The translations under genes and the position numbers were made by a program. A stretch of 64,000 nt of DNA from an uncultured Selenomonadaceae bacterium. GTDB lineage: Bacteria > Bacillota > Negativicutes > Selenomonadales > Selenomonadaceae. The DNA is taken from assembly GCA_905233135.1 (NCBI GenBank), contig CAJOCQ010000001.1:1-64000 (forward strand), written 5' to 3'. Under the pieces are notes generated by a model that worked only from the letters and a program-made list of their open reading frames with translations, made no database searches and was not told the DNA's origin. The first letter of the stretch is position 1, and each line of letters begins with the position of its first letter. Below are positions 1 to 64,000 of the stretch, one piece after another.

Positions 1-231
1 ATATAGCAACGCGTTACGACAAATTGGCGGATTGCTTTTTGAATTTTGTGTATCTTGCCGCTTCTGTTATCCACTTTTAATTTACCAACAACCCCTAAGA
101 AAAAAATTCCATATTAGAAAAAAATTTCTGAAAATAGCTTGAAAAAACACTTTACAAATTTATAAATGTTATGATAAAATTAACGCACTTTATAAAGTGT
201 TAGATAATGAAAGTATGAAAGGGCGATTTTA

Positions 232-801
232 ATGATAATTATGGATTGGGTTAGGAAAATCACGGATATTATAATGCCGCTTGAACCTATGCCTGAAGAA
301 GAAGAAGTTGTAGAAAAAAAGGAAGACGCAAAGGCAAAGCCGATGCAAATGCCGACTCAAGCGCAAAATTTAGCTGAAAACGTCGCGGCAAAACGCGCGG
401 CGGCAGGCGGCACTTCCGCTGCTTACGTCAGCACTTCGCGCGGCAATACCGCTTCAGTAAACGGCGTAAATTACACGGCGTACACCGATACTTCAAAAAC
501 CAACAGACCGAATTTGCAAATTATCAAAGCTCCCGAATTTGTTATGAAAGTTTACACGCCCGCAGATTACAGCCAAATTAACGGAATTGCTGACGATATT
601 TTGAACCATAAAGCGGTTGTTGTGAATTACGAATACGTTCACGCGGAAGAACAGCGCAGAATTTGCGATTATATCGACGGCGTCTGCTACGCGGTCGACG
701 GCGCAGTTACCAAAATTTCAGAGAAAATTTTTCTGTATGCACCGGCGGGAATCAGCACAAGCGATATTGCCGCGTTGGTTGCTTCAGTTCGTTATCACTA
801 A
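232..801 (+). CDS. sepF: Cell division protein SepF
   Basis: N-terminal MDWVRKI amphipathic start, acidic linker, C-terminal SepF domain (VVNYEYVHAEEQRRICDYIDGVCYAVDGAVTKISEKIFLYAP). Confidence 0.93.
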   Translation: MIIMDWVRKITDIIMPLEPMPEEEEVVEKKEDAKAKPMQMPTQAQNLAENVAAKRAAAGGTSAAYVSTSRGNTASVNGVNYTAYTDTSKTNRPNLQIIKAPEFVMKVYTPADYSQINGIADDILNHKAVVVNYEYVHAEEQRRICDYIDGVCYAVDGAVTKISEKIFLYAPAGISTSDIAALVASVRYH

Positions 802-820
802 AAAATTTTGCAAAAAAATT

Positions 821-866
821 ACTCCTGTTGCAGCTCCAAAAAGTTGCAGCAGGAGTTTTTTTGTTT
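821..866 (+). terminator. Rho-independent terminator after sepF
   Basis: CTCCTGTTGCA ... TGCAGCAGGAG followed by TTTTTTTG. Confidence 0.85.
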
Positions 867-897
867 GTTATCACTAAAAAATTTTTTGTATAAAAAA

Positions 898-1662
898 TTA
901 ACGATTCTTGAGAACGTAAACAGTTTGAGATTTAATTTCGCCGTCGGCGGATTTAGTGCCGCTTGTTTTAATTGCAAAGCCGCCTTCGACTTCTTCGAGG
1001 TGCAAATTATCTTGCGTTGCGTAAATATTTAACATAATGTCAGCCGCTTCAGAAATAATATCTGCGGCGTTTTTCAAGCCGGCAGCATTCCAATCAATAG
1101 GGCAGCCGGGATCATATCCGAACATTCCGATTTCCATTAAAACTTCAGCAGGTTTATCAATTATGCTGTAAATATTTTTGCCCGAAATTTTGCCTTCGGA
1201 CTTCGCCTCGTCATAAATTTTAAAATCTGAATCAGGCAAAGTTTCAGCGTTGAAAATTAACTGCGTCGAAATATCTTCAACGCCCTTTGCATTATACTTA
1301 ATACTAATTTCGTTATCGTTAGAAATGCTGTAAATAATTTCGGCGGATTTTTCGCCAACGGTTGCAGTAAGTTTCAATCCCTCAATAATATATTCGGCGT
1401 CCCAAATCATTTTATCAAATTCGTTTGCGCCGTCAACATAAACAATACCCGCCGCGTCGTCTTTTTCGTAGCCGCTGACATCGGGATAACTTTTCAGCAC
1501 TAACTTATTTTCAAAATCTTTGTTGCGGAAACGTACTGAAACAATTCTTGCGCCGTAATCAGTGATTTTCAATTCATTGCCTTTGTTATTGCGGAGAGTG
1601 TAAAGTGTTGCCTTCCGCCCGTCTTCGAGTTTTCCGAATGCTTCTTTTTTGATACTTGGCAT
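898..1662 (-). CDS. Aldose 1-epimerase (galactose mutarotase)-like protein
   Basis: ITDYGARIVSVRFRNKD...; mutarotase-like beta-sandwich signature, divergent. Confidence 0.65.
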   Translation of the reverse strand: MPSIKKEAFGKLEDGRKATLYTLRNNKGNELKITDYGARIVSVRFRNKDFENKLVLKSYPDVSGYEKDDAAGIVYVDGANEFDKMIWDAEYIIEGLKLTATVGEKSAEIIYSISNDNEISIKYNAKGVEDISTQLIFNAETLPDSDFKIYDEAKSEGKISGKNIYSIIDKPAEVLMEIGMFGYDPGCPIDWNAAGLKNAADIISEAADIMLNIYATQDNLHLEEVEGGFAIKTSGTKSADGEIKSQTVYVLKNR

Positions 1663-1731
1663 AAATTGTGCCTCCCTTAAATTTTTGACTATTATATAGC
1701 GAATGAAGAAATTTTTGAAGTGCTTATAAAA

Positions 1732-2298
1732 TTATTTTTTGTCGCCGCCGTTCCATTCAACCATTTCCGTCGGCAAGTGCAACTGAATCAGAATTTTGTT
1801 TACAACGTGGTTAATGTGACTTTGGAGCGTCATATCAGTATTGTAAAAAGTCATAACCGGCGGCATAACTACAACGCCCATATCTGCAAGCTCTTTCATA
1901 TTGCGTAAGTGAATCCTGCTGAAGGGCATTTCGCGCGGTACAATTACCAAAGTGCGCCGCTCTTTTATGCAAACATCAGCCGCGCGCAAAAGTAAATTGT
2001 CACTGTAGCCGCTGACAATTCCTGCAACCGTTTTCATTGTGCAGGGAACTATTACCATTCCGTCTGTTAAAAAGCTGCCGCTTGCAATCGAGGCGTCCAT
2101 TTCGTGTACGTTGTAAACGTAATCCGCCAATCTGTTGATAGAATACACGTTGAAATTTGTTTCGTCACGAATGGTCAGTGCGCCGCCATCCGTAATTATT
2201 AAATGAATTTCAACGTTGCCGAGTTGTCGCAGGCGTTGCAAAAGCTCCACCGCTATTACAATTCCGCTTGCGCCCGTTATTCCTACTATCACGCGCAT
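1732..2298 (-). CDS. ubiX: UbiX family flavin prenyltransferase
   Basis: MRVIVGITGASGIVIAVELLQ..., VIVPCTMKTVAGIVSGYSDNLLLRAADVCIKERRTLVIVPREMPFS. Confidence 0.93.
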   Translation of the reverse strand: MRVIVGITGASGIVIAVELLQRLRQLGNVEIHLIITDGGALTIRDETNFNVYSINRLADYVYNVHEMDASIASGSFLTDGMVIVPCTMKTVAGIVSGYSDNLLLRAADVCIKERRTLVIVPREMPFSRIHLRNMKELADMGVVVMPPVMTFYNTDMTLQSHINHVVNKILIQLHLPTEMVEWNGGDKK

Positions 2299-2320
2299 TA
2301 TAATTCACCCCCGTATTTTA

Positions 2321-2382
2321 GGTGTTAGGGATTAGCTGTCAGGTGTTAGGGAATTTTTTTAACGCCTGACAATACCCTAATC
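2321..2382. repeat. Intergenic hairpin of degenerate tandem repeats (family H)
   Basis: GGTGTTAGGGATTAGCTGTCAGGTGTTAGGG / AACGCCTGACAATACCCTAATC. Confidence 0.75.
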
Positions 2383-3079
2383 ATTGAAAAAATTTTTTGG
2401 AATCCAAAATTTCACGGTACGAACGAACTTCAACGCAAGCTACATTTACATTTTCAAAAAGCTTTTCGCCGTTGTACCAAAAAGGCGTTATCCCGACTTT
2501 TGCCGCGCCTTCAATATCTCGTTCGGGGCTGTCGCCGAAGTAGGCAGTTTCAGCCGCCGTAACTTTCATTTTTTTCAGTGCAAGTTCAAACATAACTCGC
2601 GCAGGTTTTTCCAAGCCTGTTTCTTCACTTGTAACCATAAAATCTATAAATTTATTCAAGCCCAACTGCTTAATTTTTCTGTATTGAATGTGCGCCGTCA
2701 TATCGGTACAGAGAGCAATTTTGACGCCCGCGCCCTTCAATTTTTTTATAAATTCAGCCACGCCGTCGAACGGTTTCATATTCGCCAAAAAGTTATTCCA
2801 GTAAATATCGTACATTTCCAGCACGTGGCAAAACGGATTTTTGCCCAAAAGTTCAAGCGCAGTTTGAAAAAACAAAACTCGACTATGACGTGCGCCGCCG
2901 TCCGTCAATCTTTCTTCTTTGACAATTCGCCGCGCCTCTTTGTACACTGCGCGAAAATCTTTTTCTGCGACGTTCAAATTTTTTTCCGCAAATTTGCATA
3001 AACTTTCAACGGCGATTTTATCATTGGTAACGTAGCTGTAAATTGTGCCGTCAATGTCGAAAATTACCGCCTTAAACAT
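2381..3079 (-). CDS. HAD family hydrolase
   Basis: AVIFDIDGTIYSY motif I; TSEETGLEKPARVMFELAL; YFGDSPERDIEGAAKVG. Confidence 0.88.
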   Translation of the reverse strand: MFKAVIFDIDGTIYSYVTNDKIAVESLCKFAEKNLNVAEKDFRAVYKEARRIVKEERLTDGGARHSRVLFFQTALELLGKNPFCHVLEMYDIYWNNFLANMKPFDGVAEFIKKLKGAGVKIALCTDMTAHIQYRKIKQLGLNKFIDFMVTSEETGLEKPARVMFELALKKMKVTAAETAYFGDSPERDIEGAAKVGITPFWYNGEKLFENVNVACVEVRSYREILDSKKFFQ

Positions 3080-3095
3080 ACAACGCCTCCGTTTT

Positions 3096-3166
3096 TAGGT
3101 GCTAGGTTTTAGGCAGTAGGTTTTAGTGAAAAGTCCTAACACCTAACGCCTAACACATAACACCTA
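3096..3166. repeat. Intergenic hairpin of degenerate tandem repeats (family H)
   Basis: TAGGTGCTAGGTTTTAGGCAGTAGG ... CCTAACACCTAACGCCTAACACATAACACCTA. Confidence 0.8.
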
Positions 3167-3167
3167 C

Positions 3168-3821
3168 TTAGCCAATTTTTACAACGTGAATAACTTTATA
3201 GCCGCGCGCCTCCAATTTATTTTTAATGTTATCGAATGTTTCTGCACAATCTTCAAGGCGTACAACAATTTCTTTTTTGTTTTCGTAGGATTGGCAGACA
3301 ATCAAGCTGTCGATATTAATCCCACTGTCAGCAATAATTTTTGTAACGTCAGCCATAACGCCGATTTTGTCTTCAACTTCAAGCGTCATTCTGATTTTGC
3401 CGCCGCCCGGCAAGCCCATTACCTCAATAAAAGTTTTCAAAATATCTGTCGCCGTGATAATCCCTACAACTTTTCCGACTTGCGAAATTACAGGCAAGCC
3501 GCCGACTTTGTTTTGGTACATTATCAGCGCGGCTTCTTCAATCGTTGCATCTTCGCTGACTGTAATTACTCTTTGTTGCATAATATCCTTTACGCTCAAT
3601 TTGTCAAGCAGTTCCCGAATTTCATATTTTGAAAGAGAAGTTGCGGGCGAAGGCGCAACGCGCATAACGTCCCTATCGCTCAAATAGCCTACCAATTTTC
3701 CGTCGTCAACGATAATCATTCGGTGGAATTTATATTTCTTCATCATTCTGTCAACTTCGCCGACCGTTGCCGTTGAACTCATTGTTACAGGGTGCCTTGT
3801 CATTCTTTCTGCCACAAACAT
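3168..3821 (-). CDS. CBS-domain pair plus ACT-domain protein (AcuB-like)
   Basis: MFVAERMTRHPVTMSSTATVGEVDRMM..., second CBS, then ACT-like IGVMADVTKIIADSGINIDSLIV; start moved to internal Met. Confidence 0.85.
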   Translation of the reverse strand: MFVAERMTRHPVTMSSTATVGEVDRMMKKYKFHRMIIVDDGKLVGYLSDRDVMRVAPSPATSLSKYEIRELLDKLSVKDIMQQRVITVSEDATIEEAALIMYQNKVGGLPVISQVGKVVGIITATDILKTFIEVMGLPGGGKIRMTLEVEDKIGVMADVTKIIADSGINIDSLIVCQSYENKKEIVVRLEDCAETFDNIKNKLEARGYKVIHVVKIG

Positions 3822-3894
3822 TTTTATCACTCCAATCAAAAAAATCTTCCTGCATTTTCTTGTAGGAAGATTTTAACTTTTTATTGCAAGATTG

Positions 3895-4437
3895 TCACGA
3901 AAATTTTTTTAAGTTTACGACTTGATTTTTTTGCCACAAAAATAATTTTTCCTCAAGCAAGCGGAATTTGCAACAACGCGCGGCAAGTTTGGAATTGGGC
4001 GCACTTGTACATTTTTCGTATAATTTTTGCGCCTTGTTTTTAATAGTCTCTTCCATTGCGTCAATTAAACGTTTTTCTTTCTGTAACAAATAAATATAAT
4101 CCGTCCGTTCGGTTTCAGAATCAAAACTGCGAAATTTTTCAATTTGATTGTACTTGATTTGTTGAATACAAGAATTTGGTACGGGAATCATATTATTTAA
4201 ATTCAAAACGGCGTAAAGTGTATTTTCATCTTGAATTTTTTGAAAGTCCAAAGAATTTTTCATATTTTTATGCTTTTCCTTTGCCGAAGAAATCGGTACA
4301 TAATAAAAAAAATCCCCGACGCTTAAAATTATTCCGAGATACAATTTCAAGCGCGAACCATAATCTATATAGCCAACTTTTGAATCAAACTGCCGCAAAT
4401 ATTGAATATAATTTTTTTCTGCAACGTACCAATTCAT
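3895..4437 (-). CDS. Type III toxin-antitoxin system endoribonuclease toxin, ToxN/AbiQ family
   Basis: YLRQFDSKV....RLKLYLGIILSVGDFFYYVPISSAKEKHKNMKNSLDFQKI...YAVLNLNNMIPVP: ToxN/AbiQ family pattern; upstream repeat array plus terminator. Confidence 0.9.
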   Translation of the reverse strand: MNWYVAEKNYIQYLRQFDSKVGYIDYGSRLKLYLGIILSVGDFFYYVPISSAKEKHKNMKNSLDFQKIQDENTLYAVLNLNNMIPVPNSCIQQIKYNQIEKFRSFDSETERTDYIYLLQKEKRLIDAMEETIKNKAQKLYEKCTSAPNSKLAARCCKFRLLEEKLFLWQKNQVVNLKKFS

Positions 4438-4456
4438 TTTATCACGCCTTTAACTG

Positions 4457-4484
4457 AAAAAAGGAAACGCTTTAAAACGTTTCC
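4457..4484 (-). terminator. Intrinsic terminator between antitoxin RNA repeats and toxin gene
   Basis: Minus strand GGAAACG-8 nt loop-CGTTTCC-TTTTTT. Confidence 0.85.
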
Positions 4485-4491
4485 CCTTTCA

Positions 4492-4563
4492 CTTTTAACC
4501 GAGTCCTTTAATTGGAGACTCTAACCGCTTTTAACCGAGCCTTTTAATTGGAGACTCTAACCG
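4492..4563 (-). repeat. 2 x 36-nt tandem repeat of type III antitoxin
   Basis: CTTTTAACCGAG[TCC/CCT]TTTAATTGGAGACTCTAACCG read on + strand. Confidence 0.95.
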
Positions 4564-4571
4564 CTAAAAAC

Positions 4572-4600
4572 ATTATCGTTCAAAAAAATTTTTTTGTCAA
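4572..4600 (-). promoter_or_regulatory. Sigma-70 type promoter of antitoxin RNA
   Basis: Minus strand TTGACA (4595-4600) - 17 nt - GATAAT (4572-4577). Confidence 0.8.
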
Positions 4601-4604
4601 GAAA

Positions 4605-5546
4605 TTATTTATTTAAAAAGTTTTCAGTATTTTTGGCGATACCTTCGGCGTCGAGTCCGAAATAAGCCATAAGTTCATCAGCTTCCGCCGAAAATCCGAA
4701 AACGTCATTGATACCGATTCTTTTAACGGGCGCGGGGGAATTTTCGGCAAGTACACTGCAAACAGCCTCGCCCAAGCCGCCGAAAATTGTATGTTCTTCG
4801 ACAGTAACAATTTTTTTACATTCCTGCGCGGCTTTAATAACCAATTCGGCGTCAATGGGTTTAATGGTTGCCATATTGATAATGCGCGCGGAAATGCCTT
4901 TGGATTTTAAAATTGCGGCGGCATTGACAGCTTCAGGTAAAACAATTCCCGTTGCAATAATGGCAACGTCGGAGCCGTCAATTACAACTTCGCCCTTGCC
5001 GATTTCAAATTTATAATTTTCGTCGTGATAAACAGGCGTTGCAGAGCGTGCAAAACGAATGTAAACGGGCCCTTCATATTCATAAACGGCTTTAACCATT
5101 TGCCGCGCCTCAATGTCATCCGAAGGACACATTACCAACATTTGCGGGATTGTGCGCATTAAAGCAAAATCTTCGCAACATTGGTGGCTGGCTCCGTCCG
5201 CGCCGACTGATACGCCGCCGTGACTCGCGCAGATTTTAACATTTAAATGAGGGTAACCTATCGAATTACGAATTTGTTCATAAGGGCGGCAAACTGCGAA
5301 CATTGCAAAAGTTGAAACAAATGGAATTAAGCCCATAGTTGCAAGCCCCGCCGCAACGCCAATCATATTTTGTTCTGCAATTCCGCAGTTGAAAAATCTT
5401 TCGGGAAATTCTTTGCCGAACATTCCGCTTTTCGTGGAGCCCGCCAAATCTGCGTCAAGTACCACAATTTTATTATCGTTTCTGCCGAGTTCAAGCAAAG
5501 TTGCGCCGTAACTTTCACGGGTAGCAATTTTTTTTATATCAGCCAT
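4605..5546 (-). CDS. Transketolase, C-terminal subunit
   Basis: RESYGATLLELGRNDNKIVVLDADLAGSTKSGMFGKEFPERFFNCGIAEQNMIGVAAGLA. Confidence 0.93.
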   Translation of the reverse strand: MADIKKIATRESYGATLLELGRNDNKIVVLDADLAGSTKSGMFGKEFPERFFNCGIAEQNMIGVAAGLATMGLIPFVSTFAMFAVCRPYEQIRNSIGYPHLNVKICASHGGVSVGADGASHQCCEDFALMRTIPQMLVMCPSDDIEARQMVKAVYEYEGPVYIRFARSATPVYHDENYKFEIGKGEVVIDGSDVAIIATGIVLPEAVNAAAILKSKGISARIINMATIKPIDAELVIKAAQECKKIVTVEEHTIFGGLGEAVCSVLAENSPAPVKRIGINDVFGFSAEADELMAYFGLDAEGIAKNTENFLNK

Positions 5547-5624
5547 ATTTAAGCCTCCGAAATTTTCTTTTTTGGAAAAATTTTTTAGTACTTTATTTTT
5601 TTTAGCAAATATTTTATCTTAAAT

Positions 5625-5865
5625 GTTCTTTCTTTTTTCAGTCGCAAAAAAAGAAAGAACCAAAGAAAAAAGTGCTTTACCGCAGTTGCGCCCGGAGCAA
5701 TGCTCCTACTCGTCGCATTGCAAACTTTTTTCGCGTCGAGCGTTGCAGCAAGTTTACATTTTCGCCGCGTCTTATTTTAGTTGCAGCAAGTTTGGTAGGC
5801 AACAAAAAAAGGCGTGAACGGGCGAGTTGCACAAGTTTTAATTTTTATTTCAAATTCCTTTTGCC
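5625..5865. repeat. Dispersed palindromic intergenic element (family E, copy 1)
   Basis: GTTCTTTCTTTTTT...AAAAAAAGAAAGAAC (5625-5660) followed by CAAAGAAAAAAGTGC; family members elsewhere in window. Confidence 0.75.
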
Positions 5866-5875
5866 TAATGCCTTT

Positions 5876-6724
5876 TTAAGCTTCCAAAGTCTTACGATAA
5901 TTTTCAAGTTCAGCGAGAGCTTTTTCACATTCGGCGGGCTTGGCGGCTTTACCGTGCCAGCCGACTTCATTTTCCATAAATGAAACGCCCTTGCCTTTTA
6001 TCGTGTTCATTAAAATAACTGTCGGTTGCGTGGAATTTTTATTTTCGTGGAAGAAATTAAAAGCGTTTTCGAGTTCGTCAAAATTATGTCCGTCAATTTT
6101 TATAACGCGGCAACCGAACGCCTCAAATTTTTTATCGAGCGGTTCGGTGTTCATAACATTGGAAGTTTTGCCGTCAATCTGCAAGCCGTTCACGTCAACC
6201 GCAATGCAAAGATTTTCAAGTTTGTAATGCGCCGCAAAAAGCATTGCTTCCCAAACTTCGCCTTCAGCAATTTCGCCGTCGCCCAAAAGTGCGTAAACAT
6301 TTATATTCAAGCCTAAAACTTTTGCGCCGACTGCCATACCGCACGCCGCCGAAATGCCCTGCCCTAAACTTCCTGTTGAGGCGTCAACGCCCGGCGTATG
6401 CTTTAAACTCGGATGACCTTGCAAGTATGAATTTTTTTTGCGCAGTGTCATTAAATCTTCAACGGGGAAAAAACCTTTGCGTGCCAAAACTGAATACAGG
6501 CAAGGCGCGGCGTGTCCTTTCGACAAAACAAAACGGTCTCTATTTGGATTTTTTGGATTTTTTGCGTCAACTTTTATTTCTTTGTTGTAAAGATAAGTTA
6601 AATAATCTGCGGCAGATAAACTCCCGCCGGGGTGTCCCGACCCTGCCGCCGTTGTACTTTTTAAAATATCTTCACGAACATTCAAGGCGAAAATTTCCAA
6701 TGCCTTTTTTTCTTCATGCGTCAT
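5876..6724 (-). CDS. Transketolase, N-terminal subunit
   Basis: STTAAGSGHPGGSLSAADYLTYLY..., GDGEIAEGEVWEA TPP motif. Confidence 0.93.
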   Translation of the reverse strand: MTHEEKKALEIFALNVREDILKSTTAAGSGHPGGSLSAADYLTYLYNKEIKVDAKNPKNPNRDRFVLSKGHAAPCLYSVLARKGFFPVEDLMTLRKKNSYLQGHPSLKHTPGVDASTGSLGQGISAACGMAVGAKVLGLNINVYALLGDGEIAEGEVWEAMLFAAHYKLENLCIAVDVNGLQIDGKTSNVMNTEPLDKKFEAFGCRVIKIDGHNFDELENAFNFFHENKNSTQPTVILMNTIKGKGVSFMENEVGWHGKAAKPAECEKALAELENYRKTLEA

Positions 6725-6842
6725 AAAAAAAATTCCTCCTCAACGCATTTTTGCCCAAAAAGTTTGGGAACTATATATTAATAGTAAATTTGCATAATGT
6801 CAAAAATTTTGTTGCAAGTTTTTTTGCGTAATGGTAAAATTT

Positions 6843-7188
6843 GCGCGGCAGGTAGCCGAGACAATCGCGGCTTTTTAAGTCGAGGAAAGTCCGAACTCCA
6901 CAGAGCGGCGTACCGGATAACGTCCGGCGGAAGTAATTCCAGAGATAGTGTCACAGAAAAGAAAACTACCGAATTTTTTCGGAAAAGCTGAAACGGCAGG
7001 GTAAGAGCCTACCGGGCGAGCAGTAATGTTCGTGCCTGATAAACCTTACGCGGAGCAAGACTAAATAGGAAATGGTTGAGGTTGCTCGCTGACATTTCGG
7101 GTAAGTTGCTTGAATTGTGCGGTAACGTACAATTTAGATAAATGATTGTCTGAAAAACAAAATTCGGCTTATCGGTTGCCTGCCGCCC
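6843..7188 (+). ncRNA. rnpB: RNase P RNA (bacterial)
   Basis: Conserved GAGGAAAGTCCGAACTCC, GAAACGGCAGGGTAAGAGCCTACCGGGCGAGCAGTAATG, AGATAAATGATTGTC...ACAAAATTCGGCTTAT; P1 pairing GCGGCAGG (6845-6852)/CCTGCCGC (7179-7186). Confidence 0.96.
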
Positions 7189-7214
7189 GTTAAGGGCGTA
7201 ATTTCTTTGAAGGA

Positions 7215-7730
7215 GTGATAATTTTGAATAAGGCTATTTTTTTTGACAGGGACGGCGTTTTGAATATCGATACAATTAACCTGCATAAAATTGAAGATTG
7301 GGTCTGGATTGACGGCGCAAAAGAAGCTATTAAATATTGCAACGATAACGGCTACCTTGCAATAATTATCACGAATCAAAGCGGAATTGCGCGCGGAATT
7401 TTTACCGAAGATGACGTTGAAAAAGTTCATAACTTCGTGCAGGAAGAATTGAAAAAATTCGGCGCACATTTGGACGGCGTGTACGTTTGTCCGCACCACG
7501 TCGAAGGAACAGTTGCGCCGTATAATATCGACTGCGAATGCAGAAAACCGAAGCCGGGAATGATTCTTCAGGCGTGCAAAGATTTTGATATTGACGTTAA
7601 ACAATCTTACATGGTCGGCGATAAGCAAAGGGATTGCGACGCGGGAATTAATGCAGGTGTCAAGGGCACTTGTTTATTTGACGGAAAAAATTTATTGGAA
7701 TCTGTAAAGAAAATGTTGGAGAAAAATTAA
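7215..7730 (+). CDS. gmhB: D-glycero-D-manno-heptose 1,7-bisphosphate phosphatase-like HAD-IIIA hydrolase
   Basis: AIFFDRDGVLNIDT..., TNQSGIARGIF, CECRKPKPGMI, MVGDKQRDCDAG. Confidence 0.85.
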   Translation: MIILNKAIFFDRDGVLNIDTINLHKIEDWVWIDGAKEAIKYCNDNGYLAIIITNQSGIARGIFTEDDVEKVHNFVQEELKKFGAHLDGVYVCPHHVEGTVAPYNIDCECRKPKPGMILQACKDFDIDVKQSYMVGDKQRDCDAGINAGVKGTCLFDGKNLLESVKKMLEKN

Positions 7731-7800
7731 TCCAACATTTTTTATATATTTTAAGGAGGTGTCGGCGGCAACTTTCATTACCGCTCATTGAAACGGAACT

Positions 7801-9502
7801 TTGCCGCGTTTTATGAAGTTACAAGCAAAGGCAGTTATTTCTTTCAACGTTTTTATTGTTTTAGTTTGTGTATTTATGGGACTTTTAGGTTACACTACAG
7901 CTGAAGACGGGCTGGATATTTCCTTACAGCGCAGCGCGCGTTCAAATATTAATTCTATAATCGAAATGCTGAAATATCGTTATCCCGGCGATTGGCGAAT
8001 TGCGCAGGACGGTTACCTCTACAAGGGCGATTTAAAAATTAATGACAACGACGAAATTGTTGACTATTTGGGCGCAGTTTGCGAAGGGCACGTTACAATT
8101 TTTGAAAAAGATACAAGAATTGCAACGACCGTAAAAGATACAAACGGCAAGCGTCAAGTAGGAACAAAGGCTTCTCAAGCCGTTGTTGACGCCGTCCTCC
8201 AAACGGGTGGGAATGGCAACTTTACAGGGCGTGCTGAAGTCTTAGGAATATGACAGCGCGTACGCGCAAATTAAAGGCAGTAACGGCGAAGTTTTGGGAA
8301 TGATTTTTGTCGGCTTGCCCGCAAAATCCCTTGACGACGTTAAAAACAGTTTAATTACTTCAACGCTTATTGCAATGGTTGTAATTATAATTATTTTGGG
8401 TACCTTGTCTTGGCTGATTATCGGCAAGCAAATTCAAAAATTGTTGCTTGTTTCAGGCGCAATGGAAAAAGTTTCAGCCGGCAATTTGGCAATTCCCAAC
8501 ATTGAAGTTACTTCCGAAGATGAAATTGGCACATTGTCTCAGGACGTAAACGCAATGAAAGAAAAATTGCGCGCGCTTTTAAGAAATGTGCTTGAATCCT
8601 GCGAAAAAGTTGCAGGTTCTTCTCAACAATTAACTGCCAACGCCGAACAAACTTCTGACTCCATTAACCAAGTTGCAGAAAATACCGTCGAAATGGCTGA
8701 ATACGCTTCAAAACAATCTGATACCGTTGAATCACTTCAGGGGATTGTTGACGAAATGAGCGTTAAAATGAAAGAACTTCACGCAAGCGCAAAAGCTATG
8801 GACGAAGTTGCTAAAACCAGTCAAGAAAAAGCTCTCGACGGCAAAGCAAAAGTCGATTTCGCTATTAAACAAATTAAAAATATAGAAAATCAAGTTAATA
8901 AAACCGCCGAAGTTGTTGACGCACTCGGCAAACGTTCTCAAGAAATTGGTACAATCGTTGACGCAATTTCAAACATTGCGGGACAAACAAATTTGCTTGC
9001 GTTGAATGCGGCTATTGAGGCGGCGCGCGCAGGCGAAAACGGACGCGGCTTCGCTGTAGTTGCTGAAGAAGTTCGCAAGCTTGCCGAAGAATCCGCCGTC
9101 GCCGCCAAAAATATTTCCGAACTTATTAAAAAAATTCAGCTCGATACAGAATCAGCCGTCGAAGAAATGAATTTGGGCAACGCAAGCGTACGCGAAGGCT
9201 CCGAATCCGTTTTGGCAACAGGCGAAGCTTTTCAAACTATCGAAGAACAAGTTTACACCCTTACTGAAAATGTCAATAAATCCATACAGCACATTGACGC
9301 AGTTAATTCAACAGGGCACGCTATTTTAAGTGCTATTGAATCTGTTCAGCAAATCAGTCAAAAGTCTACCGAAGAAGCGCAAAATATTTCAGCTGCAACC
9401 GAAGAACAAGCTGCAACTATGCACGAAATGGCTCAATCCAGCAAACAACTTGCAATTTTGGCGCACCAATTACAAAACGAGGTAAACAAATTTAAAGTGT
9501 AA
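7801..9502 (+). pseudogene. Methyl-accepting chemotaxis protein with Cache-like sensor, frameshifted near 8247
   Basis: ORF 7801-8253 (TM + sensor) continues in another frame as [30 protein letters not shown] 8294-9502 has TM, HAMP, and MCP signaling domain [38 protein letters not shown]. Confidence 0.85.
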
Positions 9503-9515
9503 CAGGTGATGACGA

Positions 9516-11360
9516 TTGAGACGATATTTATCTGAAAAGAAAAATATGTCCAAAGTAATAATAGTTGTTGTAGCGTTGGCGTCAGTGCTTTCAATTTCAA
9601 TAACTTGTCTTATCTTAAAAGAAGTTATCACGCGCCACGATGAAGAGATTGTCAAAGTAATTGCTTCAGATGTTTATGATGATATAAGGAACGAACTTTT
9701 GCGCGCGGTTGCAGTTTCAACCACTATGTCAAATGATACTTTCCTGCACCAAAATTTAAAAAACGAAAATAATATTTCCGAAGACGCAGAAACCGAAATT
9801 ATGAAAAATTATTTAACCACCGTCAAAGACAGGTTAAATTACAGCGCGGCTTTTTTGGCGTCGAATACTTCAAAAAATTATTGGCAGGCAAACGGCTTGG
9901 TAAAAAAGCTTGACGTTGAAAACGACCCGCACGATATTTGGTACAGCGATATTTTTAACAGTAACCTTGACTACAAATTGAATGTTGACACGGACGAGGC
10001 AAATAATATGTCATTGGGCGTTTTCGTCAATACTAAAATTCGTGACGCCAACGGCAGTATTTTGGGAATTTGCGGCGTAGGAATGCGAATGGAAATTTTG
10101 CAAAAAATTTTTGAAATGAACGAACGCGCCTACAAAATTAAAATCAGTCTTGTTGACAGTGACGGGCTTGTTCAAGTCGATACCGAAGCGCAACATATCG
10201 AAAACGCAAATTTAATGCATATGCTGTCCTTCCAAAAAACTGACCAATTCATATTGGAAAAAGTTGACGATAATTATATTATTACGAAATATATTCCCGC
10301 CTTCGATTGGTATTTGGTAATTCGCAGGCACGGCGATAATATGCAAAGTGCTTTTTCTGACGTAATATTTTATATGTCGATTGGCTTTTTGATTGCGCTG
10401 ATAGCGTTGCTTGCCTTTGTACAATTAAGCTTAAACAAGGGCAGGCGTGCAATAGTAGAAGACGCCACAAAGCACGGCATTGCAAGTCACGCGGGGTTAT
10501 ATGTTTCAATGCATTTGATTGACTTAAAAAATAATATGATTCACGAATTGAGCAAAGACCCCAACGTTCATATATTTTTTGTTAAAGACGGCGCAGACGC
10601 TGAAGAACAAGTTAAACGCGCCGTGCAAGAAATGACTGACAAAGAAAGTATTTCCGCAATGTTGGAATTTATAAATTTCGACACGCTTGCAGAAAGAATG
10701 AAAAATGTACACGCAATTTCGCAAGAATTTTTGAGCGAACAATACGGCTGGTGTAAGGCGTACTTTGTTATTGTTGACTACAACCAAAAGGGCGGAATTA
10801 ATCAGATTGTCTTTGAAATTGAATTGATTGACGAAGAAAAACGCCGTGAAAAACATTTGCTCTACCTTTCAGAAACTGACGCAATGACGGGCTTAAGAAA
10901 TCGCGGCAGCGGCGAAAAAGCTATTACAGAATTAATGGCGGAAGGTACTGAAGGAATGTTTTGCCTGCTTGACGCAGATAAATTTAAATCGATTAACGAT
11001 ACCTACGGGCACGGCGTCGGCGATAAAGTCATTAAAGAAATTGCAAACTGTATGAAAAAGGCTTTTAGAAATTCTGACGTAACTTTCAGGCTCGGCGGCG
11101 ATGAATTTGCGGCTTACGCCATTGGAATTACCGACGAAGAACACGCGCAAATAGTGACTAATCGTCTTTTCAATTTGATTGATAAAATTGATATTGAGGA
11201 ATTGGGCGACAGAAAAATTACTTTGAGTTTGGGCGCGGCTCTTTTCAACGTGAAAGATAATTGCACTTTCGCCGAATTGTACAAACGCGCAGATTCTGCC
11301 GCGTATGAAAGTAAAAAAGTTCAGGGCAACTGCGCTACATTTTATAAAGCAGGAGAATAA
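9516..11360 (+). CDS. Diguanylate cyclase with dCache-like periplasmic sensor and GGDEF domain
   Basis: Two TM segments; DAMTGLRNR ... FRLGGDEFAAYA. Confidence 0.9.
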   Translation: MRRYLSEKKNMSKVIIVVVALASVLSISITCLILKEVITRHDEEIVKVIASDVYDDIRNELLRAVAVSTTMSNDTFLHQNLKNENNISEDAETEIMKNYLTTVKDRLNYSAAFLASNTSKNYWQANGLVKKLDVENDPHDIWYSDIFNSNLDYKLNVDTDEANNMSLGVFVNTKIRDANGSILGICGVGMRMEILQKIFEMNERAYKIKISLVDSDGLVQVDTEAQHIENANLMHMLSFQKTDQFILEKVDDNYIITKYIPAFDWYLVIRRHGDNMQSAFSDVIFYMSIGFLIALIALLAFVQLSLNKGRRAIVEDATKHGIASHAGLYVSMHLIDLKNNMIHELSKDPNVHIFFVKDGADAEEQVKRAVQEMTDKESISAMLEFINFDTLAERMKNVHAISQEFLSEQYGWCKAYFVIVDYNQKGGINQIVFEIELIDEEKRREKHLLYLSETDAMTGLRNRGSGEKAITELMAEGTEGMFCLLDADKFKSINDTYGHGVGDKVIKEIANCMKKAFRNSDVTFRLGGDEFAAYAIGITDEEHAQIVTNRLFNLIDKIDIEELGDRKITLSLGAALFNVKDNCTFAELYKRADSAAYESKKVQGNCATFYKAGE

Positions 11361-11363
11361 ATT

Positions 11364-12266
11364 TTGGCTGAAATAATTTTGGTAACGGGCGGCGCACGCA
11401 GCGGCAAAAGTAACTTCGCCGAAAAATTAACCTTGCAACTCGGCAACAATCACGCCGCGTACATTGCAACCGCGCAGATTTTTGATAACGAAATGGCTTA
11501 CCGCGTCAAACTTCATCAGGCGCGCAGGAAAAATAATTGGGCTAATTATGAAGCTCCATTCGACGCCGAAAAAATTTTTCCCAACGTTGCAGAAAATGTT
11601 ATTTTGTTTGACAGCGTGACAATGTATTTAACTAATTGGATCCTTACCAAAAATCTTGACGATGAAAATATTTTTGTTGACTTTGAAAATTTTATTGAAA
11701 AACTTTTAGCCGCCGCCGAAAACTCCTGCGCGAAGGTTATTTTTGTAAGTGACGAAGTAGGCGCGGGGATTGTTCCTGAAAATAAATTATCCCGCGTCTT
11801 TCGTGATATGTTGGGGCTTGCCAATCAGAAAATAGCCGCGCACTCTGAAAAAGTTTTTTTGACTGTTGCAGGGCTTGCAGTCGATATAAAAAAAATTGCC
11901 GAAAATAATTTTGCAGAAAAAAATATTTTGGATGAAATTAAAATCGTAATAAAAGAACGGAAAAGAATTGACGTAACAACTAAAGGCGAATGGACGGACG
12001 CTATAGAAAAATGTTGGCAAAAAGAAACTGAAATTCTTTCACGTGATATTGAAAAGACCATTGATTTTATCGAAAATAAATGCTCCAATGATACATTCTG
12101 CTGGATTAGCGAAGTTTTTGACGACGTGGCAGCAATTACGCAGAGCCCAAAATTTATTGACGCAATAAAAAAACGCGCCGCCTTTATAACCGATAAAGAC
12201 CAGCGACGCCTTGTCGAAACTGATATTAGCTTTGCCGAAGAAAAAATTTTACCGAAAAATTTATAG
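11364..12266 (+). CDS. cobU: Adenosylcobinamide kinase/guanylyltransferase (CobU) with about 100-aa C-terminal extension
   Basis: ILVTGGARSGKSNFAEKLTLQLGNNHAAYIATAQIFDNEMAYRVKLHQARRKNNWANYEAP; SDEVGAGIVPENKLSRVFRDMLGLANQKIA. Confidence 0.9.
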   Translation: MAEIILVTGGARSGKSNFAEKLTLQLGNNHAAYIATAQIFDNEMAYRVKLHQARRKNNWANYEAPFDAEKIFPNVAENVILFDSVTMYLTNWILTKNLDDENIFVDFENFIEKLLAAAENSCAKVIFVSDEVGAGIVPENKLSRVFRDMLGLANQKIAAHSEKVFLTVAGLAVDIKKIAENNFAEKNILDEIKIVIKERKRIDVTTKGEWTDAIEKCWQKETEILSRDIEKTIDFIENKCSNDTFCWISEVFDDVAAITQSPKFIDAIKKRAAFITDKDQRRLVETDISFAEEKILPKNL

Positions 12267-12267
12267 C

Positions 12268-12296
12268 CGTTGTAAAAATGCAACGGTTTTTTTGTT
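12268..12296 (+). terminator. Rho-independent terminator after cobU
   Basis: CCGTTG taaaaatg CAACGG TTTTTTTG. Confidence 0.85.
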
Positions 12297-12352
12297 GACG
12301 CAATATCTTTTGTAATTTAAAATTTAGTCAAGAAAATATAGGAGGGCTTAAA

Positions 12353-12841
12353 ATGCAACAGACAAAAGTTGTATTGAGTGAAGTAATGATGCCAAGTCAT
12401 ACCAATCCGAGCGGCAACGTACACGGCGGCAACATTATGAAAATTATGGATTCGACGGCGTACGCGGCGGCGCGGAAATATTCCCGCGCTAACGTGGTAA
12501 CGGCGCGTGTTGACGAATTGGAATTTATTTTGCCGATAATGATTGGCGACCTTGTAACTTGCACGGCGGAAGTTATATTTGTCGGGCGAACTTCAATGGA
12601 AGTTGCAGTAACGGTTGACGTTGAAGTTTTGGAACAGGAAACAGGACCGCAACGCGCACTTTCAGCATATTTTACAATGGTTGCACTCGACAGAAACGGA
12701 CGCCCTATGCACGTACCAAAATTAAATTTGGAAACCGAAGAAGCCAAAGCCGCCTTTGAAGCGGGACGCCAACGCTACGAACAATACAAAGAACGTAAAA
12801 GACAACGTAAAGCCGCGCTTATTCAAAAAAAATCTGAATAA
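12353..12841 (+). CDS. Acyl-CoA thioesterase (hotdog fold)
   Basis: VMMPSHTNPSGNVHGGNIMKIMDSTAYAAARKYSRANVVTARVDELEF. Confidence 0.88.
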   Translation: MQQTKVVLSEVMMPSHTNPSGNVHGGNIMKIMDSTAYAAARKYSRANVVTARVDELEFILPIMIGDLVTCTAEVIFVGRTSMEVAVTVDVEVLEQETGPQRALSAYFTMVALDRNGRPMHVPKLNLETEEAKAAFEAGRQRYEQYKERKRQRKAALIQKKSE

Positions 12842-12859
12842 ATTTTGGGAGTTGATTTT

Positions 12860-13834
12860 ATGAATTTGGGAATTTTGGGCACAGGGAAAATTGTACAGGA
12901 ATTTTTGCCGGAAATGGAAAATTTAAATATTCCGTACAAGGCAATTTTGGGAACTTTGCGCAGTAAGGAGCGCGTTGAAAAATTGGCGGCGCAGTACAAG
13001 TTGCAAAAAATTTATTTCGACTACGACGAACTTTTGAAAGACGAAAACTTGGACACAATTTATATTGCCCTGCCGAATAATTTGCATTACGAATTTGCAA
13101 AAAAGGCGTTGCTTGCCAATAAAAACGTTATCATTGAAAAGCCCGCCGTTACAACTTTTGAAGAATTTCAAGACCTTAAACAACTTGCCGCCGATAAGAA
13201 AAAAATTTTGCTTGAGGCAGTAACTCTGCACTATTTGCCCGCTTACAAAAATATTCGCGCAGATTTACAAAAACTCGGCGATATTAAAATTGTCAGTATG
13301 AATTACAGCCAATATTCCAGCCGCTATGACGCCTTTAAACGCGGCGAAATTTTGCCCGCCTTTGACCCGAAAAAAGCAGGCGGCGCACTTATGGATATTA
13401 ACGTTTACAATATAAATTTTGCCGTAGGACTTTTTGGCGCGCCGAAAACTTTTTCATACAGCGCAAATATCGAAAATGGAATTGATACAAGCGGCGTTAT
13501 GGTTTTAGATTACGGCAAATTTAAAGTTGTTTGCATTGGCGCGAAAGATTGTGAAGCTCTTACTGTTTCTACAATTCAAGGCGATAAGGGCAATATTATT
13601 ATGGAAATTCCGCCGAACAGAATCGACGCCTACATTATCAACTACAACAACGGCGAAGGCAGCGTTGAAGCGTTTGACGAAGATAAACACCGTATGATTT
13701 ACGAATTTGAAAATTTTATTGAAATTATTGACAACAAAAATTTTGAACTTGCCGAAGAAATGTTAAAAATCAGCGGCACCGTCGCGCAGATTTTACAGGG
13801 CGGGCGCGAACAAGTTGGTATTAAAATTGGTTAA
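12860..13834 (+). CDS. Gfo/Idh/MocA family oxidoreductase
   Basis: MNLGILGTGKIVQEFLPEM..., IYIALPNNLHYEFAKKALLANKNVIIEKPAV. Confidence 0.9.
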   Translation: MNLGILGTGKIVQEFLPEMENLNIPYKAILGTLRSKERVEKLAAQYKLQKIYFDYDELLKDENLDTIYIALPNNLHYEFAKKALLANKNVIIEKPAVTTFEEFQDLKQLAADKKKILLEAVTLHYLPAYKNIRADLQKLGDIKIVSMNYSQYSSRYDAFKRGEILPAFDPKKAGGALMDINVYNINFAVGLFGAPKTFSYSANIENGIDTSGVMVLDYGKFKVVCIGAKDCEALTVSTIQGDKGNIIMEIPPNRIDAYIINYNNGEGSVEAFDEDKHRMIYEFENFIEIIDNKNFELAEEMLKISGTVAQILQGGREQVGIKIG

Positions 13835-13846
13835 GGAGTTTTAAAA

Positions 13847-14878
13847 ATGTCAAGAAAATTGGTTATAGCGCACATTGGCAACGGCAAAAGTACCAATCGT
13901 TATCATTTGCCGTTTATATTAAACCGCCCCGAAAAATTTATTGTCAAGGCAATTTATCAGCGTACACTTCGCCCGACAGGTTGGGATAAAATTCCCGGCG
14001 TCGATTATACTGACAACTTGGAAAAAATTTTGAACGATAAAGAAATTGACGTGGTAATAGTGAACACGCCGAGCGCGGCGCACTATTCGGCGGCAAAAAA
14101 AGTTCTTGAGGCGGGCAAAAATTGCATCGTCGAAAAACCTTTTTCAACAAGCGTTGAGGACGCCGCTGACCTTTTCAAAACTGCAAAAAATAACGGCGTT
14201 ATGGTGCAATGTTATCAAAATCGCCGCTTTGACAGTGATTTTTTGACCGCGCAAAAAGTCATTGAATCGGGCAAGCTCGGAAAAATTTTTGAAATTTGTA
14301 TGCACTATGATTATTACCGCGCCGAAATTCCCGAAGGCGAAAAAACTTTCAACCGCGCAAATGCTTTTCTGTATACGCACGCTTGCCATACTGTTGACCA
14401 AGTTATTTCGTATTTCGGCAAGCCGCAAAAAGTTATTTCAGATGTTCGCCAACTTTTGGGCGCGGGGCGTATGAACGATTATTTTGACTTGGATTTTTTC
14501 TACGACGGCTTTAAAGTTTCTGTAAAGTCAAGTTATTTTCGCGCCAAAATTCGTCCGAGCTTTGAAGTTTACGGCACGCGCGGCACTTTCATTAAAGCGG
14601 AACAGGATAAACAGGAAGCCGATTTGAAAAAATTTTATTTGCCTGCAGGGCACGCAGATTTTGGAATTGACAAGCCCGAAAATTACGGCACAATAATTTA
14701 TTACGATGACGCGGGCAATTATCACGAAGAAAAAGTTAAATCCGAAGTCGGAGACTACGCAAGATTTTTTGACGCGCTTTACAACACGATTATTAACGGT
14801 GCGCCTCAACTTGTTACAGAAGAACAAACTATGTTGCAAATGAAAATTCTTGCTGACGCTGGAAAAGATTTAGCATAA
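13847..14878 (+). CDS. Gfo/Idh/MocA family oxidoreductase
   Basis: VVIVNTPSAAHYSAAKKVLEAGKNCIVEKPFSTSVEDA. Confidence 0.9.
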   Translation: MSRKLVIAHIGNGKSTNRYHLPFILNRPEKFIVKAIYQRTLRPTGWDKIPGVDYTDNLEKILNDKEIDVVIVNTPSAAHYSAAKKVLEAGKNCIVEKPFSTSVEDAADLFKTAKNNGVMVQCYQNRRFDSDFLTAQKVIESGKLGKIFEICMHYDYYRAEIPEGEKTFNRANAFLYTHACHTVDQVISYFGKPQKVISDVRQLLGAGRMNDYFDLDFFYDGFKVSVKSSYFRAKIRPSFEVYGTRGTFIKAEQDKQEADLKKFYLPAGHADFGIDKPENYGTIIYYDDAGNYHEEKVKSEVGDYARFFDALYNTIINGAPQLVTEEQTMLQMKILADAGKDLA

Positions 14879-14960
14879 AAAAATTTTATCCTGCCGAATT
14901 ATTGACTGAAAAATTTTTAATTGATAAACTAAAAAAAACTTTCAGGAGGCGGGATTTTTT

Positions 14961-15623
14961 ATGGGAATTGTTCAAACTGTCAAAAACAAATTTAGGAAAG
15001 ACCCAATTTTAAAACGGCGCGTAATTGGAATTTTTGTCGCGCACGTGATTATGGGGCTTGCGATTAATCTTTTGCGAATAAGTCTTTTCGGCAACGACCC
15101 TTTTTCGTGTATGCAGTTGGGCTTCAGCAAATTTTTCAATGCAAGTTACGGCACTTGCGTAATAATTTTTAACCTTATAGCGATAGTACCGATTTTCATA
15201 ATTGCGCGGCGGTACATTCAATTTGGCACGCTTGTAAATATGTTTTTGGTCGGACCAATCGTTGACGGGTGGTACGCGCTGACACTTTTTATTTACCCCG
15301 ATGTAGCCTACATTTCGTTTGCAACGCGCGTTGCACTTTTAATAATTGGCGTTATAATTTGTTGTTACGGCTGTTCAATGTATATGGTTACAAATTTGGG
15401 ACAAGGACCATATGACGCTCTCGGCTGGATTATCGAAGAAGTTTCAAAGAAAAAAATTCCGTTCAAGTACGCGCGTATTGGAATTGATACTGTTGCAACA
15501 ACAACAGGCTTTGTTTTGGGAAGTATCGTCGGCGCGGGTACTTTGATAATGGCGTTGGGAACAGGTCCGCTCGTTACATTTTTTAACGATTACATAAACC
15601 GCCCGCTGATTTACAAACGTTGA
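14961..15623 (+). CDS. YczE/YitT-like membrane protein
   Basis: Multi-TM; MGLAINLLRISLFGNDPFSCMQLGFSKFF, NLGQGPYDALGWII. Confidence 0.75.
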   Translation: MGIVQTVKNKFRKDPILKRRVIGIFVAHVIMGLAINLLRISLFGNDPFSCMQLGFSKFFNASYGTCVIIFNLIAIVPIFIIARRYIQFGTLVNMFLVGPIVDGWYALTLFIYPDVAYISFATRVALLIIGVIICCYGCSMYMVTNLGQGPYDALGWIIEEVSKKKIPFKYARIGIDTVATTTGFVLGSIVGAGTLIMALGTGPLVTFFNDYINRPLIYKR

Positions 15624-15635
15624 GGAGAAATTAAA

Positions 15636-15989
15636 ATGGATAAAGTTTCAAATGCAGTTGAGTTAATGAAAGGCGCGCACAGTTGTTCGCAGTCGGTACT
15701 TTGTGCATTTTGCGAAGATGCGGGAATAACTTTTGAAGACGCGGAAAAAATAGCGGCTCCCTATTCGGGCGGCAGAAAAATAAAATGCGGCGCGGTATGT
15801 GCAGCTGAAATTGTTTTGCAAAATAAATTTGGCGCGGCGGCTGAAGAAAAAATTTCCGAGTTTGAACAAAAATTTGAAAAAAAAGTTGGTGCGCTGAATT
15901 GCAAAGACATTCGCCGAAATAATTTGCGCCCGTGTATAGGTTGCGTTGAAGATTCTGCAACGATTCTTTCAACAATGCTTGCGATTTAG
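15636..15989 (+). CDS. C-GCAxxG-C-C family (redox) protein
   Basis: HSCSQSVLCAF..., KCGAVCAAEIVL, CKDI....CIGCVEDSA. Confidence 0.85.
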   Translation: MDKVSNAVELMKGAHSCSQSVLCAFCEDAGITFEDAEKIAAPYSGGRKIKCGAVCAAEIVLQNKFGAAAEEKISEFEQKFEKKVGALNCKDIRRNNLRPCIGCVEDSATILSTMLAI

Positions 15990-15999
15990 TAAACAGGAG

Positions 16000-16200
16000 A
16001 AAGAGCAAAGGGAAAAGAAAAAGCCGCCCGTCACTAAAGCCGCAGCCTTACGATAATGTTGAGGCGTGGGAAAAAGTAGAGGTCCCAAAGGGGACCGCCT
16101 GTTACTACGTGCGTACTTGAACCGAGCGGCCCTGACGGGCGGGAAAAAAGCACTTTTTCTTTGGTTCTTTCTTTTTTTGCTTCGGAAAAAAGAAAGAACT
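16000..16200. repeat. Dispersed palindromic intergenic element (family E, copy 2, inverted orientation)
   Basis: CCGCCCGTCA (16024)...TGACGGGCGG (16133) and GTTCTTTCTTTTTTTGCTTCGGAAAAAAGAAAGAAC (16164-16199). Confidence 0.75.
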
Positions 16201-16275
16201 TTAATAAAATAAATTTTTCCTTGCAAATTAATTTTTCAAAATACTTGTCAAATTAAAAAGACTGTGCTAATATAT

Positions 16276-16360
16276 TTTTGAGCGACTTGCTAAGGCGAAA
16301 GCAAGGAAGGGTATAATGGCGACAAAGGAGAGAGCGTTCGGTAGCTCTCTTTTTTGGTTT
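16276..16360 (+). promoter_or_regulatory. Structured 5' leader with terminator-like hairpin upstream of AICAR transformylase gene
   Basis: TTGC-loop-GCAA stem then AGAGAGC-gttcggta-GCTCTCT followed by T-run, located about 75 nt upstream of start codon. Confidence 0.5.
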
Positions 16361-16428
16361 AAGGATAAATTTGACTACTTAAACTCAAATTGCTAAAATA
16401 TCATAGCTTAAAAGCGGGAGGAAATTTT

Positions 16429-17598
16429 ATGAATGAACTGGAATTGAAATACGGCTGCAACCCCAATCAGAAACCGGCAAAAGTTTTTGTGGAGGGCGGC
16501 GAATTGCCGTTTGAAGTTTTGAACGGCAAGCCGGGATATATAAATTTATTGGACGCGCTGAACGGCTGGCAACTTGTACGAGAACTGCGCGAAGCTACAA
16601 ATTTACCTGCGGCGGCGTCATTTAAACACGTAAGCCCCGCAGGCGCGGCGGTAGGTTTGCCGCTTGACGAAACTTTGAAAAAAATTTATTTCGTCAACGG
16701 CGAACTTTCAGACGTTGCAGCGGCGTATGTGCGCGCGCGCGGCGCAGACAGAATGAGCTCCTACGGCGATTTTGCAATTATTTCTGATGAAGTTGACGAA
16801 ACTTTAGCCGCGTATTTGAAAGGCGAAGTCAGCGACGGAATTATTGCGCCTTCCTACTCTGCAAAGGCGTTGGAAATTTTAAAAGCAAAACGCAAGGGCA
16901 ATTATTTAGTTTTGAAAATGAATCCCGAATATAAACCCGCGCCGCTTGAAAGAAAACAAGTTTTCGGCGTAACTTTTGAACAACTGCGCAATGATATTAA
17001 AATTTCCGAAGATTGCTTGAAAGATATTCCTACTGCAAATAAAAATTTCACTGCCGCCGCAAAACGTGATTTGTTAATTGCGCTGATAACTTTAAAATAC
17101 ACGCAGTCAAATTCTGTTTGCTACGTCAAGGACGGGCAGGCTATCGGAATTGGCGCGGGACAACAAAGCCGCGTACATTGTACGAGACTTGCAGGCAATA
17201 AAGCTGATTTTTGGTTTTTGCGCCAAAGTCCGCAAGTTTTAAATTTGCCGTTCAAGCCAAATGTTAAACGCCCCGACAGGGATAATGCGATTGATGTTTA
17301 TATTGGAAATGAAAGCGAAGATTTGCTCGGCGGCGATAATTGGCAAAATGTTTTTACCGAACGCCCTGCAAAATTTACTGACGAAGAAAAACGCGCCTGG
17401 TTGAAAAATTTAAAAGGCGTTGCATTGGGTTCAGATGCTTTCTTTCCTTTCGGTGACAATATCGAACGCGCACATAAATCAGGCGTTGAATTTATTGCGC
17501 AGGCGGGCGGCTCCATTCGTGACGATAATGTTATTGAAACTTGCGACAAGTACGGAATTGTTATGGCTATGACGCATATTCGCCTATTCCACCATTGA
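16429..17598 (+). CDS. Stand-alone phosphoribosylaminoimidazolecarboxamide formyltransferase (AICARFT, PurH C-domain)
   Basis: LKYGCNPNQKPAKVFV..., AASFKHVSPAGAAVG, RGADRMSSYGDF, GAGQQSRVHCTRLAGNKADFW. Confidence 0.9.
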   Translation: MNELELKYGCNPNQKPAKVFVEGGELPFEVLNGKPGYINLLDALNGWQLVRELREATNLPAAASFKHVSPAGAAVGLPLDETLKKIYFVNGELSDVAAAYVRARGADRMSSYGDFAIISDEVDETLAAYLKGEVSDGIIAPSYSAKALEILKAKRKGNYLVLKMNPEYKPAPLERKQVFGVTFEQLRNDIKISEDCLKDIPTANKNFTAAAKRDLLIALITLKYTQSNSVCYVKDGQAIGIGAGQQSRVHCTRLAGNKADFWFLRQSPQVLNLPFKPNVKRPDRDNAIDVYIGNESEDLLGGDNWQNVFTERPAKFTDEEKRAWLKNLKGVALGSDAFFPFGDNIERAHKSGVEFIAQAGGSIRDDNVIETCDKYGIVMAMTHIRLFHH

Positions 17599-17600
17599 GA

Positions 17601-18818
17601 ATGGACGTGTTGAAAATTTTTGGGACAATGTCCTTTTCGCAAATTGAAAATATTGAAAAGCGCACATTTTACTATTTGTGCGGCTTTTCGTTTTTTTTGC
17701 CGCTGTCAAAGGCAGTTGGAAATATTTTTTTGGCGTTGGCAATTTTCGGAATGATTCACCGATTATTTATCAAAAATGACGACGTAAAAGAAATTTTCTG
17801 CGCGTACAAAAAAATTTTCACTCCAATATTTTTATTGTTGGCGGCGGTTTTTATATCCGCGCTGACTTCGGCGGACGTTTTTTTCGGCGTGAAAAAATTT
17901 ACCGAAAAATATATTTTGCATATGGCGGCAATATTGCCGGTGCTTTTTATTTCTTGCGACAGGGAAAAAATTTTAAAGCTTGCAAAATTATTATTGGCGG
18001 GAGTTTTTTTCAGTAATTTTATAGTAGTCGCGCAGGGCTTTTTGCATTTTGAAAACGAATGGAGATTCGGCGGCACTTTAACGCCAATGACGCAGGGCAG
18101 TTTGTTGGCGGTATTTTTGCCGATATACACAATTTTAATAATGCACGTCAAAAAAAGCCGCTTGAGAATTTTTTTAATCTTAGCGTCGGCGGTAGGATTT
18201 TTGGCGTTATTGTTTAACGGTACGCGCGGCGTTTGGATTGCAACGCTTATTTTAATCCCTGCGGTAATTTTGATTTACTTTGAAAATAAAATTAAATCTG
18301 TCGGCGTAGCGTTTTTGATTTTGCTGATAACGGGCGGGATTTTTTTTGCAACGCCGAATTTGTACGAAAGATTTTCAACAATAACAAATATAAATATGCA
18401 GTCAAATTCGGAGCGACTTTTAATGTGGCAAAGTGCGCTGAATATGTTTGAAGACAATCCTATTTTCGGCGTTGGTTACGGGCAATATAAATTTGCGTAT
18501 CAAAACAAATACATTTTGCCCGAAGCGAAGGAGCGGCACCAAGAACACGCGCACAATAATATATTGCAAATGCTTGCAGAATGTGGAATTGTCGGCGCGG
18601 CGGCGTTTTTATTTATGTGGGGATATTTTTCATATTTCAGCTTACGCGCGTGGCTCAAAGAAAAAAAAGTTGCGGGGCTGTTATTTTTCTGCGTAGTTTG
18701 GGGGACAATGTTGCACGGGCTGACAGAATTTAATTTTGAAACCGCTGTAACAAGCAAAATGTTTTGGTACGCGCTCGGGCTGTGCATTGTTTATGATTTT
18801 ATAGAAAGCAGGGCTTGA
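17601..18818 (+). CDS. O-antigen ligase family protein
   Basis: 10+ TM segments; FNGTRGVWIA..., NPIFGVGYGQYKFAY...HQEHAHNNILQMLAECGIVG. Confidence 0.85.
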   Translation: MDVLKIFGTMSFSQIENIEKRTFYYLCGFSFFLPLSKAVGNIFLALAIFGMIHRLFIKNDDVKEIFCAYKKIFTPIFLLLAAVFISALTSADVFFGVKKFTEKYILHMAAILPVLFISCDREKILKLAKLLLAGVFFSNFIVVAQGFLHFENEWRFGGTLTPMTQGSLLAVFLPIYTILIMHVKKSRLRIFLILASAVGFLALLFNGTRGVWIATLILIPAVILIYFENKIKSVGVAFLILLITGGIFFATPNLYERFSTITNINMQSNSERLLMWQSALNMFEDNPIFGVGYGQYKFAYQNKYILPEAKERHQEHAHNNILQMLAECGIVGAAAFLFMWGYFSYFSLRAWLKEKKVAGLLFFCVVWGTMLHGLTEFNFETAVTSKMFWYALGLCIVYDFIESRA

Positions 18819-18890
18819 ATTTATCTTCGCGCTTAACATTGTACAAGCTAAGAGCTGTTTACAAAGAAAATCTTTATTTTTTCTAATACG

Positions 18891-19025
18891 GCATTTCTTT
18901 CTTTTGGCGCAAAAGAAAGAAACGCCTAGCAAAGAAAGAAAAACTTCCGACCGCGAGTACCGCCATCACGGCGGTAAATTCGCGGCGGCGCGCATCCGTG
19001 CGCACCGTCTTGCAGCTACGTTCTA
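18891..19025. repeat. Dispersed palindromic intergenic element (family E, copy 3)
   Basis: GCATTTCTTTCTTTTggcgcAAAAGAAAGAAACGCCTAGCAAAGAAAGAAAAACTT. Confidence 0.75.
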
Positions 19026-19107
19026 GCTTGCAGAAGTTTTAGTTACAATTTTTAAACACGTTCTAGGGAATATTGAAAAATTTTCAGTAACTAGCAGGAT
19101 TAAAATT

Positions 19108-20142
19108 TTATCCCAAAAATTTAACGGCGGCTGCAATAACTTCAGCCGGCTTGACATTGTACAAGCAATTTGGCTTGGGATAACTCGGGCATTCTTTTTC
19201 ACGAACGGTACAAGGACAGCAAGGCTCGTGGCTGGAAAGTGCAACGGCGTTTTCATTAATCGGCGAATAGCGGGCAACAGGTATGCAACTGAAAAATGCA
19301 ACGGTTTTAATCCCCGTAGTTGCCGCAATGTGCATTGCGCCCGTATCGACAGTTATAAATAATTCTGCGCGACGGAAAATTTCAGCAAGGTCAGGCAACG
19401 AAGTTTCGCCGCAAAAATTCAAAACGCCGCCGCCAATTTCAGCAATGACTTCATCGGCGTAAATTTTGTCATTCGGCGCACCAATTATGAAAAAAGCCGC
19501 GTTATACTTTTCGCGCAGGGCTTTTACAACTTCAGCAAAATATTCTTTCGGATAAGTTTTGAGCGGAAAAGTTCCCTTGACGCAAAGCGCAATTTTAATT
19601 TTATCTTGCGGAATTTGTTTCCAAAGTTTTTCGACGTTGGAAGAAAATTTTGTTGGGAATTGCGGCAAGCCGTGCCCTTCAATCTTAAAAAATTTCCGCA
19701 CAATTTCTTGAAAACTTTCGGCTTGCAACCTTGAAGATAAATCGTAGTCAATTTCTATAACATCCGTGTACAGCATTGGTACGCGGCTTTTTTTACTTTC
19801 AAAAATTTTTGTCGGGCAAACGCGGCGCGGAATACCTGCGGCAAGCGTTATTAAAGCAGGTCTCAATTTCCTGTCAAAAGAAATCGCAAGGTCAAATTTT
19901 CGGCGGCGAATTTCTTTAATAATTTCGTAAGTTTTGCCGAGCGAATTTTTACGCGCGGTGTACTCAAATGCAATTACGTCATCAACCGCAGGATTATCAA
20001 TCACGGCATCTTTGACGACGCCTTTAACCAACATTGTAATTTTGGTGTCGGGAAAATTTTTCTTGATTAAATCGAGCGCGGAAGTCGCCAAAACTACGTC
20101 GCCCAAATTTACCAGCGCATTTACCAAAATATTTTTATACAT
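19108..20142 (-). CDS. Glycosyltransferase family 9 (heptosyltransferase-like)
   Basis: ILVNALVNLGDVVLATSALDLIKKNFPDTKITMLVK..., DTGAMHIAATTGIKTVAFF. Confidence 0.88.
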   Translation of the reverse strand: MYKNILVNALVNLGDVVLATSALDLIKKNFPDTKITMLVKGVVKDAVIDNPAVDDVIAFEYTARKNSLGKTYEIIKEIRRRKFDLAISFDRKLRPALITLAAGIPRRVCPTKIFESKKSRVPMLYTDVIEIDYDLSSRLQAESFQEIVRKFFKIEGHGLPQFPTKFSSNVEKLWKQIPQDKIKIALCVKGTFPLKTYPKEYFAEVVKALREKYNAAFFIIGAPNDKIYADEVIAEIGGGVLNFCGETSLPDLAEIFRRAELFITVDTGAMHIAATTGIKTVAFFSCIPVARYSPINENAVALSSHEPCCPCTVREKECPSYPKPNCLYNVKPAEVIAAAVKFLG

Positions 20143-20230
20143 TGAAATTCCTCCGTAAACTTGACAAAAAATTTTTCGCTGTCTAAGATTTTAATAATTG
20201 AATAATTCTTTTGCAAGGGGAGTTTAAAGC

Positions 20231-20896
20231 GTGAAAATTTTTAAAAACGATTGGGCAGATTTGCTCAATGACGAATTGCAAAAACCGTACTATCAGGAAC
20301 TGCGAAAATTTTTAATAAGCGAATACCGCACGCAGGAAATTTTTCCCGATATGTACGATATTTTTAACGCGCTACACTATACAAGCTACGCAGATACAAA
20401 AGTTGTAATTTTGGGACAAGACCCCTACCACGAGCCGGGACAAGCGCACGGCTTAAGCTTTTCGGTTTTGCCGAATGTTCCGCCGCCGCCTTCCCTGCAA
20501 AATATTTTTAAAGAACTTCGCGCAGATTTAGGTTGCACAATTCCAAAACACGGCTGCTTAAAATCTTGGGCAGAACAGGGCGTCTTGCTTTTAAACGCAG
20601 TTTTGACGGTACGTGCGCACGCGGCGAACTCTCATAAAGGCAAGGGTTGGGAAATTTTTACAAACAGAATCATTGAACTTTTGAACGAACACGAACGCCC
20701 GCTGGCTTTTATATTATGGGGGAATCCTGCGCGAGCAAAAAAAGCAATGATAACAAATCCGCTCCATTTTATAGTTGAATCCGCGCACCCGAGCCCGCTT
20801 TCTGCTGACAGGGGATTTTTCGGCAGCCGCCCCTTTTCCAAAGTAAATAATTTTCTAACTTCGATTGGCGAAACGCCCATTAATTGGCAAATTTAG
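20231..20896 (+). CDS. ung: Uracil-DNA glycosylase
   Basis: [64 protein letters not shown]. Confidence 0.97.
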
Positions 20897-20960
20897 GAAA
20901 CAGGATACAGGGATTAGGGAACAAATTCAAAACCCTGTCCCCTGTTTTCCTGTTTCCTAA
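20893..20960. repeat. Intergenic hairpin of degenerate tandem repeats (family H)
   Basis: 12-bp perfect terminal inverted repeat TTAGGAAACAGG...CCTGTTTCCTAA. Confidence 0.8.
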
Positions 20961-21104
20961 TGTGCTTCGGAAAAAAGAAAGTACATTTACAAAAGAAATA
21001 ATAAAAAAAATTACCGCCCCCGCCCAATCTAAATTCATTGACAAAAATATATCGTTTAAAATAAAATAATACGATAAAATTTTAACGTCAAACGGGGAAA
21101 TTTA

Positions 21105-22307
21105 ATGAATAAAAAATTAATCATCGGCATAATTGTAATTGCGCTGATAAGCTCTATTGGTACGATTGTCGGGCTTTGTTTCGCCATTGGATTTGATTCA
21201 AAAACCGCAGGAAATTTAACGCGGCTGATTGGCGCAATGCGTTTTATTGAATCTCAATACGTTCAAGAAGTCGATGAAGAAACTTTAATTAACGGCGCAA
21301 TTAGCGGAATGGTGCGCTCTTTGGATGACCCGCACTCAATTTACCTTGAACCGCGCCTTTATAATCTGCTGAAATCTGAAACAAGCGGAAGTTTTGGCGG
21401 TATAGGCGTTTATATGGGCTTTAAAAAAGAGGGCGGCGTTTATATTTTGGGCGTAATTCCCGAAAGTCCCGGCGCAAAAGTCGGCTTGAAAGCAGGCGAT
21501 TCAATTTTGGCTGTCGATTCTAAACCAATCGAAGAAATTGACCCCGCCGAAGTCGCTTTAAAAATTCGCGGCGAAATTGGTACTAACGTTGAACTTTTGA
21601 TTCACCGCGAAGGCGAAGAAGATAAAACCTACACAATTACGCGCGATGTTATCAAAATGCAAACTGTAGCAGGTAAAATGCTCGACGCAAGAGAAGGCTA
21701 TATCAGAATTTCCAATTTCAGCGAAGATACAGGCGAAGATTTTAAAGACACCCTTACCGCGTTGGAAAATCAGGGAATGAAGGGCTTAATTTTAGATTTG
21801 CGCCAAAATCCCGGCGGCTTAATTACAAGCTGCGTTGAAGTCGCGCAGGAAATTGTTCCCGCAGGTACGATTGTTTCAGTTATCAAACGCAACGGCGATA
21901 AGGAAGTTTATACTTCCAATTTGAAAGAGTCGAAATTCCCGATAGTTGTTTTGATTGACAAAAACAGTGCAAGCGCGTCCGAACTTTTAAGCGGCGCGTT
22001 GCAGGATACTAAGGCGGCGTTAATCGTCGGTGAAAAATCTTATGGCAAAGGCTCCGTTCAAACTGTCGTCCCAATGTTCCACGATGACGGCTTAAAAATT
22101 ACCATTGCGAAATATTACACGCCGAGCGGGCGCACTGTTGACGGTACGGGCGTTACCCCCGATGTTGAAGTTGTTCTTGAAAATCCTTTGCACATTCCGC
22201 ACGAAATCAGCCAAGAGAATCCCGCTGACTTGCAACTGAAAACAGCTGAAGAACTTTTGGCTAAACAAATTGACGCGGGAAAAATTTTTTTCGACGATAA
22301 CAGTTGA
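21105..22307 (+). CDS. S41 family C-terminal processing peptidase
   Basis: Signal anchor, PDZ (GGIGVYMGFKKEGGVYILGVIPESPGAKVGLKAGDSIL), catalytic NSASASELLSGALQD...GEKSYGKGSVQ. Confidence 0.95.
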   Translation: MNKKLIIGIIVIALISSIGTIVGLCFAIGFDSKTAGNLTRLIGAMRFIESQYVQEVDEETLINGAISGMVRSLDDPHSIYLEPRLYNLLKSETSGSFGGIGVYMGFKKEGGVYILGVIPESPGAKVGLKAGDSILAVDSKPIEEIDPAEVALKIRGEIGTNVELLIHREGEEDKTYTITRDVIKMQTVAGKMLDAREGYIRISNFSEDTGEDFKDTLTALENQGMKGLILDLRQNPGGLITSCVEVAQEIVPAGTIVSVIKRNGDKEVYTSNLKESKFPIVVLIDKNSASASELLSGALQDTKAALIVGEKSYGKGSVQTVVPMFHDDGLKITIAKYYTPSGRTVDGTGVTPDVEVVLENPLHIPHEISQENPADLQLKTAEELLAKQIDAGKIFFDDNS

Positions 22308-22397
22308 TTTAGTGGAGTGTGAAAACGGAACGGGCAAAAGTGTTAAAAATTTATCCAATCCCTAAAACCTAACACCTGACACCTGACACCTAAAAAA

Positions 22398-23195
22398 ATG
22401 TTTGAATTTGAATTTATGAGAAACGCGCTCTGCGCAGTAATTTTAGTAACGCCGCTGTTCGGTATTTTGTCAACGATGGTTGTCTCAAACCGAATGGCTT
22501 TTTTTTCTGATTCATTGGGACACGGCGCATTTACGGGAATTGCAATAGGCGCAATTTTAGGCGTCGGCAGTGAAATTTTCGGGCTGATAATTTTTTCAAT
22601 AATATTTGCGCTGCTGATAACGTACATAAAAAATAAAGCGCACAGCGGCGCAGATACAGTTATTGGCGTGTTCAGTTCAACTGCTATTGCACTCGGTTTA
22701 ATGTTAATGTCGGCGGGCGGGCAGTTCAATAAATTTTCCAGATTTTTAATAGGCGATTTACTTTCAATCACGCAGGAAGATTTAATTTATTTGGGCGCGG
22801 TATTCGTTGCAGTTTTTGTAAGCTGGATTTTTTTATTTAACAAATTATTAATAGCGTCAGTGAATAAAACATTGGCGCGCAGCAGGGGAATTGCCACGCA
22901 AAAAGTAGAATCAATTTTCGCCGTAATATTAGCGGTAGTAGTTGCACTTTCAATTCAATGGGTAGGAATTTTGATAATAAACGCACTTTTGGTTTTACCT
23001 GCGGCGGCTGCAAGAAATGTAACAAATTCTGTAAAAGCATACCACGTTTTCAGCGTTGCAACGGCGTTAATTTCGGGCTTGACGGGATTATTTTTGGCGT
23101 ACGAATTAAACTCGGCAGCAGGTTCAACAATCGTAGTTTGCGCGGCTGTAATTTATTTCGTGACGCTGATTTTAAAGCCGCGCTTTGTAAAGTAG
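22398..23195 (+). CDS. Metal (Zn/Mn) ABC transporter permease, ZnuB-like
   Basis: FFSDSLGHGAFTGIAIGAILGV, ALSIQWVGILIINALLVLPAAAARNV. Confidence 0.9.
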   Translation: MFEFEFMRNALCAVILVTPLFGILSTMVVSNRMAFFSDSLGHGAFTGIAIGAILGVGSEIFGLIIFSIIFALLITYIKNKAHSGADTVIGVFSSTAIALGLMLMSAGGQFNKFSRFLIGDLLSITQEDLIYLGAVFVAVFVSWIFLFNKLLIASVNKTLARSRGIATQKVESIFAVILAVVVALSIQWVGILIINALLVLPAAAARNVTNSVKAYHVFSVATALISGLTGLFLAYELNSAAGSTIVVCAAVIYFVTLILKPRFVK

Positions 23196-23208
23196 GGGGG
23201 AATTTTTT

Positions 23209-23433
23209 ATGCAAAACGAATATCTTGTAAATTTTGAGTACGATGCTGAAGCAAGCGTTTGGATTGCTACAAGCGAAAATGTTACAGGATTAATTTTAGA
23301 ATCTGAATCACTCGACAAACTTATTGAAAGAGTTTTAGACGTTGTACCTGAACTTGTCGAACTTAACAAGTTGCCAAAGTACTCAACAATTAATTTTTCA
23401 ATGAACAGACGCGAAAGAATGAATATTGCATAA
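23209..23433 (+). CDS. DUF1902-like putative antitoxin (HicB-type fold)
   Basis: YLVNFEYDAEASVWIATSENVTGLILESESLDKLIERV; directly followed by HicA-like gene. Confidence 0.7.
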   Translation: MQNEYLVNFEYDAEASVWIATSENVTGLILESESLDKLIERVLDVVPELVELNKLPKYSTINFSMNRRERMNIA

Positions 23434-23627
23434 TGGCTGAATATGAAAAGAAAGTTAGAGAACTTCTCAAGCAAAACGGTTGTAATTTTGTTAGGCACGG
23501 CAAAGGCGACCACGATATTTATTACAGCCCTATTACAAATAGCAATGTTGTTGTAGATACAAAAATAAAGTCCAGACATACAGCTAATACTATAATGAAA
23601 CAAAGCGGGATTACATACCATTTTTAA
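23433..23627 (+). CDS. HicA family type II toxin
   Basis: KKVRELLKQNGCNFVRHGKGDHDIYYSP...KSRHTANTIMKQSGI. Confidence 0.85.
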   Translation: MAEYEKKVRELLKQNGCNFVRHGKGDHDIYYSPITNSNVVVDTKIKSRHTANTIMKQSGITYHF

Positions 23628-23645
23628 AAATAAAAAAATTTTTGA

Positions 23646-24881
23646 ATGGCGGTTTTACATTTGGAAAATTTAAAATTGGAACTACAAAAATATATTGCCG
23701 AAAATTTCATTGAAGAAAAAACCTTCGCGCAGGATTTGGAAGAAATTTTTTCTGCGGAAAAGGCAGTTTTTGACTTTGCGCCGAATTTTCAAAAACTGCT
23801 TGAAAAAAATGCAGACGAAACTTTTTCTGAAATGTTGGCGCGGCTGATTGAAGAAAGTGGCGAAAAAAATTCTGAAATTTACAACCGCGCAAATGTTGAC
23901 CGCCGCCTGTTTTCCAAAATTTTAAAAAATCCATACTATCAGCCCGCCAAAAATACCGCGCTTGCATTCGCCGTCGCACTGAAACTAAATTACCAACAAA
24001 CGCAGAAATTTTTACAATCTGCCGGTTTCACTCTCAACAAAAAAAATCTCGGCGATGTCATTATAACTTTTTGCATTGAGAAAAAAATTTTCGACATTGA
24101 CACTATTAACGAATTTCTGTACGAATACAAACAACCGCTGATTGGCGGCGGGCAAAAATTTTGTCGCCCTGCAGACGACCTTTTTAAAACTAAAACCGTT
24201 TATAATCCCGATAAAGTTAAGGGGGTTTTTAAAATGGCAAATGTAACTGAAGTAGTTTTTATTCTCGACAGGAGCGGCTCTATGAGCGGGCTTGAAAGTG
24301 ACACAATCGGCGGCTTTAACTCAATGCTTGCAAAACACAAAAACGGCGAAAACGCCGCGCTTGTTTCAACCGTGCTTTTTGACCACGAATCGGAAGTTAT
24401 TCACGACAGACTGCCAATAGCTGAAGTGCCGAATTTGACTGACAAAGAATATTTCGTGCACGGCAATACCGCTCTGCTTGACGCAATGGGCGACGCTATC
24501 AAACATATCCGAAATATTCACAAGTACGCACGCCCCGAAGATGTTCCCGCCAAAACTATTTTTATTATCACTACCGACGGCGAAGAAAATTCAAGCCACC
24601 GTTACACTTATTACGATATTAAAAAACTTGTCGAAGCTCAAAAGGAAAAGGGCTGGGACTTCGTATTTTTGGGCGCGAATATCGACGCAATAAGCGTTGC
24701 AAGTCATATGGGAATTTCTGCAAACCGCGCGGTTAATTATCACAACGACAAGCGCGGCACAAAGGCGCGTTATTCTGCAATGGAAAATTTTATGAGCGCG
24801 GCTATGTCTGCAAAAAGTATGGCTGAAGTTGATGACGATTGGCGCGCTGATGTTGACGAAGATTTTAAATCAAGAAAATAA
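23646..24881 (+). CDS. Fusion protein: N-terminal HTH-like region plus C-terminal VWA domain
   Basis: NRANVDRRLFSKILKNPYYQPAKNTALAFAVALKLN (HTH-like) then FILDRSGSMSGLESDTIGGFNSM with MIDAS DxSxS. Confidence 0.8.
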   Translation: MAVLHLENLKLELQKYIAENFIEEKTFAQDLEEIFSAEKAVFDFAPNFQKLLEKNADETFSEMLARLIEESGEKNSEIYNRANVDRRLFSKILKNPYYQPAKNTALAFAVALKLNYQQTQKFLQSAGFTLNKKNLGDVIITFCIEKKIFDIDTINEFLYEYKQPLIGGGQKFCRPADDLFKTKTVYNPDKVKGVFKMANVTEVVFILDRSGSMSGLESDTIGGFNSMLAKHKNGENAALVSTVLFDHESEVIHDRLPIAEVPNLTDKEYFVHGNTALLDAMGDAIKHIRNIHKYARPEDVPAKTIFIITTDGEENSSHRYTYYDIKKLVEAQKEKGWDFVFLGANIDAISVASHMGISANRAVNYHNDKRGTKARYSAMENFMSAAMSAKSMAEVDDDWRADVDEDFKSRK

Positions 24882-24954
24882 ATCCTGCGCGAAGTTCATA
24901 AAAATTTAACGCCGCGAAAAAAATTCGGGGCGTTTTTTTGTTGCGAAAAATTTT

Positions 24955-25125
24955 TTACCTTAATTGGCGGCGTTTTAATTTTTCCTGTTCATCTCTGTAA
25001 TTACAAACTTCGTTTATTGCAAGACCGAATACAAAGCCGTAAAGCCAACTGTTCCAATCTTTAACAGGGTCGCCAAAAATTATTCCGAGAACGAACAGTA
25101 TTATAAAAAATACAGAGAATTTCAT
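24955..25125 (-). CDS. 56-aa hypothetical membrane protein (absent from supplied ORF track)
   Basis: Reverse strand ATG after AAGGAGG: MKFSVFFIILFVLGIIFGDPVKDWNSWLYGFVFGLAINEVCNYRDEQEKLKRRQLR*. Confidence 0.6.
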   Translation of the reverse strand: MKFSVFFIILFVLGIIFGDPVKDWNSWLYGFVFGLAINEVCNYRDEQEKLKRRQLR

Positions 25126-25203
25126 TTTAAAGCCTCCTTAAAATTTTTTTTAATTATAACACGAAGTTTATTTTATTGGAAAATTGCAGGGAAAATTTTT
25201 TAA

Positions 25204-25590
25204 GTGTCGAAAATTTTAAGCGTTATGAAACAAATTATTTTAACATTTCGGCGCGGCTGGAAATTTTTCCTTGCAGTAGCCGCAATGATGCTGATTCAAT
25301 TAATTTCAACCGAGCAAATTTATTTGTGCGGCGCAGTATTCATAGGGGCGTTGCTTGCTTTTTTTTATTTTGTATCTTCGGCGGCGCGTCTTGAATCTGC
25401 CGCCAAAATGAATGTTGCCGGAGCGAAACGCACAATGTTAATCGGCTTATTATTGCGCCTGCTGATGATTTCAGTTGTATTAGCGGTTGCCGCCAAAATA
25501 TCGACGGATTTATTTTTAACTTCGGCGGTATGTTTCATTGTTTTTTATGTCAGCGCGCTGGGTGTTTTGGTGTACTTTGGAAGGGGGTGA
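25204..25590 (+). CDS. atpI: ATP synthase subunit I (AtpI-like)
   Basis: Four TM segments, position directly upstream of atpB. Confidence 0.75.
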   Translation: MSKILSVMKQIILTFRRGWKFFLAVAAMMLIQLISTEQIYLCGAVFIGALLAFFYFVSSAARLESAAKMNVAGAKRTMLIGLLLRLLMISVVLAVAAKISTDLFLTSAVCFIVFYVSALGVLVYFGRG

Positions 25591-25594
25591 ATTT

Positions 25595-26263
25595 ATGGAA
25601 CATATCGGAGTTCGTGAGACTGTTCAATTTATGGGCTTGACGTTCAACATTGAAACTTTAGAAATGACGTGGCTTGCAATGGGTATTACTATTGTAATTT
25701 CCTGCCTTGCCGTGCGCAGTTTGAAAGTTATTCCGAGCGGCTGGCAAAATTTTCTTGAAATAATTGTAGAATGGTTGCATAAACAAATTGAAGGAATGAT
25801 GGGCAAACGCGGAATGTTTCTTGCGCCGTTTATCGTATCGCTGTTTTTATTTTTGTTGACGAGTAACCTTTTGGGCTTGATACCGTTTTTTGTATCGCCG
25901 ACAAACGATTTAAATACAACGTTGGGGCTTGCCTTGTTGGTAGTTTGCATGGTGCACTTCTTCGGCTTGTATTTCAAACGCGGGCATTACATTGCGCACT
26001 TTTTCCAACCTATAGCACCTTTTGTAATTATCAATGCTATTGAAGAAATTGCAAAGCCGATAACGTTGGCTTTTCGTCTGTTCGGGAACATTCTCGCGGG
26101 CGAAATTTTAATTATCGTTTTGTTGCATTTAACCGAAAATCCGTTTTGGCTTTCACTTCCGAGCGTGGCGTGGTTAGGTTTCAGTATTTTTATCAGTTGC
26201 GTTCACGCGGTTATTTTCACGATGTTAAGTATGGCTTATTTGGGCAATGCCGTTAAGGAGTAA
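25595..26263 (+). CDS. atpB: F1Fo ATP synthase subunit a
   Basis: IIVEWLHKQIEGMMG..., EEIAKPITLAFRLFGNILAGEILI. Confidence 0.95.
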   Translation: MEHIGVRETVQFMGLTFNIETLEMTWLAMGITIVISCLAVRSLKVIPSGWQNFLEIIVEWLHKQIEGMMGKRGMFLAPFIVSLFLFLLTSNLLGLIPFFVSPTNDLNTTLGLALLVVCMVHFFGLYFKRGHYIAHFFQPIAPFVIINAIEEIAKPITLAFRLFGNILAGEILIIVLLHLTENPFWLSLPSVAWLGFSIFISCVHAVIFTMLSMAYLGNAVKE

Positions 26264-26269
26264 TTTTTA

Positions 26270-26722
26270 TTGGCTAAGAAAATTTTTTCGGCAATTCTGC
26301 TGTTGAATTTAATATTTGTCGGCTCCTTTGCAACGGCGGCTGAAAATCCCCGCGCCGATAAAAATTTTGCGCTTTTCTACCAACATCAAGGCTACGATTA
26401 TCTTTTGAAGAAAGATTCTTTGGATTGGTACGAAAAAAACTCTCTGCGCGTTGTATTTTTTAAATTTGTAGTTTATGACAGCAGAACGCCCGAAAATACA
26501 AATTGGGATAAAGAAACGCCTATGCAGTTTGCTTACAACGTTGCAGAAAAAAAAGTTTATTTTATCGAATCAGACGGCTCTTTGGATTATTTAAACCCCA
26601 ACGGCACTACGGCTGAAGGCAGCAACTACGCGCCGGGCGCGGAAATTGCTTATTGGCTTGCATTCGGCGAAAAATTTTATGGCACTTACGACGATGATTT
26701 CTACAATTTTTTAGATGATTAA
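26270..26722 (+). CDS. Hypothetical secreted protein within the atp operon
   Basis: TTG start, signal peptide AKKIFSAILLLNLIFVGSFATAAEN; no family recognised. Confidence 0.75.
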   Translation: MAKKIFSAILLLNLIFVGSFATAAENPRADKNFALFYQHQGYDYLLKKDSLDWYEKNSLRVVFFKFVVYDSRTPENTNWDKETPMQFAYNVAEKKVYFIESDGSLDYLNPNGTTAEGSNYAPGAEIAYWLAFGEKFYGTYDDDFYNFLDD

Positions 26723-26750
26723 TTTTTAAATTTTGAGGAGGCAAATTTAA

Positions 26751-27005
<255 letters not shown>

Positions 27006-27118
27006 TTCAAAGGAGCAATGACTTTTGAAAAAATTTAATGCAGTGGAAATTGTAAGCTAGCGGAGGCTTGCTTACAGTTTCAAGCCTCCATAAAAAAATT
27101 TTTTTGGAGGTTAAAGCA

Positions 27119-27517
27119 TTGAACAGGGAAAACAAAAGAAAACTTTTTGACAAAAATTATTTTAAGAAACACCCTTGCAACGAACCTTTTACCTGCAAAA
27201 ATTGCGGGCGGCTTGTTGTAGAAACGGGCGCAGGCACTAAACACCGTAACCATTGCCCATATTGTTTGACGAGTCAACATTTGGACGACGAGCCTGGCGA
27301 CAGGGCGGCGAATTGCGGCGGCGTAATGGAACCCGTTGCAGTTTGGATTCAAAAAAACGGCGAATGGAAATTAATTCACCGTTGCAAAATTTGCGGCGTG
27401 TTGCATTCAAACAGAATTGCCGCTGATGATAATCCTTTAAAATTAATGTCATTGGCAATGAAACCGCTTGCCGCGCCGCCTTTCCCGTTGGACAGAATCG
27501 AAGAATTTTTTAATTAA
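27119..27517 (+). CDS. RNHCP-domain zinc-ribbon-like protein
   Basis: FTCKNCGRLV...GTKHRNHCPYCLTSQHLDD.PGDRAANCGGVMEPVAVW...IHRCKICGVLHSNRIAADDN; TTG start after TTGGAGG. Confidence 0.85.
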   Translation: MNRENKRKLFDKNYFKKHPCNEPFTCKNCGRLVVETGAGTKHRNHCPYCLTSQHLDDEPGDRAANCGGVMEPVAVWIQKNGEWKLIHRCKICGVLHSNRIAADDNPLKLMSLAMKPLAAPPFPLDRIEEFFN

Positions 27518-27543
27518 TTAATCAAAGGAAGGGGGAATTTTCT

Positions 27544-28044
27544 TTGATAGAAATTAACGCAACTATGGTCGCGCAGGTTGTAAACTTTCTGATATTGGCG
27601 GCAATACTGCGCGCGTTGGCTTACAAGCCCGTTGCAAAAATGTTGAAACAACGCTCTGATAAAATTCAAGACGCTATCAACAAGGCAGACGCTGACAAAA
27701 AAGCCGCCGAAGAAACTTTGTCGCAATATAAATCTCAATTAGCGGACGCGCAAAAACGCGCCCAAGAAATTGTTGACAAGGCAGAAATTACCGCGCGGCA
27801 AGAACGCGAAGCCCTCGTTGCTGAAACTAAAAAAGAAATTGAACGCCTTAAACAAAATGCGCAGGTTGAAATTCAAAACGAACGTAACCGCGCCTTTGAA
27901 CAAATGCAAAAAGAAATTGTTACCTTGAGTTTGGCGGCGGCTGAAAAAGTTGTCGCAAAAAATCTTACTTCCAAAGAAAATGATAAACTCGTCAGCGATT
28001 TCATTGCAGGTTTAAATGAAGATATGTTTAACGGCGTCAAGTAG
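27544..28044 (+). CDS. atpF: F1Fo ATP synthase subunit b
   Basis: N-terminal TM, long charged coiled-coil, position. Confidence 0.93.
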   Translation: MIEINATMVAQVVNFLILAAILRALAYKPVAKMLKQRSDKIQDAINKADADKKAAEETLSQYKSQLADAQKRAQEIVDKAEITARQEREALVAETKKEIERLKQNAQVEIQNERNRAFEQMQKEIVTLSLAAAEKVVAKNLTSKENDKLVSDFIAGLNEDMFNGVK

Positions 28045-28055
28045 GGGGCGGCTAA

Positions 28056-28598
28056 ATGTTAAATATTCAGCTTGCCACAAAATATTCCCGTGCAATTTTT
28101 GAACTCGCGCAGGAAGAAAATAAACTCGACGATTACGCAAAAGATTTACTGCAAGTTTACGAAGACGTTTTCAGCTTGCCCGAAGCAGTCAAGTTTTTCC
28201 AAAATCCCCTAATCCCGCACCAAGCAAAAAAAGATTTGCTTGCAAAGGCGTTTGAAAAGGAAATTTCGCCCGAAGTTTTCAACTTTTTAATGTTGCTTGT
28301 CGATAAAAATCGAATCGGCATTTTCAACGAAATTTACGAAATTTTCAACGGCTTAAAAAATCAGGCACAGGGAATTTTGGTCGCAGATGTTATAACGGCG
28401 TTTGCGCTTACAAAAACTCAAGAAACTCAACTTACAAAAAAACTTGCGGCAGTTACAGGCAAAAAAATTCAAATTCGCAAGCACGAAGATAAATCGATTT
28501 TAGGCGGCGTCATTGTAACTATTGGCGATAAACGCATTGATGGTTCAGCGGCAGGGCGTTTACGCGCCTTGAAAGGTACGCTTGCAGTTGGAAATTAA
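28056..28598 (+). CDS. atpH: F1Fo ATP synthase subunit delta
   Basis: ATKYSRAIFELAQEENKLDDYAKDL; C-terminal SILGGVIVTIGDKRIDGSAAGRLRALK. Confidence 0.95.
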   Translation: MLNIQLATKYSRAIFELAQEENKLDDYAKDLLQVYEDVFSLPEAVKFFQNPLIPHQAKKDLLAKAFEKEISPEVFNFLMLLVDKNRIGIFNEIYEIFNGLKNQAQGILVADVITAFALTKTQETQLTKKLAAVTGKKIQIRKHEDKSILGGVIVTIGDKRIDGSAAGRLRALKGTLAVGN

Positions 28599-28624
28599 GG
28601 GCGAAGAAATTTTTTTATAAAAAA

Positions 28625-28742
28625 GAAAAAAGCGGCTGAGCGTGATGCGAAGCCGCCTGTTGCGCCCGAAACGCAGGATGCGTTTCCAGCGCAACGAGTT
28701 TTTCTTTGGTACTTTCTTTTTGCTGAAAAAAGAAAGTACATT
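28625..28742. repeat. Dispersed palindromic intergenic element (family E, copy 4) between atpH and atpA
   Basis: GTACTTTCTTTTTgctgAAAAAAGAAAGTAC (28709-28739) plus upstream GC-rich hairpins and TTTTTCTTTG. Confidence 0.75.
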
Positions 28743-28928
28743 TAAAAATTTAAATTTATTAAGCTAAAAATTATCCCCCTACACACTTAAATTTGCCCAA
28801 AAACGGGCTTAAAATCGATTTTAACTTTTTACGTAAAAAGTATCGTAACAAATCACATTGACGCCTTTACGGCGATTTTTGGAAGTTTTAAAGACTCTTT
28901 GCAGTCATTCAGAGGTGAAGTAACAAAT

Positions 28929-30452
28929 ATGAAAATAAATCCCGATGAAATTACTGCTATAATTAAGAATCAGATTAAAAATTATAACGTAGATTTAAAC
29001 GTTGACGAAGTAGGCACGGTTATAGAAGTCGGCGACGGTATAGCGCACATTCACGGCTTGGATAAAGCTATGGCGGGCGAATTGTTGGACTTCGGCAACG
29101 ATATTTTCGGGCTGGTTCTTAACCTTGAGCAGGATAACGTTGGTGCGGTTATTTTGGGGCGCGATAACGAAATTAAAGAAGGCGCAACAGTTAAACGCAC
29201 TGCAAGAATTATGCAAGTTCCCGTTGGTGATAATATGATTGGGCGCGTAGTTGACGCGCTCGGACGTCCTATCGACGGCAAGGGACCTATCCAAACTACT
29301 CAATCACGCCCTGTTGAATTTAAAGCTCCAGGTATTGCTGACAGAAAATCAGTTCATGAACCGTTGCAGACAGGTTTAAAAGCTATTGACGCGCTTGTTC
29401 CGATTGGGCGCGGACAACGTGAATTGATAATCGGCGACCGCGGTATTGGTAAATCTGCTATTGCTATTGACACGATTATTAACCAAAAGGGGCAAAATTG
29501 TATTTGCATTTACGTTGCAATAGGACAAAAAGCCTCGACGGTTGCGCGCGTTGTTAAAACTTTGGAAGATCACGGCGCAATGGAATATTCAATAGTTGTT
29601 GCGGCAACTGCGGCGGATTCTGCGCCTTTGCAGTATCTTGCACCGTACGCGGGCGTTGCAATGGCTGAATATTTTATGTACGAAAAGCACGGGCATTGCC
29701 TTTGCATTTATGACGATTTGACGAAACACGCGGCGGCTTATCGTGCAATGTCATTACTTTTGAGACGCCCGCCGGGTCGTGAAGCATATCCCGGCGACGT
29801 TTTCTATTTGCATTCAAGACTTTTGGAACGCGCGGCGAAACTTTCTGACAGATTGGGCGCAGGTTCAATCACTGCTTTACCGATTATCGAAACGCAGGCG
29901 GGCGACGTTTCAGCCTACATTCCTACAAACGTCATTTCAATCACTGACGGACAAATTATGCTTGAAACTGATTCATTCTATTCAGGTATTCGCCCCGCAA
30001 TAAGCGTTGGTTTGTCGGTTTCACGTGTCGGCGGCAGTGCGCAAATTAAAGCTATGAAACAAGTTGCTGGTACAATGCGCCTTGACCTCGCGCAGTACAG
30101 AGAATTGGCGGCGTTCGCACAATTCGGCTCTGACTTGGATAAAGCTACAAAGGCGCAACTTGACAGAGGCGCGCGTATGGTTGAAACTTTGAAGCAGGCG
30201 CAATATTCACCGCTTGCAGTCGAAGACCAAATTTTAACGATTTTTACGGCGGTTAGAGGATTTTTAACTGATATTCCCGTTGATAAAGTTGTTACATTCC
30301 ACGCTGACTTTTTGAAATTTATGCATACGCGCCACCCCGATATTGGCAAAAAGATTGTCGAGAAAAAGAAACTTGATGACGGCTTGGAAGCGGAAATCAG
30401 CGCGGCTATCAACGAATTTAAAGAAACTGTAACTTACAAAACGGCAGAATAG
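28929..30452 (+). CDS. atpA: F1Fo ATP synthase subunit alpha
   Basis: [18 protein letters not shown] Walker A; full-length conserved alpha. Confidence 0.98.
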
Positions 30453-30464
30453 GCGGTGGTGTAA

Positions 30465-31538
30465 ATGGCAAATTTACAAAATATCCGCCGCCGTATTCGC
30501 TCGGTTAAATCTATCCAAAAAATTACAAATGCAATGGATATGATCGCGCGCTCGCGTTTCAACTCCGCAAAAGATACGCTGCTCTCAAATATTCCCTACG
30601 TCGAAAAAACGCGCGAAATTATCAAACGCATTATGACGCAAATGAACGTTTCAGAAAGTGAAAGCCCTTTCATTACAACACGGCAAAATTTAATTGAGGC
30701 GCAATCTCGCACGGACGGCAAATTTTTATTTGTAATAATTGCGGCTGATAAAGGCTTGGCGGGCGCGTACTCTTCCAACGTTTTGAAGGAAGCGCACGCT
30801 ACCATTGAATATGACGGCACTTCGCCTTCAGAATTCGCCGCCGATAAGGAAGAAAGTTTTCACAAGCAAAACGTTGACGCACTTGCAAAAGGTTTAAGCG
30901 GCGAACAACTCCGCGCCGCCAAATCCGCCGCAAAAAGCGGAGCTAAAGGCAGCGGCGCAAATTTAAGCGTTGCGAAGGAATTTAACGACGCGGCTTATAT
31001 TGAAGACGTCGAATTAATTACCGTTGGCAGAAAAGCTACTTCGCACTTCAAACAGCGCGGCTATAAAATTATTAAAAGCTACAACGGCATAAGCGAACGC
31101 CCGCATTATCATTACGCCAAAGAAATTGCAGATTTAATCATTGAAAGATTTTTGACGGGCGAAATTATCGACGTTACGCTGATTTATACGCGCTTTAATT
31201 CGGCTATAAGTTGCACGCCCGATGACGTTACATTATTGCCGCTTGTCACTGATGATTATCCTTCAGAAACTAATTCCAAAGAAGAATACATTTATGAGCC
31301 TGACGTTGTAACGGTTTTAAATGATTTTCTGCCGCGCAGAATTGCAACAAGAGTTTATGGCGCAATGTTGCACAGCGCCGCCTCTGAACTTTCTTCACGT
31401 ATGAACGCAATGAGCAACGCTACAGATAACGCGCAGGAACTCGTTGGCAAACTTAACCTTTACTATAATAAAGTTCGTCAAGCCGGTATCACTAACGAAA
31501 TTAACGAAATTGTCGGCGGCGCAAATGCGCTTGAATAG
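30465..31538 (+). CDS. atpG: F1Fo ATP synthase subunit gamma with long internal insertion
   Basis: NIRRRIRSVKSIQKITNAMDMIARSRF N-term; C-term RMNAMSNATDNAQELVGKLNLYYNKVRQAGITNEINEIVGGANAL; Ala/Ser/Lys-rich insert near residues 112-170. Confidence 0.95.
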   Translation: MANLQNIRRRIRSVKSIQKITNAMDMIARSRFNSAKDTLLSNIPYVEKTREIIKRIMTQMNVSESESPFITTRQNLIEAQSRTDGKFLFVIIAADKGLAGAYSSNVLKEAHATIEYDGTSPSEFAADKEESFHKQNVDALAKGLSGEQLRAAKSAAKSGAKGSGANLSVAKEFNDAAYIEDVELITVGRKATSHFKQRGYKIIKSYNGISERPHYHYAKEIADLIIERFLTGEIIDVTLIYTRFNSAISCTPDDVTLLPLVTDDYPSETNSKEEYIYEPDVVTVLNDFLPRRIATRVYGAMLHSAASELSSRMNAMSNATDNAQELVGKLNLYYNKVRQAGITNEINEIVGGANALE

Positions 31539-31990
31539 TGGAATAGTGGGATAGTATATGTATTTGAAAAGTTATAAAGATTTTCAAGTTTGGCAAAAGG
31601 CAATGGATTTAACCGTTGAAATTTATAAATTGGTAAAACTTTTGCCAAAAGAGGAAACTTACGCACTTTCAGACCAAATGCGCCGCGCCGTTGTTTCAAT
31701 TCCTTCAAATATTGCTGAAGGGCAAGGCAGAAACTCAAATAAAGAATTTATGAATTTTGCAAGCATTTCCAGAGGTTCACTAAGCGAATTGGAAACTCAA
31801 TTACAAATTTGCATACGTTTAAATTACATTACCGAAAAAGATGCAGAAAATGCTTTAAATCTTTGCGGTGAAGTTGGAAGAATGCTTACCAATTTAATTA
31901 AAACTTTGCGGAATAGTTGAATAGTGTTATAGTTGGATAGTGGAATATTTAATTACTATCCCACTACCACACTATCCCACTATCCCACTA
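31538..31990 (+). mobile_element. Four-helix-bundle (S23/IVS-like) element flanked by 8-nt degenerate tandem repeats in opposite orientations
   Basis: GAATAGTGGAATAGTGGGATAGT upstream; GGATAGTGGAATATT ... ACTATCCCACTACCACACTATCCCACTATCCCACTA downstream of ORF 31558-31920. Confidence 0.65.
31558..31920 (+). CDS. Four helix bundle protein (S23/IVP family)
   Basis: YKDFQVWQKAMDLTVEIYKLVKLLPKEETYALSDQMRRAVVSIPSNIAEGQGRNSNKEFMNFASISRGSLSELETQLQI. Confidence 0.95.
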   Translation: MYLKSYKDFQVWQKAMDLTVEIYKLVKLLPKEETYALSDQMRRAVVSIPSNIAEGQGRNSNKEFMNFASISRGSLSELETQLQICIRLNYITEKDAENALNLCGEVGRMLTNLIKTLRNS

Positions 31991-32017
31991 CAATGAGCGA
32001 CTAAAAGGAGCGAATGA

Positions 32018-33430
<1,413 letters not shown>

Positions 33431-33433
33431 TTT

Positions 33434-33859
33434 ATGGCGACTATCAAACTTGAGTTGGTTACACCTGACAAAGGTGAAATTTTATCCAAAGAAATTAATA
33501 TGTTAATCGTACGCTCGACGGCGGGCGAATTGGGAATTTTGCCGCGCCATGCAAATTTGCTGACAGAACTTTTACCGCACGCAATGAAAATTAAAGCTGA
33601 CGGCGGCGAAAGTTTTGTGGCGATTGGCGGCGGCTTTATGGAAGTTACGCCCGAACAAATTACAATTCTTGCTGACAGCGCGGAACTTCCAGAAAGTATC
33701 GACGTTGAACGCGCGAAGGCGGCTATGAAGCGCGCCGAAGAAAGAATTGCTCAATACAAGCAATCTGTTAAAGATTCGCTGATTGACATAACCCGCGCCA
33801 ATGCCGCGCTTGCTCGCGCCAAGGCTCGGCTGCTTGTTAAAAATGTTCCTATAAATTAA
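33434..33859 (+). CDS. atpC: F1Fo ATP synthase subunit epsilon
   Basis: IKLELVTPDKGEILSKEINMLIVRSTAGELGILPRHANLLTEL. Confidence 0.95.
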   Translation: MATIKLELVTPDKGEILSKEINMLIVRSTAGELGILPRHANLLTELLPHAMKIKADGGESFVAIGGGFMEVTPEQITILADSAELPESIDVERAKAAMKRAEERIAQYKQSVKDSLIDITRANAALARAKARLLVKNVPIN

Positions 33860-33868
33860 AAAAAATTA

Positions 33869-33900
33869 ATCCCGTCAGAAAATTTTGGCGGGATTTTTTG
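33869..33900. terminator. Terminator at end of atp operon
   Basis: AATCCCGTCagaaaattttGGCGGGATTTTTT. Confidence 0.8.
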
Positions 33901-33922
33901 TCGGAAAAATTTTTATCTCAAA

Positions 33923-34738
33923 TTAAAAAAATTTGGACACAGCCGCGCTCCATTTTATTTGGTAGCCGCTATGTCCGCTTTTATTGTTATTGAAAGGAAT
34001 TGCTTCGCCGTAAGCTTTGCCTTTTGCTGTCAATTTGTAGCCGTTGCCGTCTTTTTCCTGCAAGCCGCTTTCAAGCAGAACTTGATTAACTTTTTGCCCT
34101 GAAAGTTTTTCAATATTTTTTTCTTCTGCAATGAATTTGCCAACTTGCGTTGCATTCATATAACCAATATTATGCTCGGCGGGCGGGAATAATTCTTTAA
34201 CTTCAGAAAAATCAATGCTGTAATGTTTTTCGGCAACATTAATGCAAGTTGCCAATGCTATGCCGGGTTTCACTCCGAAAAGTTCTTCTACAAGTTCAAC
34301 CGCACTTTTAACATCTTTCAGCGCAATAGTTATAATTAATTTCGTTTCAACGGGATTTTCAACAGCAACCGGTTTTTTAACTTTCGGCAAAGAATACGAA
34401 CCTGTTTTGCGAATGGAAGGCAAAACTTCGGAAGTTACCCAACGTTTAAATTCTTTTGCCTTCGGCAACTTTGAAGAAAGAATCAGCGAATACAAACCGC
34501 TTTCATTAATAACTGTCATAGGACGATTTTGAATAACACCATTTGAGCTGACGTCGCGAATCGCGACACCAGCTTTTTTGTCTTCTTCGTCAACGTGTTT
34601 TTCAAGAGCATCACGTGCATTTGAATAGCCGAGAGCAACGGCGACATCTTTACCGACAAAATAAATTTCGCCATCGATAATTAAAGTGCGGATTTTTCCA
34701 AATTCTTCGTGTTGGAAAATTTGAAATTGGTTTTCCAT
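33923..34738 (-). CDS. BRO-N domain phage antirepressor-like protein
   Basis: FGKIRTLIIDGEIYFVGKDVAVALGYSNARDALEKHVDEEDK...MTVINESGLYSLILSSKLPKAKEFKRWVTSEVLPSIRKTGSY. Confidence 0.92.
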   Translation of the reverse strand: MENQFQIFQHEEFGKIRTLIIDGEIYFVGKDVAVALGYSNARDALEKHVDEEDKKAGVAIRDVSSNGVIQNRPMTVINESGLYSLILSSKLPKAKEFKRWVTSEVLPSIRKTGSYSLPKVKKPVAVENPVETKLIITIALKDVKSAVELVEELFGVKPGIALATCINVAEKHYSIDFSEVKELFPPAEHNIGYMNATQVGKFIAEEKNIEKLSGQKVNQVLLESGLQEKDGNGYKLTAKGKAYGEAIPFNNNKSGHSGYQIKWSAAVSKFF

Positions 34739-35167
34739 AAAAAAACGCCTCCTAAATATTTTGATTGACAAAACACCCTGAGACGTTTATAATTAAATCG
34801 TGATTAGTTGTAATCGTCTTTTGATGTTTGGCTGTTATTACAAATTTATTTTATCACAAGTGAGACGATTAAGTCAATAATATTCGTTAGAATTTTATAT
34901 AGAAATTGTCCGCCGCAGGGCGGATTTTTTTATTGCATTTTTCCATAAAAAAACGCCTTCAAAAATAAGTTTGACAAATTTTCGTAAGGCGTTTTTTTAT
35001 AAATTTAATATTGATGAAATTTCGCCCGCAGGCGATTTTTTTTTTGCGCAAAAAATTAATCCCGTCGAAGAGGCGGGATTTTTTAATTGGAAAAAATTTT
35101 CTTAAACAGTTGCAAACATAGCGTTAAAAGCGTCAAATTTAGCCGCTACGCTACCTCCAACATTTTT

Positions 35168-35935
35168 TTAGTAAAATACCTCGTACAAATATAAACCGTG
35201 CGCAGGAGCGGTTGCAGGGAATAAATTTCGGTTGCCGCTTACAAAGATTTTTTGGAAGTTTTCAAGGGACAATCTGCGCCTCCCGACTTCAACCGCCGCC
35301 GCTACAATATTTCGCGCCATATGGTACAAAAATCCGCTTGCGTGAATTTTTACACCCAAAATTTCCGCGCCAAATTCTTTCTCAAAAAAAAGTTCAGCCG
35401 CGTAAATCGTCCGAACGGGATTCATTTGAGTGGAACTTGCCGCCTTAAACGCCGAAAAATCGTGCGTGCCTTCAATCATTTTCAACGCCGCCTGCATCAA
35501 TTCAATGTCGAGAGAAAATCGAATGTGCCAAGCGTACCGCTCCAAGAAAGGATTTGCAATTTTGGCGTTCAAAATTTTGTAAATGTAAGTTTTACTTTTC
35601 GCACTGTGCAGGGCGTTAAAATTTCTGTCAACTTCGCGCACGTCGATAACCACAATATCAGGCGGCAGTGCGCCGCTCGCCGCGTAAGGAATTTTTTCGA
35701 CTTCAATTCGTCCGTCCGTAAAAAAATTTACAACCTGCCCTATTGCATGAACGCCAGCGTCAGTTCTGCCCGAGCCTATCATTTCAATTTTTTCGCCGAA
35801 AATTTTTGCAAGCCGTTCTTCCAAAATATTTTGTACGGCAACATTCGGCGGATTTTGACGTTGAAAGCCGTTGTAATTCGTGCCGTCGTAAGAAATTTTC
35901 AGCGCAATATTTCTTTTCCTAAAATTAAATTTCAT
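35168..35935 (-). CDS. truA: tRNA pseudouridine synthase A
   Basis: ALKISYDGTNYNGFQRQ...GSGRTDAGVHAIGQVVNF. Confidence 0.96.
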   Translation of the reverse strand: MKFNFRKRNIALKISYDGTNYNGFQRQNPPNVAVQNILEERLAKIFGEKIEMIGSGRTDAGVHAIGQVVNFFTDGRIEVEKIPYAASGALPPDIVVIDVREVDRNFNALHSAKSKTYIYKILNAKIANPFLERYAWHIRFSLDIELMQAALKMIEGTHDFSAFKAASSTQMNPVRTIYAAELFFEKEFGAEILGVKIHASGFLYHMARNIVAAAVEVGRRRLSLENFQKIFVSGNRNLFPATAPAHGLYLYEVFY

Positions 35936-36725
35936 AACTCAAAAACCATACAGCCGCGCAAATTATCACTACGAAAATTACTGCGAAAAAATCTGCGCGA
36001 GAAAATTTTAATTGTTTAAAGTGCGTACGCCCTGCGCCGCCCTTGTAACAACGCGCCTCCATTGCCATTGCCAATTCGTCCGCCCGCCGAAAACTCGACA
36101 AGAACAGCGGCACCAATACCGGTACAAAATTTTTCAGCCGCGCCAAAATATTCCCCGTTTCAAAATCTGCACCGCGTGATTTTTGCGCCTTAATTATTTT
36201 GTCGGTTTCTTCAATCAGCGTTGGGATAAATCTTAACGCAATGGTCATCATCATTGCCAATTCGTGCGCGGGGACGCCGAATCTTGCAAGCGGCGATAAT
36301 AATTTTTCCATTGCGTCAGTTAATTTTATCGGCGAAGTTGTAAACGTCAGCAGGCTTGACAAAACTATTAAAAGTATCAGCCGCAATGAAATTAACACGC
36401 CGAATTTTATTCCTTCGTCAGTTATTTTGAAAATCCAAATTTCCGCCAAAATTTTTCCGTCGTGGCTGACAAAGTGAATCAGCAACGTAAATAAAATTAT
36501 CCACATCAGCGGCTTCAATGATTTTAAAATTGTAAGCGGCGGCACTTGCGAAATTAAAATTAAAAATATCGTCGCGCAGGTTAAAAAAGTGTAAGCTGCT
36601 ACGCCTTCTGCCACGAAAATTAAAATCATTAACGCGAACAGCAAAATTATTTTAGTGCGCGGGTCAAGTTTATGTAAAAAAGAATTGCCGGGAAAAAATT
36701 GCCCTAATGTTATATCTTGCAACAT
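35925..36725 (-). CDS. ecfT: Energy-coupling factor transporter transmembrane protein
   Basis: FFPGNSFLHKLDPRTKIILLFALMILIF..., AQKSRGADFETGN, RADELAMAMEARCY. Confidence 0.93.
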   Translation of the reverse strand: MLQDITLGQFFPGNSFLHKLDPRTKIILLFALMILIFVAEGVAAYTFLTCATIFLILISQVPPLTILKSLKPLMWIILFTLLIHFVSHDGKILAEIWIFKITDEGIKFGVLISLRLILLIVLSSLLTFTTSPIKLTDAMEKLLSPLARFGVPAHELAMMMTIALRFIPTLIEETDKIIKAQKSRGADFETGNILARLKNFVPVLVPLFLSSFRRADELAMAMEARCYKGGAGRTHFKQLKFSRADFFAVIFVVIICAAVWFLSYEI

Positions 36726-36726
36726 T

Positions 36727-38547
36727 TTAAACTTTGCGGGCGTTTTTGGCGAGGCGTCCGCGCGTGTTTCTATCCAAAATTGCTTTTCTCAAGCGAATTG
36801 AAGAAGGAGTAACTTCAACCAATTCATCATCGTTGATATATTCCAAAGCTTGTTCCAAACTCATAAAGCGCGGCGGCACAAGCCTGATTGCTTCATCGGA
36901 CGAAGAGGAGCGCATATTTGTAACGTGTTTTTGCTTGCAAGGGTTTATGTCAATATCCATTTCGCGGGAATTTTCGCCGACAATCATACCTTCATAAACC
37001 TGTTGATTCGGCTCAATAAACATAACGCCCCTATCTTGCAAATTGTAAATTCCGTAGCCGGTGGTTGTGCCCTGTTCAAAGGCAACCAAACTGCCGCGAT
37101 TTCTGCCGGGAATATCGCCCTTGTACGGTTCGTAGCTGTGGAAAACGTGATTCATAATCCCGTTGCCGCGCGTTGAGGTTAAAAGTTCAGAGCGAAAACC
37201 TATCAAGCCGCGCGCAGGAATTAAAAAGTTAATTCGCATATATCCCGCAATTTCCGACATATCAACCATTTCAGCTTTACGGCGTCCCAAAGATTCCATA
37301 ACGGTACCCATATATTCTTGCGGCACTTCGACAGTTAAATTTTCGATTGGTTCATATTTTTTGCCGTCAATCATTTTGTAAACAACTTCGGGCTTGCCAA
37401 TTTGCATTTCGTAACCTTCGCGGCGCATTGTTTCAATTAAAATCGACAAGTGCAATTCGCCGCGCCCGCTTACTTTAAAAACGTCCGCAGAATCAGTTTC
37501 TTCAACGCGCAATGCAACGTTGGTTTGCGCCTCTTTGAAAAGCCTGTCACGAATATGGCGGCTTGTTACAAATTGCCCTTCCTTGCCTGCGAAAGGACTT
37601 GTATTAACGCCGAAAGTCATACTTAAAGTCGGCTCGTCAACGCGAATACCAGGCAACGCTTCAGGATTTTCAACATCTGCAACAGTATCACCGATTGAAC
37701 CTTCAGTTAATCCTGTCAACGCTACAATTTCGCCCATTTCGGCTTCGGCAGTTTCGACGCGGTTTAATCCTTCGTAAGTATAAACTTTGCCGATTTTCGC
37801 TTTTTTAATTTCGCCGTTGCTGATAAGTGCAACAGTTTCGCCGCTTTTAATTTTGCCGCGCTGAACTCTGCCTATTGAAATTTTTCCAACGTATTCATCA
37901 GCTTCCAAAGTTGTAATAACCATTTGAAGAGGTTTATCAAAATCGCCTTCGGGTGCGGGAATTTCTTTAATAATAGTATCAAGGAGCGGCTTTAAATCTT
38001 TGCCTTCGTCGTTGATATTTTTTTTGGCAATACCTGCCTTCGCCGCAGTGTACACCGTTTCAAAATCCAACTGTTCGTCGTCGGCGTCGAGTTCCATAAA
38101 AAGTTCTAGCACTTCATCTGCAACTTCATCAATCCTTGAATCGGGGCGGTCAATTTTATTTATAACAACGATTGGCTTTAATTTATTTTCCAACGCTTTA
38201 CGCAGAACAAATTTAGTTTGCGGCATAACGCCTTCAGCAGAATCAACCAACAATAAAACGCCGTCTGCCATACGCAAAACGCGCTCAACTTCGCCGCCGA
38301 AATCCGCGTGTCCGGGCGTGTCAATCAAATTTATTTTAAAGCCGTTGTAAGAAATAGCTGTATTCTTCGACAAAATTGTAATTCCGCGTTCGCGCTCCAA
38401 ATCGCCGCTGTCCATTACGCGCTCAACAACTTGTTCATTTTCGCGGAAAATGTGGCTCTGTTTCAGCATTGCGTCAACAAGTGTAGTTTTGCCGTGGTCA
38501 ACGTGCGCTATTATTGCAACGTTACGAATTTTTTCATTTTTACTCAT
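36727..38547 (-). CDS. typA: Ribosome-associated GTPase TypA/BipA
   Basis: NVAIIAHVDHGKTTLVDAMLKQSHIFRENE...; full-length. Confidence 0.97.
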   Translation of the reverse strand: MSKNEKIRNVAIIAHVDHGKTTLVDAMLKQSHIFRENEQVVERVMDSGDLERERGITILSKNTAISYNGFKINLIDTPGHADFGGEVERVLRMADGVLLLVDSAEGVMPQTKFVLRKALENKLKPIVVINKIDRPDSRIDEVADEVLELFMELDADDEQLDFETVYTAAKAGIAKKNINDEGKDLKPLLDTIIKEIPAPEGDFDKPLQMVITTLEADEYVGKISIGRVQRGKIKSGETVALISNGEIKKAKIGKVYTYEGLNRVETAEAEMGEIVALTGLTEGSIGDTVADVENPEALPGIRVDEPTLSMTFGVNTSPFAGKEGQFVTSRHIRDRLFKEAQTNVALRVEETDSADVFKVSGRGELHLSILIETMRREGYEMQIGKPEVVYKMIDGKKYEPIENLTVEVPQEYMGTVMESLGRRKAEMVDMSEIAGYMRINFLIPARGLIGFRSELLTSTRGNGIMNHVFHSYEPYKGDIPGRNRGSLVAFEQGTTTGYGIYNLQDRGVMFIEPNQQVYEGMIVGENSREMDIDINPCKQKHVTNMRSSSSDEAIRLVPPRFMSLEQALEYINDDELVEVTPSSIRLRKAILDRNTRGRLAKNARKV

Positions 38548-38709
38548 TCAGAAGTTTCCTTTCAATCCTAAAAATTAGCGCAAAAATTTTATCAGCTGAT
38601 ATTTTGATTGTCAATTTTTATATTTCGTATACTTGAAAAATTTTTAAGCTTGTGTTAATATCTTTTTACAAAGAAAGAAAAATATCAAAAGATCCATTGT
38701 GTAAACTCA

Positions 38710-38768
38710 AACGAAAAGCCCCGACAGCGAAAGTTGGATAATCGCGGAGGGGCTTTCGTTTTGCTGTA
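38710..38768 (+). terminator. Long GC-rich hairpin followed by T-rich tract
   Basis: CGAAAAGCCCC ... GGGGCTTTCG TTTTGCTG. Confidence 0.45.
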
Positions 38769-38807
38769 ATTTTGTTTTGTTGATAAATTTTTATTTTGTA
38801 AAATAAA

Positions 38808-38920
38808 AAAAGGGCGCACAGGACGTGCGCCCTTGTCACGCCCGAAGCGCAGGGATGCGCTTCCAGCGTGACGAGCCTTTCTTTGGTTCTTTCTTTCTGC
38901 GGCAAGAAAGAAAGAACATT
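38808..38920. repeat. Dispersed palindromic intergenic element (family E, copy 5)
   Basis: GTTCTTTCTTTCtgcggcaaGAAAGAAAGAAC (38886-38917), adjacent GGGCGCACAGGACGTGCGCCC hairpin. Confidence 0.75.
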
Positions 38921-39022
38921 TTTAAAAAATTTTAAATAAAAAAGGATTTATCAACAATTATTAATAAAAAATAATAGACACTGCCGAAAAAATATTGTAA
39001 ACTGCAAAAAGGCGGTGATACT

Positions 39023-40168
39023 ATGCAAAAAATAATTTTCGGCGCAATATTAATTTTTGCGCTGATTTTTCAAAATATTTCAAGCGCGGCTGATTTAAAC
39101 CGCGTCGATTGGAATAAAGCACCGCGTTTCAACAACAAGGCGGATTTTATCAACTACATTAAAAATTGCGAAAATAATTGCGTGGCGTCAGTGCCTGTAA
39201 TTTTTTCCAATGGCGCGTTTGTCGAAGTAAACGAATTTTTAAAAATCGCCAAAAATACTCAACACGTAAATATTACTTGGCAAAATGACAGGAGCGGCAA
39301 CCCTTCAAAAGCTCTGTACGAATTGACGATTTATCCCGGTTCAAAAGTGGCTCACGCCTATTTGACGGGCAATACTTCATTTCTTACTGCCGAAGAAAAA
39401 AGACTTTACAACCTTGCCGTTCAAATCGTCAACGCCGCCAATCGTCAACCTACAACTTTGCAAAAAGAATTGTACATTCACGAAGAAATTACAAAGCGCG
39501 TTTCATACTACAACAAAAATTCAAAAGAAAACGCGCCGCGCCATTGTAACGCACTCGGCGCACTTTTGGACGGGCGGGCGAATTGTCAAGGCTACGCGGA
39601 TTCTTTTTATATGTTGGGGAAAATGCTCGGCTTCAACGTCAGCAAAATGTCAGGCAGGGGAAATAATCAACCGCACGTTTGGAACACCATAACTTTTGGC
39701 GACGGCAGAATTTACGCCGTTGACGTGACGTACAATGACGCCTCTTTTAAAATTTCTGACAGCGGCGAATACAACAACTATATTTATTTCAACGCGCCGC
39801 TGGAAATTATGCAGGCAACTCATACTTGGGAAAAAAATTACAACGCTGCTCTGTATCCAAAAATTGACGGCAGATATTTTTACACCACGCCCGAATTTCA
39901 ATCGACGAACGGGGAAAAATTCGCCTTCCATTCAAGCACGGCTGAAAATGCACTCGGCTACATTGCCCAAAGAATTGCACGCGACGGGAAAAAATTATCT
40001 TGGGGAATGGCTCCCTATAATTCACGCTACGCCAATACAAAATTTTCTTTGAATCGCCTTGTACGTGAAATTTTGCCGCAGCAATACAAATGGACGGGCT
40101 ATGTTAAAATGAATGTTGCACGACGCGGAAATTGGATTTTCTACACCGTCGATGCCACTAAAAATTAG
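39023..40168 (+). CDS. Secreted transglutaminase-like domain protein
   Basis: Signal peptide; GALLDGRANCQGYADSFYMLGKMLGFNV...HVWNTITFGDGRIYAVDVTYND (Cys-His-Asp). Confidence 0.85.
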   Translation: MQKIIFGAILIFALIFQNISSAADLNRVDWNKAPRFNNKADFINYIKNCENNCVASVPVIFSNGAFVEVNEFLKIAKNTQHVNITWQNDRSGNPSKALYELTIYPGSKVAHAYLTGNTSFLTAEEKRLYNLAVQIVNAANRQPTTLQKELYIHEEITKRVSYYNKNSKENAPRHCNALGALLDGRANCQGYADSFYMLGKMLGFNVSKMSGRGNNQPHVWNTITFGDGRIYAVDVTYNDASFKISDSGEYNNYIYFNAPLEIMQATHTWEKNYNAALYPKIDGRYFYTTPEFQSTNGEKFAFHSSTAENALGYIAQRIARDGKKLSWGMAPYNSRYANTKFSLNRLVREILPQQYKWTGYVKMNVARRGNWIFYTVDATKN

Positions 40169-40180
40169 GAGGAAATAATT

Positions 40181-41446
40181 TTGGAAGAAAATGAAAACAC
40201 CGTCGCGCAGGACGACACTAAAAAAATTGTTGAAACTACAACTATTGCAGACGTGTACCGCGCAGATAAACAACTTTCGGGGATTGTCAAAAAAACGCGG
40301 CTTATTCAAAGTGATTTTTTTTCGGAACAATGCGGCAATGAAGTTTTTATCAAGCCCGAAAATATGCAACATACCGGCGCGTTTAAATTGCGCGGCGCGT
40401 ACAATAAAATTTCGCAACTTACAGACGAAGAAAAATCAAAAGGCGTTATAACTTCTTCAGCAGGAAATCACGCGCAGGGCGTAGCATTTGCCGCACAAAA
40501 ATTGGGCGTTAAAGCCGTAATTTGTATGCCTGCAACCACACCGATTTTGAAAGTTGAGGCAACAAAAAATTTAGGCGCAGAAGTTATTCTTCACGGTGAC
40601 AGCTTCGACGACGCCTTTGCATACAGTTTGGAACTTCAGAAACAGCACGGTTATATTTATGTTCACCCGTTCAACGACAGGGAAGTTTTGCTCGGGCAGG
40701 GAACAACCGCGCTTGAAATTATTAACGAGTTAAAAGACGTTGATGCAATTTTGGTACCGATTGGCGGCGGCGGATTCGCAAGCGGCGTTGCACTTGCAAC
40801 AAAAGTTGTAAGCCCCAACGTTAAAGTTATTGGCGTCGAGCCCGAAAATGCCGCGTGTATGAAAGCAGCTCTTGACGCGGGCGAAATTGTTACTTTGCAA
40901 AGTGCCGATACTGTTGCTGACGGTTGCGCCGTAAAAACTGCAGGTACTTTAACTTTTGAGTTTTGCAAAAAATATCTTGACGAAATTATTACAGTCAACG
41001 AAATGGAAATAATGAGCGCGCTTTTAAGCTTGATTGAGAAGCATAAATTAATTGCTGAAGGCGCGGGCGTTTTGTCTTTGGCGGCGTTGAATAAATTACC
41101 TTTCAAAAATAAAAAAGTTGTAGCGATTGTTTCAGGCGGCAATATCGATATTTCGACTCTTTCAGGCTTGATTGACAAGGCGTTAATTGCGCGCGGCAGA
41201 ATTTTTTCTTTCAATGTGCAACTTCCAGACAAGCCCGGCGAACTTTTGAACATTGCAAAAATTTTAGCCGATGAAAATGCAAACGTTGTAAAGCTTGACC
41301 ATAACCAAGCTCTTGTTACAAACAGCTTTAAAAAAGTTCTTTTGGGCGTTACGGTTGAAACTCATAACCTTGAACATATCGACAGAATTATTAAAGCTCT
41401 CAATAATCACGGCTATGAAATTGAAAAAATAGATTTACTCAGATAA
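40181..41446 (+). CDS. ilvA: Threonine ammonia-lyase
   Basis: FIKPENMQHTGAFKLRGAYNKI, SSAGNHAQGVAFAA, PIGGGGFASGVA, C-terminal ACT. Confidence 0.92.
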   Translation: MEENENTVAQDDTKKIVETTTIADVYRADKQLSGIVKKTRLIQSDFFSEQCGNEVFIKPENMQHTGAFKLRGAYNKISQLTDEEKSKGVITSSAGNHAQGVAFAAQKLGVKAVICMPATTPILKVEATKNLGAEVILHGDSFDDAFAYSLELQKQHGYIYVHPFNDREVLLGQGTTALEIINELKDVDAILVPIGGGGFASGVALATKVVSPNVKVIGVEPENAACMKAALDAGEIVTLQSADTVADGCAVKTAGTLTFEFCKKYLDEIITVNEMEIMSALLSLIEKHKLIAEGAGVLSLAALNKLPFKNKKVVAIVSGGNIDISTLSGLIDKALIARGRIFSFNVQLPDKPGELLNIAKILADENANVVKLDHNQALVTNSFKKVLLGVTVETHNLEHIDRIIKALNNHGYEIEKIDLLR

Positions 41447-41457
41447 AGGCAGAAATT

Positions 41458-41877
41458 ATGCTGATTTTTTACCCTGCGATTTTTTATAGGGAAGTTGACG
41501 ACAGTTACAGCGTAGTTTTTCCTGATTTGAATCACCTTGCAACGGAAGGCGAAAATTTTGAGGACGCGCTGAAAATGGCGGTCGATTGTTTGGCGGGTTA
41601 TATTTATTCCGAAAAAAATGACGGCAATAAAATTCCGCCGCCTTCGCCGCTTGAAAATATCGACGTGCATTGCGAAGACGACGAGCGCGATAATTATAAA
41701 TCTGCGTTTGTAAATGTTGTTTCGGTTGACGTGGATTTGTATGCAAAAAAATATTTTCAGTCAACCGTCAAAAAAACTTTGTCAATTCCGAAATGGTTAA
41801 ATGATAAAGCAGTTGCGCAGAACATTAATTTTTCAAAAGTTTTTCAATCTGCGCTGCTGAAAGAATTAAATATCTGA
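41458..41877 (+). CDS. HicB-like antitoxin family protein (orphan)
   Basis: MLIFYPAIFYREVDDSYSVVFPDLNHLATEGENFEDALKMAVDCLAGYI; no HicA alongside. Confidence 0.8.
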   Translation: MLIFYPAIFYREVDDSYSVVFPDLNHLATEGENFEDALKMAVDCLAGYIYSEKNDGNKIPPPSPLENIDVHCEDDERDNYKSAFVNVVSVDVDLYAKKYFQSTVKKTLSIPKWLNDKAVAQNINFSKVFQSALLKELNI

Positions 41878-41934
41878 ACTAAAAAAACCGCTTGCAAAAT
41901 TGCAGGCGGTTTAATTTTTTGCCGTGAAAAAATT

Positions 41935-42522
41935 TTATTCGTCTTTGCTTACGAGAGTTAATTTGCCTGTGCGCGGGTGGAATAAAAGCCCGTGAACTTT
42001 AACATCACGCGGGATTAACGGATCCTCTTTTAAAAGTTTCACAACGTCTCTAACATTTTGTTCGGGGTCTTTGAAACCGTCCGCCCATTCCTTTAACTCT
42101 TTTTCAACCATTTTAATTGCGTCAGGCGAAACGCCGCGCGCCAACATTGCCTTTGTTAAACTTTCGGCGGTAGTTGCCTGCATTCCGCAATGATGATGCC
42201 CGATAACCGCAATTTCTTTAACTTCCAATTCGTAAATTGTTACAAGAAGGCTCTTAACAGCGGTATCAAAAAAACCTGTAACGCAATTACCGACGGTTTT
42301 AATAATTTTGGCGTCGCCGCGCTTTAAACCGAGTGCCGGTTCTAAGAAGCCAACGAGACGTGTATCAACGCATGTCAAAATTGCCAAGTGCTTTTTGGGA
42401 ATTTTGCTGTCATGCGGGTCTTCGTATTCGTACGCTTTATACTCTTCGGGAAGATTCGCGCAGAAATTTTCATTCGTTGCCAAAATTTCGTCAATCAATG
42501 CCATAAAGAAATCTCCTTCCAA
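41935..42522 (-). CDS. Beta-class carbonic anhydrase
   Basis: LAILTCVDTRLVGFLEPALGLKRGDAKIIKTVGN, IGHHHCGM. Confidence 0.92.
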   Translation of the reverse strand: MEGDFFMALIDEILATNENFCANLPEEYKAYEYEDPHDSKIPKKHLAILTCVDTRLVGFLEPALGLKRGDAKIIKTVGNCVTGFFDTAVKSLLVTIYELEVKEIAVIGHHHCGMQATTAESLTKAMLARGVSPDAIKMVEKELKEWADGFKDPEQNVRDVVKLLKEDPLIPRDVKVHGLLFHPRTGKLTLVSKDE

Positions 42523-42566
42523 AATTTTTAAAATATTTTACTGCAAAAAATAAAAAATTCAAGCGT

Positions 42567-44921
42567 TTATTCTGAGCCCCTGAAGTAGTGCCCGCGCGTA
42601 AAATTTTCAACTTCCGCGCCGCCGAATTTATACGCGCGTACAACTTTAGAAATTTCTTCGACGCTTAAAAATCTGCCGTCAATCCTGATTCTTGCCACGC
42701 CTTCAAATTCGTTTCTGTTGTCAATCATCGACAAAACTTTTGAATTTAAAATGTGCATTCGGCAAAATTGGTCGGTAACAACGGGGAACAAAATATTTTT
42801 TCTGTCGCGCAGGAAATAATTATTTTTGCGGCAAACGTGCGGGCAATTTTCGACATTGCCCAAAAAACTGCCGAGCATACAATAAGCCGAAATCATTAAT
42901 TCGGTGCGCCCGTGTACGATACATTCAAGCGGCAGGCAAGATTTTTTGACAAGATTTTTAACCTGCGCGAGCGTCAATTCGGGTGAAAGTGTCACGCCTT
43001 CTACGCCTAAACTTTTTAGAAAATTTATCGTTTCAGAATTGAAAACAATCAGTGAAAAATCTGTACGAATTGGCGCAGCTGAAATTTTTTTTGCAAGTTG
43101 CAAAGTGCCGATATTTTGAACGTACACCGCGTCAAAATTCGCCGCCGTCAAAGTTTTTTCCAACGAATTAATTTCGGCTTGACGAACAATGCGCGGCGTT
43201 GCAAGGTAAAAATTTTTTTCGGCAAAATGTACAATTTTTTCAGCCTTTGAAATTTCTTGCGGCGTGATAATCCTGTTAGAAAAATTTTCGCCGCCGTATA
43301 GGATAGAATCTGCGCCGCCGTCAAGCGCGGCTTTTATTTTTTCCAAAGTATCAACCTGCGCGACGAGTTCAATTTTTTCTGCGCGGTACGGAGTAAAAAT
43401 TTTTTCGTCAGTTGCAACGGCAGGAATTTTTTTAATAAATTTTTTAAGGCGCAAATTTTCAAGTTGTTCAACGGCGGCGCGGCGGACTTCGTTTAATTCA
43501 CTGAGCGGCACCATTAAATTTTCTTCAAGGCGCGTTTTCAAAAGTACCAATTCAAAAACCGAATTGCCGAGCCTGCCGATTTGTTTAAAAAGCGTGTTGA
43601 AAGTCAGCGGGCGATTTTTGGCAACTTCGGCAAGAAATTTAGTTTCAGCGGTTGCAGAATTTTCGCCGTCAGTCAAAATAAGTTTAAGCGGTTCGCCAAC
43701 TTTTGCAAAAACTTCTGCAGCAACGGGAATTTTTCCAAAATTATCGTCAGCAAAAAATTTCCGCGCGTCAGCAATTAATTCTGCGTCAAAAATTTTAAAA
43801 GCGCGGTCGTGCACTTTAACGCCGCGCGTATTCTCAACTTCAACCGTGCAAATTTCGCCGTCAACAGAAAAATTTTCAACAGTGAAAGTTACGCGCCCGC
43901 CGACTTTTACCCAAATTTCAACTTGGTCGCCTGCGCTAATTTTTTCTGTAAGTTTGAGAGAAATTTTATTTTTATCAACGGCAACAACGCGCCCGATTAA
44001 AACGCCGCGATTGTTGGGGCGATTGACGCTGATTAAATTTTTGCCGGGATTTTTTTCAAGGTACGCGGTAGTAAAATCACGGTTGAAAATCTGCGCGAGT
44101 GCGCGTTTGTCTTCGGCAGTAGAAAAATTTTTGTCAAGCGCGGCGCGGTAAACTTTAACAACCGTTGCAACATATTCCGCGCGCTTCATACGCCCTTCAA
44201 TTTTTAAAGAATCGACGCCCGCTTCAACAAGGCGCGGCAAAATTTCCAGCGTGTTTAAATCTTTGGGACTTAACAAATATTCGCCCGCGTTTTTCAAAAG
44301 TTCGTTGCCTTTATCATCAACCAAACTGTAGGGAAGGCGGCAAGGTTGCGCACAACGCCCGCGATTGCCGCTGCGCCCGCCAATCATACTGCTCATTAAG
44401 CATTGCCCCGAAAAGCAAACGCATAGCGCGCCGTGCGCAAAAATTTCTGTCTCGACGGGAGAATTTTTTGCAATAGTTTCAATTTCAGTCAGTGAAAGTT
44501 CACGCGCCAAAACAACACGGCTGAATCCCAACTTTGCCAACATTTCCACGCCCGCCAAATTGTGAACAGTCATTTGAGTTGAAGCGTGCAGGGGAATTTC
44601 AGGCGCAATGCTTTTAATAATTTTCGCCGCGCCCAAATCCTGTACCAAAAGTGCGTCAACATTCGCACTGCGCAAAAATTTTACATACTCTGCAAAATTT
44701 TCCAATTCGTCATCATTTAAAATTGTATTGGTTGTAACGTGAATTGCAACGTTATGTAAGTGCGCAAATTTCACGGCGGCAATTAAATTTTCGCCGCTAA
44801 AATTTTCTGCATAGGCGCGTGCGCCAAAATTATTTCCCGCCAAATAAACTGCATTTGCGCCCGCGTTTACGGCGGCTTTCAGGGCGTCAAAATTCCCCGC
44901 AGGTGCCAAAAGTTCTATCAT
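42567..44921 (-). CDS. U32 family peptidase (with DUF3656-like region)
   Basis: IELLAPAGNFDALKAAVNAGANAVYLAG..., GALCVCFSGQCLMSSMIGGRSGNRGRCAQPCRLPY. Confidence 0.94.
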   Translation of the reverse strand: MIELLAPAGNFDALKAAVNAGANAVYLAGNNFGARAYAENFSGENLIAAVKFAHLHNVAIHVTTNTILNDDELENFAEYVKFLRSANVDALLVQDLGAAKIIKSIAPEIPLHASTQMTVHNLAGVEMLAKLGFSRVVLARELSLTEIETIAKNSPVETEIFAHGALCVCFSGQCLMSSMIGGRSGNRGRCAQPCRLPYSLVDDKGNELLKNAGEYLLSPKDLNTLEILPRLVEAGVDSLKIEGRMKRAEYVATVVKVYRAALDKNFSTAEDKRALAQIFNRDFTTAYLEKNPGKNLISVNRPNNRGVLIGRVVAVDKNKISLKLTEKISAGDQVEIWVKVGGRVTFTVENFSVDGEICTVEVENTRGVKVHDRAFKIFDAELIADARKFFADDNFGKIPVAAEVFAKVGEPLKLILTDGENSATAETKFLAEVAKNRPLTFNTLFKQIGRLGNSVFELVLLKTRLEENLMVPLSELNEVRRAAVEQLENLRLKKFIKKIPAVATDEKIFTPYRAEKIELVAQVDTLEKIKAALDGGADSILYGGENFSNRIITPQEISKAEKIVHFAEKNFYLATPRIVRQAEINSLEKTLTAANFDAVYVQNIGTLQLAKKISAAPIRTDFSLIVFNSETINFLKSLGVEGVTLSPELTLAQVKNLVKKSCLPLECIVHGRTELMISAYCMLGSFLGNVENCPHVCRKNNYFLRDRKNILFPVVTDQFCRMHILNSKVLSMIDNRNEFEGVARIRIDGRFLSVEEISKVVRAYKFGGAEVENFTRGHYFRGSE

Positions 44922-44990
44922 TAATTTAACTCCTTAATTAAAAAATTTTGCTTAAAATTAAAAAAACCGCCCAAAGGCGGCTTTTCGATT

Positions 44991-45971
44991 CTAAAAATTT
45001 TTATCATTTTCAAGAGCTTTACCCGTGCCAATCGCCACGCAACTTAGCGGGTCATCCGCAATAACTGTAGGTATTCCTGTTTCACGCCTTATAAGTTCGT
45101 CAAGCCCGTACAGCAACGCGCCGCCGCCCGTCAAAATAATTCCCCTGTCCATAATGTCGGCAGAAAGTTCAGGCGGCGTAACGTCCAAAACTTTTCGGAT
45201 ACATTCAACAATTTTATTGACGGATTCGCTGAAACACTTTGAAATTTCTTCAGTTTCGACGGTAATATTTTTCGGCATACCCGTTAAAAGGTCGCGCCCG
45301 CGAATTTCCATATTTAATTTTCTTGCTTCTGGATAAGCCGCGCCAATTTCCATTTTAATTTTTTCGGCGGTACGTTCGCCAATCATTAAATGGTGCGTGC
45401 GCTTTACGTGCGTTTCAATATCGGCGTCAAATTTATTTCCTGCAACGCGGATACTTTGCCCTTTGACAATACCGCCGAGCGAAATAACTGCAACATCGCA
45501 AGTGCCGCCGCCAATGTCAACAACCATTGAACCGAGCGGTTCTGAAATGTCAATTCCCGCGCCGAGTGCCGCCGCTATCGGTTCTTCAATCATATCAACT
45601 TTTTTTGCGCCGGCTTGTTCGGCTGCTTCTTGCACTGCGCGACGTTCCACAACCGTAATTTCAGTCGGTATGCAAATCATTACGCGCGGGCGGAATAAAA
45701 AATTTTTCCCTACAACTTTATTTAAAAAATGGCGAATCATCGCCTCTGTCATATCAAAATCAGAAATAACGCCGTCACGCAGCGGGCGAATTGCAACTAT
45801 ACTGCCCGGCGTGCGCCCAATCATTTTTTGCGCGTCTTCACCAATAGCCAAAACTTCTTCAGTATTCCTGTCAATGGCTACAACCGACGGCTCGCGCAGA
45901 ACAATTCCCTTGCCCTTGACATAAACCAAACAGTTTGCCGTGCCCAAATCTATCCCGACACTTGCAGACAT
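44991..45971 (-). CDS. mreB: Rod shape-determining protein MreB/Mbl
   Basis: MSASVGIDLGTANCLVYVKGKGIVLREPSVVAID; start moved to internal Met. Confidence 0.95.
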   Translation of the reverse strand: MSASVGIDLGTANCLVYVKGKGIVLREPSVVAIDRNTEEVLAIGEDAQKMIGRTPGSIVAIRPLRDGVISDFDMTEAMIRHFLNKVVGKNFLFRPRVMICIPTEITVVERRAVQEAAEQAGAKKVDMIEEPIAAALGAGIDISEPLGSMVVDIGGGTCDVAVISLGGIVKGQSIRVAGNKFDADIETHVKRTHHLMIGERTAEKIKMEIGAAYPEARKLNMEIRGRDLLTGMPKNITVETEEISKCFSESVNKIVECIRKVLDVTPPELSADIMDRGIILTGGGALLYGLDELIRRETGIPTVIADDPLSCVAIGTGKALENDKNF

Positions 45972-46073
45972 TCCAAACAAAATCAAAACTCCTTTCAACG
46001 GGAGATTTTTTACAAAAATTTTCAATCGATTTTAACACGCTTTTTTTTTCTTTACAAGTGCGGAAAATTTTAG

Positions 46074-46703
46074 TTATAAATCAGTTTTTTTAATAGGTTC
46101 GCTCAAATCCATATGCCCCGAAAGAGTTTCAATTTCTGCGCCCTCGACAAGAAAGCGGACTTGCTTGACTTCGCTAAATTCGGTAAGAGTTTTGACTACC
46201 GAATTAACCAAAAATTCTTCGCCCGTTGAACCTCCTGCAAAAGACTTTGTAATATTTTTATCGAAGTCAACAAACGCCGTGCCGTTGGAAACTTTCACGC
46301 TTTTAATTTTTGCGTTCTTTGGAAAGATAACGGTTAAATCTTTTTCGTTGGGATTGTCCATTAAAAGATTGACGGCGGCTAAATATTTTTCGGATTCATT
46401 TTTAACTTCAACGGTGCGTTTGACTGCAACCAAATTAATTCCCGCGTCATCGGGGTAATAAACTTTGACTGAAATTTTTTGCGCTTGCGTATCGGCGGGA
46501 ATAGTTTTGGGCGGCTCATTGTCAGGTTTTTCAGCAGGTTTAACGGGCGGCTTTTCAGCAGGTTTTTCTTCGGGCGGCTTTTCGGGTTTATCTGTAGGGT
46601 TATCGACTTTCGGCGGATTATCCGTAGGCGGCAAAGGTTGTTCACAGCCGCTGATTAGCAGCGAAAATGCAACCGTTGCCAACAGTAAAATTTTTTTAAT
46701 CAA
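46074..46703 (-). CDS. GerMN-domain lipoprotein
   Basis: Lipobox LLISGCEQ; Pro/Glu/Lys linker; GerMN (VKVYYPDDAGINLVAVKRTVEVKNESEKYLAAVNLLM). Confidence 0.85.
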   Translation of the reverse strand: MIKKILLLATVAFSLLISGCEQPLPPTDNPPKVDNPTDKPEKPPEEKPAEKPPVKPAEKPDNEPPKTIPADTQAQKISVKVYYPDDAGINLVAVKRTVEVKNESEKYLAAVNLLMDNPNEKDLTVIFPKNAKIKSVKVSNGTAFVDFDKNITKSFAGGSTGEEFLVNSVVKTLTEFSEVKQVRFLVEGAEIETLSGHMDLSEPIKKTDL

Positions 46704-46797
46704 GTCTGATTAGACCTCCTTAATTTGCAAAAAAAGTTTTGTGTTTTGTGATTAGAATCGTTATTTTTAAAGTTTTAAAAATTTATCTCGAACAACG

Positions 46798-46975
46798 GCA
46801 TTTCTTTCTTTTTGAAAAAAGAAAGAAACGCCCGGCAAAGAAAGAAAAACTTCGCCGCCCGCAGTGCGCCTTGCGTTGGTAACGCTCTTATGTCAGTCGA
46901 TTCTGCATTCCAGGTTCTGTACGCACTAAGGAATTAGGCAGCTGCGCTAAGAGCGGGCGGCTTTTTGAGTTTCTG
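46798..46975. repeat. Dispersed palindromic intergenic element (family E, copy 6)
   Basis: GCATTTCTTTCTTTTTgaAAAAAGAAAGAAACGCCCGGCAAAGAAAGAAAAACTT; internal GCCGCCCGC...GCGGGCGGC. Confidence 0.75.
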
Positions 46976-47007
46976 AAAAAATTTTTTCGGCTGAAATTTG
47001 CGCAATT

Positions 47008-48105
47008 TCAATAACCGTTGAAAAATCTTTTTACAGCAGTTGAAATTGCGGCGGCAAGAATATTTTGGTAGTGATCGTCCGCCAAAAGTTCTTCTTCAGT
47101 GTAATTTGTAATAAAGCCGAGTTCAATCAATGACGCGGGAACTTTTGCGCGTTTGATAACGTAGAAATTAGCCGACTTTACACCGCGATTAAAGAGCCCG
47201 CCGCGCTTTTCAAGTTCTTCGTTTAAAAGCTGTGCGAGGCGTTGTCCGCCGTAATTTGCGGTATTGTAAAAAGTTTCCATACCGTGCGACGCGGGATTTG
47301 AAAAAGCGTTACAGTGAATCGAAATAAATAAATCTGCTTGCGGCGGCGTCTTGTCAACGCGCGCTTGAAGTTCTTGAGTATTTGAGGCATTTGCAGAGGC
47401 AACGTCAATATCGGTGCGGCGCGTCATAACGACTTTCATACCTTCCGCTTTCAAAATTTTTTCAGTCTTCAATGCAACTGCCAAGGCAACGTCTTTTTCC
47501 CTGACGCCGTGCGGACCGACTGCGCCCGTATCCGAGCCGCCGTGCCCTGCGTCAAGTACAACTACTTTATCGCTCGCGTCAAAATGTTGTTCTTCTTCGA
47601 TATTTTTGCGGCGTCTGGAACTTGGAACTTTAATATCAGGCGGCAAATCTTTCAATTCGCTTTTTGCAATATCGATAACTATTCGCGCAGATTGTTTTTC
47701 TGAACGATTAGCGGGTTGAACGGACATTTTATAGGCGTCATCGTCAATCAGCGCAGCTAATGAAATTCTAACTTTAGTATTACTGATTGAAGTTTCTTTA
47801 ACGGTGATTTTTTCGATTAATTTTCCCGAAGAAATTTTTGTGCCGGAAATTTTGCTGATTCTGCCGGGCGTAGTATTTTTCATAGAAATTGTAAGCATAC
47901 TGCTTAAAGTTTGCGCCGAAACTTCATCGGCTTTTAAATTGCCGTCGAAAGAAATTTCAATTCTCAAAATTTCATCGCTTATATTGTACGCTTTAATATT
48001 TGTAAGTTCGGCTTTCGGATTAGCCGCCGCCGTCCCGCAAATTGTCAAAGAAAAAATTATTAGCAAACTTAGAAACTTAAAAATTTTTTTAGTCAATATC
48101 GTCAC
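47008..48105 (-). CDS. N-acetylmuramoyl-L-alanine amidase (AMIN-like plus Amidase_3)
   Basis: VVLDAGHGGSDTGAVGPHGVREKDVALAVALKT..., SIHCNAFSNPASHGMETFY. Confidence 0.93.
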   Translation of the reverse strand: MTILTKKIFKFLSLLIIFSLTICGTAAANPKAELTNIKAYNISDEILRIEISFDGNLKADEVSAQTLSSMLTISMKNTTPGRISKISGTKISSGKLIEKITVKETSISNTKVRISLAALIDDDAYKMSVQPANRSEKQSARIVIDIAKSELKDLPPDIKVPSSRRRKNIEEEQHFDASDKVVVLDAGHGGSDTGAVGPHGVREKDVALAVALKTEKILKAEGMKVVMTRRTDIDVASANASNTQELQARVDKTPPQADLFISIHCNAFSNPASHGMETFYNTANYGGQRLAQLLNEELEKRGGLFNRGVKSANFYVIKRAKVPASLIELGFITNYTEEELLADDHYQNILAAAISTAVKRFFNGY

Positions 48106-48365
48106 TCCAATTCATTTAGCAGTTGTCGCGCTTCGTCAAGGGCGGCGTTGGTTTTATCTTCGTCACGACAAATTTTTATTGTCAAATAATCACCTTCTGC
48201 GGCGTCTTCAGGCAAAAGATTTGCAGGCAAAATTAATTCGCCCGAATATTCTTCTTCGCCCTCGTCAATCAGTAAAACTGCTTCAGCCGTATCGTCTTCA
48301 AGTTCTTCTATCCTGTCAAGGTACACGCTTATTTCTTTGCAGATTTTTTCTTTTCCGCTAACCAT
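48102..48365 (-). CDS. DUF3006 family small protein
   Basis: ISVYLDRIEELEDDTAEAVLL...LPANLLPEDAAEGDYLTI; paired and overlapping with MBL hydrolase. Confidence 0.8.
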   Translation of the reverse strand: MVSGKEKICKEISVYLDRIEELEDDTAEAVLLIDEGEEEYSGELILPANLLPEDAAEGDYLTIKICRDEDKTNAALDEARQLLNELE

Positions 48366-49375
48366 TTTTCTACCCAATCCTCCTCAACTTCAGGTTTAAC
48401 TGAAAAATTTTTGCCGTCGCTTGTAATTATAACGGTGCCGTTTTTCCAGCTCCAAAAAATATTTTTTGCGGGAATGCCGTTCGCCAAATAATTTTCAAGC
48501 GGCTCTTTGTGCGGGTGCCCGTAGGTGTTGCCGCCGCGTTTATCGGTAGGTTCGCCCGCCGAAATTAAAACGTATTCGGGGTTTACCGTTTTAACAAAAT
48601 TTTCAGTTGAGGCGGTGTAGCTGCCGTGATGCCCCGCCTTTAAGATATTACAGCGCAAATTTTTGGCGTCATTGTCAGCCCAAACGTTACTTTCGACTTC
48701 CTTTTCAGCGTCGCCCGTAAACATCATAGAAAAATTTTTGTAAACCAAACGCCCGACAACGGATTCATTATTGGGGTCAGTTTTTTTATTGCCGTTGTTT
48801 ACCGCGTCAACCAAATCTTTTGTAGGGTACAAAACATTGAACTTGACTCCGTCGCCGAAATCTAAAACGTCGCCGACTTTCAGCGAAGTATGCTTAATTT
48901 TTTGTTGCTTTAAAAGTTTCATATAGCCGGTATAAAGTTTTGAAGTTGAGACAATGCCGTTATCGCAAACTTCCTTGACGGTGTATTTGTTGTCTTTGAG
49001 AAGTTTTTCAAGCCCGCCTATATGGTCAGCGTGCGGGTGCGTCAAAATTATTTTGTCAAAAGTTGTAACGCCCGCCTTTTCCAATTCGGCAACTAATTTT
49101 TCGCGCTCGTCAACGTCCGAAGTGTCGATTAAAATATTTTGCGTTGTAGTTTGTACCAAAAAGGCGTCGCCCTGCCCTGCGTTCAACATTGTAATTTTCA
49201 AATCGCCTTTAACGTCTTTTTTTGCTTGCGGCTTAGCCTCTGCAACGGGTTTATTTTCAACAGGCGCGGCTTCTTCGGCGGGTTTATTTTCTGCGGAATT
49301 GCCGCCGCCGCCACCGCCGCAACCTGTAAGCGTAAACATTAATATTGTTATTATCGTTAAAAAAATTTTTCTCAT
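48329..49375 (-). CDS. ComEC/Rec2-like MBL-fold hydrolase (lipoprotein)
   Basis: Lipobox TLTGCGG; ITMLNAGQGDAFLVQT...ILTHPHADHIGGLEKLL, MFTGDAEKEVE, GHHGSYTASTENFV. Confidence 0.92.
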   Translation of the reverse strand: MRKIFLTIITILMFTLTGCGGGGGGNSAENKPAEEAAPVENKPVAEAKPQAKKDVKGDLKITMLNAGQGDAFLVQTTTQNILIDTSDVDEREKLVAELEKAGVTTFDKIILTHPHADHIGGLEKLLKDNKYTVKEVCDNGIVSTSKLYTGYMKLLKQQKIKHTSLKVGDVLDFGDGVKFNVLYPTKDLVDAVNNGNKKTDPNNESVVGRLVYKNFSMMFTGDAEKEVESNVWADNDAKNLRCNILKAGHHGSYTASTENFVKTVNPEYVLISAGEPTDKRGGNTYGHPHKEPLENYLANGIPAKNIFWSWKNGTVIITSDGKNFSVKPEVEEDWVEKWLAEKKKSAKK

Positions 49376-49429
49376 CTAATCGCTCCTTTTACCGTGTTCG
49401 TTAATTCAATATTTTTATCTCGAACAACG

Positions 49430-49640
49430 GCATTTCTTTCTTTTTGTAAAAAGAAAGAAACGCCTGGCAAAGAAAGAAAAACTCCAACCCGCACATAATT
49501 CAATCCTGAATTAAGTGCGGGCGGCGGTCATCCTTGACCGCCGTGCCCTAGAAAGCGCGTACTTTTTAAGGTTGCAGTTTCAATCTTGCAAATTAGAAAT
49601 TGCCGCGCGTCCTGCGCGAGTATTTTCGCGGCGCACGTCC
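49430..49640. repeat. Dispersed palindromic intergenic element (family E, copy 7)
   Basis: GCATTTCTTTCTTTTTgtAAAAAGAAAGAAACGCCTGGCAAAGAAAGAAAAACT; CCCGCACATAATTCAATCCTGAATTAAGTGCGGG. Confidence 0.75.
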
Positions 49641-49664
49641 TGTGCGCCCCCTCTTGCCTTTTGC

Positions 49665-50477
49665 CTACTGCCTAGTGCCTAAAATATAATTTTCAATTCC
49701 AACTGCAACGCCGTCTTCATGCACGCCCGGTACAACGTATTTGCCAACTTTTTTAAGTTCGTCTTTGGCGGTGCCCATAACAAGCCCCGTTCCAACTGTT
49801 TTTATCATTTCGGTATCGTTTATGCCGTCGCCGAATGCATACGAATTTTCAACAGGTATTTTAAAATGTTCCAGCATTTTCAAAATTCCCGTCGCCTTTG
49901 AAACTTTGTCTGAATAAATTTCCATCGTCATATAGTGGAAGGGGTCAGCCCAACCAGTAAAGCCCGGCGTTGAGAGAATTTTTTTGTAGATAACGTCAAG
50001 GTTTTCGGCGTCAGTGCGCTCCGTCATACATTCGATTTTTGAAATTGAAATTTTATCCAAATCAAAATCACGAATAAATTTTGTATAGTCAACGCCAATT
50101 TTTGTACAGAAATTTTCAGCTGCCGTAAAATTGCGCCGCAGATAAGTATTCGGGTAACTTTGCAGGATGTAATTAATATTTTCGGCGTCAGCCGTCGCGC
50201 AGATTTTTTTCACGCCTTCCATATCCAATTTACTTTCAAAGATAACTTCGCCGCCCGCCAATTCAAGCGCGCCGTTGGCAGTAACAAAGCCGTCAAATCC
50301 AAAATTTAAAAGTTCGCCGTAAATAAATGAAACAGGTCTGCCCGTTGCTATGAAAATTTTATCGCCTGCCTCCTGCAACTTTCTCATTGCGCTTGCTACG
50401 CGCGGCGTTATTTGTGCTATTCCGTGCTGTCTGTCCAAAATCGTTCCGTCTATGTCAAAAAAAATTGCCCTAGTCAT
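49665..50477 (-). CDS. Cof-type HAD-IIB hydrolase
   Basis: RAIFFDIDGTILDRQHG..., FIATGRPVSFIYGELLNFGFDGFVTANGA, AFGDGINDTEMI. Confidence 0.92.
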   Translation of the reverse strand: MTRAIFFDIDGTILDRQHGIAQITPRVASAMRKLQEAGDKIFIATGRPVSFIYGELLNFGFDGFVTANGALELAGGEVIFESKLDMEGVKKICATADAENINYILQSYPNTYLRRNFTAAENFCTKIGVDYTKFIRDFDLDKISISKIECMTERTDAENLDVIYKKILSTPGFTGWADPFHYMTMEIYSDKVSKATGILKMLEHFKIPVENSYAFGDGINDTEMIKTVGTGLVMGTAKDELKKVGKYVVPGVHEDGVAVGIENYILGTRQ

Positions 50478-50679
50478 TTTTTCCCCCATCGTTTTTGTAA
50501 ATTATAAAAATTCTTATGCAGAGCATTATTGTCCACAATCCGAAGCCTGCAATGTAAATTTTGTCCGAAGTGCTCAAATTTTCGTAATCGAGATTGAAAA
50601 ACATAAATGTTGCAATCGCCAAAATCAGCGCGTCTAAAATACTAATCGATTTTTTCAAAACGTCAAGCATATTTATCAC
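50470..50679 (-). CDS. Small hypothetical membrane protein
   Basis: Two predicted TM stretches; overlaps downstream HAD gene start. Confidence 0.55.
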   Translation of the reverse strand: MINMLDVLKKSISILDALILAIATFMFFNLDYENLSTSDKIYIAGFGLWTIMLCIRIFIIYKNDGGKND

Positions 50680-50778
50680 CCCCCGCTAAAAATTTTTTTA
50701 TAATCATTTTATTTTCATATATCATATAAAAAATTTTTAAAAACTGCAATAAATCTGCTATAATTTGTAAAAATTTTT

Positions 50779-52047
50779 TTGGAGGTAAAAATTTTGCAGA
50801 ATAAAACATTGGCAACGGTAACATTGGCGGGTTGTGCAACATTGGCGGCGGGAACTTTGCCGCTTGCAAACAACGGCTTTCTATTCGGCTTGCTCAATCA
50901 CGGCTTTATAGCGGCGACAATCGGCGGGCTTGCAGATTGGTTCGCAGTTACCGCGCTTTTTCATAAGCCGCTGGGCATTTCCTACCGCACTGAAATTTTG
51001 AAACGCAACCGCAAAAGAATTTCTGACGCGGTTATAGAATTTGTCGGCGAAGATTTATTAAACACCAAAAATATTATGGAAACTTTGAAAGACGAAAACT
51101 CCGCGCAACTTTTGATAGATTTTTTTGAAAGTTACAACGGCAGGCGAAAAGTTAAAGACTTGGTTGGCGAAATTTTAACTGAAACTTTTTCAAAGCTTGA
51201 CGCGCAGAAAATTTCTTCGGAAGTTGCGCCGCTCCTTGAAGAAGAAGTTAAAAAATTTGACGTTACAAAAATTATTTCAGCCGCCGCGCAAGTCGTCACG
51301 AAAGAAAGTAATTCCCGCAAAATTTTAATAATGCTGCTTGAAACGGGCAGGAAAATTATTAACTCAAAACATATGCAGGAAGAAATTTTTCAAAAGATAA
51401 AAGAATTGCTCACGGCGTACGAAGGCGATTCAATGGGGCGCGCGATGGTTCTTTCTTCGCTGAATTTGACTGACGAAAAAATTTTGTCAATCCTGAATGA
51501 AAATGTTGAAGAAAAAATTTCTGCGACGATTGACGCGCTTAACGCCAATAAAATTATCGACGCCGAAAAAACTAAGGATGCGCAGGATTTGATTAAATCT
51601 TTTAACAACGCGGTAAATTCTGCAACTTCAAACATTGACGCGCAAAAGTTCCAAGCCGAATTTGAAAATATTTTCAACGCAAAAGTTGACGTTGCAAGCT
51701 ACATTGAAAATTTCATTGCGCAGAGTGATAAAATTTGGCACGCCGAAGTTGATACTCTTGTTGACAAAAAAATTGACGAATTTATTAACGACGCGGCGGC
51801 GCAGAAAAAATTTGATACGCTCGTTAAAAATATGTTGGAAAATCTTTTGAACGAATATCACGGACAAATCCCCGCGCTTATTCGCGAAAAGCTTGACCAA
51901 TTCGACGACGATAAATTAACTGAATTTGTTGAAAGTCGCGTTTCAAATGACTTGCAAATGATTAGGATTAACGGCTCTGTTTGCGGCGCGTTGGCGGGAA
52001 TGTTTTTATTTGTTGTTTCGCAGATTATCGCGCAGGTTATTGGCTAG
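50779..52047 (+). CDS. DUF445 family membrane protein (1)
   Basis: NHGFIAATIGGLADWFAVTALFHKPLGISYRTEILKRNRKRISDAVIEFVGEDLL; C-term LQMIRINGSVCGALAG. Confidence 0.88.
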   Translation: MEVKILQNKTLATVTLAGCATLAAGTLPLANNGFLFGLLNHGFIAATIGGLADWFAVTALFHKPLGISYRTEILKRNRKRISDAVIEFVGEDLLNTKNIMETLKDENSAQLLIDFFESYNGRRKVKDLVGEILTETFSKLDAQKISSEVAPLLEEEVKKFDVTKIISAAAQVVTKESNSRKILIMLLETGRKIINSKHMQEEIFQKIKELLTAYEGDSMGRAMVLSSLNLTDEKILSILNENVEEKISATIDALNANKIIDAEKTKDAQDLIKSFNNAVNSATSNIDAQKFQAEFENIFNAKVDVASYIENFIAQSDKIWHAEVDTLVDKKIDEFINDAAAQKKFDTLVKNMLENLLNEYHGQIPALIREKLDQFDDDKLTEFVESRVSNDLQMIRINGSVCGALAGMFLFVVSQIIAQVIG

Positions 52048-52061
52048 GAGGCGCAAATTTT

Positions 52062-53363
52062 TTGGAAAGATGGAATAACGCAGATACAACGCTGTTAATA
52101 GCCGCGCTATGTTTTTTGGCGGCGGTAGGATTCAGGATTTTATACCCCGAAACGATTTTGACGGAGGGATTTTTATTCGTAACGGAGGCGGCAATGGTTG
52201 GCGGAATTGCTGACTGGTTCGCAGTTACCGCACTTTTCAAAAAGCCGCTCGGTTTTCCGTTTCATACGGCGATATTGCCCAATCGTCGAAAAGATTTTGT
52301 TGAGGCGTCAACAACAATGGTACAGCAAGAATTTTTTTCGCGCAGGACGCTATTTAAAAAAGTAACGCACATTGATTTATTGCCGCTGTTGATAAATTAT
52401 CTTGAAAAGCCGGAAGTAAAACATTTCTTGCTCGGCGAAATTTTAGCGGCGTTGCAAAAATATATTTCAAAGTCAGATACAACGGCGCAAGTAAATTTTA
52501 TTGCGAACAAATTGCGGCGCGAACTTGAAAATATTCCCGTACAAAAAATAATTGACGACGGCGGCAGTTGGATAAAATCGACGGGCAAAGATACAGAAAT
52601 TTTTACAGCGTTAATGAAAAAATTAAAAGAAACAGCCGCCGAAGATTCAACGCGCGCAAAACTTCAGGAAGTGCTTGAAAATTTCGCCGCAGAAAAAACT
52701 AAAAACGCAAGCCCGTTTTCACTGTTAATGGCGGGGCTCGCGCAGGCGTTAAACTTCGTCAACTTTGAAGAAGCGGCGGAAATTATGCAAGTGCAACTTG
52801 TAAAAATGCTGGACGAACTTTCGCAGGATACGCCGCTGCAACAGCGCACGCTTGACGAATGCAGATTAAAACTTTCTGCGCTTGCCGATACTTCCGAATT
52901 TAGAAAATTAATCGAACGCCTGCAAGTCGATTTAGCAAGAAATTTGCCGCTCGAAAAAACAGTTGAAGCCGCGCTTTTAAAATTCAAGGGACAAATTTTG
53001 GCGGTTGAGTTAAATGAAAATTCACCCGTCGCGCAGGAGTCAAAAACACTCGGCGCAATTTTTACAGAAAATTTATTGGCGTTGTACGATGAATTTTTGG
53101 CGGCGTTGAAAAATGACGGTGCAATAAAAAAAGCTGTCGAAAAGTTTTTGAGTGAATTGACTGCTCGCGCCACGATTTACGCTCAACCGCTTGTCGGCGA
53201 AGTTGCAAAGTCCGCGCTTAACCGAATGACTGACGAACAATTAAACAGCCTTGTTTACGATAAAGCCGAGCAAGATTTTGTTTGGATAAGAATGAACGGC
53301 TCCATTGTCGGGTCAATAATCGGCGTGATAATTTTTGCGCTGATAAAAGTTTTTTCAATGTAA
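52062..53363 (+). CDS. DUF445 family membrane protein (2), tandem paralogue
   Basis: AAMVGGIADWFAVTALFKKPLGFPFHTAILPNRRKDFVEAS; C-term FVWIRMNGSIVGSIIG; TTG start. Confidence 0.88.
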   Translation: MERWNNADTTLLIAALCFLAAVGFRILYPETILTEGFLFVTEAAMVGGIADWFAVTALFKKPLGFPFHTAILPNRRKDFVEASTTMVQQEFFSRRTLFKKVTHIDLLPLLINYLEKPEVKHFLLGEILAALQKYISKSDTTAQVNFIANKLRRELENIPVQKIIDDGGSWIKSTGKDTEIFTALMKKLKETAAEDSTRAKLQEVLENFAAEKTKNASPFSLLMAGLAQALNFVNFEEAAEIMQVQLVKMLDELSQDTPLQQRTLDECRLKLSALADTSEFRKLIERLQVDLARNLPLEKTVEAALLKFKGQILAVELNENSPVAQESKTLGAIFTENLLALYDEFLAALKNDGAIKKAVEKFLSELTARATIYAQPLVGEVAKSALNRMTDEQLNSLVYDKAEQDFVWIRMNGSIVGSIIGVIIFALIKVFSM

Positions 53364-53394
53364 AAAAGCCGTCGCGCAGGACGCACGCTTTAAA

Positions 53395-53455
53395 GGAAAC
53401 AGGAAAGCAGGGGACAGATTCAATTCACTGTTCCCTAAAATCTGTTTCCTGTTTC
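53395..53455. repeat. Intergenic hairpin of degenerate tandem repeats (family H)
   Basis: GAAACAGGAAA...TTTCCTGTTTC arms. Confidence 0.75.
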
Positions 53456-53744
53456 ATAATAAAACGAATTGTTAAAACCTAAAATGAAAAATTTTTTCTT
53501 GTGAAATTTTAATTTTTCCGCCTAAAATGAAAAAAATTTAGCCGCCGAGAGCATGGCGGCTTTTTTATTTTTCGCGTTGCAACGCCATTCTTAATTTCAA
53601 ATTAAAAATGGTTAAACTTTTTTTATTCGCTTTAATCTGAAAAAATCCTGTAAATGAAAAAAAGATTTTCAACTATGACGCTATTTTAGCAAGTTAATCT
53701 GAAAGCCAACTGAAAAAAATAATAAAATTTTTATAAAAAAAAGC

Positions 53745-53773
53745 TTGACATTGAAAAATTTTTGTACTATACT
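53745..53773 (+). promoter_or_regulatory. Strong sigma-70 type promoter of SLH porin gene
   Basis: TTGACA (53745-53750) - 17 nt - TATACT (53768-53773). Confidence 0.85.
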
Positions 53774-53777
53774 ACGC

Positions 53778-53880
53778 CCAACTTGAAGGTCAAGGCAACC
53801 GGAAGAGGGAGTTTAGAGGAAACATGGACACTCCAAGCAGAAGTCTTCCGAAGCAAGAACCGGAGAGTTAAAGCAAAAAT
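53778..53880 (+). promoter_or_regulatory. Structured 5' UTR of porin mRNA
   Basis: CGGAAGA (53800-53806)/TCTTCCG (53844-53850) enclosing GGAGT (53808-53812)/ACTCC (53830-53834). Confidence 0.6.
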
Positions 53881-53921
53881 TCTAAAGTTTTAACGGTTCA
53901 TTCTTAAGGAGGATGTTCAAA

Positions 53922-55277
53922 ATGAAAAAGTCTTTAGTAGCAGCTTTGACAGGTGCGCTCGTAGTTGGCGCAACCGCAACCACTTTTGCGGCGGCAAATC
54001 CGTTCAGCGATGTTCCTGCAGGTCACTGGGCTTACAATTCAGTAACCAAGTTGGCAAGTGAAGGCGTTATCGAAGGTTATGGCGACGGCACTTATCGTGG
54101 TAACCGCAACATTACCCGTTATGAAATGGCTCAAATGGTCGCTCGTGCACTTGCACGCGCTCCTAAATCCAACATGAGCTCTTCAAGCCGCGCAGAACTC
54201 GACAAACTCGCTGCTGAATTCCGTGATGAACTCGACAGTCTCGGCGTTCGTGTTGCTGAACTCGAAAAAAATTCAGACAAAGTAAAATGGACAGGCAAAG
54301 TTGAATACACCTATAACCACCGCAAACTTTCAGGTTACGGCGAAGGCAAAGAGAAAGCTATGAGCCACAACGGCGTGTTCCGTCTCGAACCTAATATCGA
54401 AATCAATGACCACTGGAAAGTAGTTGCACGTTTGGATGCTAACTACAACGGTAAAGAAGATTCTACAGGCTACACTGAAAGTGACGGCAGCAAAGCAGGC
54501 GTTAAACTCAAGAGAGTTTATGCAGAAGGCGCGTATGGTAATTTCGGTGTTAAACTCGGTCGTTTCGGTTACTGCCCCTCAATCGAAGATGGTATCGTTA
54601 TGGATACAGTTGTCTCAGGTGTTGAACTTAAATACGGCAACAAATGGCAAGGCAGCATAATGGCAGGTCGTGTTGGCAAAAATTCTGACGAAGCTCACTT
54701 CTTAGGCGGCAATAAGGCTACTGATGTTTATGCTGATTTAATCGCAGGCGCATATGGTGCTTCTATCAATACGGATAAAACTGACATCCTTGCACTTAAT
54801 ATCAGATACAATCCCGGCGATCACGGTCTTTACGGCGGCGCAAGCTATTACCACGCAAAAGATAAAGACTTTATCTTGTTTAACAGAAACGACAAAGATA
54901 AAGCAAATATCTGGGCTGTAGGTCTCGGTTATAAATTCAATGATAAACTCGACTTACACGGCAGTTATGCTCGTAACTCCAAAGCCGAATTCCAAAAAGA
55001 TTCTTGGGCTATCGACCTTCGCTACGGCAATTACGGCGATTATGCTGAAAAAGGCGATTGGGCTGTTTGGGCAGGCTTCGCAAAATTCGGTCTCGGTGCT
55101 GATATTGCTACAGACCAAGGCGATGACGTTGCTACAGGTGAAAGAGGCTGGCACATTGGCGCAGCTTATGCTCCCTTCAAAAATGTTGGTCTCCAAATCA
55201 GATATGCAAATAACAAAATTATGGACACCCAAGTTAAAGACAGACACTTCTGGGGTCGTGCAGAATTCTTCTTCTAA
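53922..55277 (+). CDS. SLH-domain outer membrane porin (OmpM-like)
   Basis: Signal peptide; SLH FSDVPAGHWAYNSVTKLASEGVIEGYGDGTYRGNRNITRYEMAQMVARAL; beta-barrel ending ...FWGRAEFFF*. Confidence 0.95.
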   Translation: MKKSLVAALTGALVVGATATTFAAANPFSDVPAGHWAYNSVTKLASEGVIEGYGDGTYRGNRNITRYEMAQMVARALARAPKSNMSSSSRAELDKLAAEFRDELDSLGVRVAELEKNSDKVKWTGKVEYTYNHRKLSGYGEGKEKAMSHNGVFRLEPNIEINDHWKVVARLDANYNGKEDSTGYTESDGSKAGVKLKRVYAEGAYGNFGVKLGRFGYCPSIEDGIVMDTVVSGVELKYGNKWQGSIMAGRVGKNSDEAHFLGGNKATDVYADLIAGAYGASINTDKTDILALNIRYNPGDHGLYGGASYYHAKDKDFILFNRNDKDKANIWAVGLGYKFNDKLDLHGSYARNSKAEFQKDSWAIDLRYGNYGDYAEKGDWAVWAGFAKFGLGADIATDQGDDVATGERGWHIGAAYAPFKNVGLQIRYANNKIMDTQVKDRHFWGRAEFFF

Positions 55278-55318
55278 GAAGAACGCCGATTCGGTAAATC
55301 ATAATATTGTAACTTTTT

Positions 55319-55353
55319 CGAGAGTCTCCGATTCAGTCGGAGGCTCTTTTTGG
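55319..55353 (+). terminator. Terminator after porin gene
   Basis: GAGTCTCCGAttcagTCGGAGGCTCTTTTTGG. Confidence 0.85.
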
Positions 55354-55361
55354 TTGCAAAA

Positions 55362-55419
55362 AATTCTGCTATAATATAATTCTGCTATAATATTTTTGAA
55401 AGGAATTCTGCTATAATAT
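55362..55419 (+). repeat. Three copies of AATTCTGCTATAATAT (-10-like) motif
   Basis: 55362-55377, 55378-55393, 55404-55419. Confidence 0.9.
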
Positions 55420-55440
55420 TTTTGAAAGGAGGTGTTAAAA

Positions 55441-55781
55441 ATGGCAGAATTAGAAAGCATAGTCAATGGCATTGAAACAAAGATCAGCAACATTGAAACA
55501 AAAGTTGATATGTTTATTGGCGAAATAAGAGACTTCAAAAACGAAATGCGCAAACAAAACGAAATGCGCGCCGCCGAAATTGCCCGCGTCGATGCAAAAA
55601 TTGAAAAGCTACGCGAACAACGCGAAAAAGACAACGCTAAACACGCCGCCGATATTAAGCTATCAATGAAAAAATCGAAGAGAAATTTGACAAGCTGTCC
55701 AATCAATTTCATACTACGTCAATAGCAACAATTTTGGGCGTCGGAGCGATTGTTTGGGCGGTAGTTTCAGCTCTCAAATAA
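55441..55781 (+). pseudogene. Coiled-coil protein with C-terminal TM helix, frameshifted near 55660
   Basis: ORF 55441-55725 coiled coil; continuation in another frame: INEKIEEKFDKLSNQFHTTSIATILGVGAIVWAVVSALK* ending 55781. Confidence 0.75.
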
Positions 55782-55933
55782 AAAAAATTAACCGCCAAAA
55801 AACAGGCGGTAAAATTTCAATTTTAAATTCAATAAAAATTATATTGCGTCGTAATGAAACTGTCAAATTGCAGGAAAAAATTTCATTGCGGCGAATTTTT
55901 TTTCTATACTTTTAAAATGGAGCGTGGTTAAAA

Positions 55934-56518
55934 ATGTCCGCAAAAGGCGATATGCTTGCCGGTAAATGGTACAATGCAAATTTTGATTCGGAATTGATAA
56001 GGGAACGCAGAATTGTTAAAGATTATTGCTTGGAATACAATAATACGCCAATGAAAGATTTGGGCACGCGCCGCGATATTCTGCGCGAAATTCTCCAAAA
56101 TGTTCAAGTCGAACAAGTCGATATTCTTTCGCCGTTTATGGTTGACTACGGCTACAACGTTTTTATGGGCGCGGGTTGCTTCCTCAATCACAACGTTTAT
56201 TTAATGGACGGCGCAAAAATTACTTTCGGCAGAAAATGTTTCGTTGGTCCGAACTGCGGTTTTTATACGGCGTTGCACCCAATGGAATTTGAAAAGCGCA
56301 ATCAAGGTTACGAAATTGCAAAGCCAATTACTATCGGCGACAATGTTTGGTTCGGCGGAAATGTAATAGTTTTGCCCGGCGTAAAAATCGGCAACGGCGC
56401 GGTTATCGGCGCAGGCGCAGTCGTTACTAAAGATATTCCCGCAAATGTTTTGGCTGTTGGCAACCCCTGTAAAGTTATCAGAGAAATTCAAGGGAGTGGT
56501 AAAGGTGAGCGCAAATAA
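55934..56518 (+). CDS. Sugar/maltose O-acetyltransferase (left-handed beta-helix)
   Basis: KGDMLAGKWYNANFDSELIRER..., GAGCFLNHNVYLMDGAKITFGRKCFVGPNCGFYTALHP, IGDNVWFGGNVIVLPGVKIGNGAVIGAGAVVTKDIPANVLAVGNPCKVIR. Confidence 0.94.
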   Translation: MSAKGDMLAGKWYNANFDSELIRERRIVKDYCLEYNNTPMKDLGTRRDILREILQNVQVEQVDILSPFMVDYGYNVFMGAGCFLNHNVYLMDGAKITFGRKCFVGPNCGFYTALHPMEFEKRNQGYEIAKPITIGDNVWFGGNVIVLPGVKIGNGAVIGAGAVVTKDIPANVLAVGNPCKVIREIQGSGKGERK

Positions 56519-57752
56519 AAAATTTTACCCGTTGCGCCCAATCCAACGTTGGCTAATTGATACACATTTCAACAAAGCAAATTCTACAATGATGAACATC
56601 GGCGCATTATTAAAACTTTCTTCAGCCGTCGATATGGAATTTTTGGCGGAAGTTCTCAACGATATTTTAAAAGCGTACGATATTTTCAGCTGTCGTCTCG
56701 AAGTAAATCCCGAAACTTCAGATATTTGTCAAACTTTCGGCAATGAAATTATCCCTGTCAAAGTTAAAAATATTTCTGATGAAGAATTTTCCGTGCGCTT
56801 AGAAAAATTCAAAGAACCGTACAAACTGATTAATCAGCCGCTATACAGAATTTATTTGTTTCAAACACCGACGGCGAAATATTTGTATTTGGATTTTTAT
56901 CACGCAATTATGGACGGCGCGTCGTTGCAGATTCTTTTTGCAAAGGAAATGGATTTACGCTACAGAGGCAGAAAAATTTTGCACGCGCCGCAAAGTTACG
57001 CCCAACTCATTTTGGAAGAGGCGCAAATTTCGCCCGAAGAATTATCAGAAGGGCACGCTTACTGGAAAAATATTTTGTCTCAGTTTGACATAAAAAAACA
57101 TTTGCCGCCGATTGACGTTAAGGACGGAAAGGCTTGGGCTAAGGGAAATTTCAAAGTCAACTTGAAAAATATCAGCGAAGAATTTTTCAGGAACAGTCAC
57201 CGTAGCGAAAATACTTTTTTCCTTGCCGCGTCAATGTTGACTCTTGCAAAAATTTCAGCCGCCAATGACTCAATTATTTTTATGCGTCATAACGGCAGAA
57301 TTAATAAAAGCGAACTCCGCTTAATGGGCTTGATGTTGGAACAATTTCCTTGCATTTGGGATTTTCGCGCAGATTGTACCGTTGAAAAATTTTTGAACGA
57401 GCTTGAAGGCGAAATCAGAAAAAATTTTAATTACCGCCAAAGTTTGGATATTGTTTACAGCGAAGGCTTAGGCGCGGACTGCGCGACGTTCATTTTTCAA
57501 AAAAATATTTTTGGCGAACATATTATGATTGGTGACACTACCGCGCAAATTATCGATATGCCGCCGAATGAAATTTCAGCCGCCGAAAATTCTTTGGATA
57601 TTCAAGTTAAAGCTCTGGAGGACGGCACTTACAATTTAATTTTAGATTATGACGCGGGCAGATTTTCCGCGCAATTAATAAAAAATTTCGCTGCAATGTT
57701 TGATAAAAATATTATCGAACTCAAAAATTTAAATTCGGCGGTTAAAATTTAA
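56505..57752 (+). CDS. Stand-alone condensation-domain (NRPS C/PapA-like acyltransferase) protein
   Basis: FYPLRPIQRWLIDTHF..., LDFYHAIMDGASLQILFAKE (HHxxxDG variant); GTG start overlapping upstream stop. Confidence 0.75.
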   Translation: MSANKKFYPLRPIQRWLIDTHFNKANSTMMNIGALLKLSSAVDMEFLAEVLNDILKAYDIFSCRLEVNPETSDICQTFGNEIIPVKVKNISDEEFSVRLEKFKEPYKLINQPLYRIYLFQTPTAKYLYLDFYHAIMDGASLQILFAKEMDLRYRGRKILHAPQSYAQLILEEAQISPEELSEGHAYWKNILSQFDIKKHLPPIDVKDGKAWAKGNFKVNLKNISEEFFRNSHRSENTFFLAASMLTLAKISAANDSIIFMRHNGRINKSELRLMGLMLEQFPCIWDFRADCTVEKFLNELEGEIRKNFNYRQSLDIVYSEGLGADCATFIFQKNIFGEHIMIGDTTAQIIDMPPNEISAAENSLDIQVKALEDGTYNLILDYDAGRFSAQLIKNFAAMFDKNIIELKNLNSAVKI

Positions 57753-57803
57753 ATAATTCTCCAAAGTATGTTTATAAATTTAAAATTTTCTCTTTGAAAG
57801 TAC

Positions 57804-57925
57804 AGCATTTCTTTCTTTTTGAAAAAAGAAAGAAATGCTTAGCAAAGAAAGAAAAACTTTCGACCCGCACATAATTCAATCCTGAATTAAGTGCGGGCGG
57901 CGCACGTCCGTGTGCGCCGTGTTGC
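57804..57925. repeat. Dispersed palindromic intergenic element (family E, copy 8)
   Basis: AGCATTTCTTTCTTTTTgaAAAAAGAAAGAAATGCT (57804-57839), AGCAAAGAAAGAAAAACTTT, CCCGCACATAATTCAATCCTGAATTAAGTGCGGGCGG. Confidence 0.8.
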
Positions 57926-57999
57926 ACCTTCGTTCTACTTTGTACAAATTTTAGTTATTTATAGTTTGTAAACAGAATTTAAATTCTAAAACAGAAAGG

Positions 58000-59079
58000 T
58001 TGTTGGGATTGAAAAGGGAACTGATTCATCTTGAAAACGTGGTTAAGAAATTTGGAAACTTAACGGTTCTTGACGAAATCGATTTAACAATTTACGAAAA
58101 TGAATTTGTAACAATTTTGGGACCGAGCGGCTGCGGCAAAACTACTTTGCTTAGAATTATAGGCGGCTTTGAAACGCCCGACGCAGGCAAAGTTATTTTC
58201 GACGGCAAAGATATTACAAGCGTCCCGCCCAATCGCCGCCCAATTAATACCGTCTTCCAAAAATATTCTCTGTTTTCCCATATGAACGTTGAAGAAAATA
58301 TTTCATTCGGTCCGAAAATTGCGGGCAAATCTGCGGATTATATCAGCGACAAAGTTAAATATGCTTTAAAGCTCGTTAACCTTGACGGTTACGAAAAACA
58401 CGACGTTACTAAACTTTCAGGCGGGCAACAGCAACGTATTGCAATAGCGCGCGCAATCGTTAATGAGCCGAAAGTTTTATTGCTTGATGAGCCACTGAGC
58501 GCACTTGATTTAAAACTTCGCCGCGCTATGAGAGATGAACTTGTCCGCATTAATCGAGAAACGGGGATAACTTTTATTTTCGTAACGCACGACCAAGAAG
58601 AAGCCCTTTCAATGTCAGATACAATCGTTGTAATGAATCAAGGTTACATTCAGCAAGTTGGAACGCCCGAAAATGTTTATAACGAGCCCGAAAACGCCTT
58701 TGTTGCAGATTTTATCGGCGACAGCAATATTATTGACGGCGTTATGGTACGTGATAAATTGGTTAGAATTTTGGGCAGAGAATACGCCTGCGTTGACGTA
58801 GGATTTGCGCCTGAAAGCCCCGTTGACGTACAGATAAGACCCGAAGATATAACTTTGACTGAACCGCAGGAAAACGCCTTAACGGGCACTGTAACGCGCG
58901 TTGTGTTTTGGGGTATGTCTTATGATATAACAGTTGACGCAGGCGGCTTTTCGTGGCTTATACAGTCGATACACGGGCGCAAAATTGGCGAGCAGGTAAG
59001 CTTGCACCTTGACCCCTTCAATATTCAAATTATGGCTAAGCCGCAATCTGAAGACGAACAAATTGCTAAGGAAATTTAA
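58000..59079 (+). CDS. potA: Spermidine/putrescine ABC transporter ATP-binding protein
   Basis: LGPSGCGKTTLLRIIGGFETPDAG, LSGGQQQRIAIARAIVNEPKVLLLDEPLSALD, TOBE-like C-term. Confidence 0.93.
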   Translation: MLGLKRELIHLENVVKKFGNLTVLDEIDLTIYENEFVTILGPSGCGKTTLLRIIGGFETPDAGKVIFDGKDITSVPPNRRPINTVFQKYSLFSHMNVEENISFGPKIAGKSADYISDKVKYALKLVNLDGYEKHDVTKLSGGQQQRIAIARAIVNEPKVLLLDEPLSALDLKLRRAMRDELVRINRETGITFIFVTHDQEEALSMSDTIVVMNQGYIQQVGTPENVYNEPENAFVADFIGDSNIIDGVMVRDKLVRILGREYACVDVGFAPESPVDVQIRPEDITLTEPQENALTGTVTRVVFWGMSYDITVDAGGFSWLIQSIHGRKIGEQVSLHLDPFNIQIMAKPQSEDEQIAKEI

Positions 59080-59084
59080 AAATT

Positions 59085-59852
59085 ATGAATTTACAATTTG
59101 ATGAATCTTTGGCAGTAAATTATAAAAGCGCGGCTCAAAAAATCCGCGTTATGAGTGAATCGTGGCTTGTATCAAATTTATTTTGCCCGTGTTGCGGTAA
59201 TATTCATATTGATAAAATGAAAAATAATTTGCCGGTTGCCGACATTCATTGCGCAAATTGCGGCGAAATTTTTGAGTTGAAAAGCAAAAAAAATAATATC
59301 GGCGCAAAAATTGTTGACGGCGCATATAATACGATGATTGAACGAATTACCGGCAATTTAAACCCGCAACTTTTTATTATGGGATATTCGGAAAATTTAT
59401 TTGTAAAAAATTTAATCTTGGTGCCGAAATTCTTTTTTTCTCCAGATATTATCGAAAAACGAAAAGCTCTTTCAGAAAATGCAAGGCGCACCGGTTGGGT
59501 TGGCTGTAACATTTTATTTCAGAAAATTCCTGAGCAGGGCAAAATAAATATTATCCGTGACGGTAAAGAAATTGAAATTGCAAAAATTTTGCATCAGTAT
59601 AACCAAACTAAAAAATTAAAGACTAATAATTTAAATTTGCGCGGCTGGATGCTGGATATTTTAAACTGTATAAACGATATAAAATCTGAAACTTTTACCT
59701 TGCAGGAAATTTACAGATACGTAGATTTTTTAAAGTCAAAACACAATTTAAATAATAACGTTGAGCCGAAAATTCGGCAGCAGTTACAATTCCTGCGCGA
59801 TAAAGGCTTTATAGAATTTATCGGGCGCGGCAAATATAAGAAGGTGACATAA
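59085..59852 (+). CDS. Type IIM restriction endonuclease DpnI family (cleaves methylated GATC)
   Basis: YKSAAQKIRVMSESWLVSNLFCPCCGNIHIDKMKNNLPVADIHCANCGEIFELKSKKNNIGAKIVDGAYNTMIERI...NARRTGWVGCNI; C-term KIRQQLQFLRDKGFIEFIGRGKYKKV. Confidence 0.95.
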   Translation: MNLQFDESLAVNYKSAAQKIRVMSESWLVSNLFCPCCGNIHIDKMKNNLPVADIHCANCGEIFELKSKKNNIGAKIVDGAYNTMIERITGNLNPQLFIMGYSENLFVKNLILVPKFFFSPDIIEKRKALSENARRTGWVGCNILFQKIPEQGKINIIRDGKEIEIAKILHQYNQTKKLKTNNLNLRGWMLDILNCINDIKSETFTLQEIYRYVDFLKSKHNLNNNVEPKIRQQLQFLRDKGFIEFIGRGKYKKVT

Positions 59853-60052
59853 TGAAAAAATATCGTGTTATCATTGAAGAAATAATGTCTGAAGAATTTG
59901 AACTGGAAGCTGAATCGGAAAAAGAGGCAATTTCTAAGGCGATGGGTGCTTATAAATCTGGAGAATTTGTTTTAGAACCGGGAAATTTTGAATACGCACA
60001 GTTGAAAGTAGCGGATGAAGACGACAAATGCAGTGAATGGATTAAAATTTGA
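59852..60052 (+). CDS. DpnD/PcfM family protein
   Basis: MKKYRVIIEEIMSEEFELEAESEKEAISKAMGAYKSGEFVLEPGNFEYAQLKV; start overlaps DpnI stop. Confidence 0.88.
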   Translation: MKKYRVIIEEIMSEEFELEAESEKEAISKAMGAYKSGEFVLEPGNFEYAQLKVADEDDKCSEWIKI

Positions 60053-60053
60053 T

Positions 60054-60560
60054 ATGTTGCAAAATCACATTATCAGCAACCGTTACGATTATGTTACAGG
60101 GGTTGAAGTCGGACTTGATTCAAACGGCAGAAAAAATCGCGGCGGGCATCAAATGGAAAATCTTGTAAAAAAATTTCTGAAAAAAGCAAACGTCGAATCT
60201 TATGAACAAATGTACTTGAATGACATTGAGAAAAAATGGTGCGTCGATTTATCTGCAATTTCAGCAGGTGGCACTTCGACAAAACGTTTTGATTTCGTAG
60301 TTAAAACCGCCGAAAAAATTTTTGCACTCGAAACTAATTTTTATTCAAGCGAAGGCTCTAAATTAAATGAAGTTGCACGAAGTTACAAATTGCTCGCGCA
60401 GGAGTCCTCGCAGATTGAAAATTTTCAATTTGTTTGGATAACTGACGGCGGCGGCTGGCAAAGCGCAAAAAATAATTTGCAAGAAACTTTTTTGGAACTT
60501 GATACGCTGTACAACATTAAAAATTTAGAAAACGGAATATTTGTTGAACTCTTCACCTAA
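60054..60560 (+). pseudogene. DpnII (MboI-like) GATC restriction endonuclease, C-terminal part only
   Basis: DMLQNHIISNRYDYVTGVEVGLDSNGRKNRGGHQMENLVKKFLKK...VDLSAISAGGTSTKRFDFVVKTAEKIFALETNFYSSEGSKLNEVARSYK...FVWITDGGGWQSAKNNL; N-terminal portion absent. Confidence 0.85.
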
Positions 60561-60582
60561 AAACTTGAAAGGAAGTTGATAA

Positions 60583-61407
60583 ATGTTTCACTCTGTACAA
60601 ATACGAAATTTATTTCTCGCCCCGTTTATTATTTGGGCGGGAATTTTTATTTTTGTGCCGCTGATATTTATAATTTGGTACGGCATAACGGACGCGGCAG
60701 GAAATTTTTCGCTGGAAAATCTTGCAATGATTTTTCAAACAGAATTTTTTAAATCGCTTGAAATGTCGGTGCTTTTAGCCTTTGTCAGCACGGCAATTTG
60801 TTTAATATTGGCGTACCCTTTATGCTTGATTTTGGTTGAACGGGCGAAAAGCGCGGGCTTGATAATAACATTGCTTTTCGTGTTGCCGCTATGGATGAAC
60901 ACGCTGCTTTCAACAATGGCTTGGCAGACAATTTTGGAAAAAAACGGAATACTTAACCAATTTTTGCGGCTGCTGTCGTTGCCTGACTTCACGCTGATAA
61001 ACACGCAGGCGGCGGTAGTTTTGGGAATGATTTATAACTATCTGCCGTATATGGTGTTGCCGCTGTACGTTGCACTTTCCAAAATTGATAAAAGCGTTAT
61101 CGAGGCGGCGAAGGATTTGGGCGCGTCAACGTGGCAAACATTTTTAAAAGTAATTCTGCCGCTTTCTTTACCTGGCGCAGTTTCGGGGATAACAATGGTA
61201 TTTATTCCCGCGCTTACAACTTTTGCAATAAGCGCACTTTTAGGCGGCGGCAAGGTTTTATTAATCGGCAACGTCATTGAACAGGAATTTACTTTTGAAT
61301 ATGACTGGAATTTGGGCGCGGCGTTGTCAATCGTACTGATGATTTTTATTGTACTGAATATGATTTTAACATTTGCGTTTGACTCTTCGCACGAAGAAGA
61401 TAGTTAA
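60583..61407 (+). CDS. potB: Spermidine/putrescine ABC transporter permease PotB
   Basis: Six TM; AAKDLGASTWQTFLKVILPLSLPGAVSGITMVFIPALTTF. Confidence 0.92.
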   Translation: MFHSVQIRNLFLAPFIIWAGIFIFVPLIFIIWYGITDAAGNFSLENLAMIFQTEFFKSLEMSVLLAFVSTAICLILAYPLCLILVERAKSAGLIITLLFVLPLWMNTLLSTMAWQTILEKNGILNQFLRLLSLPDFTLINTQAAVVLGMIYNYLPYMVLPLYVALSKIDKSVIEAAKDLGASTWQTFLKVILPLSLPGAVSGITMVFIPALTTFAISALLGGGKVLLIGNVIEQEFTFEYDWNLGAALSIVLMIFIVLNMILTFAFDSSHEEDS

Positions 61408-61490
61408 AGACTAAGGGATAAAGACTAAGGGTTAGGGGGAAAATCTCTAATTCCTTCCCTAGTCTTTAGGCTTTATCCACTAGTCTTTAA
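61404..61490. repeat. Intergenic hairpin of degenerate tandem repeats (family H)
   Basis: TTAAAGACTAAGGGATAAAGACTAAGGG ... CCCTAGTCTTTAGGCTTTATCCACTAGTCTTTAA. Confidence 0.8.
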
Positions 61491-61515
61491 AATCGACTGA
61501 AAGGAGATTTTCAAA

Positions 61516-62292
61516 TTGGCAAAACTCAAAACGATTTACCTTGCAATAATTTTTCTGTTCCTGTACGCGCCAATAGGAGTTTTAATAGCGCAGTCATTCA
61601 ACGAGAGCCGTTATCGCGGGCACTGGACGGGATTTTCTTTGAAGTGGTACGAAGCACTTTTTGAAAATGAAGAAATAATTGAGGCGTTGCAAAATACAAT
61701 TTCTATAGGATTTTTTTCGGCGTTAATCGCAACGATTTTAGCGTTGGTAACTTGCTTAGCCCTGCGCGAAGTCGGGAAAAAATTGCGCGCAATGTTTATG
61801 AGCGTGGCGAACATTCCAATTTTAAACGCGGATATTGTCACGGGAATATCATTAATGCTGTTATTTTTGGGAATGGGAATAAAATTGGGCTACGGCTCAA
61901 TTTTAATAGCGCACGTGGTTTTCAACGTTCCCTACGTGATACTTTGCATAATGCCGCAGTTAATGACGTTGGATAAATCATTTTATGAAGCGGCGTTAGA
62001 TTTGGGCGCGTCGCCTTTCAAGGCGTTTATAAGTGTAGTGTTGCCTGAATTGCGTCCGAGCATTTTTGCGGGCTTTTTGTTGGCGTTTACAATGTCGGCG
62101 GACGATTTTATAATAACGTACTTCACGCGCGGTGCGGGCGTCGATACATTGCCGACAGAAATTTATTCGCAGCTGAAATTGGGCATTCATCCCGAAATGT
62201 ACGCGCTCTCAACACTTGTATTTTTCACGGTTTTAATTTTCGTGATACTTTTTGCATTTAACAGAAAAAAACTTGGCGAGGAGGTTTTATAG
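61516..62292 (+). CDS. potC: Spermidine/putrescine ABC transporter permease PotC
   Basis: FNESRYRGHWTGFSLKWYEALF..., AALDLGASPFKAFISVVLPELRPSIFAGFLLAFTMSADDFIITYF. Confidence 0.93.
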   Translation: MAKLKTIYLAIIFLFLYAPIGVLIAQSFNESRYRGHWTGFSLKWYEALFENEEIIEALQNTISIGFFSALIATILALVTCLALREVGKKLRAMFMSVANIPILNADIVTGISLMLLFLGMGIKLGYGSILIAHVVFNVPYVILCIMPQLMTLDKSFYEAALDLGASPFKAFISVVLPELRPSIFAGFLLAFTMSADDFIITYFTRGAGVDTLPTEIYSQLKLGIHPEMYALSTLVFFTVLIFVILFAFNRKKLGEEVL

Positions 62293-63347
62293 TGAAAAAA
62301 ATTCTTGCCTTGCTGATTTTTGGAATTTTTATAAGCGGCTGCAGTTTTGCCAAAAATGAAGACGAAGGCGAAAATGTTTTGTACGTGTATAATTGGGGCG
62401 ATTATCTGGATATGGAAACCGTTAAAAAATTCGAGGAAGAAACGGGCATAACGGTTATTTATGACGAATACGACACCAATGAAAGTATGTACCCGCGCAT
62501 TGCCGAAGGCGCAATTCATTATGACGTTATCTGCCCTTCGGATTATATGATTCAGAAAATGATTGACAACGATTTAATTCAGCCGCTGGACTTTGAAAAA
62601 CTTCCCAACGCCAAAAAATATATCGGCGAAAAATTTTTTGAGCAGTCAAGAACTTTTGACCCGGAAAATAAATATTCGGTGCCGTATTGTTGGGGAACAG
62701 TCGGCATAATGTACGATACAAGCGTTGTTGAGGAGCCCGTTGACAGTTGGGAAATTCTTTGGGACGAAAAATACAAAAATGAAATTTTAATGCAAGATTC
62801 TTCGCGCGACGCTTTAATGATACCGCTGAAACTTATGGGGCGCAGTATGAATGAAACTGACAAAGAAATTATCGAAAAGGCGCGGGATATGTTAATAGCG
62901 CAAAAGCCGCTTGTACAGGCTTACGTTGTTGACGAGGCAAGAGATAAATTAATTGGCGGCGAAGCGGCGTTGGGCGTGGTGTTTTCGGGCGAAGCTCAAA
63001 GTATTATGGACGAAAATGAGAATATGGACTTTGCTGTTCCGAAGGAAGGCACAAATTTTTGGATTGACAGTTGGGTAATTGCGAAGGACGCCGAAAACGT
63101 TGACAACGCGCACAAATTTATTGACTTTATGTGCCGCCCTGAAATTGCCGTGATAAATTTCGACCATTTGGGCTACTCGACGCCGAATATTGCAGTTAGG
63201 GAACTTGAGGAAGACGAAGATTGGAAAAATTCGCCCGTAATTTTCCCCGACCCTGAAGTTTATGAAAGTCAAGAAACCTACAAATATTTGGGCAATGAAA
63301 TGGACAGATTTTATAACCGCCAATGGATGCGCGTTAAAGTTGAATAA
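62292..63347 (+). CDS. potD: Spermidine/putrescine ABC transporter substrate-binding protein (lipoprotein)
   Basis: Lipobox FISGCSF; VLYVYNWGDYLDMETVKKFEEETGITVIYDEYDTNESMYPRI. Confidence 0.94.
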   Translation: MKKILALLIFGIFISGCSFAKNEDEGENVLYVYNWGDYLDMETVKKFEEETGITVIYDEYDTNESMYPRIAEGAIHYDVICPSDYMIQKMIDNDLIQPLDFEKLPNAKKYIGEKFFEQSRTFDPENKYSVPYCWGTVGIMYDTSVVEEPVDSWEILWDEKYKNEILMQDSSRDALMIPLKLMGRSMNETDKEIIEKARDMLIAQKPLVQAYVVDEARDKLIGGEAALGVVFSGEAQSIMDENENMDFAVPKEGTNFWIDSWVIAKDAENVDNAHKFIDFMCRPEIAVINFDHLGYSTPNIAVRELEEDEDWKNSPVIFPDPEVYESQETYKYLGNEMDRFYNRQWMRVKVE

Positions 63348-64000
63348 ATAAAAAAAATAAAAATACTGCAACTGATACAAAAATTGCTGACAGTAAAATT
63401 TTTATCAACAATGTATCAAATTCCTTTCAAAAAGTTCCAAAAAATTTTACAAACACGCGCTAAAAAAATTATTATCAAAGTTGCGGCGTCATTGGATTTA
63501 CCGCAACGCTTTAGCAGTTTCAGTTTTCGTTTTGGTTGAATGCATAAAAATTAAAAGCGTCTTCGGCAGCTGAGAGCCAAGTTTGAAAAATTATCGTCCG
63601 CCAAAATGTATTTATCACTTTCAAGCGAAAAAATTTTTCGACGGGCGGAGAAGTTTCTGCAGATTTTTCTTGAAATAAAAGGGCGTTGCGATAATTTGCC
63701 GCGCCTTAACTTTCTTTCTTACTGAAACTCAACATAATTTTTTGCTACAACAGATTAATAAAAAAAACTTTCAAATCTTAGCAATTCGGCTGAAACTTCA
63801 CAAGGCAAAGAATTTTAATATTTGTTTTACAAAGTGCGCTGATTGTAAAAACGCCTTCATTGTAACTTGTGAAAAAAAATTGTCAAAAAATTTTAAATTA
63901 GTTGTTGCAAGTTTGAAATGAAATGTGCTAAAATAACCGCGTAAGTAAGGAGCGTTTAAAGCTCTAAGAAATACGGTATAATTTTAGGAGGAATGCTAAA

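Follow-up and report, generated by a model that had tools for sequence, protein, structure and literature searches.

Switching between DpnI and DpnII is known, to our knowledge, mainly from the pneumococcus. In Streptococcus pneumoniae, DpnI (dpnC-dpnD) and DpnII are alternative cassettes at one chromosomal site, a mechanism described as an "intercellular cassette", and the exchange involves whole cassettes with shared flanks. The locus reported here has in common with that system that DpnI and DpnII are alternatives at one site with opposite demands on GATC methylation. Both cassettes occur between potA and potB in the genome under study (G000) and its sister species G062, and both occur between glmS and wecG in many relatives (relatives' genomes carry G numbers here, and L numbers denote the loci or contig stretches that were read). 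However, several differences from S. pneumoniae were found. The sister genomes appear to catch the swap in another bacterial group, where a dpnB scar was left behind, and ORF-precise swaps seem to have taken place within operons at two or more unrelated chromosomal sites. The displaced system would be dpnA-dpnB without dpnM, and in relatives another restriction-modification (R-M) system, composed of DpnM and a DUF6997 endonuclease, would also have been displaced.

In the window (the whole 64,000-nt stretch of G000 that was analysed), three consecutive ORFs lie among the ABC transporter genes potA, potB, potC and potD, as identified by Pfam (Table 1), which agrees with the potA-potB site given in the initial annotation. 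That annotation had read the ORFs as DpnI, DpnD and a C-terminal part of DpnII; profile matches and DNA homology support this reading, and the matches of all three appear too strong to be due to chance. The dpnD ATG overlaps the dpnI stop codon by one base, as had been claimed, and dpnD orthologues follow dpnI in G053, G067, G070, G110 and G122. The third ORF (60054-60560) opens with an ATG one base past the dpnD stop, and its earliest in-frame ATG, at 60015, lies inside dpnD. From 60048, which corresponds to codon 114 of 283, the DNA is homologous to an intact dpnB as far as its native stop and beyond, into potB, so the DpnII frame does emerge at the dpnD stop, as first noted. The remnant is the last 170 codons, or about the last 60%, of dpnB; it has no internal stops, also as annotated, and it matches PF04556 (DpnII) with 227 bits at profile positions 115-276 of 278 only. 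Codons 1-113 are therefore the missing part. The possibility that the third ORF is not related to DpnII was ruled out by the PF04556 match and the DNA homology to intact dpnB.

Table 1. Features of the potA-potB region, with positions in the window.
Feature	Position	Strand	Remarks
potA-like ABC transporter ATPase	58000..59079	+	PF00005, PF08402; left flank; 88% DNA identity to G062 up to cassette
Left junction of the probable replacement, at dpnA/dpnI start codon	59080..59087	.	G062 homology ends; window 59087 = L068:2320
dpnI, methyl-directed endonuclease, 255 aa	59085..59852	+	Active-site residues intact
dpnD, 66 aa, DpnD-PcfM family	59852..60052	+	PF14207, E=4e-10
Right junction, where the end of dpnD meets dpnB codon 114/115	60047..60053	.	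G062 homology resumes; 60048 = L068:3411
dpnB remnant, codons 114-283 of R.DpnII	60048..60560	+	PF04556; ORF from ATG 60054 or ATG 60015
potB-like permease, right flank	60583..61407	+	PF00528; collinear with G062
potC-like permease	61516..62292	+	PF00528
potD-like solute-binding protein	62292..63347	+	PF13416

The DpnI protein matched PF06044 with 244 bits (positions 1-182 of 183) and PF17726 with 109 bits (3-70 of 70), and it aligned end to end with the solved R.DpnI structure 4esj (1-253, E=1e-72). The PD-(D/E)xK residues D53, E64 and K66 are kept, as are the methyl-cleft residues L129, R135, W138 and G140 and the zinc cysteines; the roles of these residues were taken from earlier work (PMC4117772). 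The protein thus resembles R.DpnI (Type IIM, PF06044, PDB 4esj/4kyw) over its full length in active site, methyl cleft and zinc site, with no notable difference. The cell would now be expected to have unmethylated GATC and to restrict Gm6ATC DNA. No DpnI relatives were found in viral contigs, phages gave one partial match only, and the only matches in plasmid records were two Neisseria records of more than 2 Mb each, which is chromosome-sized; phage or plasmid carriage of the DpnI form seen here would thus appear to have left no sign. Widening the DpnI search to class level added three more DpnI genomes, which were left out of the gene-neighbourhood comparison.

The strongest evidence for how this arrangement arose comes from G062, which has an intact cassette in the same gap, in the order potA-dpnA-dpnB-potB. 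Its dpnB is full (283 aa), and its 257-aa dpnA product belongs to PF01555; the nearest solved relatives are CcrM and an entry deposited under the name DpnA. The DNA flanking the cassette is about 83-88% identical between the window and G062; homology breaks sharply at the dpnA/dpnI start codon and is back at dpnB codon 114, and about 963 bp of dpnI-dpnD in G000 stands where G062 has about 1,093 bp of dpnA and 5' dpnB. The potA-potB gap is empty in G084, G078, G083, G092 and G093, where the two genes overlap by a few bases, and the spacing is about 25 bp in G097 and G076. Because potA lies next to potB in these other relatives, the gap was presumably empty originally, and a succession from empty to DpnII to DpnI can be read from the three states of the site. 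The initial annotation had proposed that a DpnII cassette was replaced by DpnI and that the 3' end of dpnB was left, and the comparison of relatives bears this out: we consider a DpnII-to-DpnI replacement between potA and potB highly probable. The displaced cassette, though, was of the two-gene dpnA-dpnB form and not the three-gene dpnM-dpnA-dpnB form first suggested. A chimeric assembly or binning artefact that joined a dpnI contig to a dpnB-pot contig is very improbable. G000 is indeed a multi-contig assembly that is 86% complete, but the join lies inside a 304-kb contig, the estimated contamination is 0.07%, and the same kind of join recurs in G053, G067, G110 and G122.

It has been reported that DpnI strains need unmethylated GATC whereas DpnII strains need methylated GATC (PMC3573125). 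The proposed model is that the common ancestor of G000 and G062 had the dpnA methyltransferase and the dpnB R.DpnII between potA and potB, and that a dpnI-dpnD unit, running from the start codon to the dpnD stop, took the place of the entire dpnA ORF and of dpnB codons 1-113 on the G000 branch. A single event would then have removed GATC methylation and disabled R.DpnII together. If the methyltransferase had been kept, the host would have become a DpnI substrate, and if it alone had been lost, a DpnII substrate; one-step loss of both would avoid both deaths, and the swap was therefore probably survivable. The leftover DpnII core would be, with near certainty, a scar by origin. Within the G000 assembly the either/or of DpnI and DpnII holds: the remnant is the only DpnII sequence found, and no PF02086 methyltransferase or close dpnA gene was found in this 86% complete assembly. 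Two points count against the model, namely that a GATC methyltransferase could sit in the missing sequence and that a methyltransferase of unspecified target is present. The latter, at 35% identity the best DpnA-like match in G000, is part of another two-gene unit. That unit (L114:752-2292, contig C7 of G000) encodes a 257-aa protein without a Pfam match and an N6/N4 methyltransferase of PF01555, and it is probably another R-M system. Strict either/or logic is also challenged by G074 and G105, which are described below.

The swap is recurrent. Most relatives with a cassette use the second site, glmS-wecG, where about 16 genomes have an intact dpnA-dpnB and dpnB sequence comes after dpnI in at least six relatives of the same genus. 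At this site, dpnB follows dpnI from codon 97 in G053, from about codon 115 in G110, from about codon 115 with an internal deletion in G067, and from codon 144 in G079; dpnI lies beside a gutted dpnB in G084, beside a full dpnB in G074 and without dpnB in G070 and G078. In G122, from another genus, dpnI, dpnD and dpnB from codon 137 come after a DpnM homologue that has DSPY in place of the DPPY motif, and this genome bears scars on both sides of the dpnI unit. In every case of dpnB following dpnD, the stop codon of dpnD marks the end of the incoming unit. Since the joins in G000 and G110/G067 differ little in dpnB codon position, they may share an origin; the junctions in G053, G079 and G122 are distinct. 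A scan of genome contigs found only two full-length DpnII relatives, and the dpnB part of contig L032 (uncultured Selenomonadales bacterium) was placed as identical to its G113 counterpart.

An unrelated second R-M system was observed in ten genomes (L216-L225; G098, G097, G063, G082, G108, G052, G112, G080, G061 and G058). It consists of a DpnM-like methyltransferase and a DUF6996/6997/7226 endonuclease (REase_II in PADLOC), and GATC is plausible as its recognition site. In G058, G061 and G080, dpnI lies in the methyltransferase slot of this system, beside a DUF endonuclease that is internally deleted (G058), truncated (G061) or full length (G080), and in G112 dpnI comes after a truncated DUF endonuclease; three of these four endonucleases are thus truncated. 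When both systems were taken together, the endonuclease was truncated in 10 of 12 cases beside dpnI compared with 1 of 27 beside a methyltransferase (Fisher P ~1e-6, on our own count, which ignores kinship among the genomes). The DUF6997 pair in G058 and G061 was dropped as a clean selection test because of a dS of ~1.1 and differing junctions.

The conserved remnants pose the question of what purpose a restriction enzyme core has without its methyltransferase. Over 170 residues, the G000 remnant shares 78% identity with G062 DpnII, and it resembles the R.DpnII/MboI family (PF04556) in every invariant residue of its part (46 of 46 past the junction), including the catalytic core residues D195, E208, N210 and K218 (G062 numbering). 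However, it differs from that family by the loss of the first 113 residues and of the partner methyltransferase, and it is therefore not expected to act as a GATC restriction enzyme. The remnant sequence had no match in the PDB, and the nuclease-like folds retrieved by structural searches matched only weakly and in part (TM of at most ~0.5), so no function was assigned from them. In an AlphaFold model, the catalytic core of DpnII begins at about residue 148, and the remnant alone is predicted to fold from its residue 30 on; both predictions were based on alignments of only 23-24 sequences. In a branch codon model with background branch lengths fixed and approximate intervals, omega was 0.16 (~0.12-0.20) for the remnant branches jointly, where fixing omega=1 costs 51 lnL units, and 0.106 (~0.06-0.25) for the G000 branch, which is like intact enzymes. 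Thus, on the G000 branch either at most ~1/6 of the branch was neutral or purifying selection went on after truncation.

The initial annotation had left open a very recent scar or a retained partial protein, and the second has gained weight from similar remnants elsewhere and from purifying selection in G110 and G067. These two genomes have a common 29-bp dpnD/dpnB junction, their remnants group together with 97% support, omega is ~0.12-0.14, and omega=1 is worse by 13 lnL units; this remnant is demonstrably older than the species split and under purifying selection. Its dS (0.40) is similar to that of dpnI, dpnD and wecG (0.29-0.34) and thus gives no sign that the remnant was recently replaced from outside. 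These data count against regarding the remnants as neutral, fairly recent scars, that is, useless or untranslated debris, either young or refreshed by exchange with intact dpnB alleles: omega is this low despite a dS of ~0.3-0.4 across the cassette, and the grouping does not suggest recent import. A neutral scar is nevertheless the probable explanation, since remnants vary in length and several are eroding, the G000 omega interval permits some neutral evolution, and intact alleles of dpnB are widespread in the genus.

That the DpnII core is instead a retained functional gene, with dpnI-dpnD-dpnB(core) acting as one cassette, is unlikely, although it is compatible with a replacement origin. In its favor are the joint omega, the G110/G067 pair, and the invariant residues past the junction, which are all kept in G000, G053, G079 and G110 (the G122 remnant departs at three positions immediately next to its junction). 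The remnant is also predicted to fold, all five 5'-truncated dpnB joins (codons 97-144) lie upstream of the predicted catalytic core, and the internal deletions in G084 (two), G110, G067 and G114 are all in frame. However, the remnants of G079, G110 and G067 have weak start codons or lack one, dpnB is wholly lost in G070 and G078, further parts are lost in each of G110 and G067, and the G067 dpnI looks frameshifted. Low omega on single-genome branches may also reflect recent truncation only, and frame keeping may come from coupling to the downstream gene, though such coupling fails as a full account because it could explain the in-frame deletions but not the low dN/dS. A possible job of the core would be that of a dominant-negative subunit that poisons full-length R.DpnII and so protects an unmethylated host from residual or incoming DpnII. 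The more specific idea that an orphaned endonuclease was trimmed towards its catalytic core and afterwards retained as a useful protein, for example as such an antidote shielding the chromosome, is distinctly doubtful. A stable, conserved family of short DpnII-like proteins, which the initial annotation had regarded as evidence against its proposal, may yet turn out to exist, but it would leave the replacement origin standing.

GATC is depleted about 9-fold in G000, with 80 sites observed compared with 715 expected in 451 kb (window 1-64000 plus loci L103, L171 and L196-L213), which extrapolates to ~430 sites genome-wide where ~3,900 are expected. This depletion is fitting for a long DpnII-like past, and few GATC sites would make a DpnII-to-DpnI transition cheaper. 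However, the shortage extends to GGCC and CATG, and scarce GATC alone therefore does not prove that a DpnII system was once present. Rusinov et al. (2015) found GATC avoided in 38 of 42 DpnI-type cases and judged this surprising because DpnI should not punish unmethylated GATC (PMC4687349). Much of this avoidance may be inherited if it is common for DpnI loci to have once housed GATC R-M systems. Among 4-base palindromes in G000, observed/expected ratios were 0.04 for GGCC, 0.11 for GATC, 0.14 for CATG, 0.29 for CCGG and 0.39 for CTAG, with others at ~1. In G103 and G066, which have no dpn cassette in the stretches read, GATC is normal and GGCC is still avoided.

Several other arrangements were observed in relatives. 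In G074 (L086:7212-8826), the neighbour of dpnI is a dpnB of full length in which Y22Q is the only change at an invariant residue, and dpnA was not found in the genome. In G105 (L096:2441-4025), an intact-looking DpnM homologue with the DPPY motif kept immediately precedes an intact dpnI, a combination that would seem to be self-destructive. The glmS-wecG site holds dpnA and a gutted dpnB in G114 (L134:1200-2200), dpnA alone in G088 (L160) and an in-frame deletion fusion of dpnI and dpnD in G108 (L097:9227-9538). In G079 (L087:9641-10036), a 131-aa ORF without a Pfam match lies between dpnI and the dpnB remnant, at the position expected for dpnD.
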